Source: Selenomonadales bacterium (lineage in GTDB: Bacteria > Bacillota > Negativicutes > Sporomusales > UBA7701). Taken from it: DNA of 64,000 bases. Positions 1-64,000 of this stretch are shown piece after piece. Where the stretch lies: NCBI GenBank assembly GCA_018434945.1, contig JAHDOI010000047.1, positions 62,001 through 126,000 on the forward strand. Direction: 5' to 3'. The position numbers and the translations under genes are program-made. Below the pieces are notes generated by a model, which saw only the letters and a program-made list of their open reading frames with translations, searched no databases and was not told the DNA's origin. How positions within the stretch are numbered: position 1 is the first letter of the stretch; the number at the start of each line of letters is the position of its first letter.

Positions 1-469
1 TTTCACTTTCGAAATAAAGGATATCTTTTGTCGGTATTTTTTGAGTTACACCGCGGTAAGTGATACAGATACTTTCTTTCTCTACATTTTCTTTCTGAGC
101 TATTGCCCTTTCCATAACCTTGGCTAACTGACCTATCTTTATCGGTTTTACCAGATACCCCGTTGCGTTGACTTCGTATCCTTCATAAACGTAATCTGTT
201 GAACTTGTCAGAAATATAATGTTGACTAATTTGTCCTGCTCGCGGATTATCCGCGCACATGTCATTCCATTCATATCGCCCATAATAATATCCAGAAATA
301 TGATGTCAAAACATATGGTTTTACTCTCGATAACTGAGTTTAATTTATAAGGATTATCGTAAGTAAAGATATTTGCGTTGACACCCTGCTTGCCTAAATA
401 GTTTTCAATTGTTTCGTACAGCTTTAGTCTGTCAGCAGCATTATCGTCACAAATCGCTATGATTATCAT
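1..469 (-). CDS. LytTR-family response regulator (AgrA/LytR-like), C-terminus beyond window
   Basis: Phosphoacceptor transcription regulator of a two-component system; 156 residues are visible and the gene runs off the left edge. I translated it by hand from the ATG at 467-469. The receiver domain opens with MIIIAICDDN (acidic pair), has the phosphorylation site in FDIIFLDIIMGDMNGM near residue 54-60, and the conserved lysine in YLVKPIK near residue 105. After a short linker a LytTR DNA-binding domain begins (ITYRGVTQKIPTKDILYFES), which in this family binds paired direct repeats. It is transcribed away from the sensor kinase at 651, an unusual head-to-head arrangement for an AgrC/AgrA-type pair. 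Family assignment is firm; the signal and target are not known. Confidence 0.85.
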   Translation of the reverse strand, partial: MIIIAICDDNAADRLKLYETIENYLGKQGVNANIFTYDNPYKLNSVIESKTICFDIIFLDIIMGDMNGMTCARIIREQDKLVNIIFLTSSTDYVYEGYEVNATGYLVKPIKIGQLAKVMERAIAQKENVEKESICITYRGVTQKIPTKDILYFESE

Positions 470-650
470 TGGTTGCTACCTCATACCCAGATTCACCTAA
501 AGCGTGGGATATAAAGGATTCTGTCAACCTTGAATCTGTAGGAAAGTTGTAAACAGCGGGAAACACGACATAAATAACAATTCTGCAACATTATAGGTAA
601 TCCTTTTTTAGTTGGATTGATTTAATGTCGCAGCAGTAGGAGAGGCTATT

Positions 651-1949
651 TTGCAAGAGAGTATCGTGTTTGCAAGCAGAGCTATATTTTTAATAACAAA
701 TATTTTGCTGCTATATATATTCTTAACGCCACGGCGTCCTTTCTGGTTTCAAATAACTGCCTTTTCTGTTACCTGGATCACTATTTTCTTTTTGCGCGAC
801 ATTTTGCAATCCGTTATCCCCGATCCCTATTTGGTTGGCTACATATTGGGCTCATTGTATATGATCCCTTGTGCACTGATCTTTAAAGAAACAATTAATG
901 CTAAGCTATTTGTCTTTTTTATGAGTTTTTCACTTTCCCAGTCTAATTTTCTTATCTTCTTATTTCTAGAGCAATTAATATTTAACCATTTTGTAGGCGG
1001 TTTGGTTTTGACAGGTCTAATGCTTGAGGCTGCATCGCTGCCGTTAATAAAGAGATATGTGTCACCCCATGTCAGAAATATTATTGCGATTATCGATCAG
1101 CGAAATTTCGCTTTTACTTGTTTCCCCCTTTTGTCATTTGTACTGTTGGCGTATTATGGGGTGCAAAGAACATATTTGCTATCCAACTTCATTCCACTAG
1201 TAGTCAGTACCTTATTGATTCTTTTTACCTATTACCTGATTGCCACGGCAATCTATCAGACAATACGCAACCAGCAGGCAGAAAAACAACTGGCCGTGCA
1301 GCGCGAACATTATCGCAACCTGAATGATAGTATTAATGCTATGAAAACAATGCGCCATGACTTACGACATCATCTTGTGACGTGCTTGGAGTTTTTAGTG
1401 AAAAAAAATTCGGCTGCTGCAGAAAATTATCTGGGCCAGCTTTGCAAAAACTACGACGATATTGCTATCCCTAAAGTTTGTTCTAACCAATTTGCCGATG
1501 CTCTCATTAGCCATTACCTAAAGGCAGCGCAGGAGCAAGGTGTTACTGTAAATACAAACTTGCATCTGCCATACAATTTAGGTATTGATGATCAAGACCT
1601 GTGCGTTATTCTTGGCAATTGCTTGGAAAACGCTGTTGAAGCCTGCAGTAAAATACCCCAAGATCAGGTGCGTTATATTGACATTAAAACCACCATCGCT
1701 AAGAACCATCTGGTTATAAAAATTGCCAATTCTTTCTGTGGTTCCGTCATACGTCAGGGCGAAAATTATGTATCCTCAAAAGACGGCGATGATCATGGAA
1801 TAGGTCTTGCCAGTGTGAAAGCACTAACTGCCAAATACCACGGTTATTGCTCAATATCCTGTGAACAACAAGTATTCAAAGTTGCTGTCTCTTTGAAACT
1901 TCCGGAAACAGTCGCCGAATCGCGCTCACTCAGCATTCCCGGGAATTAA
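651..1949 (+). CDS. GHKL-domain sensor histidine kinase (AgrC-like)
   Basis: Membrane sensor kinase of 432 residues, probable partner of the LytTR regulator that diverges from it. About six hydrophobic segments fill residues 8-205. A coiled linker follows, then the phosphoacceptor box MRHDLRHH (His about residue 236). The C-terminal ATPase half has an N box (LCVILGNCLENAVEACSK, about 318-335) and a G box (HGIGLASVKALTAKYHG), as in HATPase_c_5/GHKL kinases of the AgrC type. The start is TTG at 651, chosen because AGTAGGAGAGG lies just upstream at 636-646. Kinases of this kind usually sense peptides or membrane signals. No autoinducer gene is visible nearby, so the signal cannot be named. The two-partner secretion operon downstream on the opposite strand is a possible target, but only by proximity. 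Confidence 0.85.
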   Translation: MQESIVFASRAIFLITNILLLYIFLTPRRPFWFQITAFSVTWITIFFLRDILQSVIPDPYLVGYILGSLYMIPCALIFKETINAKLFVFFMSFSLSQSNFLIFLFLEQLIFNHFVGGLVLTGLMLEAASLPLIKRYVSPHVRNIIAIIDQRNFAFTCFPLLSFVLLAYYGVQRTYLLSNFIPLVVSTLLILFTYYLIATAIYQTIRNQQAEKQLAVQREHYRNLNDSINAMKTMRHDLRHHLVTCLEFLVKKNSAAAENYLGQLCKNYDDIAIPKVCSNQFADALISHYLKAAQEQGVTVNTNLHLPYNLGIDDQDLCVILGNCLENAVEACSKIPQDQVRYIDIKTTIAKNHLVIKIANSFCGSVIRQGENYVSSKDGDDHGIGLASVKALTAKYHGYCSISCEQQVFKVAVSLKLPETVAESRSLSIPGN

Positions 1950-2033
1950 AATAATTATCTGCTCCAACTGGCGAACTTGTTTATCGACTGGCTATCGGAG
2001 CGCCGCTCCGAACGCACCCCATTGTCCGGCAAA

Positions 2034-2074
2034 CAAAGCCGTGCCCCGGTATCTGATACCGGGGCACGGCTTTG
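2034..2074. terminator. Bidirectional terminator hairpin between the kinase and tpsB
   Basis: A perfect 20-bp inverted repeat with a single-base centre, so the real loop opens a few pairs. It lies between the convergent ends of the sensor kinase (stop 1949) and the secretion translocator (stop 2099). T-rich sequence follows on the minus side (TTTGTTTG), so it most likely ends the two-partner secretion operon. Confidence 0.75.
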
Positions 2075-2098
2075 TATTCGTTCCTGCCTGATTTAGCG

Positions 2099-3784
2099 CT
2101 AAAAATACTTGACTCCTTGCAGCCAGAAGCGGCCGGCGCGGTCGGTGTCGGAAACAGCCTTACTGGAACTCATTTTCCAGGCGTAGTCAAGCCGCAGGGC
2201 ATAGTCGCCGGGACGGCTGAGAATAATCCCCAGACCGGCGCCGGACAATGTGCGGCTGTTGGCTTCCGTTGTCCAGGGGGCTTTATTGAGCATAACATGC
2301 CCGCCATCAACGAAGGCTGTCAATTGCACACGGGGGTCGGGCAGGTTCCAGCGCAGTTCGCCTGTCACCACATAGCCTTCATCGCCGGAGGCCTCATTCA
2401 CCGGATAGGCTCTGACACCGCTCGGCCCGCCGAGGGAGATTTTTTCGGAAGAGTCCAGGTTTTTGCTGGCCAGTTGCCCGGCAAAAGACAGATGGAGGTT
2501 AAGGCGGTTGTTCACGCTTTGAATCCGGTAGAGATTCAGGTTGGTTTTATTATAATGTCCGGCGGTGTGAGCGCTGCTGTCAGCGGCAACCGCATCCGCC
2601 GAATCCATCCTGAGTTGTCCCAGCGAGAAGGTAAGGCCAAAGCTATTGTAGCCGCCCCCCCGATTATCCCGGCTGTCGCCGCTTATGCCCAGTTTCCAGA
2701 TGTTGGCGGACTTGCGGCTGTTGGAGCCAAAATAGTTAATACGGTCTTCCAGTTCTTTATGGTCAAAGCCAATACGGCCGGTGAGATTAAAGTCGCGGGA
2801 ACGCCTAAGGGTAAAGCTTTCGTAGATACTGGTGATCTTGGCAATGCCGCTGGCATCAAGGTCGGCAAATTGCTCGCCCAGCGTATAATGCGACCGGGAG
2901 TAGCCAATACCCAGCTTAGCCCCCTGGCCGCCGGTGGGCAGTTGATACGACAGGCTGTAATCATCCATGTCTTTGCCTAAAATAGTGCCGAGAGAAAGTG
3001 TGTCGCCTTCCCCGCTGAGGTTGTGGAGATTATAGTTGAAGCCAAACCGGTTTTTGCCGGTATACCGGCTGCCATGATTGTCGATATAGGCTTGTCCGGT
3101 GGCTTTGGCCGTATCGGTTAACGAGATCACCAGATTGGAGGTGCCGGGTGTGCCGCCTGCCGTTAAAGTCGCCTTGCTGCTGATACCGTCCGTAGCGGAT
3201 AACAGCAGCAGCGTCCGTTCCAGGGTTTCCTTGTGGATATAATCGCCGCTTTTCAGGGGGCTTAGCACACGATCGATCGCCGTCTTACGCAGGGCGGAAT
3301 CGTTCCGCACCTGAATCTGGTCGTATTGTCCAATCAGCACCTGGATGGTTACGGCGCCATTTTCAATCGTCTGGGCGGGGATAACAGCCCTGGCGACAAG
3401 ATAGCCTTGTTCCCGGAAAAACTGGGTAATGCGCCGGGCATAGACTTCCAGTTCGCCGAGCGTCAAATCCTTGCCGTAAGCGTCTTGGATCAGCGGCGCC
3501 AAGACCTCTTCGCTGTAAAGATTTTGACCGGTAATGCTGATTGTTGCCACGTGGATTTTGGTTTGATCCGGTTGCACCGGCACTGCCGGTTCTGCTTGTT
3601 TTACCTCGACTTGCGGTTTGACTCGCTCCTGCGGCGGCAGGGTATGCTCCTTGATGCCCCCCAGCATTGTGCTGTTGTCGTTTTGCTCCGGCGGGGCGGC
3701 GCTGACAGGCGTCGTCACCAGGAGGCACAGTGCGGCGACGAGGGGACAGAGTATTTTAGCAGTGTATGAGATACGGTTTCGCAT
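2099..3784 (-). CDS. ShlB/FhaC/HecB-type outer-membrane translocator (TpsB)
   Basis: Outer-membrane translocator of a type Vb (two-partner) secretion system, 561 residues, expected to export the large exoprotein encoded just upstream. It has an N-terminal signal peptide ending near PVSAA, a periplasmic stretch rich in Pro and Gln, then a POTRA domain (about residues 75-150: ISITGQNLYSEEVLAPL and QFFREQGYLVARAVIPAQ). The rest is a ShlB-type beta barrel ending in GRFWLQGVKYF, whose terminal Phe is the usual signal for Bam-dependent insertion. The length matches the family (550-590). It is the second gene of the operon, 66 bp after the exoprotein and with no terminator between. An outer-membrane protein of this sort in a Firmicutes gene context points to a diderm Negativicute. 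Confidence 0.92.
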   Translation of the reverse strand: MRNRISYTAKILCPLVAALCLLVTTPVSAAPPEQNDNSTMLGGIKEHTLPPQERVKPQVEVKQAEPAVPVQPDQTKIHVATISITGQNLYSEEVLAPLIQDAYGKDLTLGELEVYARRITQFFREQGYLVARAVIPAQTIENGAVTIQVLIGQYDQIQVRNDSALRKTAIDRVLSPLKSGDYIHKETLERTLLLLSATDGISSKATLTAGGTPGTSNLVISLTDTAKATGQAYIDNHGSRYTGKNRFGFNYNLHNLSGEGDTLSLGTILGKDMDDYSLSYQLPTGGQGAKLGIGYSRSHYTLGEQFADLDASGIAKITSIYESFTLRRSRDFNLTGRIGFDHKELEDRINYFGSNSRKSANIWKLGISGDSRDNRGGGYNSFGLTFSLGQLRMDSADAVAADSSAHTAGHYNKTNLNLYRIQSVNNRLNLHLSFAGQLASKNLDSSEKISLGGPSGVRAYPVNEASGDEGYVVTGELRWNLPDPRVQLTAFVDGGHVMLNKAPWTTEANSRTLSGAGLGIILSRPGDYALRLDYAWKMSSSKAVSDTDRAGRFWLQGVKYF

Positions 3785-3850
3785 AGTATCATCCTTTGCT
3801 TACGAATTATGAGCTTGCGTTCTTCTTGAACAGCTTTCGTTTGCTTACCA

Positions 3851-6800
3851 TCATTTCCCAAAATACACTGCCTGTAAATTGTTTATATCGAGACCCAGCT
3901 TATCCTGGACCGCGACCAGCGATGCCGCTGTGACCAGCTGCCTGTTTTGGCTCAGTATATCGGCGGCCGGAGCGTTGGCGGCCTGTACATACAAGCTGCC
4001 GTCAGTATACGCAACGGTAAAGGTCGCCGTATTCCCCTGAGGGTCTGTCAGCTGGAAGGAGGCCGTCTCCGCTTGGGCGGCTGCAGGCGCCGGCGTAGCC
4101 GGCGGCACAGGCTTGGAAGACGCCTCACTCTGACGTAATGCGAGCGAACCCTGGCTGCTGTCCACCTGGTAGACACCGGCCAGCGCCGAATTGCCGTTTA
4201 TCGTTTGATACACCGCGATCTCTTTCTGTACGGGATTGGTAGCAAGCTGCAGCAGACTGTCCTGGGCAATGGTTACTGTCTGGCCGGCAGTCGTAATCAC
4301 GCGCGGCGTTCCGGCAGTATCACCGCTATACTGGAGGGGGCTTGCCTGGCCGGCAGGCCGCTGAGGGGACGCGGCGCTCGCCGCCGGCGGATAAGCTTGG
4401 CTCCCGCCAGCTCCCGTCGTATTGTTCACGGCGCTTTGCTGCCGATTTTGCACTGCCGCAGTATAGCCGGGACCGGGATCGGTACTGGCTGCCGCTTTAA
4501 TCGTCAGGGTGCCGTCCCTGAAGGTAATGGTATAGTTTGTTGACGTCAGTCCCGCGGGAGTGAGGATATAGGTACCGACCTCAGTGGCTCCCTGGGCGGT
4601 GCCTCCATAGGTCAGGCTGCCGTTTAACGCGTCCCTGTTTTCACCGTTCACGAACCCGTTAAAAGTAACGTCATTGCCGCCTGCATAAGCAAGCTTATCA
4701 TAAGTTTTCTCAGCATTCTTGGCAGTGATGGTCAGGGCGGTTTTGTCGATCGTGCCTGACGTATTCTCTGCCAAAGTCACCGTATAGTTGTTGCCGTTAT
4801 TGCCGTCATTTAGGGTATAGCCGTTGCTTACTCGCAGCGTTTTGCCGCTGCCGGCATTTTTATCGGTATAGGCTTCGGCAAGGCCGGTCAGGCTATCGCC
4901 GGTTTGCAGGCCGCTATAGGTCGGCGTGGCTGCGGCTGTCGTCGTACCGTCGTAGGTTTTCGTGTTGGCCGCGGCGGTGATGGTCAGGGCTGCTTTGTTG
5001 ATCGTGCCGATGTTGCCGCTGATACTTGTCGACGCCAATTGGTAGTTGCCCGCGCCGGCGCCGCTCAGACTCAGACCGTCTACCGTCACCGCCTTGCCGC
5101 TGCCGGCGTTCTTATCGGCGTAGCTGCCGCTGGCTGCGATAGTCAAAGACACGGCGTCGCCGCCGATGATGCCGGCGAGGGCGCTGTAGTTGCCGCCGGT
5201 CAGCGTCGCCGCAGCGGTGCCGTCATAGGTCTTCGTGACACTGCCGGTCAAGGCCGCCGTCAGCGTCTTGGGCGTGATCTCGCCGATGTTGCCGCTGATA
5301 CTTGTCGACGCCAGTTGGTAGTTGCCCGCGCCGGCGCCGCTCAGGCTCAGGCCGCTTACCGTCACCGCCTTGCCGTTGCCGGCGTTCTTATCGGCGTAAC
5401 TGCCGCTGGTCGCGATAGCCAAAGACACGGCGTCGCCGCCGATAATGCCGGCGAGGGCGCTGTAGTTGCCGCCGGTCAGCGTCGCCGCAGCGGTGCCGTC
5501 ATAGGTCTTCGTGGCGCTGCCGGTCAAGGCCGCCGTCAGCGTCTTGGGCGTGATCTGGCCGATGTTGCCGCTGATACTTGTCGACGCCAGTTGGTAGTTG
5601 CCCGCGCCGGCGCCGCTCAGGCTCAGGCCACTTACCGTCACCGACTTGCCATTGCCGGCGTTTTTATCGGCGTAACTGCCGCTGGTCGCGATAGTCAAAG
5701 ACACGGCGTCGCCGCCGATAATGCCGTTGAGGGCGCTGTAGTTGCCGCTGGTCAGCGTCGCCGCAGTGGTGCCGTCATAGGTCTTCGTGACACTGCCGGT
5801 CAAGGCCGCCGTCAGCGTCTTGGGCGTGATAGTGCCGATGTTGGCCGTTGCAGTGGAAGAAGTCAGGTTGTAGTTGCCGGCATCGGCGCCTCCTAGGGTC
5901 AGCCCGTCGGCCGTGACCGTCTTGTCCGTCCCGGCGTTCTTGTCGTTATAGGCGCCCGTCCCGGATACGGTGACGGTATCCCCGCCGACCAGGCCCGCCA
6001 GACTGTAGTTGCCGCCGGTCAGCGCCGCCGTAGCGTTGCCGTTATAGATCTTGGTGACAGTGCCGGTCAGGCTGGCGGTGAGGTCGGCTTTGTTGATCGT
6101 CAGCGTGCCCGATCCATAGACGATGTCATACCCATGCTGGACGGAATAAAAGCTTGGTGCGTAGGTTCCCGCGTTGCGGGCATTGCCGTAGGTAGGCGCC
6201 GCTGTCCCTAACAGCAGGTTAAAATCGGTGCCAGGCGCATAGGTCACGCCAGTGGGAGCGCCGCTGTAGACGGCGCCGTCGTAAGTCTTGCTTTTGTTAT
6301 CGGCGTTAACGGTGGTCTTCGTCAGGAAAGATTTAAGCAGCGGCGTGGTGTTGCCGTCGTAGACGCGCCAAATTTTATCAGCGCCGCCCACTGTGTCCAC
6401 CGACCAGTCCTTTCCATCTCCCGTGGTCCAGAAGCTGGCGCTTTTCAGCGTCGTCAGCGTATTGCCTGTGCCGTAAGCGTTGCCGCTCCATACGCCTTCG
6501 GTGCCGCCGCCGTTATTGATCGGGCTTCCGCCAGTATTGGTAGTGGCGTAAAAGCTACTCGTGATAATGCCGGAATTCTTACGGCCGACGAGGCCACCGA
6601 CGTTGCTGGAGCCATTGACGCTGCCGCTGTTGTAGCTATTCGTGATACCGCCGTTAGACAGAAGGCCGATAAGGCCGCCGACTTCGTTGGAACCCGTGAC
6701 GCTGCCGCTGTTGTAGCTGTTCTCGATCTTGCCGCTGGCCCCGTCAAAGAAGATGTTATTGCCGACGAGACCGCCGACCTGGTCATCGCCCATGATGCTG

Positions 6801-9349
6801 CCGATGTTGTAGCTGTTCGTGACGATGCTAGCGGATGAGCCGACGAGGCCGCCGACCTTGGAGCTACCGCCGCTGCCAGTGACGCTGCCGCTGTTGTAGC
6901 TGTTTGTGATTGTGCTAGGGTTAAAACCATAGCCGACGAGGCCGCCGACATTTTCGGGGCCGGTGACGCTGCCGCTGTTGTAGCTGTTCGTGATGCTGCC
7001 AGAGATAGCGCCGGCGAGACCGCCGACACGGGAGCTACCACTGACGTTGCCGCTGTTGTAGCTGTTTGTGATTGTGCCGTCATAGCCATGGCCGACGAGG
7101 CCGCCTACGGTAACATTACCACTGATGCTGCCGCTGTTGTAGCTGTTCGTGATACTGCCCGTTTGATTGTGATAGCCGACGAGGCCGCCGATCCATTGGG
7201 TGCCAGTGACGCTGCCGCTGTTGTAGCTGTTCGTGATGCTGCCGGAGTTAAAGCCGACGAGGCCGCCGACGGTGCGGTCGCCACTGACGCTGCCGCCGAC
7301 CAGCCCGACGTTGCGAATGTCCGCCGAAGCGCTGGTACGGGCGAACAGGCCGACATTGTTATCAGAAGGCCTGTTAATGGTCAGGCCGCTGATCGTATGC
7401 CCGCCGCCGTCGAAGCGGCCGGTGAAATCTTTGTCATATGCGCCAATCTGATCAAAGCCGAAATAGCCGCCGCTGCCTTTGGGATTCCAGGTCGCCGTCG
7501 CGCTGGCGTCGATGTTTTCGCCGAGGAAGTAATTGCCGGCTAAACCGGTATCGATATTTTGCAGCGCGGTCAGTGCGCCGCCTGCGCTCTGGCTGTTAAT
7601 CACGCTATAGTCGCTGCCATTCAGGCTGAAGCGGGCATTGGCGCCGGAAAGTGTAATCTTCGCCCCCTTACCCAAGCTGTATGAGCCGGTCGCACCCGTT
7701 CCATAGGTAAGCGCAAGCCCCGCATTCGTTCCTGACGCGGTCACATCGGCATTAATGTCAATATTGCGGTGAGCGCTCAGCGTCAAAATATTACCAGCCG
7801 CAGACCAACTCACCGCGCTGTTGATGGTAATGTCGCCATTGCCGGGAGCATCCGTGACACCGCTGGCGCCGGTTACGCTTGCATTGCCGCCGGTAGTTGT
7901 AATTGTCACGCCGGAAGACTGTAACGCCGTCGACAGAGCTGTTGCCGTCATGCCTTTAAGGCCGGTGGCATCGACGACAAAATCCGCCGGGTCTAACAGC
8001 CAATTGCCGGTTTTGCCGTTTGCTGCCGTGGTGTTGACACTGGCGGTATCGGCCACTGTCAGGGTTTTCTTGCCCGACGTCTCGACACTGCCGCCGTCGC
8101 CGCTATTTTTGCCGCCTTGGGCCGAAATGCCGCCGGCAAAGCTGGCGGTGTCATTGGCCCAGACGACGACCTGACCGCCGTTGCCGGCTGTCAGCGCATC
8201 GGCATTAATGCTTGTCCCTTGTTCGACCACCGTCTTGGTGGCCGCGTATTCGCCGGCGCCGCCCTGGTATGCGCCGCCGACAAGAGCCGTGCCGCCGCCC
8301 TGGTCGCCGGAAACGGCAATGGCGGCGCCGGAGGCTAACCGTACGGTATCGCCCAGCAGCTTGACCGTGCCGCCGGTTTCGCCGGCCTTTTGGCCGCTGG
8401 CGTCGAGGGTGCCGGCATTGGTTACCGTATCGCCGCTCAGAATGATCACGCCGTTTTTACTGGCGACGCTTTTGGCTTCTATTGTGCCTGTGTTGTTGAC
8501 AACCGAGCCGGTCAGGATATCCGCAGCCTTAGCGTTCATGGCGACAAGGCCGCCGTCGGCTTTGATCAGGCCGCTGTTTTTGACCTCGGCCTTGACCTTG
8601 CTCTCGTCAACCGACAAGGTCAGCAGCCCGTCGCCGGTAAAATCTAAGGTGATCTTGCTGCCTGCGCCCAGCGCCACAGTGCCTTCCCTGGCCAGGATAA
8701 CACCTTCATTGGCGGCATTGGCGCCCAGCAGCGCCGCATAGCCGCCGTTCGCCACCGTAATATTCCCCTGGTTGAGCACCCCTTGCTGGCTGTCGCCGCT
8801 AAAGCTGTATTTGCCGTTCATAAAGTCCTGGTCGCTGAGCTTCAACGTCGACGCCACCAGGCCGCCGACATTGACCTGGGCGCCCTGGGCAAACAGTACG
8901 CCGTTCGGGTTGAGGAGAAAGACCTTGCCATTGGCGCTGAGCTGGCCGTAAATCGCCGAGGCGTTATTGCCCAGCACCCGGTTAAGGGCGATGGCGGAAG
9001 CACCCGGCTGAATAAACTGCACCTTTTCGCCGCTGCCGATGCTGAAGCTGTTCCAATTAACCGCCAACTTATCGCTGGTCTGGTTAATGGTGACACTATT
9101 TGTCCCCTGCCCGGTGATACTGCCCGTCCCTGCCGAAATGCTGCCGCCGGTGGGATTGGCCTGCACACCTGTCAGGCTGCTTAGGAAAATCCCGGCCGCC
9201 GCTGCCGCCGGAACAAGTTTTTTGGCAGCTTTGACGGTCAGGTCGTAGACTTTGTCTTTGATACTGCCCGTGTGCGCTTTACGCACCAGCTTGTGCCGCA
9301 TATAGTGCGGTTTGCCGCGCAGGCTGGCGCGGCGCCATTTTCTTTGCAT
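3851..9349 (-). CDS. Filamentous haemagglutinin-like exoprotein (TpsA) with GLUG and YDG/MBG repeats
   Basis: Secreted adhesin-like protein of 1832 residues, the cargo of the adjacent TpsB. An extended signal region (basic start, then LVPAAAAAGIFLSSLTG and a likely cut after VQA near residue 65) precedes a TPS/haemagglutination-activity domain (about 65-190; SAIYGQLSANGKVFLLNPNG). A beta-helix-like part follows to about 690. Residues about 690-935 carry eight copies of a GLUG-type unit built on NSYNSGSVTG. Residues about 1005-1620 hold MBG and YDG repeats (KTYDGT, YADKNAGNGK, GAGAGNYQLAS), three of them almost identical at DNA level. The C-terminus (to GLDINNLQAVYFGK) is low-complexity then unknown; no toxin domain is evident. 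The start at 9347-9349 has an AAGGAGGG site at 9357-9364. Likely role: cell-surface adhesion or biofilm matrix, inferred from the family. Confidence 0.9.
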   Translation of the reverse strand: MQRKWRRASLRGKPHYMRHKLVRKAHTGSIKDKVYDLTVKAAKKLVPAAAAAGIFLSSLTGVQANPTGGSISAGTGSITGQGTNSVTINQTSDKLAVNWNSFSIGSGEKVQFIQPGASAIALNRVLGNNASAIYGQLSANGKVFLLNPNGVLFAQGAQVNVGGLVASTLKLSDQDFMNGKYSFSGDSQQGVLNQGNITVANGGYAALLGANAANEGVILAREGTVALGAGSKITLDFTGDGLLTLSVDESKVKAEVKNSGLIKADGGLVAMNAKAADILTGSVVNNTGTIEAKSVASKNGVIILSGDTVTNAGTLDASGQKAGETGGTVKLLGDTVRLASGAAIAVSGDQGGGTALVGGAYQGGAGEYAATKTVVEQGTSINADALTAGNGGQVVVWANDTASFAGGISAQGGKNSGDGGSVETSGKKTLTVADTASVNTTAANGKTGNWLLDPADFVVDATGLKGMTATALSTALQSSGVTITTTGGNASVTGASGVTDAPGNGDITINSAVSWSAAGNILTLSAHRNIDINADVTASGTNAGLALTYGTGATGSYSLGKGAKITLSGANARFSLNGSDYSVINSQSAGGALTALQNIDTGLAGNYFLGENIDASATATWNPKGSGGYFGFDQIGAYDKDFTGRFDGGGHTISGLTINRPSDNNVGLFARTSASADIRNVGLVGGSVSGDRTVGGLVGFNSGSITNSYNSGSVTGTQWIGGLVGYHNQTGSITNSYNSGSISGNVTVGGLVGHGYDGTITNSYNSGNVSGSSRVGGLAGAISGSITNSYNSGSVTGPENVGGLVGYGFNPSTITNSYNSGSVTGSGGSSKVGGLVGSSASIVTNSYNIGSIMGDDQVGGLVGNNIFFDGASGKIENSYNSGSVTGSNEVGGLIGLLSNGGITNSYNSGSVNGSSNVGGLVGRKNSGIITSSFYATTNTGGSPINNGGGTEGVWSGNAYGTGNTLTTLKSASFWTTGDGKDWSVDTVGGADKIWRVYDGNTTPLLKSFLTKTTVNADNKSKTYDGAVYSGAPTGVTYAPGTDFNLLLGTAAPTYGNARNAGTYAPSFYSVQHGYDIVYGSGTLTINKADLTASLTGTVTKIYNGNATAALTGGNYSLAGLVGGDTVTVSGTGAYNDKNAGTDKTVTADGLTLGGADAGNYNLTSSTATANIGTITPKTLTAALTGSVTKTYDGTTAATLTSGNYSALNGIIGGDAVSLTIATSGSYADKNAGNGKSVTVSGLSLSGAGAGNYQLASTSISGNIGQITPKTLTAALTGSATKTYDGTAAATLTGGNYSALAGIIGGDAVSLAIATSGSYADKNAGNGKAVTVSGLSLSGAGAGNYQLASTSISGNIGEITPKTLTAALTGSVTKTYDGTAAATLTGGNYSALAGIIGGDAVSLTIAASGSYADKNAGSGKAVTVDGLSLSGAGAGNYQLASTSISGNIGTINKAALTITAAANTKTYDGTTTAAATPTYSGLQTGDSLTGLAEAYTDKNAGSGKTLRVSNGYTLNDGNNGNNYTVTLAENTSGTIDKTALTITAKNAEKTYDKLAYAGGNDVTFNGFVNGENRDALNGSLTYGGTAQGATEVGTYILTPAGLTSTNYTITFRDGTLTIKAAASTDPGPGYTAAVQNRQQSAVNNTTGAGGSQAYPPAASAASPQRPAGQASPLQYSGDTAGTPRVITTAGQTVTIAQDSLLQLATNPVQKEIAVYQTINGNSALAGVYQVDSSQGSLALRQSEASSKPVPPATPAPAAAQAETASFQLTDPQGNTATFTVAYTDGSLYVQAANAPAADILSQNRQLVTAASLVAVQDKLGLDINNLQAVYFGK
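5006..5833 (-). repeat. Three tandem 276-bp repeats inside the exoprotein gene
   Basis: Units at 5006-5281, 5282-5557 and 5558-5833 are nearly identical 92-residue YDG modules (ALTGSVTKTYDGT to ISGNIGQITP). A fourth, diverged unit follows from about 5834 and further relatives flank both ends. The near-identity at DNA level suggests recent duplication or gene conversion, and predicts copy-number change between strains. Confidence 0.9.
6560..7290 (-). repeat. GLUG repeat block inside the exoprotein gene
   Basis: Eight units of about 23-33 codons each contain a NSYNSG core followed by GGLVG. At DNA level the string ctgccgctgttgtagctgtt recurs in most units with only small changes. It encodes a beta-helix-like stretch of the exoprotein. 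Confidence 0.85.
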
Positions 9350-9552
9350 GGGAAAGCCCTCCTTAATGTAGTGAAAAGCGAGGCTATTCTTCCGTCAACA
9401 CCATTAATTTAAACTTTATGCCAATCTTCCTACTTTCCGCATAAGTTACAGTACTAATTATAGTTAAACGTAACCAGCTATACGTCCCCGATATGGAAAA
9501 GAGCAGATTTTTTGAAGAAATTAGCGAAATAAAAGGGAACTCGACTTGGAGG

Positions 9553-9590
9553 AGCTGCCTCAATAACAATGGAGGCAGCTTTCTTCTTTT
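9553..9590 (+). terminator. Rho-independent terminator without an obvious upstream gene
   Basis: AGCTGCCTC (9553-9561) pairs with GAGGCAGCT (9572-9580) around a 10-nt loop and is followed by TTCTTCTTTT. No plus-strand gene precedes it within 7 kb. It may end a short untranslated RNA or be left over from a lost gene. Confidence 0.65.
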
Positions 9591-9689
9591 GCGCAAAAAA
9601 ATACGAGAGACAGATTCCTAAGAACCTGCCTCTCGGTGACTAACAAAGACATAGTTTTCATCCATCCGTACTGACAACAGGAACTGTTC

Positions 9690-9842
9690 CATTAAAATAA
9701 GTCGTGGAATGAGAATCGCGTCAGTACTACATTCCCAGCCTGCGTCTATATCATCTATTAATACTTTTAAAGTCGTGGAATGAAACATGCTTCGGAAGTT
9801 AGCAGGGGTCGTCTGATTAAAATAAAGGCGTGGAATAATCAA
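9690..9842. repeat. Three degenerate CRISPR-like repeats
   Basis: A shared core GTCGTGGAAT preceded by an A/T-rich run (ATTAAAATAA, TACTTTTAAA, ATTAAAATAA) occurs at 9701, 9772 and, as GGCGTGGAAT, at 9827. The middle copy ends GTGGAATGAAAC, like the 3' end of many type I-B/III CRISPR repeats. Spacing is uneven (71 and 55 bp) and the outer copies have lost the GAAAC end. No cas gene is in the window. It is either a decayed array or chance similarity. Confidence 0.35.
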
Positions 9843-10101
9843 GCAGCTGAAGGCCTGCCTCTTGAGTGCCATTCAAGATAATGGTGTCCAGTACGCAATT
9901 CCATTGCCCGAAAAGCCATGTAAATCAAGGATTTGTAGTCCTATGGCGTCCAGTTAATCCAGATAAGAATAGCAGTGTCCGTTAGACAAATGTTAGACAA
10001 CTAATACCCAGTAGGTAATATTGCTCAGTGCATGAATCTGTCGTAGCCGGTATTTCTTTGTCCAGCGCAGCAATCCAACCACCATAAACAGATTTACCCT
10101 A

Positions 10102-10131
10102 TTGATTTTATACCAAAACAAATATTATAAT
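10102..10131 (+). promoter_or_regulatory. Predicted sigma-A promoter upstream of the 10507 gene
   Basis: TTGATT (10102-10107), an 18-bp spacer and a perfect TATAAT (10126-10131). Transcription would begin near 10138 and give an untranslated leader of about 370 nt before the small gene at 10507. Confidence 0.5.
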
Positions 10132-10137
10132 GTCATT

Positions 10138-10506
10138 AAGCTAGTTTATGCCAGTTTATGTTAGGCGCTTACACGCCCCCTTCTACTCTGGGGCTTCGAA
10201 AGTAGTTGCCGCATCAGCCTCCACCCTACAGTCACCAACCCCTTAATATAATAGTTTTGCTCCTTAGCCGACATACCTAAACCTTCAGGGCATGGTATCC
10301 GGCCGATCGGTATAGCGGGAAACGGCTATGCTTCCCTTGCTTTGGAAAGGAGCAATGTTTCCGGCGGTGCGATTGTTGCGCCTATTTTCGGTTTTCCGGC
10401 CGGATGTATTGCCAAGCCTTTCCGACTTTCGACGGGCTTGGCATATTTTATTTCTCCGGCAGCGAAGCCAGAGTACCAGTGAATATAACCGCAAGGAGGA
10501 ACTGCG
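10138..10506 (+). promoter_or_regulatory. Long untranslated leader with a terminator-like hairpin
   Basis: No gene fits in this stretch. GCCAAGCC (10411-10418) pairs with GGCTTGGC (10435-10442) and is followed by ATATTTTATTT, 55 bp before the next start codon; this is the layout of an attenuator or riboswitch expression platform. Upstream are several short complementary segments, for example around TAGC/GCTA near 10310-10330. I do not recognise a known riboswitch class. Confidence 0.4.
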
Positions 10507-10803
10507 ATGATTTGGCCCGAAAACGAAAGCGCCGATTACCTTCTGAGCAACCGCGAATATATGGAAAAGGCTTTGCGGGAAGCGATCATGGTAACCCGGA
10601 ACGCCATCCGTGAAGCCAGTATGGAAAGAAACGGCTATTTATTCGAAGAATACATCCGTTTTCTCGATTCGCTGACCGGCGATCTGGCAAGGTTGTCCGA
10701 ACTTCTTCTGATTACCGAGGCGGATAAGAAGCTGCCGGCTATTTATCGGCGCCAGTATGACCGACGGCAGACACCTCCGCCACCCGCCTCAATAAAACGC
10801 TGA
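10507..10803 (+). CDS. Small conserved-looking protein of unknown function
   Basis: 98 residues, soluble, largely helical and charged (MIWPENESADYLLSNREY, then SLTGDLARLSELLLITEA), with a proline-rich tail. I do not recognise the family. The start has a strong Shine-Dalgarno sequence (GCAAGGAGGAACTGCG) directly upstream. It lies 35 bp ahead of the DUF2325 gene in the same direction and is preceded by a leader with a terminator-like hairpin, so the two genes are probably co-transcribed and controlled together. The start context and spacing make it a likely real gene; nothing can be said about its function. Confidence 0.7.
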   Translation: MIWPENESADYLLSNREYMEKALREAIMVTRNAIREASMERNGYLFEEYIRFLDSLTGDLARLSELLLITEADKKLPAIYRRQYDRRQTPPPPASIKR

Positions 10804-10838
10804 CCCCAGCAGACCACAACGGAAACGAGGATTACTTC

Positions 10839-12455
10839 ATGAAAATCGCCGATTTCACCGTTAAAATCGGACCGGTCAAGGTGGATGCCATCCCTCCGTT
10901 CGTGCAGCTCGCCGCCGATACCGCCGCCGCTTACAAAGAGATTGATTCCCTCCATGCCAGCCAAAGCGAACGCTGCTTCCTGGCCGCGTCGCGGTCGCCG
11001 TATTATAACCACCCCTCGTTCACGGGCGGCGGTATCGAGCGGGAGATATACGCGCGGAAATATCTCGGCCTGGTGCTCGCCGCCATCGCAGAAGGGCGAG
11101 ACTCGCCCTTCTTTGCGCGAGTCTTCAATATAATGGCCAACCGCTGGACGAGCCTTCACCGCTACATAACAGAAAGCCAGGAAGTGTTTCTTGACGAGGT
11201 TGTCGACCCCCAATACCACTCCCCCGCGGTCAAGAAGGCGGGCGGCAGTCTGCTTTCGGGTGTGGTCGGCCACTATTTCGACAGTTTCGTCAGCGTATAC
11301 CCCGTTCTCGACCTGCCCCGCCAGGCCGCCCTGAAATTCGCTTTGTTCTCATCCTGCGCCCTCGGCCGGAAAGCAAGCGTGAAAAACCCCGAAATATTGG
11401 CCGAAATCGAGGTGATGAGCGGAAAAACCCCGATCACTAAGAACTTCCGGGATATAAACAGGCGGCTTAGCGCCCCGGACTTCAGAAAAGTTACCAGGGA
11501 AATAAAAAATGCGATCTTCCAGCGGGTGAGGCCGGACTTCCGACGGTGGGACAACGACCGGTTTATCGAAGGGTGGGCGCATTGCGGTGCTTATCTTTCT
11601 GCGGAGGAAGGCATCCCGTTACTCGGCCACGAATTTTTGACCGCACCAAAAGACAGGGAGGTCGAACTCCTTTGCCGCCTGTATTTCATCAAAATTACGG
11701 CGGAAATGTTTCGTTACGGACCCGTCGACCAGACAAAAGACGAGGTCGAGCGGGAGTGCGCCGAATTCGTGATGTTCGGCCTTATATGGCTGGGACTTGT
11801 GCGGGAATACAAGAAAGCCCGGAAGTATTACTCGGCCCACGGCGCCGATCATCTTCGCGGCGAGATGAAGGCCATGGAAGAAAAGCTCGCGGACGGCGAA
11901 GAACAGCTTCGCAAGGCTAAAGATGCGCTGGCCGCCAAAGACCGCATGCTTTGCATGAAAGACCAGCAGGCCAGCGAACAAGCCCGCCGGCACAAGTTGG
12001 AGCTCGACGCCTTAAACGAGGAAATCGCGCGTCTGAAAAGCGAGGCGTCCCGCGACGCCCAGCCCGCAGCAGAGGATACAGCCGGCGGGATAGCGGCCGC
12101 GCCGGGCATAATGCCGGAATCGCCGCCCTTACCGGGTTCGGATGTCGCCCACGATCTCATGAAACTGCGGGGAATAAGGGCGGTGGTAATCGGCGGCACC
12201 GAAAAATGGCAGGCGAAACTCAGCAGCCGGTTGCCCCATTTCGTTTATCTGTACGGCGACGCCGCGGGCTTTGACGAGTCGCTGGTCATCAACGCCGACA
12301 TCGTGTTCGCCGATACACGTTACAAATTCAACCATGGCTGCTTTTACAGGCTGGCGAACATCGTCCGTCGCCACAACAAAAAACTCGTCTTCCTTTCCAG
12401 GACCAACACCGCCCTCGCCGTCCGCCAGATGGCTTTGGCTGTGGAGTGTCACTGA
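10839..12455 (+). CDS. DUF2325-domain protein with a coiled coil
   Basis: 538 residues, no signal peptide or membrane segment. Residues 1-330 form a mostly helical domain I do not recognise. Residues about 345-405 are a coiled coil (heptad-like, rich in E, K, A and L). A linker rich in P and A leads to a C-terminal DUF2325 domain (about 440-538), recognisable from AVVIGGTEKWQAKL, NADIVFADTRYKFNH and KLVFLSRTN. DUF2325 proteins are widespread in Firmicutes without a settled function; the fold looks like a small nucleotide- or ligand-binding alpha/beta domain. It follows the 98-residue gene by 35 bp and ends before a strong bidirectional terminator at 12557-12593. The domain assignment is reasonably sure, the role open. 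Confidence 0.75.
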   Translation: MKIADFTVKIGPVKVDAIPPFVQLAADTAAAYKEIDSLHASQSERCFLAASRSPYYNHPSFTGGGIEREIYARKYLGLVLAAIAEGRDSPFFARVFNIMANRWTSLHRYITESQEVFLDEVVDPQYHSPAVKKAGGSLLSGVVGHYFDSFVSVYPVLDLPRQAALKFALFSSCALGRKASVKNPEILAEIEVMSGKTPITKNFRDINRRLSAPDFRKVTREIKNAIFQRVRPDFRRWDNDRFIEGWAHCGAYLSAEEGIPLLGHEFLTAPKDREVELLCRLYFIKITAEMFRYGPVDQTKDEVERECAEFVMFGLIWLGLVREYKKARKYYSAHGADHLRGEMKAMEEKLADGEEQLRKAKDALAAKDRMLCMKDQQASEQARRHKLELDALNEEIARLKSEASRDAQPAAEDTAGGIAAAPGIMPESPPLPGSDVAHDLMKLRGIRAVVIGGTEKWQAKLSSRLPHFVYLYGDAAGFDESLVINADIVFADTRYKFNHGCFYRLANIVRRHNKKLVFLSRTNTALAVRQMALAVECH

Positions 12456-12556
12456 CAGCCCCCCCGCCCCTGTTTGGCGCCGCTCAGGACGGCGAGAGGT
12501 CGCCAGCATGGGCGGCTACGACCTCAGCCGCACCGGCGAGATAATGGCCGAGACAT

Positions 12557-12593
12557 AAAAGATGCACCCGCCGGCAGGCGGGTGCATCTTTTT
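12557..12593. terminator. Bidirectional terminator between the DUF2325 gene and mop
   Basis: A 16-bp perfect stem, AAAAGATGCACCCGCC against GGCGGGTGCATCTTTT, with the 4-base loop GGCA. A-tracts and T-tracts sit on both sides, so it can stop transcription in either direction. It separates the convergent DUF2325 and molbindin genes. Confidence 0.9.
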
Positions 12594-12608
12594 CATATGG
12601 CAGTATCC

Positions 12609-12812
12609 TTACTTCATTACCATCATCTCGGTGGATTTTACCAGGGCCGTGACTTTGTCGCCCGCCTTGAGCCCCAGGTCGTCCACCGAATCGACCGTGA
12701 TCGCCGCGACCAGCTCGGTGCCCTTGAAGTCCATGACAACTTTCGCCATAACGCCGCCTTTGACAACTTCCTTAACAGTGGCTTCCAACTTGTTGCGTCC
12801 GCTGATCTTCAT
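12609..12812 (-). CDS. mop: Molbindin (Mop/TOBE-domain molybdate-binding protein)
   Basis: 67-residue single TOBE domain: MKISGRNKLEATVKEV, GGVMAKVVMDFKG, then LVAAITVDSVDDLGLKAGDKVTALVKSTEMMVMK. Free-standing Mop proteins of about 68-70 residues assemble into hexamers that bind molybdate or tungstate in the cytoplasm. They are thought to store the oxyanion or buffer it for cofactor synthesis. The size, the S-R-N motif and the G-L-K-x-G-D-K-V turn fit well. It has an AAGGAGG site just upstream, its own AT-rich promoter with a palindrome (12848-12876), and a shared terminator downstream, so it is monocistronic. Its presence suggests molybdenum or tungsten enzymes in this organism. Confidence 0.9.
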   Translation of the reverse strand: MKISGRNKLEATVKEVVKGGVMAKVVMDFKGTELVAAITVDSVDDLGLKAGDKVTALVKSTEMMVMK

Positions 12813-12847
12813 GATTTAGCCTCCTTTATAATTTGTTCCCATATAAA

Positions 12848-12876
12848 ATTATACCAAAAACTATAGTTTTATAAAG
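12848..12876 (-). promoter_or_regulatory. mop promoter with a palindromic operator candidate in the spacer
   Basis: TATAAT at 12848-12853 (minus strand) lies about 35 bp ahead of the mop start. The spacer contains a perfect 14-bp palindrome AAAACTATAGTTTT (12857-12870), and the -35 position holds only a weak CTTTAT. A regulator bound to the palindrome would block or twist the promoter; the poor -35 would also suit an activator. The regulator is not in the window. Confidence 0.5.
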
Positions 12877-13052
12877 ATAATTTCCAATATTATTTAGTTA
12901 ATCATAGGTAAATTGCCGAAATAAATTAACTATATAAACAAACATCTACCAAGTAAATGTTATGTCCGATCAAGAAACGTTGCTTCATGTTCTGTCAGGC
13001 TCTACAAAAACTTTCAAAAAAACATGCTTTGTCCGGCATATTCCCCCGCAAA

Positions 13053-13241
13053 CTAATCTTCGCCCGCTAAAGCGAGCAAAACAATACCTGCGCCAATCAT
13101 CAGCCCCGACATCCACACAAGCCACTGGACGATTCTTTCCTGTTTCGCGTCAAACTCCGCGGCAATTGCGCAAAAACAGGAGATGGCCATCATAAGTCCC
13201 GCAGGCAAAAGAAACGCTGCATAAAAAACCAGGATGTTCAT
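13053..13241 (-). CDS. Small inner-membrane protein, two transmembrane segments
   Basis: Unknown protein of 62 residues from the ATG at 13239-13241. Two hydrophobic helices (ILVFYAAFLLPAGLMMAISCF and WLVWMSGLMIGAGIVLLALA) are joined by a short charged loop (AEFDAKQERIVQ). An upstream GTG at 13277 would overlap the stop of the phosphoesterase gene and give 74 residues. I prefer the inner ATG because it opens directly on the first membrane helix and has GGGGAT upstream. It follows the phosphoesterase gene at once, so the two are probably translated from one mRNA. It may be a partner of the secreted enzyme, but only the gene order says so. Confidence 0.55.
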   Translation of the reverse strand: MNILVFYAAFLLPAGLMMAISCFCAIAAEFDAKQERIVQWLVWMSGLMIGAGIVLLALAGED

Positions 13242-13273
13242 GAAATCCCCATCCCCGGCTAAGGCGCGCCCCT

Positions 13274-14548
13274 TCACCGTTCTTTTTCGATCTGCCAGGA
13301 GTCGATCAAGTCACCACAAAGCTTGAACACCTCGACCGACAGCACGTCGCCGGCCACCTTAACGACGATATAGTTCGGCTCTTCTCTGGGGTTGTGATAT
13401 ACTTCGTGCCAGTCGCCCGCGCGCGCCTTGCCTCGCGCCTTGTCGCCACTGCGGCCGGCCGTCACGTATATCGTCCCTTCGGCCGGGCCGGCTGCAACCG
13501 CTTCGCCGTACAGCGGATACGTGCGCGCATAGACATGTTCGTGGCCACTGAAAACTATATCGACACGGTGGCGTTCGAAAATCGGCACGAAAGCCGCTTT
13601 TACGTCGTCGTTGCCGCGGGCCGTCTTGCTGTTGTAAGGCGGTTTGTGGATAAACGCCACCTTCCATCGCTTGTCCGTCGCCGCCAAATCCTTCTCCAGC
13701 CACGCTTTCTGCCTCTCCAGCATATCCGGCATGAAGCGCGCCCCTTCGCGCGCCTGGCTGTCCAGCACCACGAAATGCACTCCCCCGTAGTCGAAGGAAT
13801 ATGCCTGGCCCCTCAGCCCTTCCGGGCCGTTGGCGGGCAACTTGAAGCGCGCGGTAAACATCGTAGGCAGCGAGCGCTCGCCCCACAGCGGCGTGTAATA
13901 TTCATGGTTGCCGGTTAGCGGCATCACGGGAATAGCGTCGATTACGCCCGCAGCGGCACCAAGCCAGGCGTCCCACTGGTCATGGTCCTGACCGACCTCC
14001 ACCAGATCGCCGACAACGGTGAAAAAGGATGCATCGGCGTTTGTTTCGTAAGCCCGGCGGAGCACCGTCCGCCAGACATCATAAGTGTAGCCCTGGGTAT
14101 CGCCGAAGACGAGAAACTTGAAGGGCCGAATACCGTCCGGGGCCGTTTTGAAGCTGCGCAGCTCGCTCCAGGCGGTCTCGCCCCCCACGCGATAAATATA
14201 GCGTGTGCCGGGCTTGAGGCCGGTAATCGTGACCGAATGGATCATAACCTTTCCGCCGTCGGTCAGGAGGACTTCTCCCGTTGCAATAGCCGTAGCGGCG
14301 TTTGTGGGCAAGCCGCCTCCCGCCGTGGCTTCGGCGTATTGAACCCGGCCGGCTGGGCAGGGGGCGGATGTCTGCCACGCGATCGTCTGCGTTGTATGGG
14401 GATCGCTCGACCAGGTCAATGTCATGTGCTGCGGAGCGGACGCCGCCAGCGGCGCCGCGGAAGAAAGCACCGGCGCCAAACAAGCCAACATGATTATAAG
14501 CGGCGTTACAATTGTCCAGCCGCGGACAACCCGCTTCATCCCTAACAT
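13274..14548 (-). CDS. Secreted purple-acid-phosphatase-like metallophosphoesterase
   Basis: Exported binuclear-metal phosphoesterase, 424 residues. A signal peptide (hydrophobic to about residue 32, cut near SSAAPL) precedes an N-terminal fibronectin-like domain typical of purple acid phosphatases (about 40-130, MTLTWSSDPHTTQTIAWQTS). The calcineurin-like metal centre is complete: GDTQGYTY, VVGDLVEVG, LTGNHEYYT and a C-terminal FSGHEHVYART. It is expected to hydrolyse phosphate esters outside the inner membrane; the true substrate is unknown. The start at 14548 has GAAGAGGTGGATGA ahead of it. It is transcribed divergently from the TonB-dependent uptake operon from back-to-back promoters, with a leader of about 220 nt, and is followed by a small membrane protein gene. 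Shared control with the metal-uptake operon is an inference. Confidence 0.88.
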   Translation of the reverse strand: MLGMKRVVRGWTIVTPLIIMLACLAPVLSSAAPLAASAPQHMTLTWSSDPHTTQTIAWQTSAPCPAGRVQYAEATAGGGLPTNAATAIATGEVLLTDGGKVMIHSVTITGLKPGTRYIYRVGGETAWSELRSFKTAPDGIRPFKFLVFGDTQGYTYDVWRTVLRRAYETNADASFFTVVGDLVEVGQDHDQWDAWLGAAAGVIDAIPVMPLTGNHEYYTPLWGERSLPTMFTARFKLPANGPEGLRGQAYSFDYGGVHFVVLDSQAREGARFMPDMLERQKAWLEKDLAATDKRWKVAFIHKPPYNSKTARGNDDVKAAFVPIFERHRVDIVFSGHEHVYARTYPLYGEAVAAGPAEGTIYVTAGRSGDKARGKARAGDWHEVYHNPREEPNYIVVKVAGDVLSVEVFKLCGDLIDSWQIEKER

Positions 14549-14770
14549 TCATCCACCTCTTCACGGCAAAAGCCGCCGTTTCGCTACTGAGTCTCTGCTT
14601 ATTTCGCCGCCTCCGGCGCGTGGAAAGCACGATCGGGGATAGACAATGGTTGAAGGAGCCCGCAGACACGCAGGCTCTTTCTTATTCCTCCGTCTTTGCG
14701 TATACCTGCCCGTCGAAGCCGCCGTTCTCATTTTAAAGCAAAACCAGAATCAATCCACATCACAACTAGC
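14549..14770 (-). promoter_or_regulatory. Structured 5' leader of the phosphoesterase gene
   Basis: If transcription starts from the minus promoter at 14778-14806, the mRNA has about 220 untranslated nt. It contains three hairpins: GAGCCTGC/GCGGGCTC (14656-14677, one mismatch), a GC-rich CGCGCC/GGCGGCG region (14604-14620) and GGCGGC/GCCG just ahead of the ribosome-binding site (14566-14580). I do not recognise a riboswitch class. No gene lies in this stretch. Confidence 0.35.
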
Positions 14771-14777
14771 TAAACCA

Positions 14778-14806
14778 AACATAACACAAAATAAATTTGC
14801 AATCAA
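14778..14806 (-). promoter_or_regulatory. Promoter for the phosphoesterase gene
   Basis: On the minus strand: TTGATT (14801-14806), a 17-bp spacer, TATGTT (14778-14783). It is back to back with the plus promoter at 14815-14843; the two -35 boxes are 8 bp apart. Confidence 0.5.
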
Positions 14807-14814
14807 TGTCGTTT

Positions 14815-14843
14815 TTGTTGATTTATATTTGTTTGCATATTAT
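14815..14843 (+). promoter_or_regulatory. Promoter of the TonB-dependent uptake operon
   Basis: TTGTTG (14815-14820), a 17-bp spacer, TATTAT (14838-14843), in an AT-rich island. The inverted repeat AATCAA (14801-14806) and TTGATT (14818-14823) spans the -35 boxes of both divergent promoters and could be a shared operator. It does not look like a classical Fur box. The leader to 14964 is about 115 nt. Confidence 0.5.
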
Positions 14844-14964
14844 TATAAAAACAGGTAACGTCTTCCACAAAAACCTCAAAGGCGGCTATTTGACGTCTGC
14901 GTCCATCGGATTGATGGCTGACAGGCAGCGCTGCCGCCGAACTCAATTACGAAGGGGGAAAAGC

Positions 14965-17016
14965 ATGTTTTTCAAGGCAATCATCCGTTTAATGGTCATT
15001 CTCGGTTTAGTTTCCCTTTTGGTTCCGGTACCCGGCCCGGCGGTAGCTCGGGCAGCCGAACCGGCCGCCACTACATTGGATGAAGTGGTCGTCACGGCTG
15101 TACCGCTGGAAAAATATCTGGTCACCACCAGCGTAATCACCGCCAAAGAAATCGCCGCCAAAGGAGCCCGTACCCTGGCGGACGCGATCGAAGACGTTCC
15201 CGGCCTGAACTTTTATCAGCACAAGAAGAATGCGCTGCAGGTCGATATTCGCGGCAGCAGCCTGTCCTACACCAAAATTTATATCGACGGGTTGCTGGTC
15301 AACCCGCTGTCTAAGGTCGGCGGCTCCGGCTCGGTAGACCTGAACATGTTCCCGGTCGATAATATCGCCAAGATCGAGATTATCAAGGGGCCGGCGCCGG
15401 TCATTTACGGCACCGACGCCATCGGCGGCATAATTCTTATTACAACGAAAAGCGGCAAAGACAAGCCCGGTGGCAGCATTTCGCTTGTCGGCGGCTCTTT
15501 CAAAACCTTCAACGGCTCGCTGGGTTACGGCGGCGGCGACGCCAAGTTCAACTACTACTTCAACGCCGGCTCGACCCATACCGACGGCTACCGGGACAGC
15601 GGCGCGCGGAGCAAATACATAAACGCGAAACTGAACTGGAAATTGCCGGACGGAGCCGCGCTCTCCTTCATGGGCAGCTATTCGCTCACCGACAAGGACT
15701 GTCTGAACGCCATCGACCCGGTCGACGGCCATATCATTTCTTCGAAAAGCGGTTTTTGGGCCGGGCTCAACAACTGGGAGTTCCGCAACTGGGAACGGAC
15801 CAGCCTGGCGCTCGACTACGGCAAGAAACTCAACGACAAGCTCGATGTCGACGTAAAAGCGTACCGCTTCACCGAAAGCCAGGAGCTGTGGGCGGACGGC
15901 AGGCGCTATGACCCGGCAGCGGCGACGCCGAACGGCAGCGGCATCGTGAACGGCAACACTAAGGACGTCGGCTACAGCACCCTTCGGTGGAATAAGAGCC
16001 CCTGGGAAAGCACCATGAACGGCATGGAACTGCAGAGCAACTGGAAGCTGGACGGCAAACATACGCTGACCTTCGGCGCGCTTTACAACGACCTCGACTG
16101 GAAGAACTCGGCGTCTGTCGATCCCGTCAACGACCCTTATAACCCCGACAACCTCAAGTGGAAACTGCTCAACAACAAGCGCTACGGCTACTATATTCAG
16201 GACAACTTCTCACTCAGTGCCAAGACGATGCTCACCGTCGGTGTCAGGTACGACGTAAATGAAGTGAAGAGCCAGGACAGCGGCGCGAAGAAAGGGTCGG
16301 CGTACAGCCCGGTTGTCAATGTGGTGCACCAGTTAGACAGCCGCGACACGATCCGCGCCTCCTACGGGAGGACGCTCAGCTTTCCCACCGCAACCCAGCT
16401 TTACGGCACCTATGGCTCGGCCGACCTGAAGCCGGAAAGGTCCACCAACTACGAGCTCGGCTTCAAACGGGTTTTCGACAAAAAAACAACGGGCGATATC
16501 GCTTTTTTCCAAAACGACATCACCGACCGCATCGATACCGACGCGAACAGAAATTATTACAACGCCACCTGGGCCAAAGTCAAGGGCATCGAGCTGGAAG
16601 TCACGAAAAAGCACACCGACCGGTGGAGCAGTTTCGTCAATTACACCTATCTGGACACCGCGTCACAAAAAACCAACGGTTCGGTCACGGAACTGACCTA
16701 CGCGCCGCGGCACCACATTAACTACGGCCTGAGCTACAAAGCCGACAAGGGCTACACCTTCAGCCTGACCGGCCACTGGGTAGACAGGCGCTATACCGGC
16801 GACGACGGCTCCGCAAAAGACACCCGCACCGGGTCGTACATCTACGGCTATCTGCCTGCCTACAACACGGTGGATCTGAAAGTCAGCCGCCAGGTGAACG
16901 CCAATCTGGACTGGTACGTCAAAGTCTACAACCTTTTCGACCGCGACTATGCCAACGCTCTGTTCTATCCTGCCTCCAGCCGCACCTTCATCACCGGCGT
17001 AAATTACAAATTGTAA
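14965..17016 (+). CDS. TonB-dependent outer-membrane receptor
   Basis: Gated outer-membrane receptor for a large or scarce nutrient, most likely a metal chelate; 683 residues. I use the ATG at 14965 because GAAGGGGGAAAAGC precedes it. A signal peptide (MFFKAIIRLMVILGLVSLL, cut near AVARA) is followed by a TonB box (LDEVVVTA) and a plug domain (about 40-150: GARTLADAIEDVPGLNF, ISIIKGPAPVIYG-like EIIKGPAPVIYGTDAIGG). A 22-strand barrel ends in RTFITGVNYKL. The layout resembles colicin I/FepA/BtuB-type receptors. It is the first gene of a twelve-gene operon that also codes for its own TonB, ExbB and ExbD, a binding protein and an ABC transporter. No cobalamin riboswitch precedes it, so vitamin B12 is not the obvious substrate. 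Confidence 0.93.
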   Translation: MFFKAIIRLMVILGLVSLLVPVPGPAVARAAEPAATTLDEVVVTAVPLEKYLVTTSVITAKEIAAKGARTLADAIEDVPGLNFYQHKKNALQVDIRGSSLSYTKIYIDGLLVNPLSKVGGSGSVDLNMFPVDNIAKIEIIKGPAPVIYGTDAIGGIILITTKSGKDKPGGSISLVGGSFKTFNGSLGYGGGDAKFNYYFNAGSTHTDGYRDSGARSKYINAKLNWKLPDGAALSFMGSYSLTDKDCLNAIDPVDGHIISSKSGFWAGLNNWEFRNWERTSLALDYGKKLNDKLDVDVKAYRFTESQELWADGRRYDPAAATPNGSGIVNGNTKDVGYSTLRWNKSPWESTMNGMELQSNWKLDGKHTLTFGALYNDLDWKNSASVDPVNDPYNPDNLKWKLLNNKRYGYYIQDNFSLSAKTMLTVGVRYDVNEVKSQDSGAKKGSAYSPVVNVVHQLDSRDTIRASYGRTLSFPTATQLYGTYGSADLKPERSTNYELGFKRVFDKKTTGDIAFFQNDITDRIDTDANRNYYNATWAKVKGIELEVTKKHTDRWSSFVNYTYLDTASQKTNGSVTELTYAPRHHINYGLSYKADKGYTFSLTGHWVDRRYTGDDGSAKDTRTGSYIYGYLPAYNTVDLKVSRQVNANLDWYVKVYNLFDRDYANALFYPASSRTFITGVNYKL

Positions 17017-17040
17017 TGATTTAAATCGAAGGAAAAAGCG

Positions 17041-18144
17041 ATGAAAACACCACGCCTCTTCTGGCTTCTCCTGCTCGTTGCCCTGTCGCTGACCCTCCCC
17101 GGCTGCGGCAGCGAGCAGGCCAAGCCCCCTTTGGCGCCGACCAACCCGGGCGACCGGATCGTTGCTGACATGGCTGGCCGCAATGTTGTTCTGCCGGCCA
17201 CGATCAAAAAAGTATACGCCGTATCGCCGGTGGAAACGGTGCTGCTTTATACCCTGGCCCCCGACCTCCAGGCCGGCTGGAGCTATCACATGGCCGGCAA
17301 GGAGAATCTCTTCATCCTGCCGGAGTACCGGAACCTGCCCGTCCTGGGAGCCTGGACATCCTTCAGCGGCACCGCCAGCGTCGAGGAAATCCTCAAGATC
17401 AGGCCAGACCTCATCCTGATGGCCAAAGCGATCGGCCCGGCGGCACATACTCTTGCCGATGAAATCCAGCAGCTTACCAAGATACCGGTCTTCATCGTCG
17501 ACGGCACGTTAACCGGCATGGAACAAGCTTACCTTTATGCAGGCCGGGCGCTGGGCCGCGAGGAGCGCGCCGCCCGCTTGTCCGCCTACTGTCGCGAGAC
17601 GATCGCTATGATCGGGGACAAAAAACCGCTGCTGACCAGCCGCAAACCGGTGACCGTCTACTACGCCGAAGGGGCGAAGGGGCTGGAAACCGAGCCGAGC
17701 GGCTCCTGGCACGCCGAAATCATTGAATTTGTCGGTGGCGTCAACGTGGCCGGCGTCAACCTCCCCAAGGGCGGCACCCTGGGCCGCAGCCCCGTGTCGC
17801 TTGAACAGGTCCTGCTATGGAACCCCGAGGTCATCCTGATCTCCTACTTCCACGACAGCGAAAAAAGTAGCTTCGCGCAGATCATGGGCGCCGCCGACTG
17901 GCGCGATATCCGCGCCGTGCAGGACCGGCGGGTCTACGAGATTCCCCACTACCCGTTCAACTGGTTCGACCGCCCGCCCTCGGTAAACCGCCTCATCGGC
18001 ATCAGATGGCTCGCCAACCTCCTCTATCCGGACGTATACCCACTTGATCTGCGGGCCGAAGTCAAAAAGTTTTATGCGCTCTTCTACCACTATCAGCTTA
18101 CCGAGGAGGAAACGGACCAGCTGCTGCGCCGCTCGCAGCGCTAG
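17041..18144 (+). CDS. ABC-transporter substrate-binding lipoprotein (BtuF/FepB-type)
   Basis: Periplasmic binding protein for a metal chelate, 367 residues, anchored as a lipoprotein: the signal peptide ends in LTLPGC, with Cys near residue 22 as lipidation site. The PF01497-type fold is shown by the opening strand DRIVADMAGRNVVLPATIKKVYAV, the middle helix and loop VEEILKIRPDLILMAKA, and the late motif LEQVLLWNPEVILISYF. It follows the receptor by 24 bp. The permease and ATPase that complete the importer lie 4-8 kb downstream in the same operon. Siderophore, cobalamin, haem and molybdate-type ligands are all handled by this family, so the ligand cannot be told from sequence alone. Confidence 0.9.
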   Translation: MKTPRLFWLLLLVALSLTLPGCGSEQAKPPLAPTNPGDRIVADMAGRNVVLPATIKKVYAVSPVETVLLYTLAPDLQAGWSYHMAGKENLFILPEYRNLPVLGAWTSFSGTASVEEILKIRPDLILMAKAIGPAAHTLADEIQQLTKIPVFIVDGTLTGMEQAYLYAGRALGREERAARLSAYCRETIAMIGDKKPLLTSRKPVTVYYAEGAKGLETEPSGSWHAEIIEFVGGVNVAGVNLPKGGTLGRSPVSLEQVLLWNPEVILISYFHDSEKSSFAQIMGAADWRDIRAVQDRRVYEIPHYPFNWFDRPPSVNRLIGIRWLANLLYPDVYPLDLRAEVKKFYALFYHYQLTEEETDQLLRRSQR

Positions 18145-18179
18145 GCCGAATGCTCTCCAAGGCCACAAGGGGTGAGAAT

Positions 18180-19187
18180 TTGAACTGCAATTTCTGTGAA
18201 CGACGCTGCGACCTCAGCGACGGCAAGCTCGGCGTCTGCCGCATGTACCGTCAGGAAAACGGCGCCATCCGCGAACGCTTTCCCCATCGCTGGAGCACCT
18301 ACATGTTGTCGCGGATCGAGTCCCTGCCGTTCTACCACGCCTATCCGGGCAGCCGCAGCATGACCATCGGCACCCTGGGCTGCAACTTCGACTGCCGGTA
18401 CTGCGCCAACGGCTTTATCGCCAAAGCGGAGCCGGAAACCCGGCTCGACACCCTGTACGAATTCACCTCCCGCGAACTGGTGGCGCTGGCCACCAAACGG
18501 GGCTGCCATAATATCGTTTTCAACGTTAACGAGCCGACCGTCTCGCTGCCCTCCCTGCAGGAGCTTGCCGGCGCTGCTGCGGCCGCGGGCGTGCCGATGG
18601 GCTGCCTCACAAACGCCTACATGACCGAAGAGAGTACCGAGCTTATGGCGGGAATCTTTTCCTTCATGAACATCAGCCTCAAGGGCCTGTCAGCCGACTT
18701 CTGCCGGCAGTACCTCGGCATCGCCGATGCCTCGCCGGTACTGCGCAACATTCGCCAACTGGCGGCAACCACCCACCTTGAGATCACCACACCGATCATC
18801 CAGTCGGTAAACGACGGCGATATCGACCAAATAGCCGAATTTATCGCCAGCGTCGATCCGCAAATCCCCTGGCACGTGTTCCGCCTGCTGCCGGAGCACA
18901 AGATGAAAGAAGCCGACTATCCGAACGTGGCGGTAATCGACAAGGCTTTGGCGAAAAGCCGCAAACTGCTGCCATACGTCTATTTCCACAACTTCGTCGG
19001 CTCCGATTGGGTCAACACCAATTGCCCGAGCTGCAAAACACCGGTAATCGAGCGTTTCAGCCTGGGCTGCGGCGGCGACCGGCTTAGCCGCTATCACTGC
19101 CTTGATAACAAATGTCCGGCTTGCGGCCGCGCCATCAACATCCACGGCCGGCTGACCGGCTGGAACTCCGGGGAGGGAACGGTATGA
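18180..19187 (+). CDS. Radical SAM protein, AmrS/PflA-like, with zinc-ribbon-like ends
   Basis: S-adenosylmethionine radical enzyme of 335 residues. An N-terminal cysteine group (CNFCERRC, later GVC) comes before the iron-sulfur motif CNFDCRYC (CxxxCxxC). Later segments NVNEPTVSLPSL and TNAYMTEESTELM fit a PFL-activase-type barrel. The C-terminal cysteines (VNTNCPSC, then VIERF, then CPACGRAI) match in layout those of the AmrS protein at 44303-45292, so the two look like paralogues. I prefer the TTG at 18180 because AAGGGGTGAG lies 5-6 bp upstream; an ATG at 18150 would add 10 residues but has no such site. The gene overlaps the next one (ATGA). The substrate is unknown; the operon suggests modification of a metal ligand or of a partner protein. 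Confidence 0.85.
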   Translation: MNCNFCERRCDLSDGKLGVCRMYRQENGAIRERFPHRWSTYMLSRIESLPFYHAYPGSRSMTIGTLGCNFDCRYCANGFIAKAEPETRLDTLYEFTSRELVALATKRGCHNIVFNVNEPTVSLPSLQELAGAAAAAGVPMGCLTNAYMTEESTELMAGIFSFMNISLKGLSADFCRQYLGIADASPVLRNIRQLAATTHLEITTPIIQSVNDGDIDQIAEFIASVDPQIPWHVFRLLPEHKMKEADYPNVAVIDKALAKSRKLLPYVYFHNFVGSDWVNTNCPSCKTPVIERFSLGCGGDRLSRYHCLDNKCPACGRAINIHGRLTGWNSGEGTV

Positions 19188-20311
19188 GCCTGGCAATCAT
19201 CGACGGCCGCGAATGGCAAAGCATCCGCGATCTCAGGACAGGCGAAAAAGCAGCCGGAACCGGCCCCTGCGCCCGCATGGTCGGCAGCGTCCTCCGCAGC
19301 CATCCCTTCCCCGGCGACATCGACGCCCAGGGCAACAAGTGGGTGACCGACACCGCCCTGGATCTGGCCGGGCGCTACGACCCGCAGTTGGCCTTTCTCA
19401 TCTACTCCCAGCAGTACTACGCCTTCCGCTTCGACGCGCCGTCCCCGGAAGAACGGGCCAGACTGATCGCCGCCGCTTTTGAGGAAGCGCACCGCTTCGC
19501 AACCGAAGGCGGCTTCTTCCCGGTGATCGTCGGCACCGGGGACATGATCCCGGCTTCCGCCTACATCGACCTCAGCCGCCTCGACGGTCTGGCGTCCGTC
19601 AGCCACTGGCTGACCCGCTATGCCGGCCTGTACCGTCCCAGTGACGCCGATATGGCCTATCTCGGCGGCCTGGCGGGGATAGAGCGGATAATCGACCGGC
19701 AGGAATATCTGGCCCTGTTCGGCGGCGCGCCTGCCGAGGGCGACCGCCTGCCAGACCATCTCGCGGTGGCCAAGGAGGGCCACTGCTTCCGATCAACGCT
19801 ACTGCGGCAGGCGCGGATGGTCCCCGCCCGCAACGAATTCGTCCCGGTCGCCAACCTGGAGACAGCCGACTCGCTCACCGACATCAGCGCCGGTGTACTG
19901 GAACTGCTGAAAACCAGCAAAGTGGCCCTCATCCTTATGGAAGGGGTCGGCCTGCGGGACTTCCCTCTTCCGGCCAGACGCTGCCGCAACGGCACAGGCT
20001 GGTTCAGCTACGAACCGTGCGAATGCCAGTACCTGACCATCAGCACCGGCCGGCACCAGGCCCTCGCCTACCCCGCCGGCTACCGGTCCTACCTTGAGGA
20101 TGACGAAGCTAAAGAATACCCCTTCTCCGGCTACTTCACCTCCATTCCCGCCGGCACGGTCGGCACCCTCGCCGCCGCCCGCAGCATCGCCGTCGGCAAC
20201 CGGAGCATGTTCATGCACACCGTGACCGGAGCCGATATCACCATCGAATGCTTCGCCCGCAACCTGTCCAACCAGGGCTGCATGGCGGTAATACACCGTC
20301 AGGACAAGTAA
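19184..20311 (+). CDS. Unknown cytoplasmic protein in the metal-uptake operon
   Basis: 375 residues, no signal peptide, no membrane segment; I do not recognise the family. Notable segments are GDIDAQGNKWVTDTALDLAG, YDPQLAFLIYSQQYYAFRF, FPVIVGTGDMIPASAYIDL, KVALILMEGVGLRDFPLPAR and a cysteine pair in YEPCECQYL. The pattern of a strand after DPQLAFL followed by an acidic loop vaguely recalls the alkaline-phosphatase/phosphodiesterase fold, but I would not rely on that. The ATG overlaps the stop of the radical SAM gene by four bases and has GGGGAGGG upstream, so the two are translationally coupled and probably act together. The FmdE gene follows after 39 bp. Confidence 0.7.
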   Translation: MSLAIIDGREWQSIRDLRTGEKAAGTGPCARMVGSVLRSHPFPGDIDAQGNKWVTDTALDLAGRYDPQLAFLIYSQQYYAFRFDAPSPEERARLIAAAFEEAHRFATEGGFFPVIVGTGDMIPASAYIDLSRLDGLASVSHWLTRYAGLYRPSDADMAYLGGLAGIERIIDRQEYLALFGGAPAEGDRLPDHLAVAKEGHCFRSTLLRQARMVPARNEFVPVANLETADSLTDISAGVLELLKTSKVALILMEGVGLRDFPLPARRCRNGTGWFSYEPCECQYLTISTGRHQALAYPAGYRSYLEDDEAKEYPFSGYFTSIPAGTVGTLAAARSIAVGNRSMFMHTVTGADITIECFARNLSNQGCMAVIHRQDK

Positions 20312-20350
20312 AAAAATTTGCTGCTGAATTTTATTAAGATACGGAGGGTT

Positions 20351-20956
20351 ATGGAAATGGAATCAGCTTATCCGGCCGATCTCAAAAAGGTGCTGGAATT
20401 TCACGGCCATATGTGCCCCGGCGTAGCCATCGGCTACCGCCTGGCGAAAGCGGCGCTGGCGGCGCTGGGCTACAGCCATCCCGACGAAGGCGACCTTGTT
20501 ACAATCGCCGAAAGCGACCGCTGCACCGTCGACCCTTTCCAGATCATCCTCGGCTGCACGCTCGGCAAAGGCAAACTGTACATAAACAGCACCGGCAAGC
20601 AAGCCTTCAGCGTCGGCTGCCGCACAAGCGGTAAAGCCGTGCGGGTCATCCAGCTGCCCTACAACTATTCGGCGGAAAGCGACGACCTGACCCGCCGGGT
20701 GATGGCCGGCCGCGTCACCGACGAGGAATACCGGCAGTATAAGACCGCCCGCGAAAGCCGGATACAGGAAATACTCACGATGCCGGCGGCGGAACTGCTC
20801 AAAGTGGAATCGGTGAGTCTCAGCCTGCCGGAAAAAGAAACCATCCACAATTCCCCCTGCTGCGCCTTCTGCGGCGAGCAGGTCATGGAACCCTGGACCC
20901 GCCTGCGCGCGGGAAAAATCGCCTGCATCCGCTGCGCCACCCCTGTGGTACGGTAG
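20351..20956 (+). CDS. FmdE-family protein with C-terminal zinc ribbon
   Basis: 201 residues. The FmdE domain (about residues 10-115) has its two cysteine motifs, FHGHMCPGVAIGYR and ESDRCTVDPFQIILGCTLGKG. A helical linker leads to a C-terminal zinc ribbon (CCAFCGE and CIRC). FmdE was named from genes beside molybdenum formylmethanofuran dehydrogenase, and its true role is unsettled; stand-alone copies are common next to metal transport genes. The start is the ATG at 20351 behind ACGGAGGGTT; an upstream in-frame start at 20318 has no ribosome-binding site. It lies 39 bp after the unknown gene and 7 bp before the methyltransferase. A metal- or ligand-binding role in handling the imported compound is an inference from context. 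Confidence 0.88.
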   Translation: MEMESAYPADLKKVLEFHGHMCPGVAIGYRLAKAALAALGYSHPDEGDLVTIAESDRCTVDPFQIILGCTLGKGKLYINSTGKQAFSVGCRTSGKAVRVIQLPYNYSAESDDLTRRVMAGRVTDEEYRQYKTARESRIQEILTMPAAELLKVESVSLSLPEKETIHNSPCCAFCGEQVMEPWTRLRAGKIACIRCATPVVR

Positions 20957-20963
20957 CCCGCCC

Positions 20964-21953
20964 ATGGAAAAGATCGGCCAAACCCTGTACCAACCCCTGG
21001 AAATAGACCCGACGCCGCTGACCGCCCTGTCGCAAAACAGGCAGATCTACGAAGCGGTGAGCGTCGCCGTCAGCCTGGGCGTATTCAAACATCTGCGGAC
21101 TCCCGGTACGCCCGGCGAGCTGGCCGGCAAGCTGGCCATCGACGGGGACGTCGCCTATTATCTGCTGAAGCTGCTGGCACACGCCGGTTGCCTGACGGAA
21201 GACCGCGGCAAATTCAGCGCCACTCCGCTTGCCGACGCCTACCTGCATGAAGACAGCCCCTTCTATCTGGGACACGAATTCACCCTGACCTGCGAGTATG
21301 GCCGCCAACTGCTGGCCGCTTTGTCGCCGCAGACGCCAAGAAACACGCCCGAACCGGAATGGACCAGGGAGCGCCTGAGGCAAATCGGCGTTTTCGGCAT
21401 GATGGGCTCGATCCAGAGCACGGTGGAGGCCGCGGAGCTGAGCGCCGCCCGCCGTCTGCTCGACCTGGGCGGCGGCCACGGTTTCTATAGCATCGCTTTC
21501 GCCCAGAAATATCCCCAGCTTGAAGTAACCCTCTTCGATCTGCCGCATGTCGCCTCTTACGCCGATAATTTCGTCCGCGAGTTTTCGTTGCAGCAGCGAG
21601 TTCATACCCGCGGCGGCGACTTTTTGGCCGACGACATCGGCCACGGCTTCGACGCCGTCCTGTGCGCCAACGTGCTGCACAGCAACAAGCGCGACGTATT
21701 GCTGGTGAAAATCCGCCAGGCCATAAACCCCGGCGGGCAGCTCATCATCAAAACCCGCATCGGCGACGTCGCCGACAACCTCGAAAACGCCGCCACCAAA
21801 CTGCTGTGGCAGGCCAAGGGCGGCCGAGAGCTGTTCAGCTTCGCCGAATGGCAGGGCTTCCTGGCATCCCACGGCTTCCGCAATGCGGAGCTGGCTGGCA
21901 TATCAGGCATTTACGCCACCATTATTGCGCAGGCAGGAGGCAACGATGGCTGA
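20964..21953 (+). CDS. O-methyltransferase-like protein (acetylserotonin/hydroxyneurosporene type)
   Basis: SAM-dependent methyltransferase, 329 residues. An N-terminal winged-helix dimerisation domain (about 20-100: IYEAVSVAVSLGVFKHLR, then LAGKLAIDGDVAYYLLKLLAHAGCL) precedes a Rossmann-type catalytic domain with the SAM-binding motif LLDLGGGHGFYS (about 162-173), an acidic end of strand 2 (LFDLPHVAS) and FDAVLCANVLHSN. Plant-type small-molecule O-methyltransferases share this plan, so a small organic compound, not RNA, is the likely substrate. It begins 7 bp after fmdE and overlaps the permease gene by 8 bp. In a metal-uptake operon it could methylate a chelator or act during breakdown of the imported complex; neither is shown by the sequence. 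Confidence 0.85.
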   Translation: MEKIGQTLYQPLEIDPTPLTALSQNRQIYEAVSVAVSLGVFKHLRTPGTPGELAGKLAIDGDVAYYLLKLLAHAGCLTEDRGKFSATPLADAYLHEDSPFYLGHEFTLTCEYGRQLLAALSPQTPRNTPEPEWTRERLRQIGVFGMMGSIQSTVEAAELSAARRLLDLGGGHGFYSIAFAQKYPQLEVTLFDLPHVASYADNFVREFSLQQRVHTRGGDFLADDIGHGFDAVLCANVLHSNKRDVLLVKIRQAINPGGQLIIKTRIGDVADNLENAATKLLWQAKGGRELFSFAEWQGFLASHGFRNAELAGISGIYATIIAQAGGNDG

Positions 21954-23007
21954 CGAAAATAACCCGGCAGTCCTGCAAAAAACGCCGCTATGTCTGCGCT
22001 GGCGTACCGGCGACCTGGTGCTGCCGGCGATGGCCGTCATCCTGTTGGCCGTCTTCGCAGGCTCCTTTCTCGTCGGCCGCTTTCCCGTGTCTCCGGAAAC
22101 GGTGCTGATGATGCTGACGGCCAAAGTTGCCGGCCTGCCGCAAACCTGGCCGAACAGCCTGGAAACCGTCGTATTCAAGGTGCGGCTGCCGCGGATACTG
22201 GCGGCCATCCTCGTTGGGGCGGCGCTGTCGGCCGCGGGGGCGGCCTATCAGAACCTGTTCCGCAACCCCCTGATGGCTCCGGAGATGCTGGGCGCAACCT
22301 GGGGCGCGGCTTTCGGCGCCGTTCTCGGCATGGTATTTCGCCTGCCCTGGCTGGCGATGGAACTCACAGCCTTCGTTTTTGGCCTGCTGGCGGTGGTATG
22401 CACCGTCGGCATCAATCTGCGGTTCGGCAGCAGGCACGCCATCACCCTCGTGCTGGCCGGCATCGTTGTCTCGGCCTTCTTCCAGTCGGCCACCTCGGCC
22501 CTGAAATATCTGGCCGACCCTATGGATACGCTGCCGGCCCTTACCTTCTGGCTCATGGGCGGCTTATCGAAGGTCAGCCTCCAGGACGTCGCCTGGACGG
22601 TGCTGCCGGTTGTCGTCCCGGCCGCCATTCTCTACCGGGTGCGCTGGCGGATCAACGTTCTCAGCGTCGGCGAGGAGGAAGCGCAAACCCTGGGCGTCGA
22701 CGTACGGCGCACCCGGATCCTTGTGCTGATCTGCGCCACCCTCATGACGGCGGCGGTCGTCAGCATCAGCGGCATCATCCATTGGGTCGGGCTGCTCATC
22801 CCCCACCTGGCCCGCATGCTGGTCGGGGCCGATTTCTCGCGGGTGCTGCCCGCCTCCATGCTGCTCGGCGGCACCTACATGCTGGTCATGGATAACCTCA
22901 GCAGAAGCATCGCCTCGATCGAGATCCAGGTAGGAATACTCACGGCTCTGATCGGCGCCCCCTTCTTCGTCTTCCTGCTGGCCAAGGCCAAAAAAGGCTG
23001 GGCCTGA
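21946..23007 (+). CDS. FecCD-family ABC transporter permease
   Basis: Inner-membrane permease for iron-siderophore/cobalamin-type chelates, 353 residues, about ten membrane helices. Family segments are PRILAAILVGAALSAAGAAY, QNLFRNPLMAPEMLGATWGA, TFWLMGGLSKVS and, near the end, HWVGLLIPHLARMLVG, which includes the loop that contacts the ATPase. The start at 21946 has CAGGAGGCAACG ahead and overlaps the methyltransferase stop by 8 bp, so they are coupled. A single permease gene means a homodimeric channel, as in BtuC. Partners are the lipoprotein at 17041 and the ATPase at 25549. Confidence 0.93.
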   Translation: MADENNPAVLQKTPLCLRWRTGDLVLPAMAVILLAVFAGSFLVGRFPVSPETVLMMLTAKVAGLPQTWPNSLETVVFKVRLPRILAAILVGAALSAAGAAYQNLFRNPLMAPEMLGATWGAAFGAVLGMVFRLPWLAMELTAFVFGLLAVVCTVGINLRFGSRHAITLVLAGIVVSAFFQSATSALKYLADPMDTLPALTFWLMGGLSKVSLQDVAWTVLPVVVPAAILYRVRWRINVLSVGEEEAQTLGVDVRRTRILVLICATLMTAAVVSISGIIHWVGLLIPHLARMLVGADFSRVLPASMLLGGTYMLVMDNLSRSIASIEIQVGILTALIGAPFFVFLLAKAKKGWA

Positions 23008-23052
23008 CGATATCCCGGCGACATACATACACAATCACGGGGAGTTGATGCT

Positions 23053-23883
23053 GTGAACGACGTTTTTAACGAAACCATTGATATCAGGCCGGTAGGCCAT
23101 GTGGAAAGCCATTGCGGCAATCCCGAAGCCATGCCGCTGGGCGGCCGGCAGGCCGTCATCCGCCTAAGGCCGGACTATGAGCCGGCGCTGCTGCGCATCC
23201 GCGAGCACAGCCACTTATGGATCCTCACCTGGTTTCACCAGACCAAGCGCTCGATACTTAGGGTGCGGCCGTCCAAAGTCAACCCCGATATGCCCGAATA
23301 CGGAGTTTTTTCCCTTCGCAGCGCCGCCCGCCCCAATCCCATCGCCCTGACGCTCGTGACGCTCTACAAAGTCGACGGCTGCGACCTCTACGTCTCCGGG
23401 CTGGATGCGGTCGACGGCACCCCGGTACTGGATATCAAGCCGTATTTTGAAGAAGATATCGTCTTTTCGCCGCTCACCCCCTATATCCCGCCGAGCGACC
23501 GCGATACGCAGGCCCGGCTTCTTCGCGGCCAGGCGCTGACCCATCACGGCGAGGCGTGCCTCGGCCTGGAGCTTGGCGTCCGAATGGCCTTGCTGGCTGA
23601 AGAGCGTTTCGGCCAGCTCCAGTCCCCCGCGCTCGCCATATCGGTCGCCGGCGACCCATGCCTGGCCGATGTCCTCCAGGGACTGACGCGGGCCCGGCTG
23701 GCCAACCCGCCCCGCTTCAGCTTTACCGCGTCAGAGGGCGCAAACGTCGTTACGTGGTCGAAAAACGGCCGGACTTTGCGACTCAGCGTCCGGCCGGGCG
23801 TAGATCTGGCCCAGGCGCAGTCGGCGTCGCCGGCCGAGATTTTCCTGCTGGATGAAAACATCACACCTGGCAGCGGGAGGTGA
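23053..23883 (+). CDS. Fusion of a TsaA/TrmO-type domain to an FmdE-like domain
   Basis: 276 residues from GTG at 23053 (GGGGAG upstream). Residues about 8-150 are a TsaA (YaeB/TrmO) domain: IRPVGHVESHCGNPEAMPLG, LWILTWFHQTKRSILRVRP, GVFSLRSAARPNPIALT, DGTPVLDIKPYFEED. TrmO uses SAM to methylate t6A37 of tRNA; many TsaA proteins have no assigned role. Residues about 155-265 look like a second FmdE domain. THHGEACLGLELGVRMA aligns with FHGHMCPGVAIGYRLA of the fmdE gene 2 kb upstream, and AGDPCLADVLQGLTRARL aligns with ESDRCTVDPFQIILGCTL, both with their cysteines kept. The alignment is by eye. Placed between permease and exbB, it more likely acts on the imported compound than on tRNA, but that is inference. 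Confidence 0.8.
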   Translation: MNDVFNETIDIRPVGHVESHCGNPEAMPLGGRQAVIRLRPDYEPALLRIREHSHLWILTWFHQTKRSILRVRPSKVNPDMPEYGVFSLRSAARPNPIALTLVTLYKVDGCDLYVSGLDAVDGTPVLDIKPYFEEDIVFSPLTPYIPPSDRDTQARLLRGQALTHHGEACLGLELGVRMALLAEERFGQLQSPALAISVAGDPCLADVLQGLTRARLANPPRFSFTASEGANVVTWSKNGRTLRLSVRPGVDLAQAQSASPAEIFLLDENITPGSGR

Positions 23884-23887
23884 CGGC

Positions 23888-24469
23888 ATGCACGATATAT
23901 TAGCAAAAGGCGGCATCGTATTATTATTGATCATCGCCTGCTCGTTCATCGCCGTGACGGTGGCCGTCCATCGCTGGTGGTTCCTGCGCTGGGCGGAAAA
24001 AGAGGACTCGGCTTTTGCGGCCGAGATGAAACAGATCACCGGCGGGACAGTGCCGGCCGGCGGCGACAGCCCGCTGGCCCGGTTATGGGCCGGCCTGCGT
24101 GACGGCAATACCAGGGCGGCGGCCGAGAGTGCCCTGCTGGACGAAAGCCTCCGCCTGGAAAGGTACCTGTACGTATTGGCGACCATCGCCACCATCTCGC
24201 CGTTGCTGGGGCTGTTGGGGACGGTTTTCGGCATGATCAAAACTTTTCAGGCTGCGGCCCTCAGTGGCGTCGGCAACCCGCAGCTGCTGGCCGAAGGCAT
24301 CGCCGAGGCGCTGTACAACACCGCAGCCGGGCTGACCGTGACCGTCTTCTGCATCGTCAGCCACAACTTCCTGCGCAACTGGGCCGACCGGCTGACACAG
24401 TCGCTGGAAGCGCGCCTGGGCGAAATGCAGGCGCTGCTGGCCGCCAGAGGTGATACCGGTGCCAAGTAA
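23888..24469 (+). CDS. exbB: ExbB (MotA/TolQ/ExbB proton channel)
   Basis: Inner-membrane subunit of the TonB energising complex, 193 residues. It has a first membrane helix near the N-terminus (GGIVLLLIIACSFIAVTVAV), a cytoplasmic middle part, and two further helices with the family segments ISPLLGLLGTVFGMIKTFQA and GIAEALYNTAAGLTVTVFCI. With ExbD it uses the proton gradient to drive TonB. The ATG at 23888 sits behind GGGAGGTGACGGC, 4 bp after the TsaA-FmdE gene. The motor is dedicated to this operon, as it is encoded with its own receptor. Confidence 0.93.
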   Translation: MHDILAKGGIVLLLIIACSFIAVTVAVHRWWFLRWAEKEDSAFAAEMKQITGGTVPAGGDSPLARLWAGLRDGNTRAAAESALLDESLRLERYLYVLATIATISPLLGLLGTVFGMIKTFQAAALSGVGNPQLLAEGIAEALYNTAAGLTVTVFCIVSHNFLRNWADRLTQSLEARLGEMQALLAARGDTGAK

Positions 24470-24857
24470 AGGGCGGCGGAAAATCGGCGTCCACATCGAC
24501 ATGACGCCAATGGTCGACGTAATGATGCTGCTGGTTATCTTCTTCATGATGTCCACGGCGTTTGTGGCCGTTTATCCCGGCTTCTCGGTCAGCCTGCCCC
24601 AGGCCGACGCCGCCAAGCAGCCGGCCGAACATGTCGCCGTCCTGGTCGCCAAAGACGGCCGGATCGCCGTGGACGGGCGCCCGGTAAGCAGAACCGAACT
24701 GGCGCCGGTTTTGAAAAGTCTCAACGGCGCCAAGACGATCGTTTCCATTCAGGCCGACAAGGAAGCAAGCCACGGGCGGGTGGTCGAAGTTATGGACGAA
24801 ATCCGCCGGGCGGGCGTAACCAGAATATCCATCGCCACCGAAGCGAAGGAGCCGTGA
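24459..24857 (+). CDS. exbD: ExbD (biopolymer transport protein)
   Basis: Partner of ExbB, 132 residues from the GTG at 24459 (AGAGGTGAT upstream); a GTG at 24450 is possible. A short basic cytoplasmic tail leads into one membrane helix, HIDMTPMVDVMMLLVIFFMM, whose Asp in VDVMM is the essential proton-binding residue of the family. The rest is the periplasmic domain, ending TRISIATEAKEP. It overlaps exbB by 11 bp, and its stop overlaps the tonB start. Confidence 0.93.
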   Translation: MPSKGRRKIGVHIDMTPMVDVMMLLVIFFMMSTAFVAVYPGFSVSLPQADAAKQPAEHVAVLVAKDGRIAVDGRPVSRTELAPVLKSLNGAKTIVSIQADKEASHGRVVEVMDEIRRAGVTRISIATEAKEP

Positions 24858-25510
24858 TGAAAGTGATCCCCAGAACATGGCTGCCGGCGGCGCTGATTTC
24901 CGCCGTAGTTCACTCCCTGCTCATCGTGGCCGTAGCTCAGGGCTTCGGCCACCAGCCGCCGCCGGAAAAAGAAAAACCGCCTATCGAAGTCGAACTAACT
25001 AGAACATTGCCGCCCCAGGCCATAATCGAAAAAAAACCGGCGTCCCCGGAGACGCGCAAGACCGACGACCGTGTCACCCCGGCCGAACGCACTCCCGCCG
25101 TAACCGCCGTTCCCGAACAGCCGGTCAAGTTTACGCCCGGGCCGCCGGTTACCGCCGGCCTGGTCGGTAACGAGGCCGTGGCCGCACCGAGCGGCGGCAC
25201 CAGCCCTAAAGGCATCACCGGCGTCGCCCCGGCCATACCCGCCCAACGGCTGGCCGTCGTGTACGCGCCGGCCCCAGAATATCCGGCCGACGCCCGCTCC
25301 CAACGCTGGGAGGGCACGGTGCGAATAAGCGTACTGGTCGACGAAAACGGCCGGGTTCAGGACGCGCGGGTGGCCGTCAGCTCCGGCAGCAGTTCGCTCG
25401 ACCAGGCCGCGCTCGACTGCCTTCGCACCTGGCGCTTCCGGCCCTATCATCAGGACGGGCGGACAATCGCTGCGCGGGCAACCGTCCCGGTGGTTTTCAG
25501 GCTGGATTAA
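24857..25510 (+). CDS. tonB: TonB
   Basis: Energy-transducing link between the inner-membrane motor and the receptor, 217 residues. It has an N-terminal membrane anchor (WLPAALISAVVHSLLIVAVA) with the conserved His, and a Pro/Glu/Lys-rich spacer through about residue 125. The C-terminal TonB domain (about 135-217) shows YPADARSQRWEGTVRISVLV, the motif SSGSSSLDQAALDCLRTWRF and a final PVVFRLD strand. The ATG at 24857 shares one base with the exbD stop (TGATG); a GTG one codon earlier is possible. It is short compared with E. coli TonB (239). Confidence 0.93.
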   Translation: MKVIPRTWLPAALISAVVHSLLIVAVAQGFGHQPPPEKEKPPIEVELTRTLPPQAIIEKKPASPETRKTDDRVTPAERTPAVTAVPEQPVKFTPGPPVTAGLVGNEAVAAPSGGTSPKGITGVAPAIPAQRLAVVYAPAPEYPADARSQRWEGTVRISVLVDENGRVQDARVAVSSGSSSLDQAALDCLRTWRFRPYHQDGRTIAARATVPVVFRLD

Positions 25511-25548
25511 ACCTGTGGCAAGCCTGCCACAAATAGCGGGGGAATGAT

Positions 25549-26331
25549 ATGCTGCAAGTAAATAGCATAAGTTTCGGGTATTCAGCTTCATGCGACCTGT
25601 TGGCCGACCTGTCGTTCACCGTCAATGACGGCGACATCGTCTGCCTCCTCGGGCCGAACGGCGCCGGCAAAACAACGCTGCTTCGCTGCCTGCTGGGGAT
25701 ATCCAAGGTACACGCCGGCAGCATCCGAATGAAGGGACGCGAAATCGCCGCGGTGTCTGCGGCCGAGCTGTCGCGCTGGATAGCCTATGTGCCGCAGGCG
25801 ACCGATATCGTGTTTCCCTACCGGGTATTGGACATGGTGGTCATGGGCCGCACCCCCCACCTGGGGTTTACCGCCGTTCCCGCCAAGGCCGATATGGCTA
25901 TCGCCCGGGAAGCTTTGCGCGAACTGGGTATCGCCCACCTGGCGGATTGCCTGTTCAGCGAAATCAGCGGCGGCGAGCGCCAGCTGACCCTCATCGCCCG
26001 GGCCATAACCCAGCAGGCCGGCATGCTAATCATGGACGAGCCGACCTCAAGCCTCGACTACGGCAACCAGGTACGCATCCTCAAAGTCATCAGCCACCTG
26101 GCCAGGCAGGGCTACTCCATCCTCATGACCTCCCACTTTCCCAGTCACGCCTTCATGCTGTGCAACAAGGTTCTGGTCATGAAGCGCGGCCGGATAATCG
26201 CCGCCGGCAGTCCGGAGGAAATCATGACCGAAGAAGGTCTCAGCGACTTATACGGCGCCAAAGTCAAGATCGTCGAAATCGCCGATGGCGCCGCTGAACC
26301 GGTAAAAGTATGCATCCCCCTGCTGGCCTAA
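25549..26331 (+). CDS. FecE/BtuD-type ABC transporter ATPase
   Basis: Nucleotide-binding subunit of the chelate importer, 260 residues. Walker A GPNGAGKTT (about 36-44), the Q-loop in YVPQATDIVFPY, signature SGGERQ, Walker B MLIMDEPTSSLD and the H-loop in MTSHFP are all present, so it should be active. It is the last gene of the operon, 38 bp after tonB, and serves the permease at 21946. A rho-independent terminator follows 20 bp after its stop. Confidence 0.93.
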   Translation: MLQVNSISFGYSASCDLLADLSFTVNDGDIVCLLGPNGAGKTTLLRCLLGISKVHAGSIRMKGREIAAVSAAELSRWIAYVPQATDIVFPYRVLDMVVMGRTPHLGFTAVPAKADMAIAREALRELGIAHLADCLFSEISGGERQLTLIARAITQQAGMLIMDEPTSSLDYGNQVRILKVISHLARQGYSILMTSHFPSHAFMLCNKVLVMKRGRIIAAGSPEEIMTEEGLSDLYGAKVKIVEIADGAAEPVKVCIPLLA

Positions 26332-26351
26332 CACACCCTCCATAATAGTTG

Positions 26352-26378
26352 AATAACCGGCATTGCCGGTTATTTTTT
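26352..26378 (+). terminator. Terminator of the TonB-dependent uptake operon
   Basis: AATAACCGG (26352-26360) pairs with CCGGTTATT (26366-26374) around CATTG, followed by a T-run. It ends the 14965-26331 operon. Confidence 0.9.
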
Positions 26379-26450
26379 CATGGCAATCTTACAACGATGC
26401 TCTGCATCTTTTCAAATAACCAATTGCCCTCTTACCGCTTATAACTAAGA

Positions 26451-26480
26451 AAGACATTCCTCATGCTATAGGAATGTCTT
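26451..26480 (-). terminator. Hairpin at the end of the small frameshifted gene
   Basis: AAGACATTCC and GGAATGTCTT form a 10-bp stem with a 10-nt loop; T-rich sequence (TCTTAGTT) follows on the minus strand. Confidence 0.55.
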
Positions 26481-26611
26481 CCTGTTTGGCGCGTTCGATT
26501 TCCTCTACTTTGCGCCTTCCCGTAGGCGACTCGGATTAAAAATAGCGTCTTTCCGCGGACCACAAGTATCCCGTCAACTTCTGGCCGGCGCTGACAATGG
26601 CTAATTAGCAT
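26461..26611 (-). pseudogene. Small gene, apparently frameshifted
   Basis: An ATG at 26609-26611 has an excellent AGGAGGGG site (26616-26623). The first 30 or so codons read MLISHCQRRPEVDGILVVRG then KTLFLIRVA. A good-looking end in another frame (GRRKVEEIERAKQEDIPIA, stop at 26461-26463) begins just where the first frame turns into unlikely sequence. The hairpin at 26451-26480 lies exactly at that second stop, as expected for the true 3' end. One indel near 26520-26530 would join the two parts into a protein of about 50 residues. It may be a decayed gene or a sequencing error; if the first frame is used, the ORF runs on to 26432. I do not recognise the family. Confidence 0.4.
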
Positions 26612-26704
26612 GATACCCCTCCTAATCGTCAAGGTTTAAGATTTTATTCTTTGTATGAAGCAAATTACCTGCTGGGTCGTAGAGTGGACCACTAAAAAGG
26701 GAAA

Positions 26705-26750
26705 ACCCTGACACTGCAAGGCTTTGCAGTGTCAGGGTCCTTTCTTTTAT
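26705..26750 (-). terminator. Terminator downstream of glmS
   Basis: A 15-bp perfect stem, ACCCTGACACTGCAA against TTGCAGTGTCAGGGT, with the loop GGCT (26705-26738). T-rich runs flank it on both sides (CCTTTCTTTT on plus, TTTTCCCTTTTT on minus), so it can act in both directions. It lies about 90 bp after the glmS stop. Confidence 0.85.
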
Positions 26751-26825
26751 GACACTTTAACGTTATATTTCAGTGACAACAGTAGTTACAACCCACAAAC
26801 AGGAACCTTATACTGTCGCTATCCC

Positions 26826-28655
26826 CTATTCCACCGTCACGCTCTTCGCGAGGTTACGCGGTTTGTCGACGTCGGCGCCGCGGGTGACGGCGGCGTAGTA
26901 GGCCAGCAGCTGCAACGGGATAACCGTGAGGATGGGGGCGAGGTACTTGTCGGCCGCCGGAATGCTGATAACGTGATCGACATACTTGCCGATCTGCTCG
27001 TCGCCCTGCATGGCCACGCCGATAACGACAGCGTCCCGAGCCTTGACTTCCTTGATATTGCTGAGCATCTTCTCGTACACATCGTATTGGGTCGCTAGGG
27101 CAATCACCGGCACTCCCTCAATGATGAGGGCGAGAGTACCGTGCTTGAGCTCGCCGGCGGCGTAAGCCTCGGCGTGGATATAGGAAATTTCCTTTAACTT
27201 GAGCGACCCCTCAAGAGCCACGGCATAGTCGAGCGAGCGGCCGATGAAGAAGACATCCTCGCAGAAACCATACTGCTGGGCGAAGGTCTTGATCGGCTCG
27301 ACATTCTCGAGGATCTCGTGAGCCTGGCCGGGCAACGCCTTGAGACCGCGGATAATCTCCCTTACCCTGTCGGCGCCGATGGCGCCCCGCAGCGAAGCAA
27401 TGTAGACGGCCAGCATCAGCATGCCGATGAGCTGGGTGGTATAAGCCTTGGTCGAGGCAACGGCAATCTCGGGACCGGCCCAGGTATAGATGACCTGATC
27501 GGCCTCGCGGGCGATGGACGAGCCGACGACATTCGTTACCGCCAGCGTCCGCGCCCCCAGCTTCTTAGCCTCCTTAAGGGCGGCCAGCGTATCGAGCGTC
27601 TCGCCCGACTGGCTGATTACGATGGCCAGCGTATGCTCGTCGATGAGCGGCGCGCGATAGCGGAACTCCGACGCCACATCCACTTCGACCGGGATGCGGG
27701 CCAACTGCTCGATATAGTACTTGCCGACGATGCCGGCATGATAAGCAGTGCCGCAGGCGACGATGGCCACCTTCTTGATAGCGGCAGCGTCGTCCTTGGT
27801 CCACTTCAGCTCGTCGAGGATTACGCCGCTGTCGTCCTTGGCGAGGCGGCCGGTAGTCGTCTCGCGGATGGCCTTGGGTTGCTCATAGATCTCCTTGATC
27901 ATGAAATGCTCGTAGCCGCCCTTTTCGGCCGCCTCGGCATCCCAATGAACCTCGAACACCTTCTTGGTCACCGGTACGCCCGTACGGCTCATCACCCAGG
28001 CAGAATCCCTGGTGACGATCGCCATCTCCCCGTCGCTGAGGATGTATGTGCGGCGAGTGCGGTTAATGATTGCCGGGATGTCGGACGCGATAAAATTCTC
28101 GCCTTCGCCCAGACCGATGACCAGCGGGTTATCCTGTTTCGAGCAGATGATCTTGTCAGGCTCGTACTGGGACAGAAAAACCAGCGCGTAGGAGCCTTCG
28201 ATCTCCGCCAGCACCTTCTTCACGGCCGCCTCGAAGTCGCCTTCGTAGTACTCCTCGACCAGATGGGCCACAACCTCGGTGTCGGTCTCCGACGTAAACT
28301 TGTGGCCTTTGGCAATCAGCTTTTCCTTGATATGCAGGTAGTTTTCGATGATGCCGTTGTGCACCACGACGAACTTACCCGTGCAATCGGTGTGGGGGTG
28401 CGAGTTGGCGTCCGAGGGGCGCCCGTGGGTCGCCCAGCGGGTGTGGCCAATCCCGATATGGCCTTCCAGGGGGTGCTGCTCGACCAGCTTCTCCAGGACG
28501 CTCAGCCGGCCGACGCTTTTCTCCACATTCACCTGGCCGCCGTCGAACACGGCGATGCCGGCCGAATCGTAGCCCCGGTACTCCAGTTTCTTAAGGCCCT
28601 CGATGAGAAACGGCATCGCTTGCTTGGGCCCGATATATCCGACAATACCACACAT
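26826..28655 (-). CDS. glmS: Glutamine-fructose-6-phosphate aminotransferase (isomerising)
   Basis: Makes glucosamine-6-phosphate from fructose-6-phosphate and glutamine, the first step towards UDP-GlcNAc for peptidoglycan and lipopolysaccharide. 609 residues, the usual length. The N-terminal class II amidotransferase domain begins MCGIVGYIG, with Cys2 as nucleophile after Met removal, and includes HTRWATHGRPSDANSHPH. Two SIS sugar-isomerase domains follow (about 290-420 and 460-600; SQSGETLDTLAALKEAK and the terminal KSVTVE). Its mRNA leader carries a glmS ribozyme (28691-28835), so expression should fall when glucosamine-6-phosphate is plentiful. glmM lies upstream on the same strand. Confidence 0.97.
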   Translation of the reverse strand: MCGIVGYIGPKQAMPFLIEGLKKLEYRGYDSAGIAVFDGGQVNVEKSVGRLSVLEKLVEQHPLEGHIGIGHTRWATHGRPSDANSHPHTDCTGKFVVVHNGIIENYLHIKEKLIAKGHKFTSETDTEVVAHLVEEYYEGDFEAAVKKVLAEIEGSYALVFLSQYEPDKIICSKQDNPLVIGLGEGENFIASDIPAIINRTRRTYILSDGEMAIVTRDSAWVMSRTGVPVTKKVFEVHWDAEAAEKGGYEHFMIKEIYEQPKAIRETTTGRLAKDDSGVILDELKWTKDDAAAIKKVAIVACGTAYHAGIVGKYYIEQLARIPVEVDVASEFRYRAPLIDEHTLAIVISQSGETLDTLAALKEAKKLGARTLAVTNVVGSSIAREADQVIYTWAGPEIAVASTKAYTTQLIGMLMLAVYIASLRGAIGADRVREIIRGLKALPGQAHEILENVEPIKTFAQQYGFCEDVFFIGRSLDYAVALEGSLKLKEISYIHAEAYAAGELKHGTLALIIEGVPVIALATQYDVYEKMLSNIKEVKARDAVVIGVAMQGDEQIGKYVDHVISIPAADKYLAPILTVIPLQLLAYYAAVTRGADVDKPRNLAKSVTVE

Positions 28656-28690
28656 AAGGTATATTCCTCCCGAAAATAACTGTATTTAAT

Positions 28691-28835
28691 CTGCCGCAGT
28701 GCGTTTTGTCCCGCCGGTCGCCCGGCGGTTTTGTCGACTGCTCACGACCGCAGTTGGCCGAGAGGCATCCGCTGACCGTCTCGATAAACCTCTCCCTCGT
28801 CTGCTTGCCGGCAAGCGGCAAGCACCAGCGCTAAC
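28691..28835 (-). ncRNA. glmS ribozyme (glucosamine-6-phosphate riboswitch)
   Basis: Self-cleaving element in the glmS leader. On the minus strand it begins with AGCGC, where cleavage is expected between 28832 and 28831 (A then GCGC). It continues through CTTGCCGGCAAGC and has the highly conserved core GAGGTTTATCGAGACGG followed by GCGGATGCCTCTCGG. It ends with helices CCGCCGG/CCGGCGG and CTGCGGCAG. The order matches the known class from memory. About 35 nt and an AGGAGG-type site (GGGAGGAATATACCTT) separate it from the glmS start. Confidence 0.9.
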
Positions 28836-28938
28836 TGTTATTAATGTGCTGCAAAAGCAGCCGCCGTATCCTCACCTCCCTATTTCTTGATCCGCGCCCG
28901 CCGTTCGCCTCCTTCCCGCGCCCCGGATACATACATAT

Positions 28939-28966
28939 GCAAGGGAGCACAACCGTGCTCCCTTGC
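28939..28966 (-). terminator. Hairpin between glmM and the glmS ribozyme
   Basis: GCAAGGGAGCAC pairs with GTGCTCCCTTGC around a 4-nt loop, 40 bp after the glmM stop. The T-run is weak, so it may be only a partial terminator and allow some read-through into glmS. Confidence 0.5.
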
Positions 28967-29005
28967 CCGTATACAATACTATTCTAATATAACTGGGCCC
29001 GTGGG

Positions 29006-30349
29006 TCAACTTCCCAGTTCCCGGCTGATGACGGCGGCCACCCGTTCGACGAGACTCTCCAGCTCTGGCTGGGACGGCCCCTCGGCCATCACCCTGATAA
29101 GCGGCTCGGTGCCCGACGGGCGGACCAGCACCCGGCCGTCCTCGCCGAGCGCCTCCGCCGCCGCGGCGATGGCGGCGGTGATTGCCGGGTTATCCTGCCA
29201 GCCGGCCTTGCTCTTCACCCTCACATTTACAAGCACCTGCGGGAAGCGGGTCATGGCCGCGGCCAGCTCCGACAGCCGCCGCCCGGCGCGGATTCTGGCG
29301 GCGATAAGCTGCAGGGCGGTCACCAGACCGTCGCCCGTCGTACTCAGGCCGCCGAAAATAATATGGCCCGACTGTTCGCCCCCCAAACCGTAGCCGTGGG
29401 TCAGCATAGCCTCAAGCACATAGCGGTCGCCAACAGGAGTTACCACCACCCTGCCTCCGGCCTTCTTCACCGCCTGGTGAAGCCCCAGGTTGCTCATCAC
29501 GGTGGCCACAAGAACGTTGTCGGCCAGCTTGCCCTGCCGGAGCATCTCCAGCGCGCAGATGACCATGATCTGGTCGCCGTCCACCACCGTGCCCGTCTCA
29601 TCGACAGCCAGGCAGCGGTCGGCGTCGCCGTCGTGGGCGATGCCGAGGTCGGCCCCGTGGAGGATGACCTCCTGCTGCAATCCCTCCAGGTGGGTCGAAC
29701 CGGCGTCCCTGTTAATGTTAACCCCATTAGGTTTGTCATTGATGACGACTACTTCCGCCCCGAGGCGCCGGAACACAGCCGGCGCCGCCTCGAACGCCGC
29801 CCCGTTCGCGCAGTCGACGACGATCTTGAGACCGGCGAACGACACATCCACCGTGCTGAGCGCGTAATCGATGTACTCTTTCAGCAAATCATGGCGGTAA
29901 CGGATGGTACCGATATGCTCGGCCGTGGGCCGCGGCAGCTCGTCCTTAGCCGCCATCACCAGCTTCTCCAGCTCTTCCTCAGTCGCATCCGGCAGCTTAT
30001 AGCCGCTGCCGGCGAAAAACTTTATCCCATTGTCGGGGAATGGGTTATGGGAAGCCGAAATAACCACCCCGGCCTGTGCGCCGTGTTTGCGGGCCAGAAA
30101 AGCCACGGCCGGCGTCGGCACCACTCCGCACAGCACGGCTTCGCCGCCGGCCGAGCAAATGCCGGCAGCCAGCGCCGCCTCCAGCATCTCGCCCGAAATG
30201 CGGGTATCCCGCCCGATGAAAAAAGCAGGCCGGCGGTTATTGCGGCCGAACCAGTACGTCGCCACCCGGCCGAGGCGGAATGCCAGCTCGGGGGTAAGTT
30301 CCGTGTTGGCGAGCCCCCGCACGCCGTCGGTACCGAAAAGTTTGCCCAA
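29006..30349 (-). CDS. glmM: Phosphoglucosamine mutase
   Basis: Converts glucosamine-6-phosphate to glucosamine-1-phosphate, the step after GlmS. 447 residues, start MGKLFGTDGVRGLAN. The phosphoserine loop is GVVISASHNPFPDNGIKFF, with catalytic Ser near residue 100; the metal loop is DGDADRC; the sugar-binding loop is GGEQSGH; the phosphate-binding end is VRPSGTEPLIRVMAEG. All are intact. It belongs to the cdaA-cdaR-glmM neighbourhood typical of Firmicutes, here with an extra FAD-protein gene between cdaR and glmM. In other Firmicutes CdaA and GlmM interact, so the grouping probably reflects control of c-di-AMP synthesis. Confidence 0.97.
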   Translation of the reverse strand: MGKLFGTDGVRGLANTELTPELAFRLGRVATYWFGRNNRRPAFFIGRDTRISGEMLEAALAAGICSAGGEAVLCGVVPTPAVAFLARKHGAQAGVVISASHNPFPDNGIKFFAGSGYKLPDATEEELEKLVMAAKDELPRPTAEHIGTIRYRHDLLKEYIDYALSTVDVSFAGLKIVVDCANGAAFEAAPAVFRRLGAEVVVINDKPNGVNINRDAGSTHLEGLQQEVILHGADLGIAHDGDADRCLAVDETGTVVDGDQIMVICALEMLRQGKLADNVLVATVMSNLGLHQAVKKAGGRVVVTPVGDRYVLEAMLTHGYGLGGEQSGHIIFGGLSTTGDGLVTALQLIAARIRAGRRLSELAAAMTRFPQVLVNVRVKSKAGWQDNPAITAAIAAAAEALGEDGRVLVRPSGTEPLIRVMAEGPSQPELESLVERVAAVISRELGS

Positions 30350-30365
30350 AATTCTCTATCTCCCT

Positions 30366-31970
30366 TCAGAGCGGTCTGTATTCTTTGATTATCGCCTGCG
30401 CGGCATTGAGCCCGTCGAGCGCGGCGCTCATTATTCCGCCGGCGTAGCCGGCTCCTTCGCCCACCGGCGCCAAGCCGGCCACCGTCACCGACATGTAATC
30501 CGGCCCCCGCACCAGGCGGAGCGGAGCGCTCGTCCGCGTCTCCACCCCGGTCAGCACCGCCCGCGGATTGTCGAACCCCTTGATCCTGCGGCCGAAATCC
30601 GGCAGGGCGCGCGCCAGCGTGGCAGCCACCGCCGCCGGCAGGCAGGCGGCAAGGTCGGCTGCGACGACAGCCGGCCGGTAACTGGGCCGGGCGAGAAAAT
30701 CCTGGCCGCCAGTCCTGCCGGCCAGGAAATCGCCCACCGACTGAACAGGGGCGGCGTACGTCCGGCCCCCGGCCTCATAGGCCAGCCGCTCCCAGCGTCG
30801 CTGGAACTCGATCCCGTCCATCGCCCCGCCGCCGAAATCAGCAGGGCCGACATTCACCACCAGAGCGCTGTTGGCGATCCCGGAGTCGCGGCCGAACAGG
30901 CTCATCCCGTTGGTCACGACGCCGCCCTCCTCAGACGCGGCGGCCACCACCAGACCGCCGGGACACATACAAAACGAATAGGCCGTCCGTCCGGCGGCCC
31001 GGTCCTGAAAAACAAGGGCATAGTCGGCGGCCCCCAGCCTGGGGTGACCGGCCAGGGCGCCGTACTGGGACCGGTCGATCAACTCCTGGGGATGCTCGAT
31101 GCGCACCCCGACGGCGAAAGGCTTCGCCTCCATCGCCACACCGCGGCTAGCCAGCATGGCATACGTGTCACGGGCGCTGTGGCCGACGGCGAACAAAGCG
31201 ATATCGGCGGGTATATGGCGATTTTCGTTGACGATGACGCCGGTCAGGACGCCTCCCTCGACGGCGATGTCGGTCACGCGGCTCTCAAACTCCACCGTCC
31301 CCCCCGCTGCGACGATGCGCCGCCGCAGCTCGGCCACCACTGTCCGCAGCTTATCGGTGCCCACATGGGGCTTGTGGAGGTACTTTATCTCCGGCGGCGC
31401 GCCGGCGGCCACCAGTGCATCCAGCACCTGGCCGGAACGCGGATCGTTGACCCTTGTCGTCAGCTTGCCGTCCGAAAACGTGCCCGCCCCGCCCTCGCCG
31501 AACTGAACGTTGGAGGCCGGGTCGAACTCGCCCGTCCGCCAGAAGCGGGCCACATCCCGCGTCCGCGCCTCGACATCGCGGCCGCGCTCCAGCAGCACCG
31601 GCCGGTATCCGTGCTCGGCCAGCGTCAGCGCGGCGAACAGCCCGGCCGGGCCGGCACCCACCACCACCGGAGGCGCGTCAAGCGGCTTATGCCCGGGCAC
31701 CACCGGCGGCAGAGCCTCCGCCGCGCGCACCGCGACATCCCGGTCGCCGGCCAGCCTCGACAGCACCTGCCCCTCAGCGGCCGCCACCGCCACATCGAGC
31801 GTGTAAACAAAGCCGATATTAGACTTACGGCGGGCATCCACCGCCCGCCGGACAATCGTCACATCCGCCACGCCGCCGGGCGGCAGGCGGAGCCGCCGCG
31901 CCGCCAGCACCTTCAGGGGGCTGTCGTCCTCCACGGCCACGCGGAAATTCGTTATTCTCAGCAACGTCAT
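30366..31970 (-). CDS. FAD-dependent oxidoreductase, COG2509 type
   Basis: 534 residues. An N-terminal segment of about 90 residues (MTLLRITNFRVAVEDDSPLK) precedes a Rossmann FAD-binding fold: PVVVGAGPAGLFAALTLAEHGYRPVLLERG, shown here in pieces as VVVGAGPAGLFAALTLAE and PVLLERGRDVE. The family hallmark NVQFGEGGAGTFSDGKLTTR follows, and a late SYRPAVVAADLAACLP segment. These proteins are widespread in Firmicutes next to cell-wall genes and have no established reaction. The gene lies 17 bp upstream of glmM in the same direction, and the start has AGGAGAAG before it. A 128-bp repeat element lies between it and cdaR. Confidence 0.85.
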   Translation of the reverse strand: MTLLRITNFRVAVEDDSPLKVLAARRLRLPPGGVADVTIVRRAVDARRKSNIGFVYTLDVAVAAAEGQVLSRLAGDRDVAVRAAEALPPVVPGHKPLDAPPVVVGAGPAGLFAALTLAEHGYRPVLLERGRDVEARTRDVARFWRTGEFDPASNVQFGEGGAGTFSDGKLTTRVNDPRSGQVLDALVAAGAPPEIKYLHKPHVGTDKLRTVVAELRRRIVAAGGTVEFESRVTDIAVEGGVLTGVIVNENRHIPADIALFAVGHSARDTYAMLASRGVAMEAKPFAVGVRIEHPQELIDRSQYGALAGHPRLGAADYALVFQDRAAGRTAYSFCMCPGGLVVAAASEEGGVVTNGMSLFGRDSGIANSALVVNVGPADFGGGAMDGIEFQRRWERLAYEAGGRTYAAPVQSVGDFLAGRTGGQDFLARPSYRPAVVAADLAACLPAAVAATLARALPDFGRRIKGFDNPRAVLTGVETRTSAPLRLVRGPDYMSVTVAGLAPVGEGAGYAGGIMSAALDGLNAAQAIIKEYRPL

Positions 31971-32014
31971 CTTCTCCTAGCTCAGATGCACTTTTGCGTT
32001 TTCACAACAAAGCA

Positions 32015-32142
32015 GGAGACCGTCGAAAAAGGGGGCAGATGCAAGGCGCACCGGAAGAGCGCGCCGCGCCGCGTACATCGGGACGTACGCAAGCAAGCGC
32101 TCTGAGGAGCAACGCCGCAGATGCACTTTTGCGACGGTCTCC
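32015..32142 (-). repeat. Hairpin repeat family, copy A (basic type)
   Basis: 128 bp, minus orientation, between cdaR (its right end touches the cdaR stop) and the FAD gene. The ends pair: GGAGACCGTCG at the left against CGACGGTCTCC at the right. Inner stem AGAGCGC/GCGCTCT, apical stem GCGTAC/GTACGC. A stray duplicate of its right end, CAGATGCACTTTTGCG, sits at 31983-31998. Confidence 0.85.
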
Positions 32143-32143
32143 G

Positions 32144-33058
32144 TCATCGCCCGACGCTGATCTTCACCGTCACCGCCGCCTGCGACGCCACCAGGCCCTC
32201 CTTGATCTGGAGCTTCACTTCCTTCTCGGAGTCCCTGCTTATGCCGGCCACGCTGATCGGCTCGGTGTAAACGAAATCGACCTTCTCAAGCTCCTTGGCG
32301 TCGCCGCTCAGTTCCACCTTCACCGGCGTCGTCACCACCGACTTGAGGAACGTGCCGGGAGCCATATCGCCGTAAATTATCGTCTTGATATCGACCGTCT
32401 TCTTCTCCAGGCCCCTCGCGAGGTTGGCGACAACATTGATCCTGCCGGGAGTAACCGTCACACCCTCGACAGCCCTCCCGTCGCGGTTCACCAGCAGCGG
32501 AGCCAGTTGAGCGGTAAAATCGGCGCTCCTGCCAGTCAGGTCGAGCGGCAGGATAACCCTGTCCACCGAATCCACGGTAGCCTTCGGACCCGAGACCGTC
32601 ACCTGCTGAGGATTGAGCGTCGCCTTGGCGACCGCCGTCCCGGCCGTGGCCGTCCCGGTCACGCGGATCTCCACCGGCAGCGTGCGGCTGGCCTTGCTGT
32701 CCACCCGCACGGTGAGCTTATCGGGCTGCACCTCGATGAATTCGAGGCTGGACGGCACCAGGGCGTAAACGCGGACCGCGTGGCGGCCTTCGGTCGCCCC
32801 TTTGAGGTCGATGTACGCCTTGAGATCCTGGGGCGTCAGCACCCCGGTGAGGCTGCGCGGCCCCCGGACCTTGACCCTTACGGCGTCCGGCATGTCGACC
32901 GCCACCAGCGTATCGGACACACCGCGCACCTCCAGGGGCACCGACACCGACGCCTCCACCGGCGGGTTCTGCTCGTTCGTGACATACAGCCACAACACAA
33001 CCGCCAGAATCAGGGCGAGTATTTTCGTGGTGATATTTTTCCCGCGCACTTCTTCCAT
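32144..33058 (-). CDS. cdaR: CdaR, YbbR-domain regulator of diadenylate cyclase
   Basis: Membrane-anchored regulator of CdaA, 304 residues. One N-terminal membrane helix (ITTKILALILAVVLWLYVTN) is followed by about three YbbR repeats, each of about 80 residues (PLEVRGVSDTLVAVDMPDAV, LPVEIRVTGTATAGTAVAKA, KVELSGDAKELEKVDFVYTE). In the family these lie outside the membrane and bind the cyclase through the anchor. It overlaps the cdaA stop by one base (TAATG), so the pair is coupled. The stop codon is adjacent to repeat copy A. Confidence 0.92.
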   Translation of the reverse strand: MEEVRGKNITTKILALILAVVLWLYVTNEQNPPVEASVSVPLEVRGVSDTLVAVDMPDAVRVKVRGPRSLTGVLTPQDLKAYIDLKGATEGRHAVRVYALVPSSLEFIEVQPDKLTVRVDSKASRTLPVEIRVTGTATAGTAVAKATLNPQQVTVSGPKATVDSVDRVILPLDLTGRSADFTAQLAPLLVNRDGRAVEGVTVTPGRINVVANLARGLEKKTVDIKTIIYGDMAPGTFLKSVVTTPVKVELSGDAKELEKVDFVYTEPISVAGISRDSEKEVKLQIKEGLVASQAAVTVKISVGR

Positions 33059-33876
33059 TATGATGAAGACCTCCAGTTGAGGAAGTCGCTGATGGGCGAG
33101 CTCTTGCTGAAATACAGCGGCCGCAGAAAGTCCTTGAGCTTGGCCGGCTCGACATAGCGGGACAGGCGGCCGCCCTGGGCGACCGAGATAATACCCGTCT
33201 CCTCGCTAACCACCACGATGATAGCGTCGGTCTGCTCGCTTACGCCGATGGCAGCGCGGTGACGGGTACCAAGCTCCTTGCCCAGCCTCGGGTCGTCGGT
33301 CAGGGGCAGGATGCAGCCCGCCGCGGTGACACGGTTGCCGCGGACGATTACCGCCCCGTCGTGCAGCGGCGAGTTGGGGATGAAAATATTCGTGAGAAAC
33401 TCGCTCGACACGATGCCGTCGACCTTGATGCCGGTGTCGACGTAATCGTTGAGACGCATCTCCCGCTCGAAAACGAGCAGGGCGCCGATCTTGTTCTTGG
33501 CGAGCATGGCGACCGCCTTGACCGTCTCCTCCAGCAGGCTTTGGGCCTCCTCCTCGTTGAGGAAGGCGCTCCTGCCGAACAGGCGTCCGCGCCCGAGCTG
33601 CTCCAGCGCCCGGCGGAGTTCGGGCTGGAAAACGATCGGCAGCGCCACGAGCACCACCGTCATCGACTTCTGCAGCAGCCAGTTGATCACATTCAGGCCA
33701 AGCCATTTGCTCACAAGGGTGGCGACGAGCAGCACGACCAGGCCCTTCAAAAGCGTAAGGGCCCGGGTGTCCTTGATCATCATATAAAGCTTGTAGAGCA
33801 GCACGGCCACCAGGAGAATATCGAAGATATCGCGCCACCCGATGGTCGAAATTATCCCCCTTACCTGCAGGAGCAT
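33058..33876 (-). CDS. cdaA: Diadenylate cyclase CdaA
   Basis: Makes cyclic di-AMP from two ATP at the membrane; 272 residues. Three N-terminal membrane helices (about 10-80: IFDILLVAVLLYKLYMMIK, LTLLKGLVVLLVATLVS) lead to a DAC domain (about 100-240) with the catalytic motifs LHDGAVIVRGNRV (DGA) and LGTRHRAAIG (RHR), both intact. c-di-AMP controls potassium and osmolyte uptake in Firmicutes. It is the first gene of cdaA-cdaR and probably of the run to glmM. Confidence 0.95.
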   Translation of the reverse strand: MLLQVRGIISTIGWRDIFDILLVAVLLYKLYMMIKDTRALTLLKGLVVLLVATLVSKWLGLNVINWLLQKSMTVVLVALPIVFQPELRRALEQLGRGRLFGRSAFLNEEEAQSLLEETVKAVAMLAKNKIGALLVFEREMRLNDYVDTGIKVDGIVSSEFLTNIFIPNSPLHDGAVIVRGNRVTAAGCILPLTDDPRLGKELGTRHRAAIGVSEQTDAIIVVVSEETGIISVAQGGRLSRYVEPAKLKDFLRPLYFSKSSPISDFLNWRSSS

Positions 33877-33959
33877 GGCTGAACCACCTTAAGCGTAATC
33901 GCTATCACTATTCTATCCGAAAATGGCAAAAACCTTTAACACGGCAAAAACAACCCGGG

Positions 33960-34002
33960 AAAAATATAATAAGTGCCTCCCGGATGCTCTCCGGGAGGCA
34001 CT
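33960..34002 (-). terminator. Terminator of ilvE
   Basis: AGTGCCTCCCGGA (33972-33984) pairs with TCCGGGAGGCACT (33990-34002); on the minus strand it is followed by TATTATATTTTT. It lies 7 bp after the ilvE stop and closes the arginine/ilvE gene run. Confidence 0.9.
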
Positions 34003-34008
34003 ACTGCC

Positions 34009-35082
34009 TTAAACCTTTGCCACCTTTTCCACCCAGCCGAACTTATCGGCCACCGTGCCGTACTGGAGCCCGGCGACGTGGTCGAAAAGCTTCTGGGAGA
34101 AAGGACCGGTCTTATTGCCGTTGATGACGAGCTTCTTACCCTTCCACGACAACTCGCCCACCGGCGAAATGACGGCGGCCGTGCCCGAACCGAAGACCTC
34201 CTCGAGCTCGCCCTTGGCATGAGCCTCGAAGACCTCGTCGATGGAAATCTGCCGCTCGGTCGCCTTCACGCCCCAGTCCTTGGCCAGCTCGAGGACGGTG
34301 CGGCGGGTGATGCCGCCGAGGATGCTGCCGTTAAGGGCCGGGGTTATCAGTTCGCCCTTGATCTTGAAGAAGATATTCATCGTGCCGACTTCCTCGATAT
34401 ACTTGCGCTCGACGCCATCCAGCCACAGCACCTGGGCGTAGCCTTCCTTCTTGGCCTCGACCTGGGCGCGCAGACTGGCGGCATAGTTGCCCGGCGTCTT
34501 GGCCTCGCCGATGCCGCCGGGAACGGCGCGGACGAATTTGTCCTCCACCTTGATGCCGACGGGGTTGAAGCCGGCGGCGTAATAAGCGCCCACCGGGGAA
34601 AGGATGATGAACAGCTTGTATGTATCGGAGGATTTCACGCCGACATACGGATCGGTGGCGATGATGAAGGGGCGGATATAGAGCGCCGTGCCATGCTTGG
34701 CCGGTACCCAGCGTTTGTCGATTTCGAGGAGCTTATTCAGGCCGGCATGGACGACATCGACATCGGTGTTGGGGATGCAGATGATGTCGGCCGAGCGGTT
34801 GAAGCGGTTCAGGTAATCGAGCGGCCGGAAGACGTTGATAACGCCCTCGTCGGTGCGGAAAGCCTTCATCCCTTCGAAAATGGCCTGGCCGTAGTGCAGC
34901 ACCATGGCGGCGGGGTAAAGGGAAAATTCCTCGTACGGTACCACGCGCGGATTATACCAGCCCTTGCCGGTCTGGTAATCCATCTCAAACATGTGGTCGG
35001 TGAAATACTGCCCGAACCCGAGTTTATCAGGGTCCGGGAGCGCCTTCGGGGTCGCAACCCTGGTAACGGCGATGTCGACCAT
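34009..35082 (-). CDS. ilvE: Branched-chain amino acid aminotransferase
   Basis: PLP enzyme of fold type IV that transaminates the keto acids of valine, leucine and isoleucine; 357 residues from the ATG at 35080-35082 behind AAGGGGGC. An upstream in-frame start at 35145 has no ribosome-binding site. Family segments: LHYGQAIFEGMKAFR, ALYIRPFIIATDPYVGVK, KTPGNYAASLRAQ (substrate and PLP region), EVGTMNIFFKI, GSILGGITRRTVLELA and EVFGSGTAAVISPV. The PLP lysine lies in the AKTPGNYA area as in IlvE of about 350-360 residues. It follows argH by 66 bp on the same strand and may be the last gene of the arginine operon. Confidence 0.93.
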   Translation of the reverse strand: MVDIAVTRVATPKALPDPDKLGFGQYFTDHMFEMDYQTGKGWYNPRVVPYEEFSLYPAAMVLHYGQAIFEGMKAFRTDEGVINVFRPLDYLNRFNRSADIICIPNTDVDVVHAGLNKLLEIDKRWVPAKHGTALYIRPFIIATDPYVGVKSSDTYKLFIILSPVGAYYAAGFNPVGIKVEDKFVRAVPGGIGEAKTPGNYAASLRAQVEAKKEGYAQVLWLDGVERKYIEEVGTMNIFFKIKGELITPALNGSILGGITRRTVLELAKDWGVKATERQISIDEVFEAHAKGELEEVFGSGTAAVISPVGELSWKGKKLVINGNKTGPFSQKLFDHVAGLQYGTVADKFGWVEKVAKV

Positions 35083-35148
35083 AATGAAGCCCCCTTCTCG
35101 TTTTGTCCAAAGCGGAAAAAACCTCGCTGTGGAATACCTTACCAATCA

Positions 35149-36564
35149 TTATATGCTCTTTTTTCGATAGGTGTCAAGCAGTGCGGCCTGTCCGCCGAGC
35201 GCTTCGCGGCCGCGGGCGATGGCGTCTTTCACCTGGGACGGCGACGTGCCGCCGTAAGAATTCCGGGCCGCCACACAGGTCTCCACCCTGATAGCCGCGA
35301 GGACATCTTCTGCGAACAGCGGGGAAAATTGTTTCAGCTCGGCCAACGACATTTCGTCGAGCTTCATGCCTTTCTCGATACAGTAGCGGACACTCTTGCC
35401 CGACACCTCGTGAGCCTGACGGAAGGGGAGACCTTTCTTCACCAGGTAATCGGCCAGATCGGTGGCGTTGGTGAAATCCTCGTCGGCCGCCGCCAGCATC
35501 CGCGGCGCATTCGCCTTCATGCCGCGCACCATCGCCGCGTACACCGACAGGCTGAACTTGACGGTATCGACCGTGTCGAACAACCCCTCCTTGTCCTCCT
35601 GCATATCCTTGTTGTACGCCAGCGGCAGGCCCTTCATCGTCGTCAGCAGCGCCATCAGGTGGCCGACCACCCGGCCGGTCTTGCCCCGCACCAGCTCCGA
35701 CACATCGGGGTTCTTCTTCTGGGGCATGATGCTCGAGCCGGTGCAGTGGGCATCGTCCAGCTCGATGAACTTGAACTCCGAACTGCACCAGAGGATGATC
35801 TCCTCGCTCAGCCGGCTGAGGTGGACCATGAGGATGGCCGCGAAGGCCAGGAACTCCAGCACGAAGTCGCGGTCGGCGACCGCGTCGATGCTGTTGTCGT
35901 ACACGCGGCCGAAATTCAGCTCGTCGGCCACCATCTGCCGGTCGATGGGGAAGGTTGTGCCGGCCAGGGCGCCCGCTCCCAGCGGCATCAGGTCGGCCCG
36001 CTCCCATACCCCCCGCAGGCGGTCGAAATCCCGTCCGAGCATGAAAAAGTAAGCCATCAGCTGGTGGGCGAACAGTATGGGCTGGGCCCGCTGCAGGTGG
36101 GTGTAGCCGGGCATTATGACATCGGGGTACCTGCCGGCCGTCTCCAGGATAGCCTCCTGCAGGCCGCACAGCAGCTGGCCGACAGCCACCACCTCCTTGC
36201 GGAGGTAGAGGTGGGTGTCGAGAGCCGCCTGGTCGTTGCGGCTGCGGGCGGTGTGCAGCTTGCCCCCGACCGGGCCGATCCTTTCCGTCAGGCGCTTCTC
36301 GATATTCATGTGGATGTCTTCCAGCGCCGTCTCGAAAGTGAAATTCCCGGCCTCGATATCGGCGAGGATGCCTGTCAGCCCGGCGATGATCGCCTCGGCC
36401 TCGTCGGCAGCGATGATGCCGCACTTGGCAAGCATGCGCGCGTGGGCGATGCTGCCGGCGATATCCTCTTTATACAGCCGCCTGTCAAAAGAAATGGAGG
36501 AGGTAAACTCCTCCACAAGCACGTCAGTGCCTTTGGTGAATCTACCGCCCCAAAGCTTGGTCAT
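35149..36564 (-). CDS. argH: Argininosuccinate lyase
   Basis: Last step of arginine synthesis, splitting argininosuccinate to arginine and fumarate. 471 residues, start [14 protein letters not shown]. The fumarase-superfamily signature [12 protein letters not shown] (about 280-291, with the catalytic Ser) and [19 protein letters not shown] are intact. The C-terminus ([13 protein letters not shown]) is about 10 residues longer than in E. coli. It starts one base after the argG stop, so translation is coupled. ilvE follows on the same strand. Confidence 0.97.
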
Positions 36565-37779
<1,215 letters not shown>

Positions 37780-37823
37780 ATATATTCCTCCCGTTATAAA
37801 TGTTCTTTTAAATAATTTTGCAA

Positions 37824-38003
37824 GCAGGCCGTTCAGAGGCCCCAGATGCTAGGCGGCTCTGCCAGGCGTGCCGCGCCGCGTACTCGGATCGTACGCAAGC
37901 AAGCGCCTGGCAGAACAAGTGCGCAAGTTCTTGGCGCGCAGCGCTTAGAACTGCGGCCTACCCCTTGCGGGTGCAACGCAGATGGGGTCTATCAACGGCC
38001 TGC
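37824..38003 (-). repeat. Hairpin repeat family, copy B (with module X)
   Basis: 180 bp, minus orientation, inside the arg operon between argF (stop at 38010) and argG. Ends pair: GCAGGCCGTT at the left against AACGGCCTGC at the right. The inner stem is CCAGGCG/CGCCTGG instead of AGAGCGC/GCGCTCT, a compensated change. Apical GCGTAC/GTACGC. It has the extra module X (37915-37980), with its own small stem AGTTCT/AGAACT. Confidence 0.85.
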
Positions 38004-38009
38004 CCTCTG

Positions 38010-38933
38010 TCACCCCATCAGCAGGGCCATGATCGCCTTCTGGACGTGCAGCCTGTTCTCGGCCTCGTCGAACACCGCCGACTGGGGTCCCTCCAGCACC
38101 GCCTCGGTGATCTCCTCGCCGCGGTGGGCAGGCAGGCAGTGCAGCACGATGGCGTCGGGTTTGGCCAGGTGCAGCAGCGCCTCGTTGATCTGGTACCCGG
38201 CGAAAGCGCGTTGCCTGGTGGCCTGTTCGGCTTCCTGGCCCATGCTGGCCCACACATCGGTGTACAGCACGTCGGCCCCCACGGCCGCATCCTTGGGATC
38301 GGTCACCAGCGTCACCTTGCTGCCGTGCTCGGCGGCGGCCGCCTTGGCCTCCAGCACCACCTGGGGGTTGGGCGCGTATCCCGGCGGAGTGGCCACGGAA
38401 ATATCCATCCCCACCTTGGCGCAGGTATGGAGGAGGGCATTCACCATGTTATTGCCGTCGCCCACATAGGCCAGCTTAAGACCCTTGGCCTTCCCCTTGC
38501 GTTCGACCACGGTGAAAACGTCGGTCAGCGCCTGGCAAGGGTGGAGATAATCGGTCAGGCCGTTGATCACCGGTATTTCGGCGTAGCGGGCCAGCTCCTC
38601 GACCTCGGCGTGCGAAAATGTGCGGATCATGATGCCGTCCAGATAGCGCGACAGCACCCTGGCCGTGTCCTTCACCGGCTCGCCGCGGCCGATCTGCAGG
38701 TCGTTGGCGCTCAGGAAGAGCGCGGTCCCGCCGAGCTGCCACATGCCTGCCTCGAACGACACGCGGGTCCTGGTCGACGCCTTCTGGAAAATCATCCCCA
38801 GCGTCTTGCCCTTCAACAGCTGGTGGGGCTCGCCCTTCTTCTGCTTGGCCTTCAGCTGTTGGGCCAGCTCGAATACCCGGTAAACCTCGTCTACCGACAG
38901 ATCGTTGACGGATAACAGGTCTTTGCCTTTCAT
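38010..38933 (-). CDS. argF: Ornithine carbamoyltransferase
   Basis: Makes citrulline from ornithine and carbamoyl phosphate; 307 residues, usual length. Carbamoyl-phosphate motif STRTRVSFEAGMW, ornithine loop HCLPAHRGEE, and the segment HPCQALTDVFTV are all present. It lies 102 bp after argD and is followed within 7 bp by repeat copy B. Anabolic use is implied by the operon. There is no arcA or arcC nearby. Confidence 0.97.
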   Translation of the reverse strand: MKGKDLLSVNDLSVDEVYRVFELAQQLKAKQKKGEPHQLLKGKTLGMIFQKASTRTRVSFEAGMWQLGGTALFLSANDLQIGRGEPVKDTARVLSRYLDGIMIRTFSHAEVEELARYAEIPVINGLTDYLHPCQALTDVFTVVERKGKAKGLKLAYVGDGNNMVNALLHTCAKVGMDISVATPPGYAPNPQVVLEAKAAAAEHGSKVTLVTDPKDAAVGADVLYTDVWASMGQEAEQATRQRAFAGYQINEALLHLAKPDAIVLHCLPAHRGEEITEAVLEGPQSAVFDEAENRLHVQKAIMALLMG

Positions 38934-39035
38934 TTTCCCCTAACCCCCAATAAGATGGGAGCTGCTTAAAAATCCGTCCGCCGTGTGCATCCGGATATAA
39001 TAAGCGAGCTCCATAGGCTGTAATGCCTTTGTGTT

Positions 39036-40238
39036 CTAATTATTGGCGTCGGCCGCGATGACTCTGTCTAAAATAGCCACCATTTCATCCACATGCTGTT
39101 TGCCGATATTCAGCGCCGGCACGAACCTGAGCACATCGCCGGCGGTGCAATTGATGAGCGCCCCGGCCGCCATGCAGGCATTGACGAAATCCTTGCCCGG
39201 CTTGGTCAGCTTCATGCCGATTATCAGCCCCTGACCGCGCACTTCGGTGATCAGCGCCGGATACTTGGCCTTGAGGCCGTTCAGGGCTGTCATCATATAG
39301 CTACCCATTTTCGCGGCGTTGCCCGGCAAATCCTCCTCCACGAGCACGGAAAGTGTGGCATTCGCGGCCGCGCAGGCCAGCGGGTTGCCGCCGAACGTCG
39401 TGCCGTGGTCGCCGGGGCTGAAAGCCTTCAGGACCTTTTCCGACGCCAGGATGGCGCCGATCGGCATCCCGCCGCCCAGCCCCTTGGCGAGGGTCATGAT
39501 ATCGGGCTTGACGCCCGTATGCTGCCAGGCGAGCAGTTTGCCCGTCCGCCCCATGCCGGACTGGATCTCGTCGAGGATGAGCAGCGCGCCGTGCTTTTCG
39601 CACAGCTCCTTCGCCCCTTTGAGGTACCCGGGATCGGGGATGTTGACCCCGCCCTCGCCCTGGATGGGTTCGAGCATCACGGCGCACGTCTTGGCCGACA
39701 CCGCTTTCTCAAGCGCCGCGAGATCGCCGAACGGCACATAGGAAAAGCCTCCCGGCAGCGGCTCGTAGCCCTTTTGGTACTTGGGCTGGCCGGTAGCGGT
39801 CAGCGTGGCCAGCGTCCGGCCGTGGAACGAATGCTCGGCGGTGATGATCTCAACCTTGTCGGCGGCGATCGTCTTGCCGTATTTGCGGGCGAGCTTGATC
39901 GCCCCCTCGTTGGCCTCGGCGCCGCTGTTGCAGACGAACGCCCGGTCGATGCCGGTGAGCTCAACCAGCGTCTTGGCAAGCTTGGTCTGCTCGGCGGTGT
40001 AGTAGAGGTTGGAAACGTGGATCAGTTTGGCGGCCTGGGCGGATATCGCCGCCACCAGCTTGGGGTGGGCGTGGCCGAGGATGTTGACGGCTATGCCGCC
40101 GAGGAAATCGAGGTACTTCTTGCCCTCGATGTCGTACACATACGGTCCCTCGCCGCGCTCCAGCACCACCTGGTAGCGGGCGAACACCGGCCAATAATAT
40201 TTGCCCTCGGTCTCCATAACCTCTTTAGCACTCGTCAA
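39036..40238 (-). CDS. argD: Acetylornithine aminotransferase
   Basis: Class III PLP aminotransferase that makes N-acetylornithine; 400 residues. NSGAEANEGAIKLARKYG, HGRTLATLTATGQPKYQKGY, LLILDEIQSGMGRTG and the PLP-lysine segment PDIMTLAKGLGGGMPIGA are intact. The start is TTG at 40236-40238 behind GGGAGAGGGAGAAA and overlaps argB by 14 bp. An inner ATG at 40217 has its GAGG too close to serve well. Confidence 0.95.
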   Translation of the reverse strand: MTSAKEVMETEGKYYWPVFARYQVVLERGEGPYVYDIEGKKYLDFLGGIAVNILGHAHPKLVAAISAQAAKLIHVSNLYYTAEQTKLAKTLVELTGIDRAFVCNSGAEANEGAIKLARKYGKTIAADKVEIITAEHSFHGRTLATLTATGQPKYQKGYEPLPGGFSYVPFGDLAALEKAVSAKTCAVMLEPIQGEGGVNIPDPGYLKGAKELCEKHGALLILDEIQSGMGRTGKLLAWQHTGVKPDIMTLAKGLGGGMPIGAILASEKVLKAFSPGDHGTTFGGNPLACAAANATLSVLVEEDLPGNAAKMGSYMMTALNGLKAKYPALITEVRGQGLIIGMKLTKPGKDFVNACMAAGALINCTAGDVLRFVPALNIGKQHVDEMVAILDRVIAADANN

Positions 40239-41133
40239 TTTCTCCCTCTCCCTTCACGACCTCGGTTCCGATACCGGTGTCGGTAAAAATCTCCAAAAGC
40301 AGCGAATGGGACTGCCGTCCGTCGATGATATGCGCCTTTTCCGCACCGCCCGATAGGGCGCGGATGCAAGCCTCCACCTTGGGGATCATGCCGCCGTCGA
40401 TGCTGCCCTCGCGGATCATCTTCTTAGCGTCGGCGAACCCGAGGGTCGAAACGAAGGTGCTCTTGTCGTGGTAATCGCGGTAGATGCCTTCGACATCGGT
40501 CAGCAGGATGAGCTTCTCCGCCCTCAGCGCCCCGGCGATCTCGCCGGCCACATAGTCGGCGTTGATGTTGTAGCTCTCGCCGTGCGTCCCCGCGCCGACG
40601 GGAGCGATGACCGGGATATAATCGTTGTTTAAAAGTGTCCAGACGATATCGGGCTTGACCTCGGCAACATCGCCGACGAAGCCGATGTCCACCTCGCGCG
40701 CCTTGCCTTCCTCGTAAACGGTGGCCAAGTGCTTGCGGGCCTTTATCAGGCCGGCGTCCTTGCCGTTCAGGCCGACGGCGCGCGCCCCGTGGGTGTTGAG
40801 CATCGCGACAAGCTCGGTGTTGATCTTACCGGCCAGCACCATCTCGGCCGCCGCCATCGTCTCCTCGTCCGTCACCCGCAGCCCGCTGACAAAGCTCGAC
40901 TGTTTGCCCATCTGCTTGAGAAGGGCGGTGATCTCGGGGCCGCCGCCGTGGACGACCACCGGCCTCAGGCCGATGTACTTCATCAGCGCGATATCCTGGA
41001 TGACGCTGTTCTTCAGGTCGGCGTTCAGCATCGCGTTGCCGCCGTACTTTATCACAAACGTCTTGCCGGTGAACTTCTGGATATAAGGGAGGATCTCCAC
41101 CAGCACGCCCGCTTTTTCCACCGTGGTCATCAT
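40225..41133 (-). CDS. argB: Acetylglutamate kinase
   Basis: Phosphorylates N-acetylglutamate, the usual feedback point of the pathway in bacteria that recycle acetyl groups; 302 residues. GKTFVIKYGGNAM, VVVHGGGPEI and DGGMIPKVEACIRAL are intact. An N-terminal helix (VEKAGVLVEILPYIQKFTG) like that of arginine-inhibited hexameric kinases suggests arginine sensitivity, which fits the presence of argJ. The start at 41133 has GGAGGCGAGCTACT before it. It lies 15 bp after argJ. Confidence 0.97.
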   Translation of the reverse strand: MMTTVEKAGVLVEILPYIQKFTGKTFVIKYGGNAMLNADLKNSVIQDIALMKYIGLRPVVVHGGGPEITALLKQMGKQSSFVSGLRVTDEETMAAAEMVLAGKINTELVAMLNTHGARAVGLNGKDAGLIKARKHLATVYEEGKAREVDIGFVGDVAEVKPDIVWTLLNNDYIPVIAPVGAGTHGESYNINADYVAGEIAGALRAEKLILLTDVEGIYRDYHDKSTFVSTLGFADAKKMIREGSIDGGMIPKVEACIRALSGGAEKAHIIDGRQSHSLLLEIFTDTGIGTEVVKGEGEIDEC

Positions 41134-41148
41134 AGTAGCTCGCCTCCG

Positions 41149-42357
41149 TCAGGTGCTGTAATCGGCGTTGATCTTAACATATTCGTAGGAGAAATCGCAC
41201 GTCCAGACGGTGGCGGACGCGCTGCCCGCGCCCAACTCGATCTCCACGGCGATATCCTTATCAGCCACCACCTTCTGAAGCGCCTTGGCGTCGGCGACGG
41301 CGTTCATGCCGTTTTTCGCCACGACGATGCCGCCGAGGGTCAGCATCGCCTTGGCAGGCTCCACCTTCGCCCCCGAGTAGCCCACCGCGCACAGGATGCG
41401 GCCCCAGTTGGGGTCCTGGCCGAAGAAGGCCGTCTTCACGAGCGGCGAATGCGCCACCGTCATCGCCGCCGTCTTGGCGTCGGCGTAACTTGCCGCCCCC
41501 TTGACGGTGATTTCGAGAAACTTGGTCGCCCCCTCGCCGTCGCGGACAACCAGCTTGGCGAGGTCGGTGCACACCGCCGTGAGCGCGGTCACGAACTCGC
41601 CGTACGCCGGGTCGTCAGCCGACTCGATGGGCTTGTTGCCCGCCTGGCCGTTAGCCAGCACACACAGCGTATCGTTCGTGCTCATATCGCCGTCGACGGT
41701 GATCGAGTTGAACGACACATCCACCGCCGCCGCGAGCGCCTGTTTAAGCGCCGCGGGCGAGATGGCCGCGTCGGTGGTCACGAAGCTCAGCAGCGTGGCC
41801 AGGTTGGGGCGGATCATCCCCGCGCCCTTGGCGATGCCGGCCACCCGGGCGGTCACGCCGCCGAGCGAAAACTCGTACGCCGCGACCTTGGGGAAGGTGT
41901 CGGTCGTCATGATGCCCTGGAGCGCCTTGTCGTGGTTGGTCTCGGAAAGCTCGGCCACCGCCCGCTTGATGCCGTCGGCCACCTTGGCCATCGGCAGATT
42001 GACGCCGATGATGCCGGTCGAAGCCACGAACACATCGTCGTCGGCCAGCCCCAGCAGCGAAGCGGTCAGATGGCCCATCGCCTTCGCATCCTCCATGCCC
42101 TGCTCGCCTGTGCAGGAATTGGCGCAGCCCGAGTTGACGACAACCGCCTGGGCTGTCCCCTTGGCCGCGACCTTACGCGAAATCTGCACCCCTGCGGCCG
42201 CGAACGCGTTGGTGGTGAACAGCGCCGCCGCGGAGCACGGCGTCGGGCTGTAGATGACCGTCACGTCCTCCTTGCCGCTCTTCTTGATGCCGGCCTTAAC
42301 GCCGGCCGCCTTGAAGCCCTTAGGGGCGGTGATGCCCCCCTTAATCGCTGTCAGCAT
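41149..42357 (-). CDS. argJ: Bifunctional glutamate N-acetyltransferase / amino-acid acetyltransferase
   Basis: Transfers acetyl from acetylornithine to glutamate, and possibly from acetyl-CoA; 402 residues. The protein is made as one chain that cuts itself before the nucleophilic Thr in NLATLLSFVTTDA. NSGCANSCTGEQG and PNWGRILCAVGYSGA are family segments. I use the ATG at 42355-42357 because GGAGG lies 9 bp upstream. A start at 42381 overlapping argC has no such site. The C-terminus YVKINADYST fits. With argJ present, the acetyl-recycling pathway is used and argA/argE are not needed. Confidence 0.96.
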   Translation of the reverse strand: MLTAIKGGITAPKGFKAAGVKAGIKKSGKEDVTVIYSPTPCSAAALFTTNAFAAAGVQISRKVAAKGTAQAVVVNSGCANSCTGEQGMEDAKAMGHLTASLLGLADDDVFVASTGIIGVNLPMAKVADGIKRAVAELSETNHDKALQGIMTTDTFPKVAAYEFSLGGVTARVAGIAKGAGMIRPNLATLLSFVTTDAAISPAALKQALAAAVDVSFNSITVDGDMSTNDTLCVLANGQAGNKPIESADDPAYGEFVTALTAVCTDLAKLVVRDGEGATKFLEITVKGAASYADAKTAAMTVAHSPLVKTAFFGQDPNWGRILCAVGYSGAKVEPAKAMLTLGGIVVAKNGMNAVADAKALQKVVADKDIAVEIELGAGSASATVWTCDFSYEYVKINADYST

Positions 42358-42377
42358 ACTATCCATCCTCCGATCTA

Positions 42378-43412
42378 TCATGGATACAACGGCGCCTGGG
42401 TAAGCCCGGTGCGCTCGTCAAGTCCGAACATCACGTTGAGATTCTGCACCGCCTGGCCGGCCGCCCCCTTGACGAGGTTGTCGATCGCCGCGACGGTTAC
42501 CACCCGGCCGGTGCGGCTGTCGATATGCCAGCCGATATCGCAGAAATTGCTGCCGCGCGTCTCCTTGGTCGCCGGGTAGCCGCCACGGCCGCGCAGCCGG
42601 ATGAAGAACTCGTCGCCGTACATGGCGGTGTAGGCTTCGTCGACCGCCTCGGCGGTCACGCCGCCCTTCAATGTGGCGTAGCAGGTGCTGAGGATGCCTC
42701 TGGCCATCGGGATCAGGTGGGGAGTGAAAGAGATGATAACCTCCTGCCCGGCGACATCGCTCAAAGCCTGCTCGATCTCCGGCGTGTGCCGGTGGCCGGC
42801 GACCCCGTAAGCCCTGACGTTCTCGTACGCCTCGCTGAGGTGGTAGTTGAGGCCCAGTCCCCTGCCGGCGCCGGAAATGCCCGATTTGGCGTCCACGACG
42901 ATGCTGGCCGGGTCGATGAGGCCGTGCTTTAAAAGCGGAGCGACCGCCAGGATGCTGGCCGTCGTATAGCAGCCCGGATTGCCCACGATGGCGGCGCCGC
43001 GGACCTTGTCGCGGTAAAGCTCGGTGAGGCCGTAAACCGCGCCCGCGTCCGGATGGGTGTGGGCATGTTTGTACCATTTCTCATACACCGCCGGATCGCT
43101 GAAGCGGTAGTCGGCACCCATGTCGATAACCTTGGCGCCGGCGGCGACGATCTTCTTGCCCGCCTCCATGGCGTGCCCGTGGGGCAGGCCGATAAACACC
43201 ACGTCGCTGGCAGCGGCGATTTCCTCAAGTTCTTTCACGCTCGCTAGTTTTTTTCGATAAAATCGGGTAAAATGTGGATATATATTGTCGATGTACTCCC
43301 CTGTCTGGCTCTCCGACGTGATGCTGACCATTTCCGCCGCCGGGTGGCCGGCCAGGATGCGCAAAAGCTCCTCGCCGGTATAGCCGGTGGCGCCGATGAT
43401 ACTGACCTTCAT
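42378..43412 (-). CDS. argC: N-acetyl-gamma-glutamyl-phosphate reductase
   Basis: NADPH-dependent reductase, 344 residues and first gene of the arginine operon. The Rossmann motif IGATGYTGEELLRIL is at the N-terminus, the catalytic Cys in GNPGCYTTAS (about 148), and GLTELYRDKV and GVAGHRHTPEIEQAL follow. Transcription starts from a strong promoter at 43462-43490 overlapped by an ARG box. Operon order: argC-argJ-argB-argD-argF-argG-argH. Confidence 0.97.
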   Translation of the reverse strand: MKVSIIGATGYTGEELLRILAGHPAAEMVSITSESQTGEYIDNIYPHFTRFYRKKLASVKELEEIAAASDVVFIGLPHGHAMEAGKKIVAAGAKVIDMGADYRFSDPAVYEKWYKHAHTHPDAGAVYGLTELYRDKVRGAAIVGNPGCYTTASILAVAPLLKHGLIDPASIVVDAKSGISGAGRGLGLNYHLSEAYENVRAYGVAGHRHTPEIEQALSDVAGQEVIISFTPHLIPMARGILSTCYATLKGGVTAEAVDEAYTAMYGDEFFIRLRGRGGYPATKETRGSNFCDIGWHIDSRTGRVVTVAAIDNLVKGAAGQAVQNLNVMFGLDERTGLTQAPLYP

Positions 43413-43461
43413 GGCCCCGACCTCCTTGTTGCCAAAAAATAATATAAATAGCTTTTTAATA

Positions 43462-43490
43462 ATTATACGTTACGATGTATAAAAATGCAA
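43462..43490 (-). promoter_or_regulatory. argC promoter
   Basis: On the minus strand TTGCAT (43485-43490), a 17-bp spacer and a perfect TATAAT (43462-43467), about 50 bp upstream of argC. It drives the whole arg operon. Confidence 0.8.
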
Positions 43491-43491
43491 T
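43474..43491. promoter_or_regulatory. ARG box (ArgR/AhrC operator)
   Basis: GATGTATAAAAATGCAAT differs in only two or three places from the Bacillus ARG-box consensus CATGAATAAAAATKCAAK. It overlaps the -35 box and spacer of the argC promoter, so ArgR bound with arginine should repress the operon. argR is not in the window. Confidence 0.75.
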
Positions 43492-43530
43492 AACATTTTA
43501 CCAAGATTTTCAGGGAGGATAACGACGCCG

Positions 43531-44151
43531 ATGCTTGATAACCTAACGCTGTTGGTCGAAGATTACGGCTATCTGGCCGTATTCATCGGGATGTTCTTCG
43601 AAGGGATGTGCATCCCCGTCCCCAGCGAAATCGTCATGGGCTTCGCCGGCTTCATGGTCTACCAGGGCAAATTCTCCCTCACCGGCGCCATCCTGAGCGG
43701 CTGGCTCGGCAGCTTCGCCGGGTCGTGCACCATCTACTACATCGCCCGCAAGGGCGGACGTCAGTTTCTGTACCGCTACTGCCACCTCGTGCGCCTTTCG
43801 CCCGCCCACCTCGACGTCATCGGCCAATGGTTCCACCGCTTCGGCCCGCCCCTCATCATCCCCTGGCGCCAAATCCCCGTCCTGCGCACCAAAATCAGCA
43901 TCGCCGCCGGCCTCCTCGACCTTAAGCCCTGGGTGTTCGTGCTCAACACCGCAATCGGCATCGCCGTCTGGTGCACGCTGTCCGTATCGCTCGGCTACTA
44001 TTTCGGCCAGAACTGGATGCTGTTCGTCGATTTCTTCTCCCGCCTCGGCACCTTCGTCATCGCCGCCATCGCAGTGGCCGCCATCGTCGGCGCCATCGCT
44101 ATGTTCCTCTACCTCCGCCGGCGAAAGAAAAGAAAAGAAGAGGCCCGCTGA
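43531..44151 (+). CDS. DedA-family membrane protein
   Basis: 206 residues of the SNARE-associated/DedA family, now thought to flip lipid carriers such as undecaprenyl phosphate or phospholipids across the inner membrane. Signature segments are FFEGMCIPVPSEIVMGFAGF, GSFAGSCTIYYIARKGGR, FHRFGPPLIIPWRQIPVLRT (the re-entrant region) and a final hydrophobic helix before a basic tail (YLRRRKKRKEEAR). It is transcribed divergently from argC; CAGGGAGGATAACG precedes the start. It ends 10 bp before repeat copy C. Confidence 0.92.
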   Translation: MLDNLTLLVEDYGYLAVFIGMFFEGMCIPVPSEIVMGFAGFMVYQGKFSLTGAILSGWLGSFAGSCTIYYIARKGGRQFLYRYCHLVRLSPAHLDVIGQWFHRFGPPLIIPWRQIPVLRTKISIAAGLLDLKPWVFVLNTAIGIAVWCTLSVSLGYYFGQNWMLFVDFFSRLGTFVIAAIAVAAIVGAIAMFLYLRRRKKRKEEAR

Positions 44152-44161
44152 CCTCTCTTCC

Positions 44162-44287
44162 CCAGGCTGTTGATAAAGCCCCAGCTGCGTCGTTGCGACT
44201 GCGTTTGCTTGCTTGCGTACATTCCGAGTACGCGGCGCGGCGCAAGCCTCGTCGCGCCTTGCATCTGGGGCTTTCTGAACAGCCTGG
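44162..44287 (+). repeat. Hairpin repeat family, copy C (basic type)
   Basis: 126 bp, plus orientation, between the convergent dedA and amrS genes. Ends pair over more than 20 bases with few mismatches: CCAGGCTGTT at the left against AACAGCCTGG at the right, then AAAGCCCCAG against CTGGGGCTTT. Apical GCGTAC/GTACGC. It could serve as a terminator for either gene. Confidence 0.85.
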
Positions 44288-44302
44288 AGTTCTATAATCC
44301 TC

Positions 44303-45292
44303 TTAAAAACCCACTTCGCCCACCACCGCGATACCGCTCCCGCACCGGGGGCATTTTTTATCGTCCGCCAGCCGGCTCTCCCGCCGCAGCCGGTCGATCA
44401 CTACCAAATCGCAGTCCGGGCAATGGGTGTTGACCCCCTCGGCGCCGACGTTGCCGACATACACATAGCGAAGGTGTCTGCGGGCCGCCTCGTAGGCCGT
44501 TTCGAGCGTCGCGACCGGCGTCGGCGGCGTGTCCAGCTTGTAATTAGGGAAGTAGCGCGAGAAATGGAGGGGAATGTCCCTGCTTATGCCCGCCAGCCAC
44601 GCCGCCAGGGCCTCCAGCTCGGCCGCGTCGTCGTTGAGCCCCGGCACCACCAGGCAGGTCACCTCCACGTGGGCGGCGTCCGCCGCCAGCTCCACCGTCC
44701 GCTTTACCTCGGCCAGGCGGCCGGCGCAGACCTCGCGGTAAAACCGCTCATTAAACGCCTTCACGTCGATGTTCAGGGCGTCGATATATGGCAACAGCCC
44801 GGCGAGCGGCGCGGGGTTTATGAACCCGTTTGTCACAAGCACATTCTTGAGGCCCTGGCTACGCGCCAGTTGCGCCGTATCGAGCACGAACTCGTACCAC
44901 ACGCTCGGCTCCGAATACGTGTAGGCGATGCCGATATTCCGCCGCCCCGCTCCCACCGCCGTCGCTACCGCCTTCTCCGGCGTCATCGCCACCGTATCCG
45001 GCTCCTCCTGGGCGATCTGCCAGTTCTGGCAGAAGCGGCAGGCAAAATTACAGCCCCACGTACCGATCGAAAAAATGTAGCTCCCCGGATAGAAATGATA
45101 GAGCGGCTTCTTCTCGACCGGGTCGAGGGCATAGGAAGAACACGCCGCGTAATTGGCGGCAAAAAGCTGCCCGCCCACATTGCGCCGCGCCCGGCAGAAG
45201 CCCGTCAGCCCCTCGCCGATCACGCACTCCTTCGGACAGAGGCGGCAGATTACGCCGCGCTCGTGCGGCTCATAATAAAGCGCCTCGCGCAC
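44303..45292 (-). CDS. amrS: AmmeMemoRadiSam system radical SAM enzyme
   Basis: 329 residues. N-terminal cysteines (CRLCPKECVIGEG), the radical SAM motif GCNFACRFCQNW (CxxxCxxC), AYTYSEPSVWYEFVLDTA, DALNIDVKAFNERFY and a C-terminal zinc-ribbon-like part (VNTHCPDC, CPRCGSGI). It is the third gene of a conserved trio with AMMECR1 and MEMO domain proteins whose joint reaction is unknown. It begins 6 bp after the AMMECR1 gene. The C-terminal layout is shared with the radical SAM protein at 18180. Confidence 0.95.
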   Translation of the reverse strand: MREALYYEPHERGVICRLCPKECVIGEGLTGFCRARRNVGGQLFAANYAACSSYALDPVEKKPLYHFYPGSYIFSIGTWGCNFACRFCQNWQIAQEEPDTVAMTPEKAVATAVGAGRRNIGIAYTYSEPSVWYEFVLDTAQLARSQGLKNVLVTNGFINPAPLAGLLPYIDALNIDVKAFNERFYREVCAGRLAEVKRTVELAADAAHVEVTCLVVPGLNDDAAELEALAAWLAGISRDIPLHFSRYFPNYKLDTPPTPVATLETAYEAARRHLRYVYVGNVGAEGVNTHCPDCDLVVIDRLRRESRLADDKKCPRCGSGIAVVGEVGF

Positions 45293-45298
45293 GGCCGT

Positions 45299-45820
45299 TC
45301 ACTCCTTGCCGTACCTTGTAACCGAAAAGCGGTAAAGCTCGATCTCCTCGCCGGCCGCTATCCCCGCCTTCTGCATCGCGATGCCCACCTGCTCCTCCAC
45401 CGTATCGACTCCTTCAAGGTCGGGGAGCAGCAGTCCGGATCGCCGCCCGTGGCGGACGATCACACCGTATTTCTTCGCGTCGAGAGCGGCGAGGCCGTCC
45501 ACCCTCTCCGGTGCGGATAGGATATCCACCGAAATGTCCAACTCAGGCAGCTCGTCAGCCTCCACCGGCCAAAAGCGGGGATCCTGGGTCCCGGCGCTCA
45601 CGGCGTTGTGGATTATCTCAGCGGCGATATCCGGCTGTGTCGGTCCGAAAGTGCCGATACAGCCGCGCAGCTCGCCCCGCTTCTTGAAAGAAACGAACAC
45701 CCCCGCACGGGCTTTAAGCTCCTCCGGCAGCCCCGCCGGCGCCGGGAGATACTCGCGCGTCGCGAGGTAATGCGTCAGGCTCTGCCGCGCCAGCGCCACC
45801 GGCGCACTCTCACTGGCCAT
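45299..45820 (-). CDS. amrA: AmmeMemoRadiSam system protein A (AMMECR1 domain)
   Basis: 173 residues, one AMMECR1 domain: GVFVSFKKRGELRGCIGTFG with the family motif LRGCIG, then DPRFWPVEADELPELDISVD and GLLLPDLEGVDTVEEQVGIA. The family function is unknown; it always keeps company with MEMO and AmrS genes when clustered. It overlaps the MEMO gene by 11 bp and precedes amrS by 6 bp, so the three are coupled. Confidence 0.95.
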   Translation of the reverse strand: MASESAPVALARQSLTHYLATREYLPAPAGLPEELKARAGVFVSFKKRGELRGCIGTFGPTQPDIAAEIIHNAVSAGTQDPRFWPVEADELPELDISVDILSAPERVDGLAALDAKKYGVIVRHGRRSGLLLPDLEGVDTVEEQVGIAMQKAGIAAGEEIELYRFSVTRYGKE

Positions 45821-46655
45821 CGCTCTTACCCTCCTCCACCGCGAACAACGCCACCGCGTAGCCCACCCCGAACGGGCCTTCGTACGACAGCACCCTGCCG
45901 CGCGCCTCCAGGCCGCCCAGCACCCCGAGCAGGAAATATATCGGGCGTAGACCGCACTCTCCGGCCTCCTCGATCAGTCCCTCATCCATACTCAGCAAAG
46001 CCTTCACATCCAGATCGCCGACCGCCGCGACCACCCTGCGGTCGAACTCCGCCCCCTTGGGGCTGAAGCCGGCCGGCGCATCGGGGGTCAGACGGTGGGA
46101 CAGGTCGCCGGAAGCGATCACCGCCACCCGCTTGTCCATCATGCCGACAGCCGCCTGCACAGCCTTGCCGAACGTATACATCTCCTCGTACGGGAGCATG
46201 CCCATGGCGATATGGACCAACTGCCCCCGGAAGCCGGCCTTGTGAAGATAATATAGCGGTATCAGCGCGCCATGGTCGAGCTGCAGCGACAGGCGGTAAG
46301 TCTTGGCCAAGTCGTCGGTCAGCTCGACCACGTTTATCCCCAGTCGCTCCGCCTTGCGGAGAATATGGCGCACCAACAGCCCGTCCGTTTCGAACCCGAG
46401 CGTCACCTCGGGCACCCCGAAATTCGCCAGGCTCCCCTTGAGACGGGGATGGACGCTGACGCTGACAGCGTCCCCGAATACCGCGCCATGGGGTGTTATC
46501 AGGATGACGGTCTGCGGGTTCTTCGCGGCCAGCGACTCGGCCGCCTCCCGGGCCGCCTCCACCGTTGCCCTGATCTTCGCCAGCTCGGTCCCGCCCACTT
46601 CCGGCACCATGATCGGCGGGTGGGGCATGAGGGCGCAACCGACCAGATTCTTCAC
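45810..46655 (-). CDS. amrB: AmmeMemoRadiSam system protein B (MEMO1 family)
   Basis: 281 residues of the MEMO family, related in fold to class III extradiol ring-cleaving dioxygenases. ALMPHPPIMVPEVGG at the N-terminus holds the metal-ligand His; LITPHGAVFGDAV and VIASGDLSHRLTPDAPAGFS follow with further His residues, so the metal site seems intact. Starts with GTG at 46653-46655 behind AAAGGAGTGGTAAC. First of the three-gene unit, 21 bp downstream of cwlD. Confidence 0.94.
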   Translation of the reverse strand: MKNLVGCALMPHPPIMVPEVGGTELAKIRATVEAAREAAESLAAKNPQTVILITPHGAVFGDAVSVSVHPRLKGSLANFGVPEVTLGFETDGLLVRHILRKAERLGINVVELTDDLAKTYRLSLQLDHGALIPLYYLHKAGFRGQLVHIAMGMLPYEEMYTFGKAVQAAVGMMDKRVAVIASGDLSHRLTPDAPAGFSPKGAEFDRRVVAAVGDLDVKALLSMDEGLIEEAGECGLRPIYFLLGVLGGLEARGRVLSYEGPFGVGYAVALFAVEEGKSDGQ

Positions 46656-46676
46656 GTTACCACTCCTTTCGCTGTC

Positions 46677-47396
46677 TTATCTTGCCACATTATGGCTGAA
46701 ATGATACGCCAGCGCCCTGGCTATCTGTCTCACCAATTTCTCCTGATAAGCGGGATCGGCCAGCAGGGCCGCCTCGCGGGGATTGCTCAGGAAACCCGTC
46801 TCCACCAGCACCCCGGGGATAGTGGTATCCTTCAACACCAAAATATCCGAATCCTCCTTGGCTTGGCGTTTATTCCCAGGAGGAAAATCTCCCAGCGCGC
46901 GCTGCATCGTTTCGGCCAACAGCTTGTTCTCCTCCCTGCCCGGGCAGTAATAGACCTCGGCCCCCGACCACCGCCCGCCGCGAATGGCATTTGTATGGAT
47001 GCTTACAAAAACCTCCGCTCCCGAGGCGTTGATGATTTCCACCCGTCTGGTCAGGTCATTGCGTTTGCCGCCCTTGCCGCGGGTATAGTAATCGATATCC
47101 GTCTCGCGGGTCAACACCACCGTCGCCCCGCTCTGGCGAAGCGTCTCGGCCAGCTTCAGGGAAATAGCCAAAACAAGCTCCTTTTCCACCAGGCCGTGAT
47201 ACTTTGCGCCGCTGTCCACCCCACCATGGCCGGGGTCGACCGTCACAACCCGTCCCGCCAGCGCCCCCAAGTCAGCGTTAGCTACATCCTCCGGCCGGGG
47301 AAAAGTCGCTGTCAGAAGATTCACCGCCACCGCCGCCGCCACCCCGATAACCGCCGCCACCCCCAGACTGCGCCGCCTGAGACTCACCAGCCACAT
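46677..47396 (-). CDS. cwlD: N-acetylmuramoyl-L-alanine amidase CwlD
   Basis: Zinc amidase that removes peptides from muramic acid so that muramic lactam, the mark of spore cortex, can form; 239 residues. One N-terminal membrane anchor (SLGVAAVIGVAAAVAVNLL) and an Amidase_3 domain with the zinc residues in TVDPGHGGVDSGA, VEKELVL and FVSIHTNAI, and the catalytic Glu in VLVETGFLSN. Length and the DPGHGG...VEK layout match CwlD. Its presence suggests an endospore former. The AmmeMemoRadiSam genes follow after 21 bp. Confidence 0.92.
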   Translation of the reverse strand: MWLVSLRRRSLGVAAVIGVAAAVAVNLLTATFPRPEDVANADLGALAGRVVTVDPGHGGVDSGAKYHGLVEKELVLAISLKLAETLRQSGATVVLTRETDIDYYTRGKGGKRNDLTRRVEIINASGAEVFVSIHTNAIRGGRWSGAEVYYCPGREENKLLAETMQRALGDFPPGNKRQAKEDSDILVLKDTTIPGVLVETGFLSNPREAALLADPAYQEKLVRQIARALAYHFSHNVAR

Positions 47397-47508
47397 CCTT
47401 ATCCCCGCCCTTCCCTACGAAAATATGCCGGCCCCCGGGCTGTTATGTCGCGGGGGTAAGGTGGGAAGTATAGCCAAATGAGGACAAGTCCGCTACAATA
47501 TAACTATG

Positions 47509-47698
47509 GCGGCCGTTGATAACCCCCCATCTGCGTCGTTGTTCCTGCGGGCGCTTGCTAGCGTACGTACCGAGTACGCGGCCGAGCGCCACGCCATCCA
47601 TGGCGCACTCGGCACTAGGCCCATCCGGGGCCGTCGTCGCTGCGCGTCCTCGGAGCCGCCTAGCATCTGGGGGCTTCTGAACGGCCGCAGTCCTAAAA
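47509..47698 (+). repeat. Hairpin repeat family, copy D (with module Y)
   Basis: 190 bp, plus orientation, in the 353-bp gap between the divergent cwlD and transglycosylase genes; nothing else is visible in that gap. Ends pair: GCGGCCGTT at the left against AACGGCCGC at the right. Apical GCGTAC/GTACGC. It carries module Y (about 47580-47640), with a stem GCCGAG/CTCGGC around CCATCCATGG. Confidence 0.85.
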
Positions 47699-47749
47699 AC
47701 CGCCTTAACCATCCTTTATCTTATATCACCCCTTCATTTGGGAGGATTT

Positions 47750-48508
47750 ATGCGCAGCGGCAAACTCTGGCTCTTCCTCATAATCGTCTTCATCGCCGCC
47801 TTCGCCTGGGCGGGGGGCGGCGGCCTCGTGCCCAAAATCGCCGCGCCCAAGATGCCGGCCGTCAAGGCCGATGCCGACAGCGCCTGGACGCGCGTCTACC
47901 GCGTAATTGCCCTCAAAAGCGCCGTAGCGGCCACCATCGACCGCAAAAACTACATCCCCCTAAAAGACATCCCTCTCACCATGCAGCAGGCCATCATCGC
48001 CGTCGAAGACCACCGCTTCTACCGCCACATCGGCCTCGACATCGAGGGCATCCTGCGGGCCGCCCTCGTCAACCTCCAGCACGGCGCCATCGAGGAAGGG
48101 GCCAGCACAATCACCCAGCAGCTGGTCAAGAACCTCTTCCTGACCACCGAGCAGACCTGGGGCCGTAAACTCGAAGAGGTCGTCCTGGCCCTGGACATGG
48201 AACTGCGCTACTCAAAGGAAGAAATCCTCGAAATCTATCTCAACAGCATCTACTACGGCTCGGGCGCCAAAGGCATCGGCCAGGCGAGCAAAATCTACTT
48301 CGCCAAAAAACCGGCCGAACTCACCCTCGCCGAAAGCGCCCTCCTCGCCGGGCTGCCCAACGCCCCGTCCCTCTACTCCCCCTACGTCGACCTGGAGGCC
48401 GCCAAACAGCGCCAGGCGGTCGTCCTCAGCGCCATGGCCCGCCACAACTACATCGGCCCCACGACAGCCCAGGATGCCAGGCAGACGCCGCTCAGGCTCG
48501 CGAAATAA
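47750..48508 (+). CDS. Monofunctional peptidoglycan glycosyltransferase (GT51)
   Basis: Polymerises lipid II into glycan strands; 252 residues, no transpeptidase domain. An N-terminal membrane helix (LWLFLIIVFIAAFAWAGGGG) precedes the GT51 domain with the catalytic Glu motif AVEDHRFYRHIGLD, GASTITQQLVKNLFL and YSKEEILEIYLNSIYYG. The ATG at 47750 has GGGAGGATTT; a TTG at 47738 is unlikely. Transcribed alone from the cwlD divergent region and ended by the hairpin right after its stop. It resembles MtgA of proteobacteria and the N-terminal half of class A PBPs. Confidence 0.92.
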   Translation: MRSGKLWLFLIIVFIAAFAWAGGGGLVPKIAAPKMPAVKADADSAWTRVYRVIALKSAVAATIDRKNYIPLKDIPLTMQQAIIAVEDHRFYRHIGLDIEGILRAALVNLQHGAIEEGASTITQQLVKNLFLTTEQTWGRKLEEVVLALDMELRYSKEEILEIYLNSIYYGSGAKGIGQASKIYFAKKPAELTLAESALLAGLPNAPSLYSPYVDLEAAKQRQAVVLSAMARHNYIGPTTAQDARQTPLRLAK

Positions 48509-48536
48509 AAACGACCCGGCTCAGCCGGATCGTTTC
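48507..48536 (+). terminator. Terminator of the GT51 gene
   Basis: AACGACCCGGC and GCCGGATCGTT form an 11-bp stem with one mismatch and loop TCA, followed by TTTC. It overlaps the GT51 stop region and touches repeat copy E. Confidence 0.75.
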
Positions 48537-48656
48537 GGTTGTCGAGAAAGTCCCATCTGCGGCGTTGCTCCTCAGAGCGCTTGCTAGCGTACGCCCCAGT
48601 ACGCGTCGCCGCGCGCTCTTCCGGTGCGCCTTGCATCTGGGGCTTTCTCGGCAACC
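48537..48656 (+). repeat. Hairpin repeat family, copy E (basic type)
   Basis: 120 bp, plus orientation, between convergent genes and between two near-identical terminators. Ends pair: GGTTGTCGAGAAAG at the left against CTTTCTCGGCAACC at the right. Inner stem AGAGCGC/GCGCTCT, apical GCGTAC/GTACGC. This is the cleanest short copy. Confidence 0.88.
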
Positions 48657-48668
48657 TTGAATCCGCTA

Positions 48669-48698
48669 ATAAAAACGACCCGGCACGCCGGGTCGTTT
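48669..48698 (-). terminator. Terminator of the exported unknown gene
   Basis: AAACGACCCGGC and GCCGGGTCGTTT form a 12-bp perfect stem with a 2-nt centre; on the minus strand it is followed by TTTATT. Close in sequence to the terminator at 48507-48536 on the other side of repeat copy E. Confidence 0.8.
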
Positions 48699-48711
48699 CT
48701 CATTCTGCTTT

Positions 48712-49368
48712 TTATTTGAAGACCGTCTCCTGGAAATTCCAGTTCTTGCTATCGTTCGGATCGATTGTATTGCGCTTGAGCGTACGTTCGACGACGATCT
48801 CGGAAATATACGTATCACCGTTGATCAACTTAGGATCCCTGATAAACGTGCCCTCGCCCTTGATGTTGAAGGAAATCAGCGTGTACATACCGGGCACGGA
48901 CTTCGGCTCCTTGGCGACCATTACGCCCAGCGTCACCGGCGATTTCTCGTCCAGGAAGTTTTTGGTGAGCTTCTCTCTGGTGGTGAAAACCTTGGCCTCC
49001 GCCGAGGTCACCAGTTCGTAAACATCGGGGAAATAGGTCTTCAGCTCCTTCACCTGGATGGCCCAGTCGGGAGTGAAGCGCTGGGCCCGCACGTACGGGT
49101 CCTTATCGCCTTTCTTTTCCGCATACATAACATCCAGCTGAACTTTTACATCCTTGGCCATGTAATAGTATATATAAGTATCAGCCACTTCCTTGTTGCC
49201 AGCTTCCCATTCGGCCCTGGTCCAGATCCGGCCCTTATCGTCGAGCACCATCCTGTACTCCCCGTGCTTCTTGGTAATATCCGAGCGTTTGTCGTCGAGT
49301 CCGGCAAAAGCAGTCTGGGCGACAAGCAGACAGGATATCAGTAGAAACAGCGCAAACGTCTTTTTCAT
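48712..49368 (-). CDS. Exported protein of unknown function
   Basis: 218 residues from the ATG at 49366-49368, with GGGGGTTTTACC upstream. The open frame continues further upstream only because it reads through repeat copy F. A clear signal peptide (MKKTFALFLLISCLLVAQTA, cut near AFA) precedes a soluble domain rich in charged and aromatic residues: KKHGEYRMVLDDKGRIWTRA, VADTYIYYYMAKDVKVQLDV, VPGMYTLISFNIKGEGTF. No cysteines and no membrane segment in the mature part. I do not recognise the family. In a diderm it would be periplasmic. It is monocistronic, between repeat copy F and a terminator. Confidence 0.75.
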   Translation of the reverse strand: MKKTFALFLLISCLLVAQTAFAGLDDKRSDITKKHGEYRMVLDDKGRIWTRAEWEAGNKEVADTYIYYYMAKDVKVQLDVMYAEKKGDKDPYVRAQRFTPDWAIQVKELKTYFPDVYELVTSAEAKVFTTREKLTKNFLDEKSPVTLGVMVAKEPKSVPGMYTLISFNIKGEGTFIRDPKLINGDTYISEIVVERTLKRNTIDPNDSKNWNFQETVFK

Positions 49369-49452
49369 GGTAAAACCCCCAGTATGTAATATCTTCAAAG
49401 GATAATTATACCTTCCCGCCTTTTTCTCCTGCCGGCACGACAAATATTGCAT

Positions 49453-49594
49453 CAGGCCGCCAAGAAAGTCCCTGATACAAGCCGGCTCCGAAGACGCGCT
49501 GCGACGACGGCCCCGGATGGGCCTAGTGCCGAGTGCGCCATGGATGGCGTGGCGCTCGGCCGCGTACACGGGACGTTAGCAAGCGCCCGCAGAA
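49453..49594 (-). repeat. Hairpin repeat family, copy F (with module Y, 5' end lost)
   Basis: 142 bp, minus orientation, between rpsI and the exported unknown gene, in a 267-bp gap. In family orientation it begins within CTGCGGGCGCTTGC, lacking the left end, and continues through a decayed apical stem, module Y and the right end (ACTTTCTTGGCGGCCTG). It is the only copy that has lost its outer stem. Confidence 0.8.
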
Positions 49595-49603
49595 ACACAC
49601 AAA

Positions 49604-49630
49604 AAAGCGCCCGGACATGCCGGGCGCTTT
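49604..49630 (-). terminator. Terminator of rplM-rpsI
   Basis: AAAGCGCCCGG and CCGGGCGCTTT form an 11-bp stem around ACATG; on the minus strand TTTTTTGTGTG follows. It lies 6 bp after the rpsI stop. Confidence 0.9.
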
Positions 49631-49635
49631 CGCCA

Positions 49636-50028
49636 TTAACGTTTGGAGAACTGGGAAGCTTTGCGGGCCTTCTTGAGGCCGTACTTGCGGCGTTCCTTCT
49701 CGCGCGGGTCGCGGGTGAGAAGGCCGGCTTTCTTCAGGGCCGGGCGATATTCGCCGTCCACCCTGAGAAGCGCGCGGGCGATGCCGTGACGGACAGCGCC
49801 GGCCTGGCCGGTGGGGCCGCCGCCCTCGACTTTGGCGATGACGTCGTACTTGCCGAGAACGTCGGCGACGTTCAGCGGCTGTTTGACGATCAGTTCGAGG
49901 GTCTTAAGACCGAAATATTGCTCCAGCGGGCGGCCGTTGACCACGATGTTGCCCTCGCCCGCCACCAGGCGGACCCTGGCTACCGAAGTCTTCCTGCGGC
50001 CGGTGCCGTAATAGTTGACTATTGCCAT
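49636..50028 (-). CDS. rpsI: 30S ribosomal protein S9
   Basis: Small-subunit protein whose C-terminal tail reaches the P-site tRNA; 130 residues. [20 protein letters not shown] at the N-terminus, [20 protein letters not shown] in the middle and the conserved basic end [12 protein letters not shown]. It follows rplM by 23 bp, the standard L13-S9 pair, and is closed by a strong terminator. Confidence 0.98.
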
Positions 50029-50051
50029 TCCAATCTTCCTCCTTCCGGCGA

Positions 50052-50489
50052 CTATCTCACGTTAAGTTCGAGGGCTTCAGGCTTCTGCGCCTCATGCGGG
50101 TGGCTCGGCCCGCGGTATACCTTGAGCTTGCGGTACATCTGACGGCCCAGCCGGTTCTTCGGCAGCATGCCTTTGATAGCCATCTCGACAACCCTCTCCG
50201 GCCGCTCGGCCAGCATCTTGCCGGCGGTGGTGAAGGTCGTGCCGCCCGGATAACCGGAGTGGCGGAAATAAGTCTTCTGCACCAGCTTATTGCCGGTGAG
50301 GTGGATTTTGGCGGCATTGACGACGATAACATGGTCGCCGGTATCCATATGGGGGGTATAGGTAGGCTTGTGTTTGCCACGCAGAAGCTTGGCTACTTCG
50401 GCCGCCAGACGGCCGAGCGTCTTGCCTTCAGCGTCTATGACATACCACTTGCGTTCTATAGTGGCAGGGCTAGCCATAAATGACTTCAT
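50052..50489 (-). CDS. rplM: 50S ribosomal protein L13
   Basis: Early-assembly large-subunit protein, 145 residues. [60 protein letters not shown] and [16 protein letters not shown] are typical. Start at 50489 behind GAAGGAGGGAAAGT. It has its own strong promoter (50588-50616), and the 90-nt leader between them may hold an autoregulatory L13 site, which I could not confirm. Confidence 0.98.
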
Positions 50490-50587
50490 ACTTTCCCTCC
50501 TTCAAGCAGCGATAAAACAACATCCGTATCCTTGTTCAGCCACAATATTCCGGGGCAGGAAATCACGGCAGATAAGGCCACGAAAAT

Positions 50588-50616
50588 ATTGTATATAAAA
50601 GGGTTGTCAATGTCAA
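50588..50616 (-). promoter_or_regulatory. rplM-rpsI promoter
   Basis: On the minus strand a perfect TTGACA (50611-50616), a 17-bp spacer and TACAAT (50588-50593). A second overlapping TTGACA lies in the spacer but is at the wrong distance. It lies downstream of repeat copy G, so rplM-rpsI need not depend on read-through from truA. Confidence 0.85.
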
Positions 50617-50651
50617 GGCTTTATCCTTGGCATTCGGCAATTTTTTAGGGC

Positions 50652-50883
50652 GACCGGTTAAAAAGTCCATCTGCGGCGCCCCCGCAAGGGGGAGGCCGCC
50701 GTTCTAAGGTGCTGAAGCACCAAGAACGGCGCACTTGCTCCTCAGAGCGCTTGCTTGCGTACATCCGAGTACGCGGCCGAGCGCTACGCCGTCCATGGCG
50801 CGCTCGGCACTAGGCCCATCCGGGGCCGTCGTCGCGGCGCGCTCTTCCGGTGCGCCTTGCATCTGGAGCTTTTTTCCTCGGTC
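50652..50883 (+). repeat. Hairpin repeat family, copy G (modules X and Y)
   Basis: 232 bp, plus orientation, filling most of the 414-bp gap between truA and rplM. Ends pair: GACCGG at the left against CGGTC at the right, then AAAAAG against CTTTTTT. Module X has the stem GTTCT-AGGTGCT/AGCACC-AGAAC; module Y has GCCGAGCGC/GCGCTCGGC. Inner stem AGAGCGC/GCGCTCT, apical GCGTAC/GTACGC with a loop of 6. Confidence 0.87.
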
Positions 50884-50903
50884 CTGCTCTAATCAAAGAA
50901 CCC

Positions 50904-51641
50904 CTAGTACAGCACCTCTTTTAAGTATAACCCTTGGGGCGGGGCCGTTATACCGGCTTTATTCCTGTCGCGCGACGCCAATATCGCCGCGAAATCGTCC
51001 TCGCTTATCCGGCCCCGGCCGACATCGACAAGCGTCCCGACAAGGTTTCGTACCATATGATACAGAAACCCTGTCCCCCAGAAGGAGAACTCGGTCAGCG
51101 GCCCGTCCCGCCGGCAGGAAGCGGCCAGGATGGTGCGCACCGGACTCACAGGCGCCCCGCCCGCCGCCCGGAAAGCCGAGAAGTCGTGCTCGCCCACCGT
51201 CCGCTGGGCGGCGGCGTGCATCGCGTCGGCATCCGGCTCCTCGGCGAGATGCCAGGCGTAATTACGCAGGAAAGGATCGGGCACCGCTCCCATATGCAGG
51301 CGATAAACATAGATTTTACTCACGGCGGAGTAGCGCGCGTGGAAGGAAAGCGGCACCTCCTCGGCGGCCGTGACGACGATGTCGTCGGGCAGCACGCTCC
51401 GCGCCGCCTGCGCCACCTTCCCGGTCGGGATGGAGCCGGTCGTCCTCAGGCTCACCACCTGGGCCAAGGCGTGTACGCCCGCGTCCGTGCGGCCGGCGCC
51501 GGCAACCTTAACCGGGTGGCCGAAAATCTTCGCCAGCCGCTCCTCCAGCACCTGCTGGACGCTGAGCGCGTTGGCCTGACGCTGAAAACCGTGAAAAGCC
51601 GTTCCGTCGTAGGCGACCGTCAGCTTAAGGGTACGTTCCAT
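50904..51641 (-). CDS. truA: tRNA pseudouridine synthase A
   Basis: Makes pseudouridine at positions 38-40 of the tRNA anticodon arm; 245 residues. LTVAYDGTAFHGFQRQ, the catalytic Asp motif VAGAGRTDAGVHALAQ, VYRLHMGAVPDPF and FLYHMVRNLVGTLVDVG are intact. It overlaps ecfT by 22 bp, the usual order ecfA1-ecfA2-ecfT-truA. Confidence 0.97.
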   Translation of the reverse strand: MERTLKLTVAYDGTAFHGFQRQANALSVQQVLEERLAKIFGHPVKVAGAGRTDAGVHALAQVVSLRTTGSIPTGKVAQAARSVLPDDIVVTAAEEVPLSFHARYSAVSKIYVYRLHMGAVPDPFLRNYAWHLAEEPDADAMHAAAQRTVGEHDFSAFRAAGGAPVSPVRTILAASCRRDGPLTEFSFWGTGFLYHMVRNLVGTLVDVGRGRISEDDFAAILASRDRNKAGITAPPQGLYLKEVLY

Positions 51642-52429
51642 CGCAGCGCCCCCAGCAGCGCCACCAGGGCGATCACGGCGGCGAATGCCACTCCGTCGCG
51701 TGCCGCGAGGCGCAATTCCTTCATGCGGGTACGGTTCTCGCCGCCCCGGTAACAGCGGGCTTCCATCGCCACCGCCAGCTCGTCGGCGCGGCGGAACGCG
51801 CTGATAAAAAGCGGCACCAGGAGCGGCACCATATTCTTGGCCCGCTTCACGATATTGCCGCGCGCGAAATCGGCGCCGCGGGCCATCTGCGCCTTCATAA
51901 TGCGGTCGGTCTCCTCAAGCAGAGTCGGGATAAAGCGCAGGGCGATCGTCATCATCATCGCCAGCTCGTGGGCCGGCAAGCCCAGGCGCCGGAAAGGGTT
52001 CAGCAGCCGCTCTATGCCGTCTGTCAGCACGATCGGCGACGTCGTAAACGTAAGCAGCGAACTCATCACAATCAGAAACACCAGGCGGGCGGCCATCAGC
52101 GCCCCCTGCCGCGCTCCCTCCAGCGTCGCCGTCAGCGGCCCCAGCTTATAAATCACCGTGCCGGGATTTGAAAAAAGATGGATGAGAACCGTAATAAGGA
52201 TAATGAGCCACAGCGGCCGGATGGAACGCGCCACCATAAGGACCGGTACGCCGGACAGAAGTACGGTCAGAGCGGCGAACGCCGTCACCAGGCCATAAGC
52301 CGCGTAACCCTCGGCAAGAAAAATAGCGACAACGAACAAAACCGTGCCCACCAGCTTCGTGCGCGGATCGAGGCGGTGCAGGAAGGACGAACCGGGGAAA
52401 TATTGGCCGAGGGTGATATCGGTCAGCAT
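51620..52429 (-). CDS. ecfT: ECF transporter transmembrane subunit EcfT
   Basis: Shared membrane subunit of group II energy-coupling-factor vitamin transporters; 269 residues. YFPGSSFLHRLDPRTKLVGT at the start, five or so membrane helices, and the coupling motifs ARGADFARG and ISAFRRADELAVAMEARCY near the end, which contain the Ala-Arg-Gly and Ala-Arg-like signatures that contact the ATPases. Substrate-specific S subunits are encoded elsewhere. It overlaps ecfA2 by 7 bp. Confidence 0.95.
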   Translation of the reverse strand: MLTDITLGQYFPGSSFLHRLDPRTKLVGTVLFVVAIFLAEGYAAYGLVTAFAALTVLLSGVPVLMVARSIRPLWLIILITVLIHLFSNPGTVIYKLGPLTATLEGARQGALMAARLVFLIVMSSLLTFTTSPIVLTDGIERLLNPFRRLGLPAHELAMMMTIALRFIPTLLEETDRIMKAQMARGADFARGNIVKRAKNMVPLLVPLFISAFRRADELAVAMEARCYRGGENRTRMKELRLAARDGVAFAAVIALVALLGALRWNVPLS

Positions 52430-53286
52430 GACTTCCGCCTCCTCACCGCGGCCGCGATCGACGCCGCGGCCTCATCCACCGTCAGCGCGGCGGCGTCCAC
52501 GTCGAGTCCCCGGCGCGCCAGCCGCTCCATCAGCGCCGTCACGCCCGGCACGTCCACACCCGCCGCCTTTAACTCGGCGCCATGGCGGAAAATCTCCCGC
52601 GGCGGGCCGTCGAGACTGATCGCCCCGTCATGCATAACCACCAGGCGTTTCACCAGCCTGGCCACTTCCTCCATATTGTGGGAAATCAGCACCACCGTCA
52701 CACCGGTCGTCTCGTGAAGCCTGACCACCTCGGAAAAAATCTCGTCGCGGCCGCGGGGGTCGAGTCCGGCCGAAGGCTCATCCAGGATAAGATAATCCGG
52801 GTTGAGGGCCACCACGCCGGCGATCGCCACCCGCCGCATCTGCCCCCCGCTCAGGCGGAAAGGCGAACGCTTGGCGAACGCCGCAAAATCCAGGCCGACG
52901 AAATCCAGCGCAAGCCGCACCCGCTCCTCCACCTCGTCCGCGGGCAGCCCGAGATTGCGTGGCCCGAAAGCCACGTCATCGAAAACCGTCTCCTCGAACA
53001 ACTGGTGCTCGGGGTATTGGAACACCATCCCCACCTTGCGGCGGGCCAGCCTGGCCGCGTCACCCTTGGCGGCGAGATTTACGCCATCCACCTCGACAAC
53101 GCCCCGGGTAGGCTTCAGCAGACCGTTCATATGCTGCACCAGCGTCGACTTCCCCGAACCGGTGTGGCCGATGACGCCGATAAACTCGCCCTCGGCGACG
53201 GTTAGGCAGATATCCTTCAGCGCCGTCCGCTCGTAAGGCGTGCCCGGCATATAAATATAACTGACGTCTTTCAGCACTATCGGCAT
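52423..53286 (-). CDS. ecfA2: ECF transporter ATPase EcfA2
   Basis: Second of the two ATPases, 287 residues. Walker A GHTGSGKSTL, Q-loop VGMVFQYPEHQLFEETVFDD, signature RLSGGQMRRVAIAG, Walker B YLILDEPSAGLDP and H-loop LISHNME are intact. The Q-helix FEETVFDDVAFGPRNLG is characteristic of Ecf ATPases. It overlaps ecfA1 by 10 bp and ecfT by 7 bp. Confidence 0.95.
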   Translation of the reverse strand: MPIVLKDVSYIYMPGTPYERTALKDICLTVAEGEFIGVIGHTGSGKSTLVQHMNGLLKPTRGVVEVDGVNLAAKGDAARLARRKVGMVFQYPEHQLFEETVFDDVAFGPRNLGLPADEVEERVRLALDFVGLDFAAFAKRSPFRLSGGQMRRVAIAGVVALNPDYLILDEPSAGLDPRGRDEIFSEVVRLHETTGVTVVLISHNMEEVARLVKRLVVMHDGAISLDGPPREIFRHGAELKAAGVDVPGVTALMERLARRGLDVDAAALTVDEAAASIAAAVRRRKSC

Positions 53287-54104
53287 AGCGCCACCGCCAA
53301 TTCCTCGTCGGTAATAATCCCGTCCGGCACCTCGAGCCCGGCCGCCCTGAGACGCGCGGCCACGTCCGCCGCCAGCGGCGCGTCCAGGCCGAGAGCCTTA
53401 AGCTCCGCCACCCGGCTGAAAACCTCCGCCGGCCGCCCGGTCAGCGCCACCCTGCCGCAGTCAAGCACCACGACACGGTCGGCGGCCACCGCCTCCTCCA
53501 TAAAGTGTGTTATGTATACTACCGTGATCCCCTCATCCTTGTTGAGGCGGACGACAGTCGCCAGAACCTCGCCGCGGCCCTGCGGATCGAGCATCGCCGT
53601 CGGCTCGTCCAGCACCAGGCACTTCGGCCGCATCGCCAGCACGCCCGCGATCGCCACCCGCTGCTTCTGCCCGCCGGACAAGAGATGCGGAGCGTGGTAG
53701 CGGTAGCTCTCCATACCCACGAGCGCCAGAGCCTCGGACACCCTGGCCGCGATCTCGCCAGGCGCCACCCCAAGGTTCTCCGGCCCGAAAGCGACATCCT
53801 CCTCCACCACCGCCGCCACGATCTGATTGTCGGGGTTTTGAAAGACCATGCCCACCTTCTGGCGGATCGGCCACATATTCTCAGGCACCGCAGTACTCAG
53901 CCCCTCCACCAGGCACTCGCCGCCGGTGGGCGCGAGCAGGGCGTTGAAATGCTTGGCCAGCGTCGACTTGCCCGAGCCGTTCGCGCCGATGATCGCCACG
54001 AACTCGCCCGCGCCGACGGACAGGCTGATATCCTCAAGCGCCACCACCTCGGTCCCGTCGGGGCCGGGGTAGGAGTGGCGCAGATTTATCGTTTTTATCA
54101 TCAA
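53277..54104 (-). CDS. ecfA1: ECF transporter ATPase EcfA1
   Basis: First of the pair, 275 residues. Walker A GANGSGKSTLAKHFNALL, Q-loop VGMVFQNPDNQIVAAVVEED, signature LLSGGQKQRVAIAG, Walker B CLVLDEPTAMLDP and H-loop ITHFMEE are intact. It heads the ecfA1-ecfA2-ecfT-truA unit. It is separated from rplQ by 409 bp that hold a hairpin and repeat copy H, so it may have its own promoter, which I did not find. Confidence 0.95.
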   Translation of the reverse strand: MMIKTINLRHSYPGPDGTEVVALEDISLSVGAGEFVAIIGANGSGKSTLAKHFNALLAPTGGECLVEGLSTAVPENMWPIRQKVGMVFQNPDNQIVAAVVEEDVAFGPENLGVAPGEIAARVSEALALVGMESYRYHAPHLLSGGQKQRVAIAGVLAMRPKCLVLDEPTAMLDPQGRGEVLATVVRLNKDEGITVVYITHFMEEAVAADRVVVLDCGRVALTGRPAEVFSRVAELKALGLDAPLAADVAARLRAAGLEVPDGIITDEELAVALCR

Positions 54105-54123
54105 ACTTTCTCCTTTAAATAAG

Positions 54124-54356
54124 GATTCGGCTTATAAGGTCCATCTGCGGCGCACCCGTAAAGGGTGGGCCGCCCCTCTAACCGCTAAAGCGGCAAGAGT
54201 GGCGCACTTGCTCCTGCGGGCGCTTGCTAGCGTACGTACCGAGTACGCGGCCGAACGCTACGCCATCCATGGCGCGCTCGGCACTAGGCCCATCCGGGGC
54301 CGTCGTCGCTGCGCGTCCTCGGAGCGCCTTGCATCTGGAGCCTTCTAAGCCAAATC
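54124..54356 (+). repeat. Hairpin repeat family, copy H (modules X and Y)
   Basis: 233 bp, plus orientation, 20 bp upstream of the ecfA1 start. Ends pair: GATTCGGCTTATAAGG at the left against CCTTCTAAGCCAAATC at the right. Module X stem CTCT-AACCGCT/AGCGG-AAGAG replaces GTTCT-AGGTGCT/AGCACC-AGAAC of copy G, a compensated change. Module Y and apical GCGTAC/GTACGC are present. The rest of the gap to rplQ (54357-54513) holds short hairpins and no gene. Confidence 0.87.
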
Positions 54357-54417
54357 GGCAATAAGCGGAGACGTTAAGTGCCTGCGTTTCGCAGCCCTGC
54401 CTCGCACAGGCAGATAA

Positions 54418-54436
54418 GGGCGGCCAAAGGCCGCCC
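54418..54436 (-). terminator. Hairpin downstream of rplQ
   Basis: GGGCGGCC and GGCCGCCC form an 8-bp GC stem with a 3-nt loop, about 80 bp after the rplQ stop. The T-run (TTATCTG) is weak, so it may slow rather than stop polymerase before ecfA1. Confidence 0.5.
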
Positions 54437-54513
54437 CATGTGTAACCCGCTGAAACTTATAAACGAAAACCAGGCGACCGCGAAAACACGCCACTGCCAC
54501 CTGGGTCTTCACC

Positions 54514-54852
54514 CTAAACCAGTTCGAGAATAGCCATCGGCGCGGCGTCGCCGCGGCGCGGCCCCAGCTTCAAAATGCGGGTGTAGCCGCCCTGGCGGTC
54601 CTTATACTTCGGGCCGACCTCGTCGAACAGCTTCTTCACCACAGCCTCGTCCATCAGGAAAGACAAAGCCTGACGGCGGGCATGCAGATCGCCCTTCTTG
54701 GCCAGCGTGATCATCTTCGCGGCCAGCTTGCTTGCTTCCTTAGCTTTCATCTCGGTCGTCTCGATGCGCCCGTGGGCAAAGAAGGAAGTCAAAATGCTGC
54801 GGAACAGCGCCTTGCGCGCGCTGGAATCGCGTCCAAGTTTGCGGTAAAACAT
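54514..54852 (-). CDS. rplQ: 50S ribosomal protein L17
   Basis: 112 residues, typical bacterial length. [60 protein letters not shown] and the ending ILELV are conserved. Last of the alpha-operon genes, 17 bp after rpoA. Confidence 0.98.
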
Positions 54853-54869
54853 GAGTCACCCTCCCTCCT

Positions 54870-55829
54870 TTAATCTTCGCTTTCAGCCAGCGACAACCCG
54901 AGTTCGCCCAGCTTCTTCTTAACCTCGTCCAAAGACTTGCGGCCGAGGTTGCGTACTTTCATCATATCTTCCTCGGTCTTCTGGACCAGTTCGGCCACCG
55001 TGTTAATCCCGGCCCGTTTCAGGCAATTGTAAGACCGGACAGACAGCTCCAGATCCTCGATGGTCATCTCCATCGTCTTTGTGCCGGCATCTTCCGCCGA
55101 CTCGGTGAACGGGCCGTCGCCGCCCTCGTCCTCCGCGGCCACCCCGGCGATATTCTGGAACAGCTTCAGGTGGGCCACCATGATCCCGGCCGACTTGCTC
55201 ACAGCCTCTTCGGGGCGGATGCTGCCGTCGGTCCAAATCTCGAGCGTCAATTTATCATAATCGGTCACGTTGCCGACACGGGTATCGGTGACATTATAAT
55301 TAACCCTCAGGATCGGCGAAAAGATCGAATCCACCGGAATAACACCGATAACATGGTCGGGCTTCTTGTTCTTGTCGGCCGGCACATAGCCGCGCCCCCG
55401 CTCAACCGTTATCTCCATACGGAGCGAACTGCCCGCAGCCAAAGTGGCGATATGCAGATCGGTATTCAAAATCTCCACATCGGGATCGGTGATAATATCG
55501 GCGGCCTTGACCTCGCCCTCGCCCTCTTTCTCGATCCGCACGATCTTCGTCTCATCGCCGTGCAGCTTGATAAAAAGCTCCTTGAGGTTAAGGATTATGT
55601 CGGTAACGTCTTCCCGAACACCGGGAATCGTGGAAAACTCGTGGAGGACGCCGTCGATCTTCACCGACGTCACCGCCGCGCCGGGCAGCGACGACAGCAG
55701 GATGCGCCGCAGGCTGTTGCCGAGAGTGATGCCGTAGCCCCTCTCCAGCGGTTCGCAGACGAACTTGCCGTAACGGTTGTCCTCGCTGATCTCCACTATC
55801 TCGATCTTCGGTTTTTCGATTTCCATCAT
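54870..55829 (-). CDS. rpoA: RNA polymerase alpha subunit
   Basis: 319 residues. N-terminal dimerisation domain ([40 protein letters not shown]) and C-terminal helix-hairpin-helix domain ([39 protein letters not shown]) for UP elements and activators. A short acidic linker (AEDEGGDG) joins them. Between rpsD and rplQ as usual. Confidence 0.98.
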
Positions 55830-55892
55830 CCGGAAATACCCTCCTATTCGCGCAAACTCAACAGTTACGCCGTTTCCATTGTTGAGGGCAGA

Positions 55893-56525
55893 TTAACGGG
55901 AGTACAATTCAACAATGAAATGTTCCTGAACGGGAACATCAATTTCCTCCCGGGTCGGGTACCGCAGAACCTTGCCAGTGAGGCCGGCCGCGTTAAGCTC
56001 CAGCCAAGCCGGCACCGTCTTGGTGGCCAGACCTTCGGCCATCTCCTTGATAACCGGCGCATCCTTGCTGGCCTCGGCGATGGTAACAACGTCACCGGCC
56101 TTGACCAAGAAAGAAGGGATATCCACGCGGCGGCCGTTAACGGTGAAATGGCCATGGCGAACCAGCTGCCTGGCCTGGGTGCGGCTCGAAGCGAACCCGA
56201 GACGGAACGCCACGTTATCCAGCCGCCTCTCCAGCAGGACGAGCAGATTCTCGCCGGTGATGCCCTTCTGCCGTTCGGCTTTCTCAAAATAATTGCGGAA
56301 TTGGCGCTCAAGCAAACCGTAGATACGGCGGGTCTTCTGCTTCTCGCGCAGCTGAGTGCCGTACTCGGAAACCTTCTTGCGGGCCTGTCCCTGGCCATGC
56401 TGGCCGGGCGCGTAACCGCGGCGGGTGAACGCGCACTTGTCGCTATAGCATCTGTCGCCCTTCAGGTACAGCTTCGAACCCTCGCGGCGGCACTGTCTGC
56501 AAACAGCCTCAATATATCTTGCCAT
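55893..56525 (-). CDS. rpsD: 30S ribosomal protein S4
   Basis: Primary 16S-rRNA binder, 210 residues. This is the zinc-binding form: the N-terminal region has CRQCRREG, then DRCYSDKC. The S4 RNA-binding domain is [20 protein letters not shown], followed by [20 protein letters not shown]. Between rpsK and rpoA. Zinc and zinc-free S4 forms can coexist; only the zinc form is seen here. Confidence 0.98.
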
Positions 56526-56549
56526 TCTTGTCTAACACCTCCCGAAATC

Positions 56550-56945
56550 TTAGACTCTTCTGCGTTTGGGCGGACGGCAGCCGTTATGGGGAATGGGCGT
56601 GACATCCTTGATCAGATTCACCTCAAGCCCGGCGGCCTGCAGCGAACGGATCGCCGCCTCGCGGCCCGAGCCCGGACCCTTGACGAAAACCTCGATCTGC
56701 TTCATGCCGTGCTCCATCGCCGCTTTGGCAGCCTGCTCGGCCGCCATCTGGGCGGCGAAAGACGTGCTTTTACGCGAACCCTTGAAGCCCATCCCACCGG
56801 CGCTGGCCCAGGAAATAGCGTTACCCTTCTGATCCGTGATCGTCACGATGGTATTATTGAAGGTCGAACGAATATGGGCGACGCCATACTCGATATTCTT
56901 GCGTTCCTTCCGCTTAGGCCTGGCGGCAACTTTCTTCGCTACCAA
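56550..56945 (-). CDS. rpsK: 30S ribosomal protein S11
   Basis: 131 residues, platform of the small subunit. [57 protein letters not shown] and the tail [17 protein letters not shown] are conserved. 12 bp after rpsM and 24 bp before rpsD. Confidence 0.98.
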
Positions 56946-56957
56946 TCTTTATCCCTC

Positions 56958-57332
56958 CTACTTCGACTTCCGTTTTACGCCGACCGTCTTCTTCGGTCCC
57001 TTGCGGGTCCGGGCGTTCGTCTTGGTCCGCTGGCCGCGGACCGGCAGGCCCATGCGGTGACGCTTGCCGCGATACGAGCCGATCTCAATCAGCCGCTTGA
57101 TATTCAGCTGCTCCTCGCGGCGCAGGTCGCCCTCGACCTTGTAATTCTTATCGATGGCTTCACGCAGCTTGGAAATCTCCTCTTCCGTAAGATCGCGCAC
57201 GCGGGTATCGGGATTGATGCCCGTAGCGGCGACAATCTCCTTCGAAAGAGTCAAGCCGAGGCCATAGATGTATGTCAAAGCAACTTCGATCCGTTTATCA
57301 CGCGGTAAGTCTACTCCGGCAATACGTGCCAT
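56958..57332 (-). CDS. rpsM: 30S ribosomal protein S13
   Basis: 124 residues, head of the small subunit, bridges to L5. [59 protein letters not shown] and the basic tail [13 protein letters not shown]. It follows rpmJ by 14 bp. Confidence 0.98.
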
Positions 57333-57346
57333 TTACACTGCACCTC

Positions 57347-57484
<138 letters not shown>

Positions 57485-57703
57485 CTACTTAAAGCGGTAA
57501 GTGATACGACCGCGTTTGAGGTCGTACGGCGTCAGTTCTACCGTTACTCTATCCCCAGGCAGGATGCGGATGAAATTCATCCTGATCTTGCCGGATATGT
57601 GTGCCATAACGACATGCCCGTTCTCCAACTTGACCTGGAACATGGCGTTGGGCAATGCCTCGACAACGGTGCCTTCCACCTCTATTACATCTTGCTTGGA
57701 CAT
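57485..57703 (-). CDS. infA: Translation initiation factor IF-1
   Basis: 72-residue OB-fold protein that blocks the ribosomal A site during initiation. [40 protein letters not shown] and RGRITYRFK are canonical. It overlaps the KOW-protein gene by 19 bp and precedes rpmJ by 24 bp. Confidence 0.98.
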
Positions 57704-58002
57704 GAGACTCCCTCCTCGTCCGCATCACTACTGGTGCCAGCCGCTGCGTTCAAAGCCGCGCGGATCTCGCGGTCGGTCGCTTTCCTCCCGCCGGTGATCA
57801 ATGCTGCGACACCTTCGTCAATAAACTTCAGCACGCCGACATGTCGGACATTCTTCTTCTTCGGCTTGGTCGCCCCGCGGCCGCGGCCATCCGCCACCAG
57901 GACATAAGGTGGCGAAAACCCGACCACCAGATACAGTCGTCCCCGGTCGCGGCCGGCCAGCGAGCGGACCGCCTGACCGAGCGCTATCCTGTCAACCGAC
58001 AC
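57685..58002 (-). CDS. KOW-domain RNA-binding protein (L14e-like)
   Basis: 105 residues, GTG start at 58000-58002. The KOW-type RNA-binding part is [20 protein letters not shown] followed by [20 protein letters not shown] and [12 protein letters not shown]. The tail is acidic and low in complexity. Small KOW proteins in the map-infA interval are common in Firmicutes; they are annotated as L14E-like or RNA-binding without experimental function. It overlaps infA by 19 bp and follows map by 12 bp, so translation is coupled. Confidence 0.88.
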
Positions 58003-58014
58003 GGAACTTTCCCC

Positions 58015-59423
<1,409 letters not shown>

Positions 59424-60680
59424 CTACTTCATGAAGCCCTGATAATGGCGCATCAGAATGACCGCCTCAATCTGCTTCATGGTATCGAGCGCCACGCCAA
59501 CGACAATGAGAAGCGCGGTCCCGCCGAAATAAATCCCCTCGATATTCGTCGCCCACACCACAATATTAGGCAGAATGGCGATAAATGCGAGGAAGATGGC
59601 GCCGGCGAGCGTGATCCTGGTCATGACGCGATCTAGATAGTCGGCGGTCGGTTTGCCCGGACGGAGGCCGGGGATGAAGCCGCCGTATTTTTTCATATTC
59701 TCTGCCATATCCGATATGTTCATGGTAACCGCAGTGTAGAAATACGTGAAAAAGATGATGAGCAGCGCATAAAGCGTCGTATTCAGCATCGTACCCCACG
59801 CAAACCACCCTGCCACCGTCTTCACCCATTCAACATCAACAAACTGGGCGATGGTTATCGGGAACATCAGCACGGATGACGCAAAGATGATCGGAATAAC
59901 GCCCGCCTGGTTAACCTTCAGCGGGATATGGGTCGAATGACCGCCGTACATCTTCCGCCCAACGACCCGTTTGGCGTACTGCACGGGGATCTTGCGCTGA
60001 CCCTGCTGGATGAGGATAACGAACACCACCATGGCCAACGCGATAATGGCGAACAGCGCCACATTGAAATAATTGATGGTGCCGGCCTTGATATACTGGT
60101 AAATGACATTCAGGCCGTCCGGCAGGCGGGAAACGATCCCGGCGAAGATTATCAGCGAAATACCGTTGCCGATCCCCTTCTCCGTAATCTGCTCGCCGAG
60201 CCACATCAGGAAAGTCGTACCCGCTGTAAGCGTCAAAGCAATGATAATAATCGACCCGATGCTGGGGTTCAGGATGGCGACCTTCAGACCGTAAGCCATG
60301 CCGATAGCCTGGATGAAGCCCAGCAGCACCGTGCCGTAGCGGGTGATCTGGGTAATCTTCTTGCGGCCCTCGTCGCCCTCTTTCGCCCACTGCTCAAACT
60401 TCGGCACAACAACCGTCAACAGCTGCATGATAATCGAAGAATTGATATAGGGGGTGATACTCATCGCGAACACCGAGAACTTGCTCAGCGCGCCGCCCGA
60501 AAACAGATCGAGGAGCCCGAACAGATTGCCCTGGTTGAAAAGCTGTTCAATCATCGCGGCGTTTACGCCCGGGACGGGAACATGGGTGCCGGCCCGGAAA
60601 ACGAGAAACATCCCCAACGTGAACAAGACCTTCTGCCTGAGCTCGGGAATTTTGACCACATTAGAAAGGGCCGAAAGCAC
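59424..60680 (-). CDS. secY: Protein translocase subunit SecY
   Basis: Central channel of the Sec translocon, 418 residues with ten membrane helices. FTLGMFLVFRAGTHVPVPGV near the N-terminus, SIFAMSITPYINSSII-like FAMSITPYINSSIIMQLLTV, and the cytoplasmic loop QGQRKIPVQYAKRVVG are conserved. It sits between rplO and adk in the spc-operon order; rplO ends directly before its start. Confidence 0.98.
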   Translation of the reverse strand: MLSALSNVVKIPELRQKVLFTLGMFLVFRAGTHVPVPGVNAAMIEQLFNQGNLFGLLDLFSGGALSKFSVFAMSITPYINSSIIMQLLTVVVPKFEQWAKEGDEGRKKITQITRYGTVLLGFIQAIGMAYGLKVAILNPSIGSIIIIALTLTAGTTFLMWLGEQITEKGIGNGISLIIFAGIVSRLPDGLNVIYQYIKAGTINYFNVALFAIIALAMVVFVILIQQGQRKIPVQYAKRVVGRKMYGGHSTHIPLKVNQAGVIPIIFASSVLMFPITIAQFVDVEWVKTVAGWFAWGTMLNTTLYALLIIFFTYFYTAVTMNISDMAENMKKYGGFIPGLRPGKPTADYLDRVMTRITLAGAIFLAFIAILPNIVVWATNIEGIYFGGTALLIVVGVALDTMKQIEAVILMRHYQGFMK

Positions 60681-61121
60681 CTAGATCACCTCGACTTTGC
60701 CGCCGGCGGCCTGGATTTTTTCCATCGCGGACTTCGTAAAGCCGTTGGCCCTAACCGTCAGAGACTTTTCCAGTTCCCCGTTGCCCAATATGCGGATGCC
60801 GTCGCGGACATTCTTGATCACACCGGCCTCAACCAGCAGGACGGGATCGACCACCGTACCGGCCTCAAAGCGGTTGAGTTCCCACACATTGACCTCGGTA
60901 TACTCCTTGCCGAACTTATTATAGAAACCACGTTTCGGCAGCCGGCGATAAATCGGCATCTGGCCGCCTTCGAAACCGGGACGGACGCCGCCGCCGGCAC
61001 GGGCGTTCTGACCCTTATGGCCTTTGCCGGCCGTCTTGCCGAGGCCCGAACCGAGACCCCTGCCCACACGCGTGCGTTCCTTCTTAGAACCGGGAGCGGG
61101 AGCTAGATCGTGCAATTTCAT
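60681..61121 (-). CDS. rplO: 50S ribosomal protein L15
   Basis: 146 residues. [60 protein letters not shown] and the C-terminal [19 protein letters not shown]. Late-assembly large-subunit protein. Ends one base before the secY start. Confidence 0.98.
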
Positions 61122-61139
61122 ACGGCAACACCTCCTCGA

Positions 61140-61325
61140 CTAATCTTGTACTTCTTCAACACTGACAAGATGCTCAACCTTGCGGACCATGCCGCGGATA
61201 GCAGGGGAATCACTCTGAATAACCGAGCTGTTGGTTTTGCCCAGGCCGAGCGCCTTCACAGTGGCGCGCTGATCTTCCGGGCGGCCAATCAGGCTGCGGG
61301 TAAGCGTAATTTTGAGTTTAGCCAT
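61140..61325 (-). CDS. rpmD: 50S ribosomal protein L30
   Basis: 61-residue small-subunit-type bacterial L30: [60 protein letters not shown]. Between rpsE and rplO. Confidence 0.97.
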
Positions 61326-61337
61326 GGCCTTTCCTCC

Positions 61338-61838
61338 TTAGCCCAGAAGTTCCTGAACCGTCTTGCCGCGCAGTTGAGCCACGTGCTCGGCCCGCTTGAG
61401 CTGCTCGAGCCCCTTCAAGGTAGCGCGCACCGCGTTATTGGCGTTGGACGAACCCAGGGACTTCGTGAGAATATCGTGGATACCCGCCAGCTCAAGCACC
61501 GCACGGACAGGGCCGCCGGCGATAACACCGGTACCTTCGGAAGCCGGCTTCAGCAGCACCTTGCCTGCGCCGAACACGCCCACCGTCTCGTGGGTAATCG
61601 TCGTCCCGGCGAGCGGAACCTTGATAAGATTCTTCTTGGCATCCTCGATACCCTTGCGGATAGCCTCCGGCACCTCCGCGGCCTTGCCCAGGCCCGCGCC
61701 CACATAGCCGTTGCCGTCGCCGACAACCACCAGCGCGCTGAAAGAGAAACGTCGGCCGCCTTTAACGACCTTTGCAACCCGGTTTATAAATACGACTTTT
61801 TCCTTAAGGTCGAGATTCGCGTGATCAATCCTGGCCAT
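61338..61838 (-). CDS. rpsE: 30S ribosomal protein S5
   Basis: 166 residues, needed for translational accuracy. [20 protein letters not shown] with [40 protein letters not shown] and [20 protein letters not shown]. The loop between the first strands, where spectinomycin resistance arises, looks ordinary ([13 protein letters not shown]). Confidence 0.98.
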
Positions 61839-61856
61839 TCATGTCCCTCCTTTTGC

Positions 61857-62219
61857 CTAAAATTCGAGGCCCGCTTCCCGTGCCGCAGTGGCCAAAGCCG
61901 CCACCCGGCCGTGATAAATATAACCGCCGCGGTCGAAAACCACCGTCTTGATACCCTTCGCCAGGGCCTTCTTCGCGATAGCCTCGCCCACCGCCTTGGC
62001 AGCGCCGGTATTGCCGCCGTACTCAAGGCCGAGATCCTTATCCATCGAACCGGCGGCCACCAGCGTGGCACCCCGTTCGTCATCGATAATCTGAGCGTAT
62101 ATGTGATTCAAGCTGCGGAAGACATTGAGGCGCGGTTTCTCGGCGGTGCCGACGAGCTTCTTGCGCAGCCTGAGATGCCTCTTCTTCCTCGCAACATTCT
62201 TGGGCTCTTTACGCAGCAA
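61857..62219 (-). CDS. rplR: 50S ribosomal protein L18
   Basis: 120 residues, 5S-rRNA binder. [40 protein letters not shown] and [20 protein letters not shown] are conserved. 24 bp after rplF, 18 bp before rpsE. Confidence 0.98.
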
Positions 62220-62243
62220 GATACTTCACTCCTTTCCGTAAGC

Positions 62244-62792
62244 TTACTTCTTGCCCTTGGCGCCGGCTTTGCCTGCCTTGCGGCGGATCACTTCGCCCTC
62301 GTACTTGATCCCTTTGCCCTTATAAGGCTCAGGCTCGCGGAACGAGCGGATCTTCGCGGCAAGAGCGCCGACAGCCTCTTTATCGATCCCGGAAACCACG
62401 ATCCGGTTGGGAGCGGGAACATCGATCGTAATCCCCGCCGGCGGGTTGACCTCCACCGGATGCGAAAAGCCCAGCGTCAGATTCAGCTTTGTCCCCGCCT
62501 TAGCTGCGCGGTAGCCGACCCCCGCGATCTCCAGCGTCCGGGAAAAGCCTGTCGTCACACCGGTCACCATATTAGCCACCAGCGTCCGGGTCAGACCGTG
62601 CAGAGACTTATGCTCCTTCTCCTCCGAAGGCCGGTTGATATTAACGACACCCTCGCCGACCTCGACGATCATATCCTTAGGGACAGTGCGGGTCAGTTCG
62701 CCCTTAGGGCCCTTGACCGACACCACGTTACCGTCGACCTTGACGGTCACGCCCGCGGGAACGGCGATTGGCATCCTACCAATTCTCGACAT
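62244..62792 (-). CDS. rplF: 50S ribosomal protein L6
   Basis: 182 residues with two repeated L6 domains. [40 protein letters not shown] and the rRNA-binding [20 protein letters not shown] are conserved; a lysine-rich tail follows. Confidence 0.98.
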
Positions 62793-62816
62793 ATGTGCAC
62801 CTCCTAGTTCGAAAAC

Positions 62817-63215
62817 TTACCACACGTAAGCGATAACTTCGCCGCCGAGACCTTCCTTGCGGGCCTGCTTATCGCTCATGATCCCCTTGGAAGTCGAAAT
62901 GATGGCGATGCCGAGGCCGCCCAAAACGCGCGGCAACTGGTCACCCTTCGCGTAAACCCTAAGGCCGGGTTTGGAAATCCGCTTAATGCCGGTTATAACC
63001 TTCTCGCGGTTGGCGCCGTACTTCAGGGAAACCCTCAGGACCCCCTGCTTGTTATCGGAAACCATCTCGTAATCTTTCACAAACCCTTCAAGCTTAAGGA
63101 TCTCGACGATCGCCCGCTTGATCTTGGACGCAGGAATCTCGACTTTATCGTGATAAACCGAATTTGCGTTGCGAATGCGCGTCAGCATATCGGCAATCGG
63201 ATCGGTCATTACCAT
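62817..63215 (-). CDS. rpsH: 30S ribosomal protein S8
   Basis: 132 residues. [60 protein letters not shown] and the ending [10 protein letters not shown]. The start may be ATG at 63215 or the ATG two codons later. In E. coli, S8 represses the spc operon; no such site was looked for here. Confidence 0.98.
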
Positions 63216-63244
63216 AGCCTTTTAAACCCCCCTTCGGTTGCTTC

Positions 63245-63430
63245 TTACCAACTAGCCTTCGTCACACCGGGAACAGCGCCCTGGTAGCTGAGTTTGCGGA
63301 AGCAGATCCTGCAAAGCTCAAACTTGCGCAGATACCCGTGAGGACGACCGCAGATCTTGCACCTATTATACTTGCGCACCGAAAACTTCGGGTCGCGCTT
63401 CCACTTTTCAATCAGCGCCTTCTTGGCCAC
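63245..63430 (-). CDS. rpsN: 30S ribosomal protein S14, type Z
   Basis: 61-residue zinc form: [20 protein letters not shown], then [20 protein letters not shown] with two CxxC pairs, then [18 protein letters not shown]. Together with zinc-type L36 and S4 it shows a zinc-rich ribosome set in this operon. Confidence 0.98.
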
Positions 63431-63444
63431 AGCTTTCCCTCCTT

Positions 63445-63987
63445 TTATGCAGCGCTAAACGGCATGCCCATCAGTTTCAGGAGCTCCCTCGCCTCTTCGT
63501 CCGTATTGGCGGTGGTCACCACGATGATATCCATGCCGCGGACCTTATCCACCTTATCGTAATCGATCTCCGGGAAGATCAGCTGCTCCTTGATACCCAG
63601 GGTATAATTGCCGCGCCCGTCGAACGCCTTCGGGCTCACCCCGCGGAAATCGCGTACGCGCGGAAGCGCGACATTGAGCAACTTATCGAGGAACTGATAC
63701 ATCCGTTCGCCGCGCAGGGTAACCTTCGTCCCTATCGCCATACCTTGCCGGATCTTAAACGCCGCGATCGACTTCTTCGCCCGCGTCACCACGGGGCGCT
63801 GGCCGACGATCGTCATCAGATCGTTAACGGCGGCATCCAAAACCTTCGGGTTGGCCACAGCCTCGCCGACGCCCATATTCACAATAACCTTCTCGACCCG
63901 GGGAATCTCCATGACGTTCTTATACCCGAACTTCGTCATCATCGCCGGGGCCACTTCCTTCAGATACTTCTCTTTCAACCTGGCCAT
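63445..63987 (-). CDS. rplE: 50S ribosomal protein L5
   Basis: 180 residues, binds 5S rRNA and touches P-site t[63 protein letters not shown] and [20 protein letters not shown]. The start has GAGGTAACTAGCT before it (63988-64000). The next gene upstream, by synteny rplX, lies beyond the window edge. Confidence 0.98.
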
Positions 63988-64000
63988 AGCTAGTTACCTC

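Follow-up and report, generated by a model that had tools for sequence, protein, structure and literature searches.

Does the gene at 23053-23883 (plus strand) of the 64,000 bp stretch of Selenomonadales bacterium DNA analyzed here (the window) encode a tRNA methyltransferase, or a protein that handles a metal complex? The reading frame is intact, starts with GTG and encodes 276 aa. Its product exceeds the cut-off of TIGR00104, the NCBIfam equivalog model for TrmO (101.5 bits versus 93.25), so annotation as a tRNA methyltransferase is to be expected. Pfam analysis identified two domains and only these: TrmO_N (residues 32-133, E-value: 1e-28) and FmdE (PF02663; residues 165-247, 30.1 bits against a cut-off of 22.9, E-value: 5.5e-7). 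Based on Pfam, profile-profile comparison and a fold search, the protein is a TrmO/TsaA SAM-binding barrel (approximately residues 9-145) fused to a diverged FmdE core domain (approximately residues 152-271).

A sequence-only reading had recognized the C-terminal domain by eye from two motifs shared with the neighboring FmdE protein (HGEACLG against HGHMCPG and DPCLAD against DRCTVD). Both motifs were quoted correctly, and profile searches and structure modeling alike bear out the assignment, although the fusion has Glu for the second His and lacks the C-terminal zinc finger that only some FmdE members carry. The isolated domain matches FmdE in Pfam with an E-value of 9.1e-8, and 13 of 14 C-terminal domains of family members match FmdE as well. 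Pairwise BLAST against the neighboring FmdE protein is weak (23% identity, E-value: 0.009), while profile-profile comparison gives a probability of 96% (E-value: 4e-9), and one fused relative directly matches the solved FmdE protein 2glz (E-value: 8.9e-6). In a fold search with an AlphaFold model, residues 152-271 resemble 2glz (Z 12.0, 2.7 Å, 111 residues) and residues 9-145 resemble the archaeal TrmO-family protein AF0241 (2nv4; Z 13.5), AlphaFold on six sequences being confident in the C-terminal domain and patchier in the barrel (residues 62-95 under 50). The 2glz match, the profile-profile result, the agreement among family members and the fold rule out chance similarity to FmdE.

The same reading held a TrmO protein with such a domain to be unheard of. 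This was mistaken: PMC2954224 (2010) already lists FmdE fused to UPF0066 (PF02663 with PF01980) among its architectures, and PMC11237513 (2024) describes a fusion of FmdE and a tRNA-methyltransferase domain in four Methanosarcinales and three Archaeoglobales. These proteins, from methanogenic and sulfate-reducing archaea in the second case, have the same two domains in one chain and no known function, and the accessible parts of the two reports give no link to a riboswitch or TonB-dependent uptake, unlike what is observed for the bacterial fusions. None of the papers found in our literature search assigns a function to the TrmO_N-FmdE pairing. As far as the literature was searched, the domain pairing is known, and the new part is its setting, a TonB/FecBCD-type uptake operon with a link to molybdenum or tungsten (Mo/W).

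A search for the domain pair in other genomes, as the earlier reading had suggested, returned 26 homologous full or partial copies that keep both domains. In a tree of bacterial sequences the fusion barrels all fall into one clade (support 96/93), within which the sole non-fusion row (L037) is a contig-end fragment; the 26 copies and this single clade rule out an artefact of one genome. Bacterial fusions are scattered over the Negativicutes and Clostridia. Of 150 Negativicutes genomes, about a dozen encode one, as do 11 of 299 genomes of the Desulfosporosinus phylum and, patchily, 8 of the 28 genomes of the window's order.

The equivalog score would agree with the fusion being TrmO, the tRNA m6t6A37 methyltransferase, and just happening to be encoded in a metal-uptake operon; the FmdE-like domain would then be an accessory part for tRNA binding or regulation. 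A regulatory role is suggested for the archaeal fusions in PMC11237513. The SAM site bears on this reading in both directions. SAM is contacted by Q25, R92, D125 and K136 in E. coli TrmO (YaeB) and by R82, D111 and K122 in AF0241 (PMC4132733). In an alignment of the 26 fusions (full or partial copies), R89, D118 and K129, which correspond to the three AF0241 residues, are invariant, but the glutamine of the PxQ motif, which contacts the SAM amino group and which most stand-alone TrmO proteins retain, is replaced by Gly or missing in all 26, leaving the fusion with three of the four contacts of TrmO. Mutation of this residue (Q25A) cripples the E. coli enzyme (PMC4132733). Similarly, the DPRxxY C-terminal domain, which is needed in E. 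coli TrmO and is lacking from archaeal homologues (PMC4132733), was not found in the fusion by Pfam, its C-terminus folding as FmdE instead. The fusion is the only TrmO_N protein of this genome, which would suit a tRNA enzyme, but Desulfosporosinus and Desulfocucumis encode separate TrmO proteins besides the fusion, and fusions occur patchily and in association with uptake operons. Taken together, we consider it unlikely that the fusion is TrmO.

The metal site of the FmdE-like domain is altered as well. The FHGHxC residues of 2glz (B8FYU2_DESHY) are metal ligands (PMC2954224); in nearly all fusions the motif reads HHxExC, such that the equivalents of H15 and C19 are kept and H17 is replaced by Glu. 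The D58/Q61 pair of the second FmdE motif is kept as D206 and Q209, invariant in the 26 sequences, while T67 is replaced by Arg; the fusion further differs from 2glz in its attached SAM barrel. As three SAM contacts and the Asp/Gln pair are kept, an altered SAM site and a changed but conserved metal site have both been retained. The lost contact and the His-to-Glu change might instead mark a non-catalytic regulator or chaperone, with the FmdE-like domain sensing Mo/W or its cofactor and the barrel sensing SAM, and a chaperone or regulatory function has been proposed for FmdE (PMC2954224, PMC11237513). However, invariant SAM-carboxylate contacts and an invariant Asp/Gln pair are as for a working site, and no DNA-binding domain was found in the fusion by Pfam, making such a sensor very improbable.

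The fusion gene belongs to a set of twelve genes that follow each other closely on the plus strand (14965-26331). This set begins with a TonB-dependent outer-membrane receptor (14965-17016; Pfam Plug and barrel, with orthologues in the operons of relatives) and a FecB/BtuF-like periplasmic binding protein (17041-18144; Pfam Peripla_BP_2), followed by a radical SAM enzyme (18150-19187; Pfam and NCBIfam), an orphan 375-aa protein of no known family (U375, 19184-20311), the neighboring FmdE protein (20351-20956), a Methyltransf_2-type O-methyltransferase (20964-21953; Pfam) and a FecCD-type permease (21946-23007; an ORF with BLAST orthologues in the same cluster as the fusion in 14 fusion loci). 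The FmdE protein consists of a core domain (Pfam FmdE E-value: 1.1e-36; PDB 2glz E-value: 1.7e-10) and a likely zinc-finger tail recognized by its C-x2-C pairs. Downstream of the fusion are ExbB (23888-24469), ExbD (24450-24857) and TonB (24854-25510), named from sequence and placed by position and orthologues, and a FecE-type ABC ATPase (25549-26331), also named from sequence and having orthologues.

The radical SAM enzyme is nearest to the AmmeMemoRadiSam type but does not reach the TIGR04337 cut-off (151.6 bits versus 220). U375 has no match in Pfam, NCBIfam or PDB, and its single-sequence model is unusable (pLDDT 37). It shows no similarity to a Memo-AMMECR1 protein and was rejected as one; on this basis and that of the radical SAM score, the window set was not assigned to AmmeMemoRadiSam. 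In two other loci, a complete AmmeMemoRadiSam set is found close to the fusion gene (L066:2485-5168 and L068:11216-13800), which suggests a link between that system and the fusion.

An operon of this build could import an iron siderophore, heme or a corrinoid, any molybdenum link being incidental. The receptor scores best against the NCBIfam siderophore, hemin and B12 receptor models, but in every case below the cut-off, and the best-scoring models for the binding protein are ferrichrome and BtuF ones. L008 has two cobalamin riboswitches near its fusion locus, whereas the window operon yielded no RNA element specific for iron or B12. Homologous operons point elsewhere. In two Clostridia (L084 and L085), a FecE-SBP-FecCD-radical-SAM-U375 operon lies directly behind a Mo/W-cofactor (Moco) riboswitch, and a variant of it in a third (L086) is also led by one; in L090, from the same order as the window, U375 is the last gene of a ModD-ModA-ModA-ModB-ModC operon. 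The U375 relatives are located at L084:7363-8613, L085:7067-8203 and L090:8793-9938. Curated cut-offs are passed by the ModA relatives and two ModD relatives and failed by the ModD-like proteins of L051 and L090. Given these operons, an iron, heme or corrinoid cargo seems doubtful.

A link to Mo/W is also found in the window's own genome. No riboswitch was recognized directly before the window operon. The single Moco riboswitch of the genome (10248-10368, plus strand; RF01055, 51.6 bits) lies 4.6 kb upstream, where it leads two other unknown genes, and a 67-aa Mop/molbindin-like TOBE protein is encoded at 12609-12812 (minus strand; Pfam TOBE E-value: 1.1e-17). Further upstream on this contig, 17-18 kb from the operon, are the two ModA genes of the genome, accompanied by genes for ModD, a ModE-like regulator and a ModC-type ATPase. 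The two genes behind the riboswitch (10248-12455 with the riboswitch) encode proteins of 98 and 538 aa, homologues of which (70% and 83%) are found behind another Moco riboswitch at L088:16400-18611. Beside the mod operon upstream of the window (L093, G000:C44), a FecE fragment 94% identical to the window FecE and a fragment of the 538-aa protein (L093:5850-6353 and L093:11407-11685) are traces of duplication between the mod cluster and the window cluster. A third FmdE protein of the genome (L053:11519-12136, G000:C66) adjoins an oligopeptide-type ABC transporter and nif-like genes (NifE/N-like, NifB-like and homocitrate-synthase-like). A glmS ribozyme (28686-28843, minus strand) upstream of the glmS gene is ordinary.

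Among relatives, Moco riboswitches directly precede the fusion or its operon partners, or these lie beside ModABC, ModD and ModE-like genes. In Desulfosporosinus L006, a Moco riboswitch (86.9 bits) directly precedes a methyltransferase-FmdE-DUF364-fusion operon; in L007-L009, one precedes runs containing mod, ModD, FmdE, DUF364 and fusion genes, and in L067, one precedes an NMT1/SsuABC-type importer and the fusion. In each of these five loci the riboswitch heads the fusion operon and is co-directional with it. Of 21 fusion loci, 10 have a Moco riboswitch no more than 15 kb away, where 1.4 would be expected (P = 5e-8); if Desulfosporosinus is counted once, 7 of 18 do (P = 7e-5). None of eight stand-alone TrmO loci has one. 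These statistics are based on rounded genome sizes, uniform placement and controls from partly different genomes. Within the window's genus, Moco riboswitches flank the operon of L088 on both sides and the riboswitch of G083 is far from the operon. L087 and L088, of that genus, have otherwise similar operons that lack the fusion, which is therefore not indispensable. No metal genes were seen near the Clostridia fusion loci L070, L071 and L074.

Other importers also accompany the fusion: a TonB receptor with an SbmA-like ABC transporter and ModD in L052, and an ECF importer in L069 and L075. Oxidored_molyb-like domains are encoded near the fusion at L075:6358-7539, L069:2312-4608 and L072:978-2609, one joined to an ECF transporter membrane component and the others on surface-type proteins. 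With these domains, which resemble the Moco-binding domain of sulfite-oxidase type, present in L072 and near the two ECF versions, the ligand could conceivably be of pterin type. Two further observations concern L006, where a Moco riboswitch is followed by FecCD, FecE and a pair of nitrogenase-component-1-like proteins (PF00148; L006:12266-16897), and where an SBP_bac_6 binding-protein domain fused to DUF1858 has its own Moco riboswitch and no obvious signal peptide (L006:10692-11912), perhaps being a cytoplasmic ligand-binding protein. Stand-alone TrmO genes of Negativicutes (L077, L078, L079, L080 and L082) lie near nitrogenase-like gene pairs, several beside NifX-like proteins; with such neighbors, these may not encode tRNA enzymes either.

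Bare molybdate and tungstate are carried by ModABC and TupABC, whereas the combination of TonB receptor and FecBCD importer serves for bulky organic complexes, and the cargo of ECF, NMT1/SsuABC and SbmA-like importers is usually organic too. Because importers of these types lie beside the fusion, we propose that Mo/W enters the cell in an organic complex, and we favor, at somewhat better than even odds, the fusion being a cytoplasmic part of the uptake machinery for such a complex (metallophore or pterin-type). The tRNA methyltransferase label is probably wrong, given the second, metal-protein-like domain and a cluster whose relatives point to import of Mo/W complexes. In the proposed pathway, the TonB-dependent receptor and FecBCD-type importer would bring in the complex, and the radical SAM enzyme, U375, FmdE, the O-methyltransferase and the fusion would make, open or modify the ligand. 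The TrmO-type barrel would bind SAM and probably methylate the ligand, while the complex of metal and ligand would be held by the His-Glu-Cys site of the FmdE-like domain, adjoining the barrel, the methylation serving either metal release or chelator synthesis. This context lends good support to the earlier suggestion of a common ligand or metal complex for FmdE and TsaA and sharpens it to Mo/W; that both domains act on one molecule we infer, as we do the organic nature of the ligand, the use of SAM and a reaction in either direction.

The proposed system shares its regulation and neighborhood, in relatives, with the ModABC/TupABC importers that have Moco riboswitches (PMC2408646), and differs in that the window importer is of the type for organic complexes rather than bare oxyanions. 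It also resembles the heavy-metal chelation operons of DUF364, for which a pterin- or siderophore-like chelator is the predicted target (PMC2954201) and which adjoins the fusion in six loci (L005, L006, L009, L049, L050 and L075). The window operon, in contrast, yielded no DUF364 gene and contains the radical SAM enzyme, U375 and the O-methyltransferase. Our literature search found no matching molybdophore uptake system of the TonB/FecBCD and fusion kind.

We tentatively suggest, at somewhat less than even odds, that anaerobic bacteria possess a TonB/ABC-driven route for organically bound Mo/W (possibly a metallopterin), in which the fusion of TrmO barrel and FmdE domain is a small-molecule methyltransferase or de-chelatase. 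FmdE proteins, whose structures have been solved since 2006, have to our knowledge no known function, and the riboswitch-anchored link of FmdE, TrmO-FmdE, DUF364, a radical SAM enzyme and an orphan protein to Mo/W uptake offers a testable pathway. If the proposal is true, TonB/FecBCD-type uptake of Mo/W complexes would join the known ModABC, TupABC and WtpABC routes, proteins called TrmO by the equivalog model would need re-annotation, and a class now named tRNA methyltransferase would consist of cofactor-handling enzymes.
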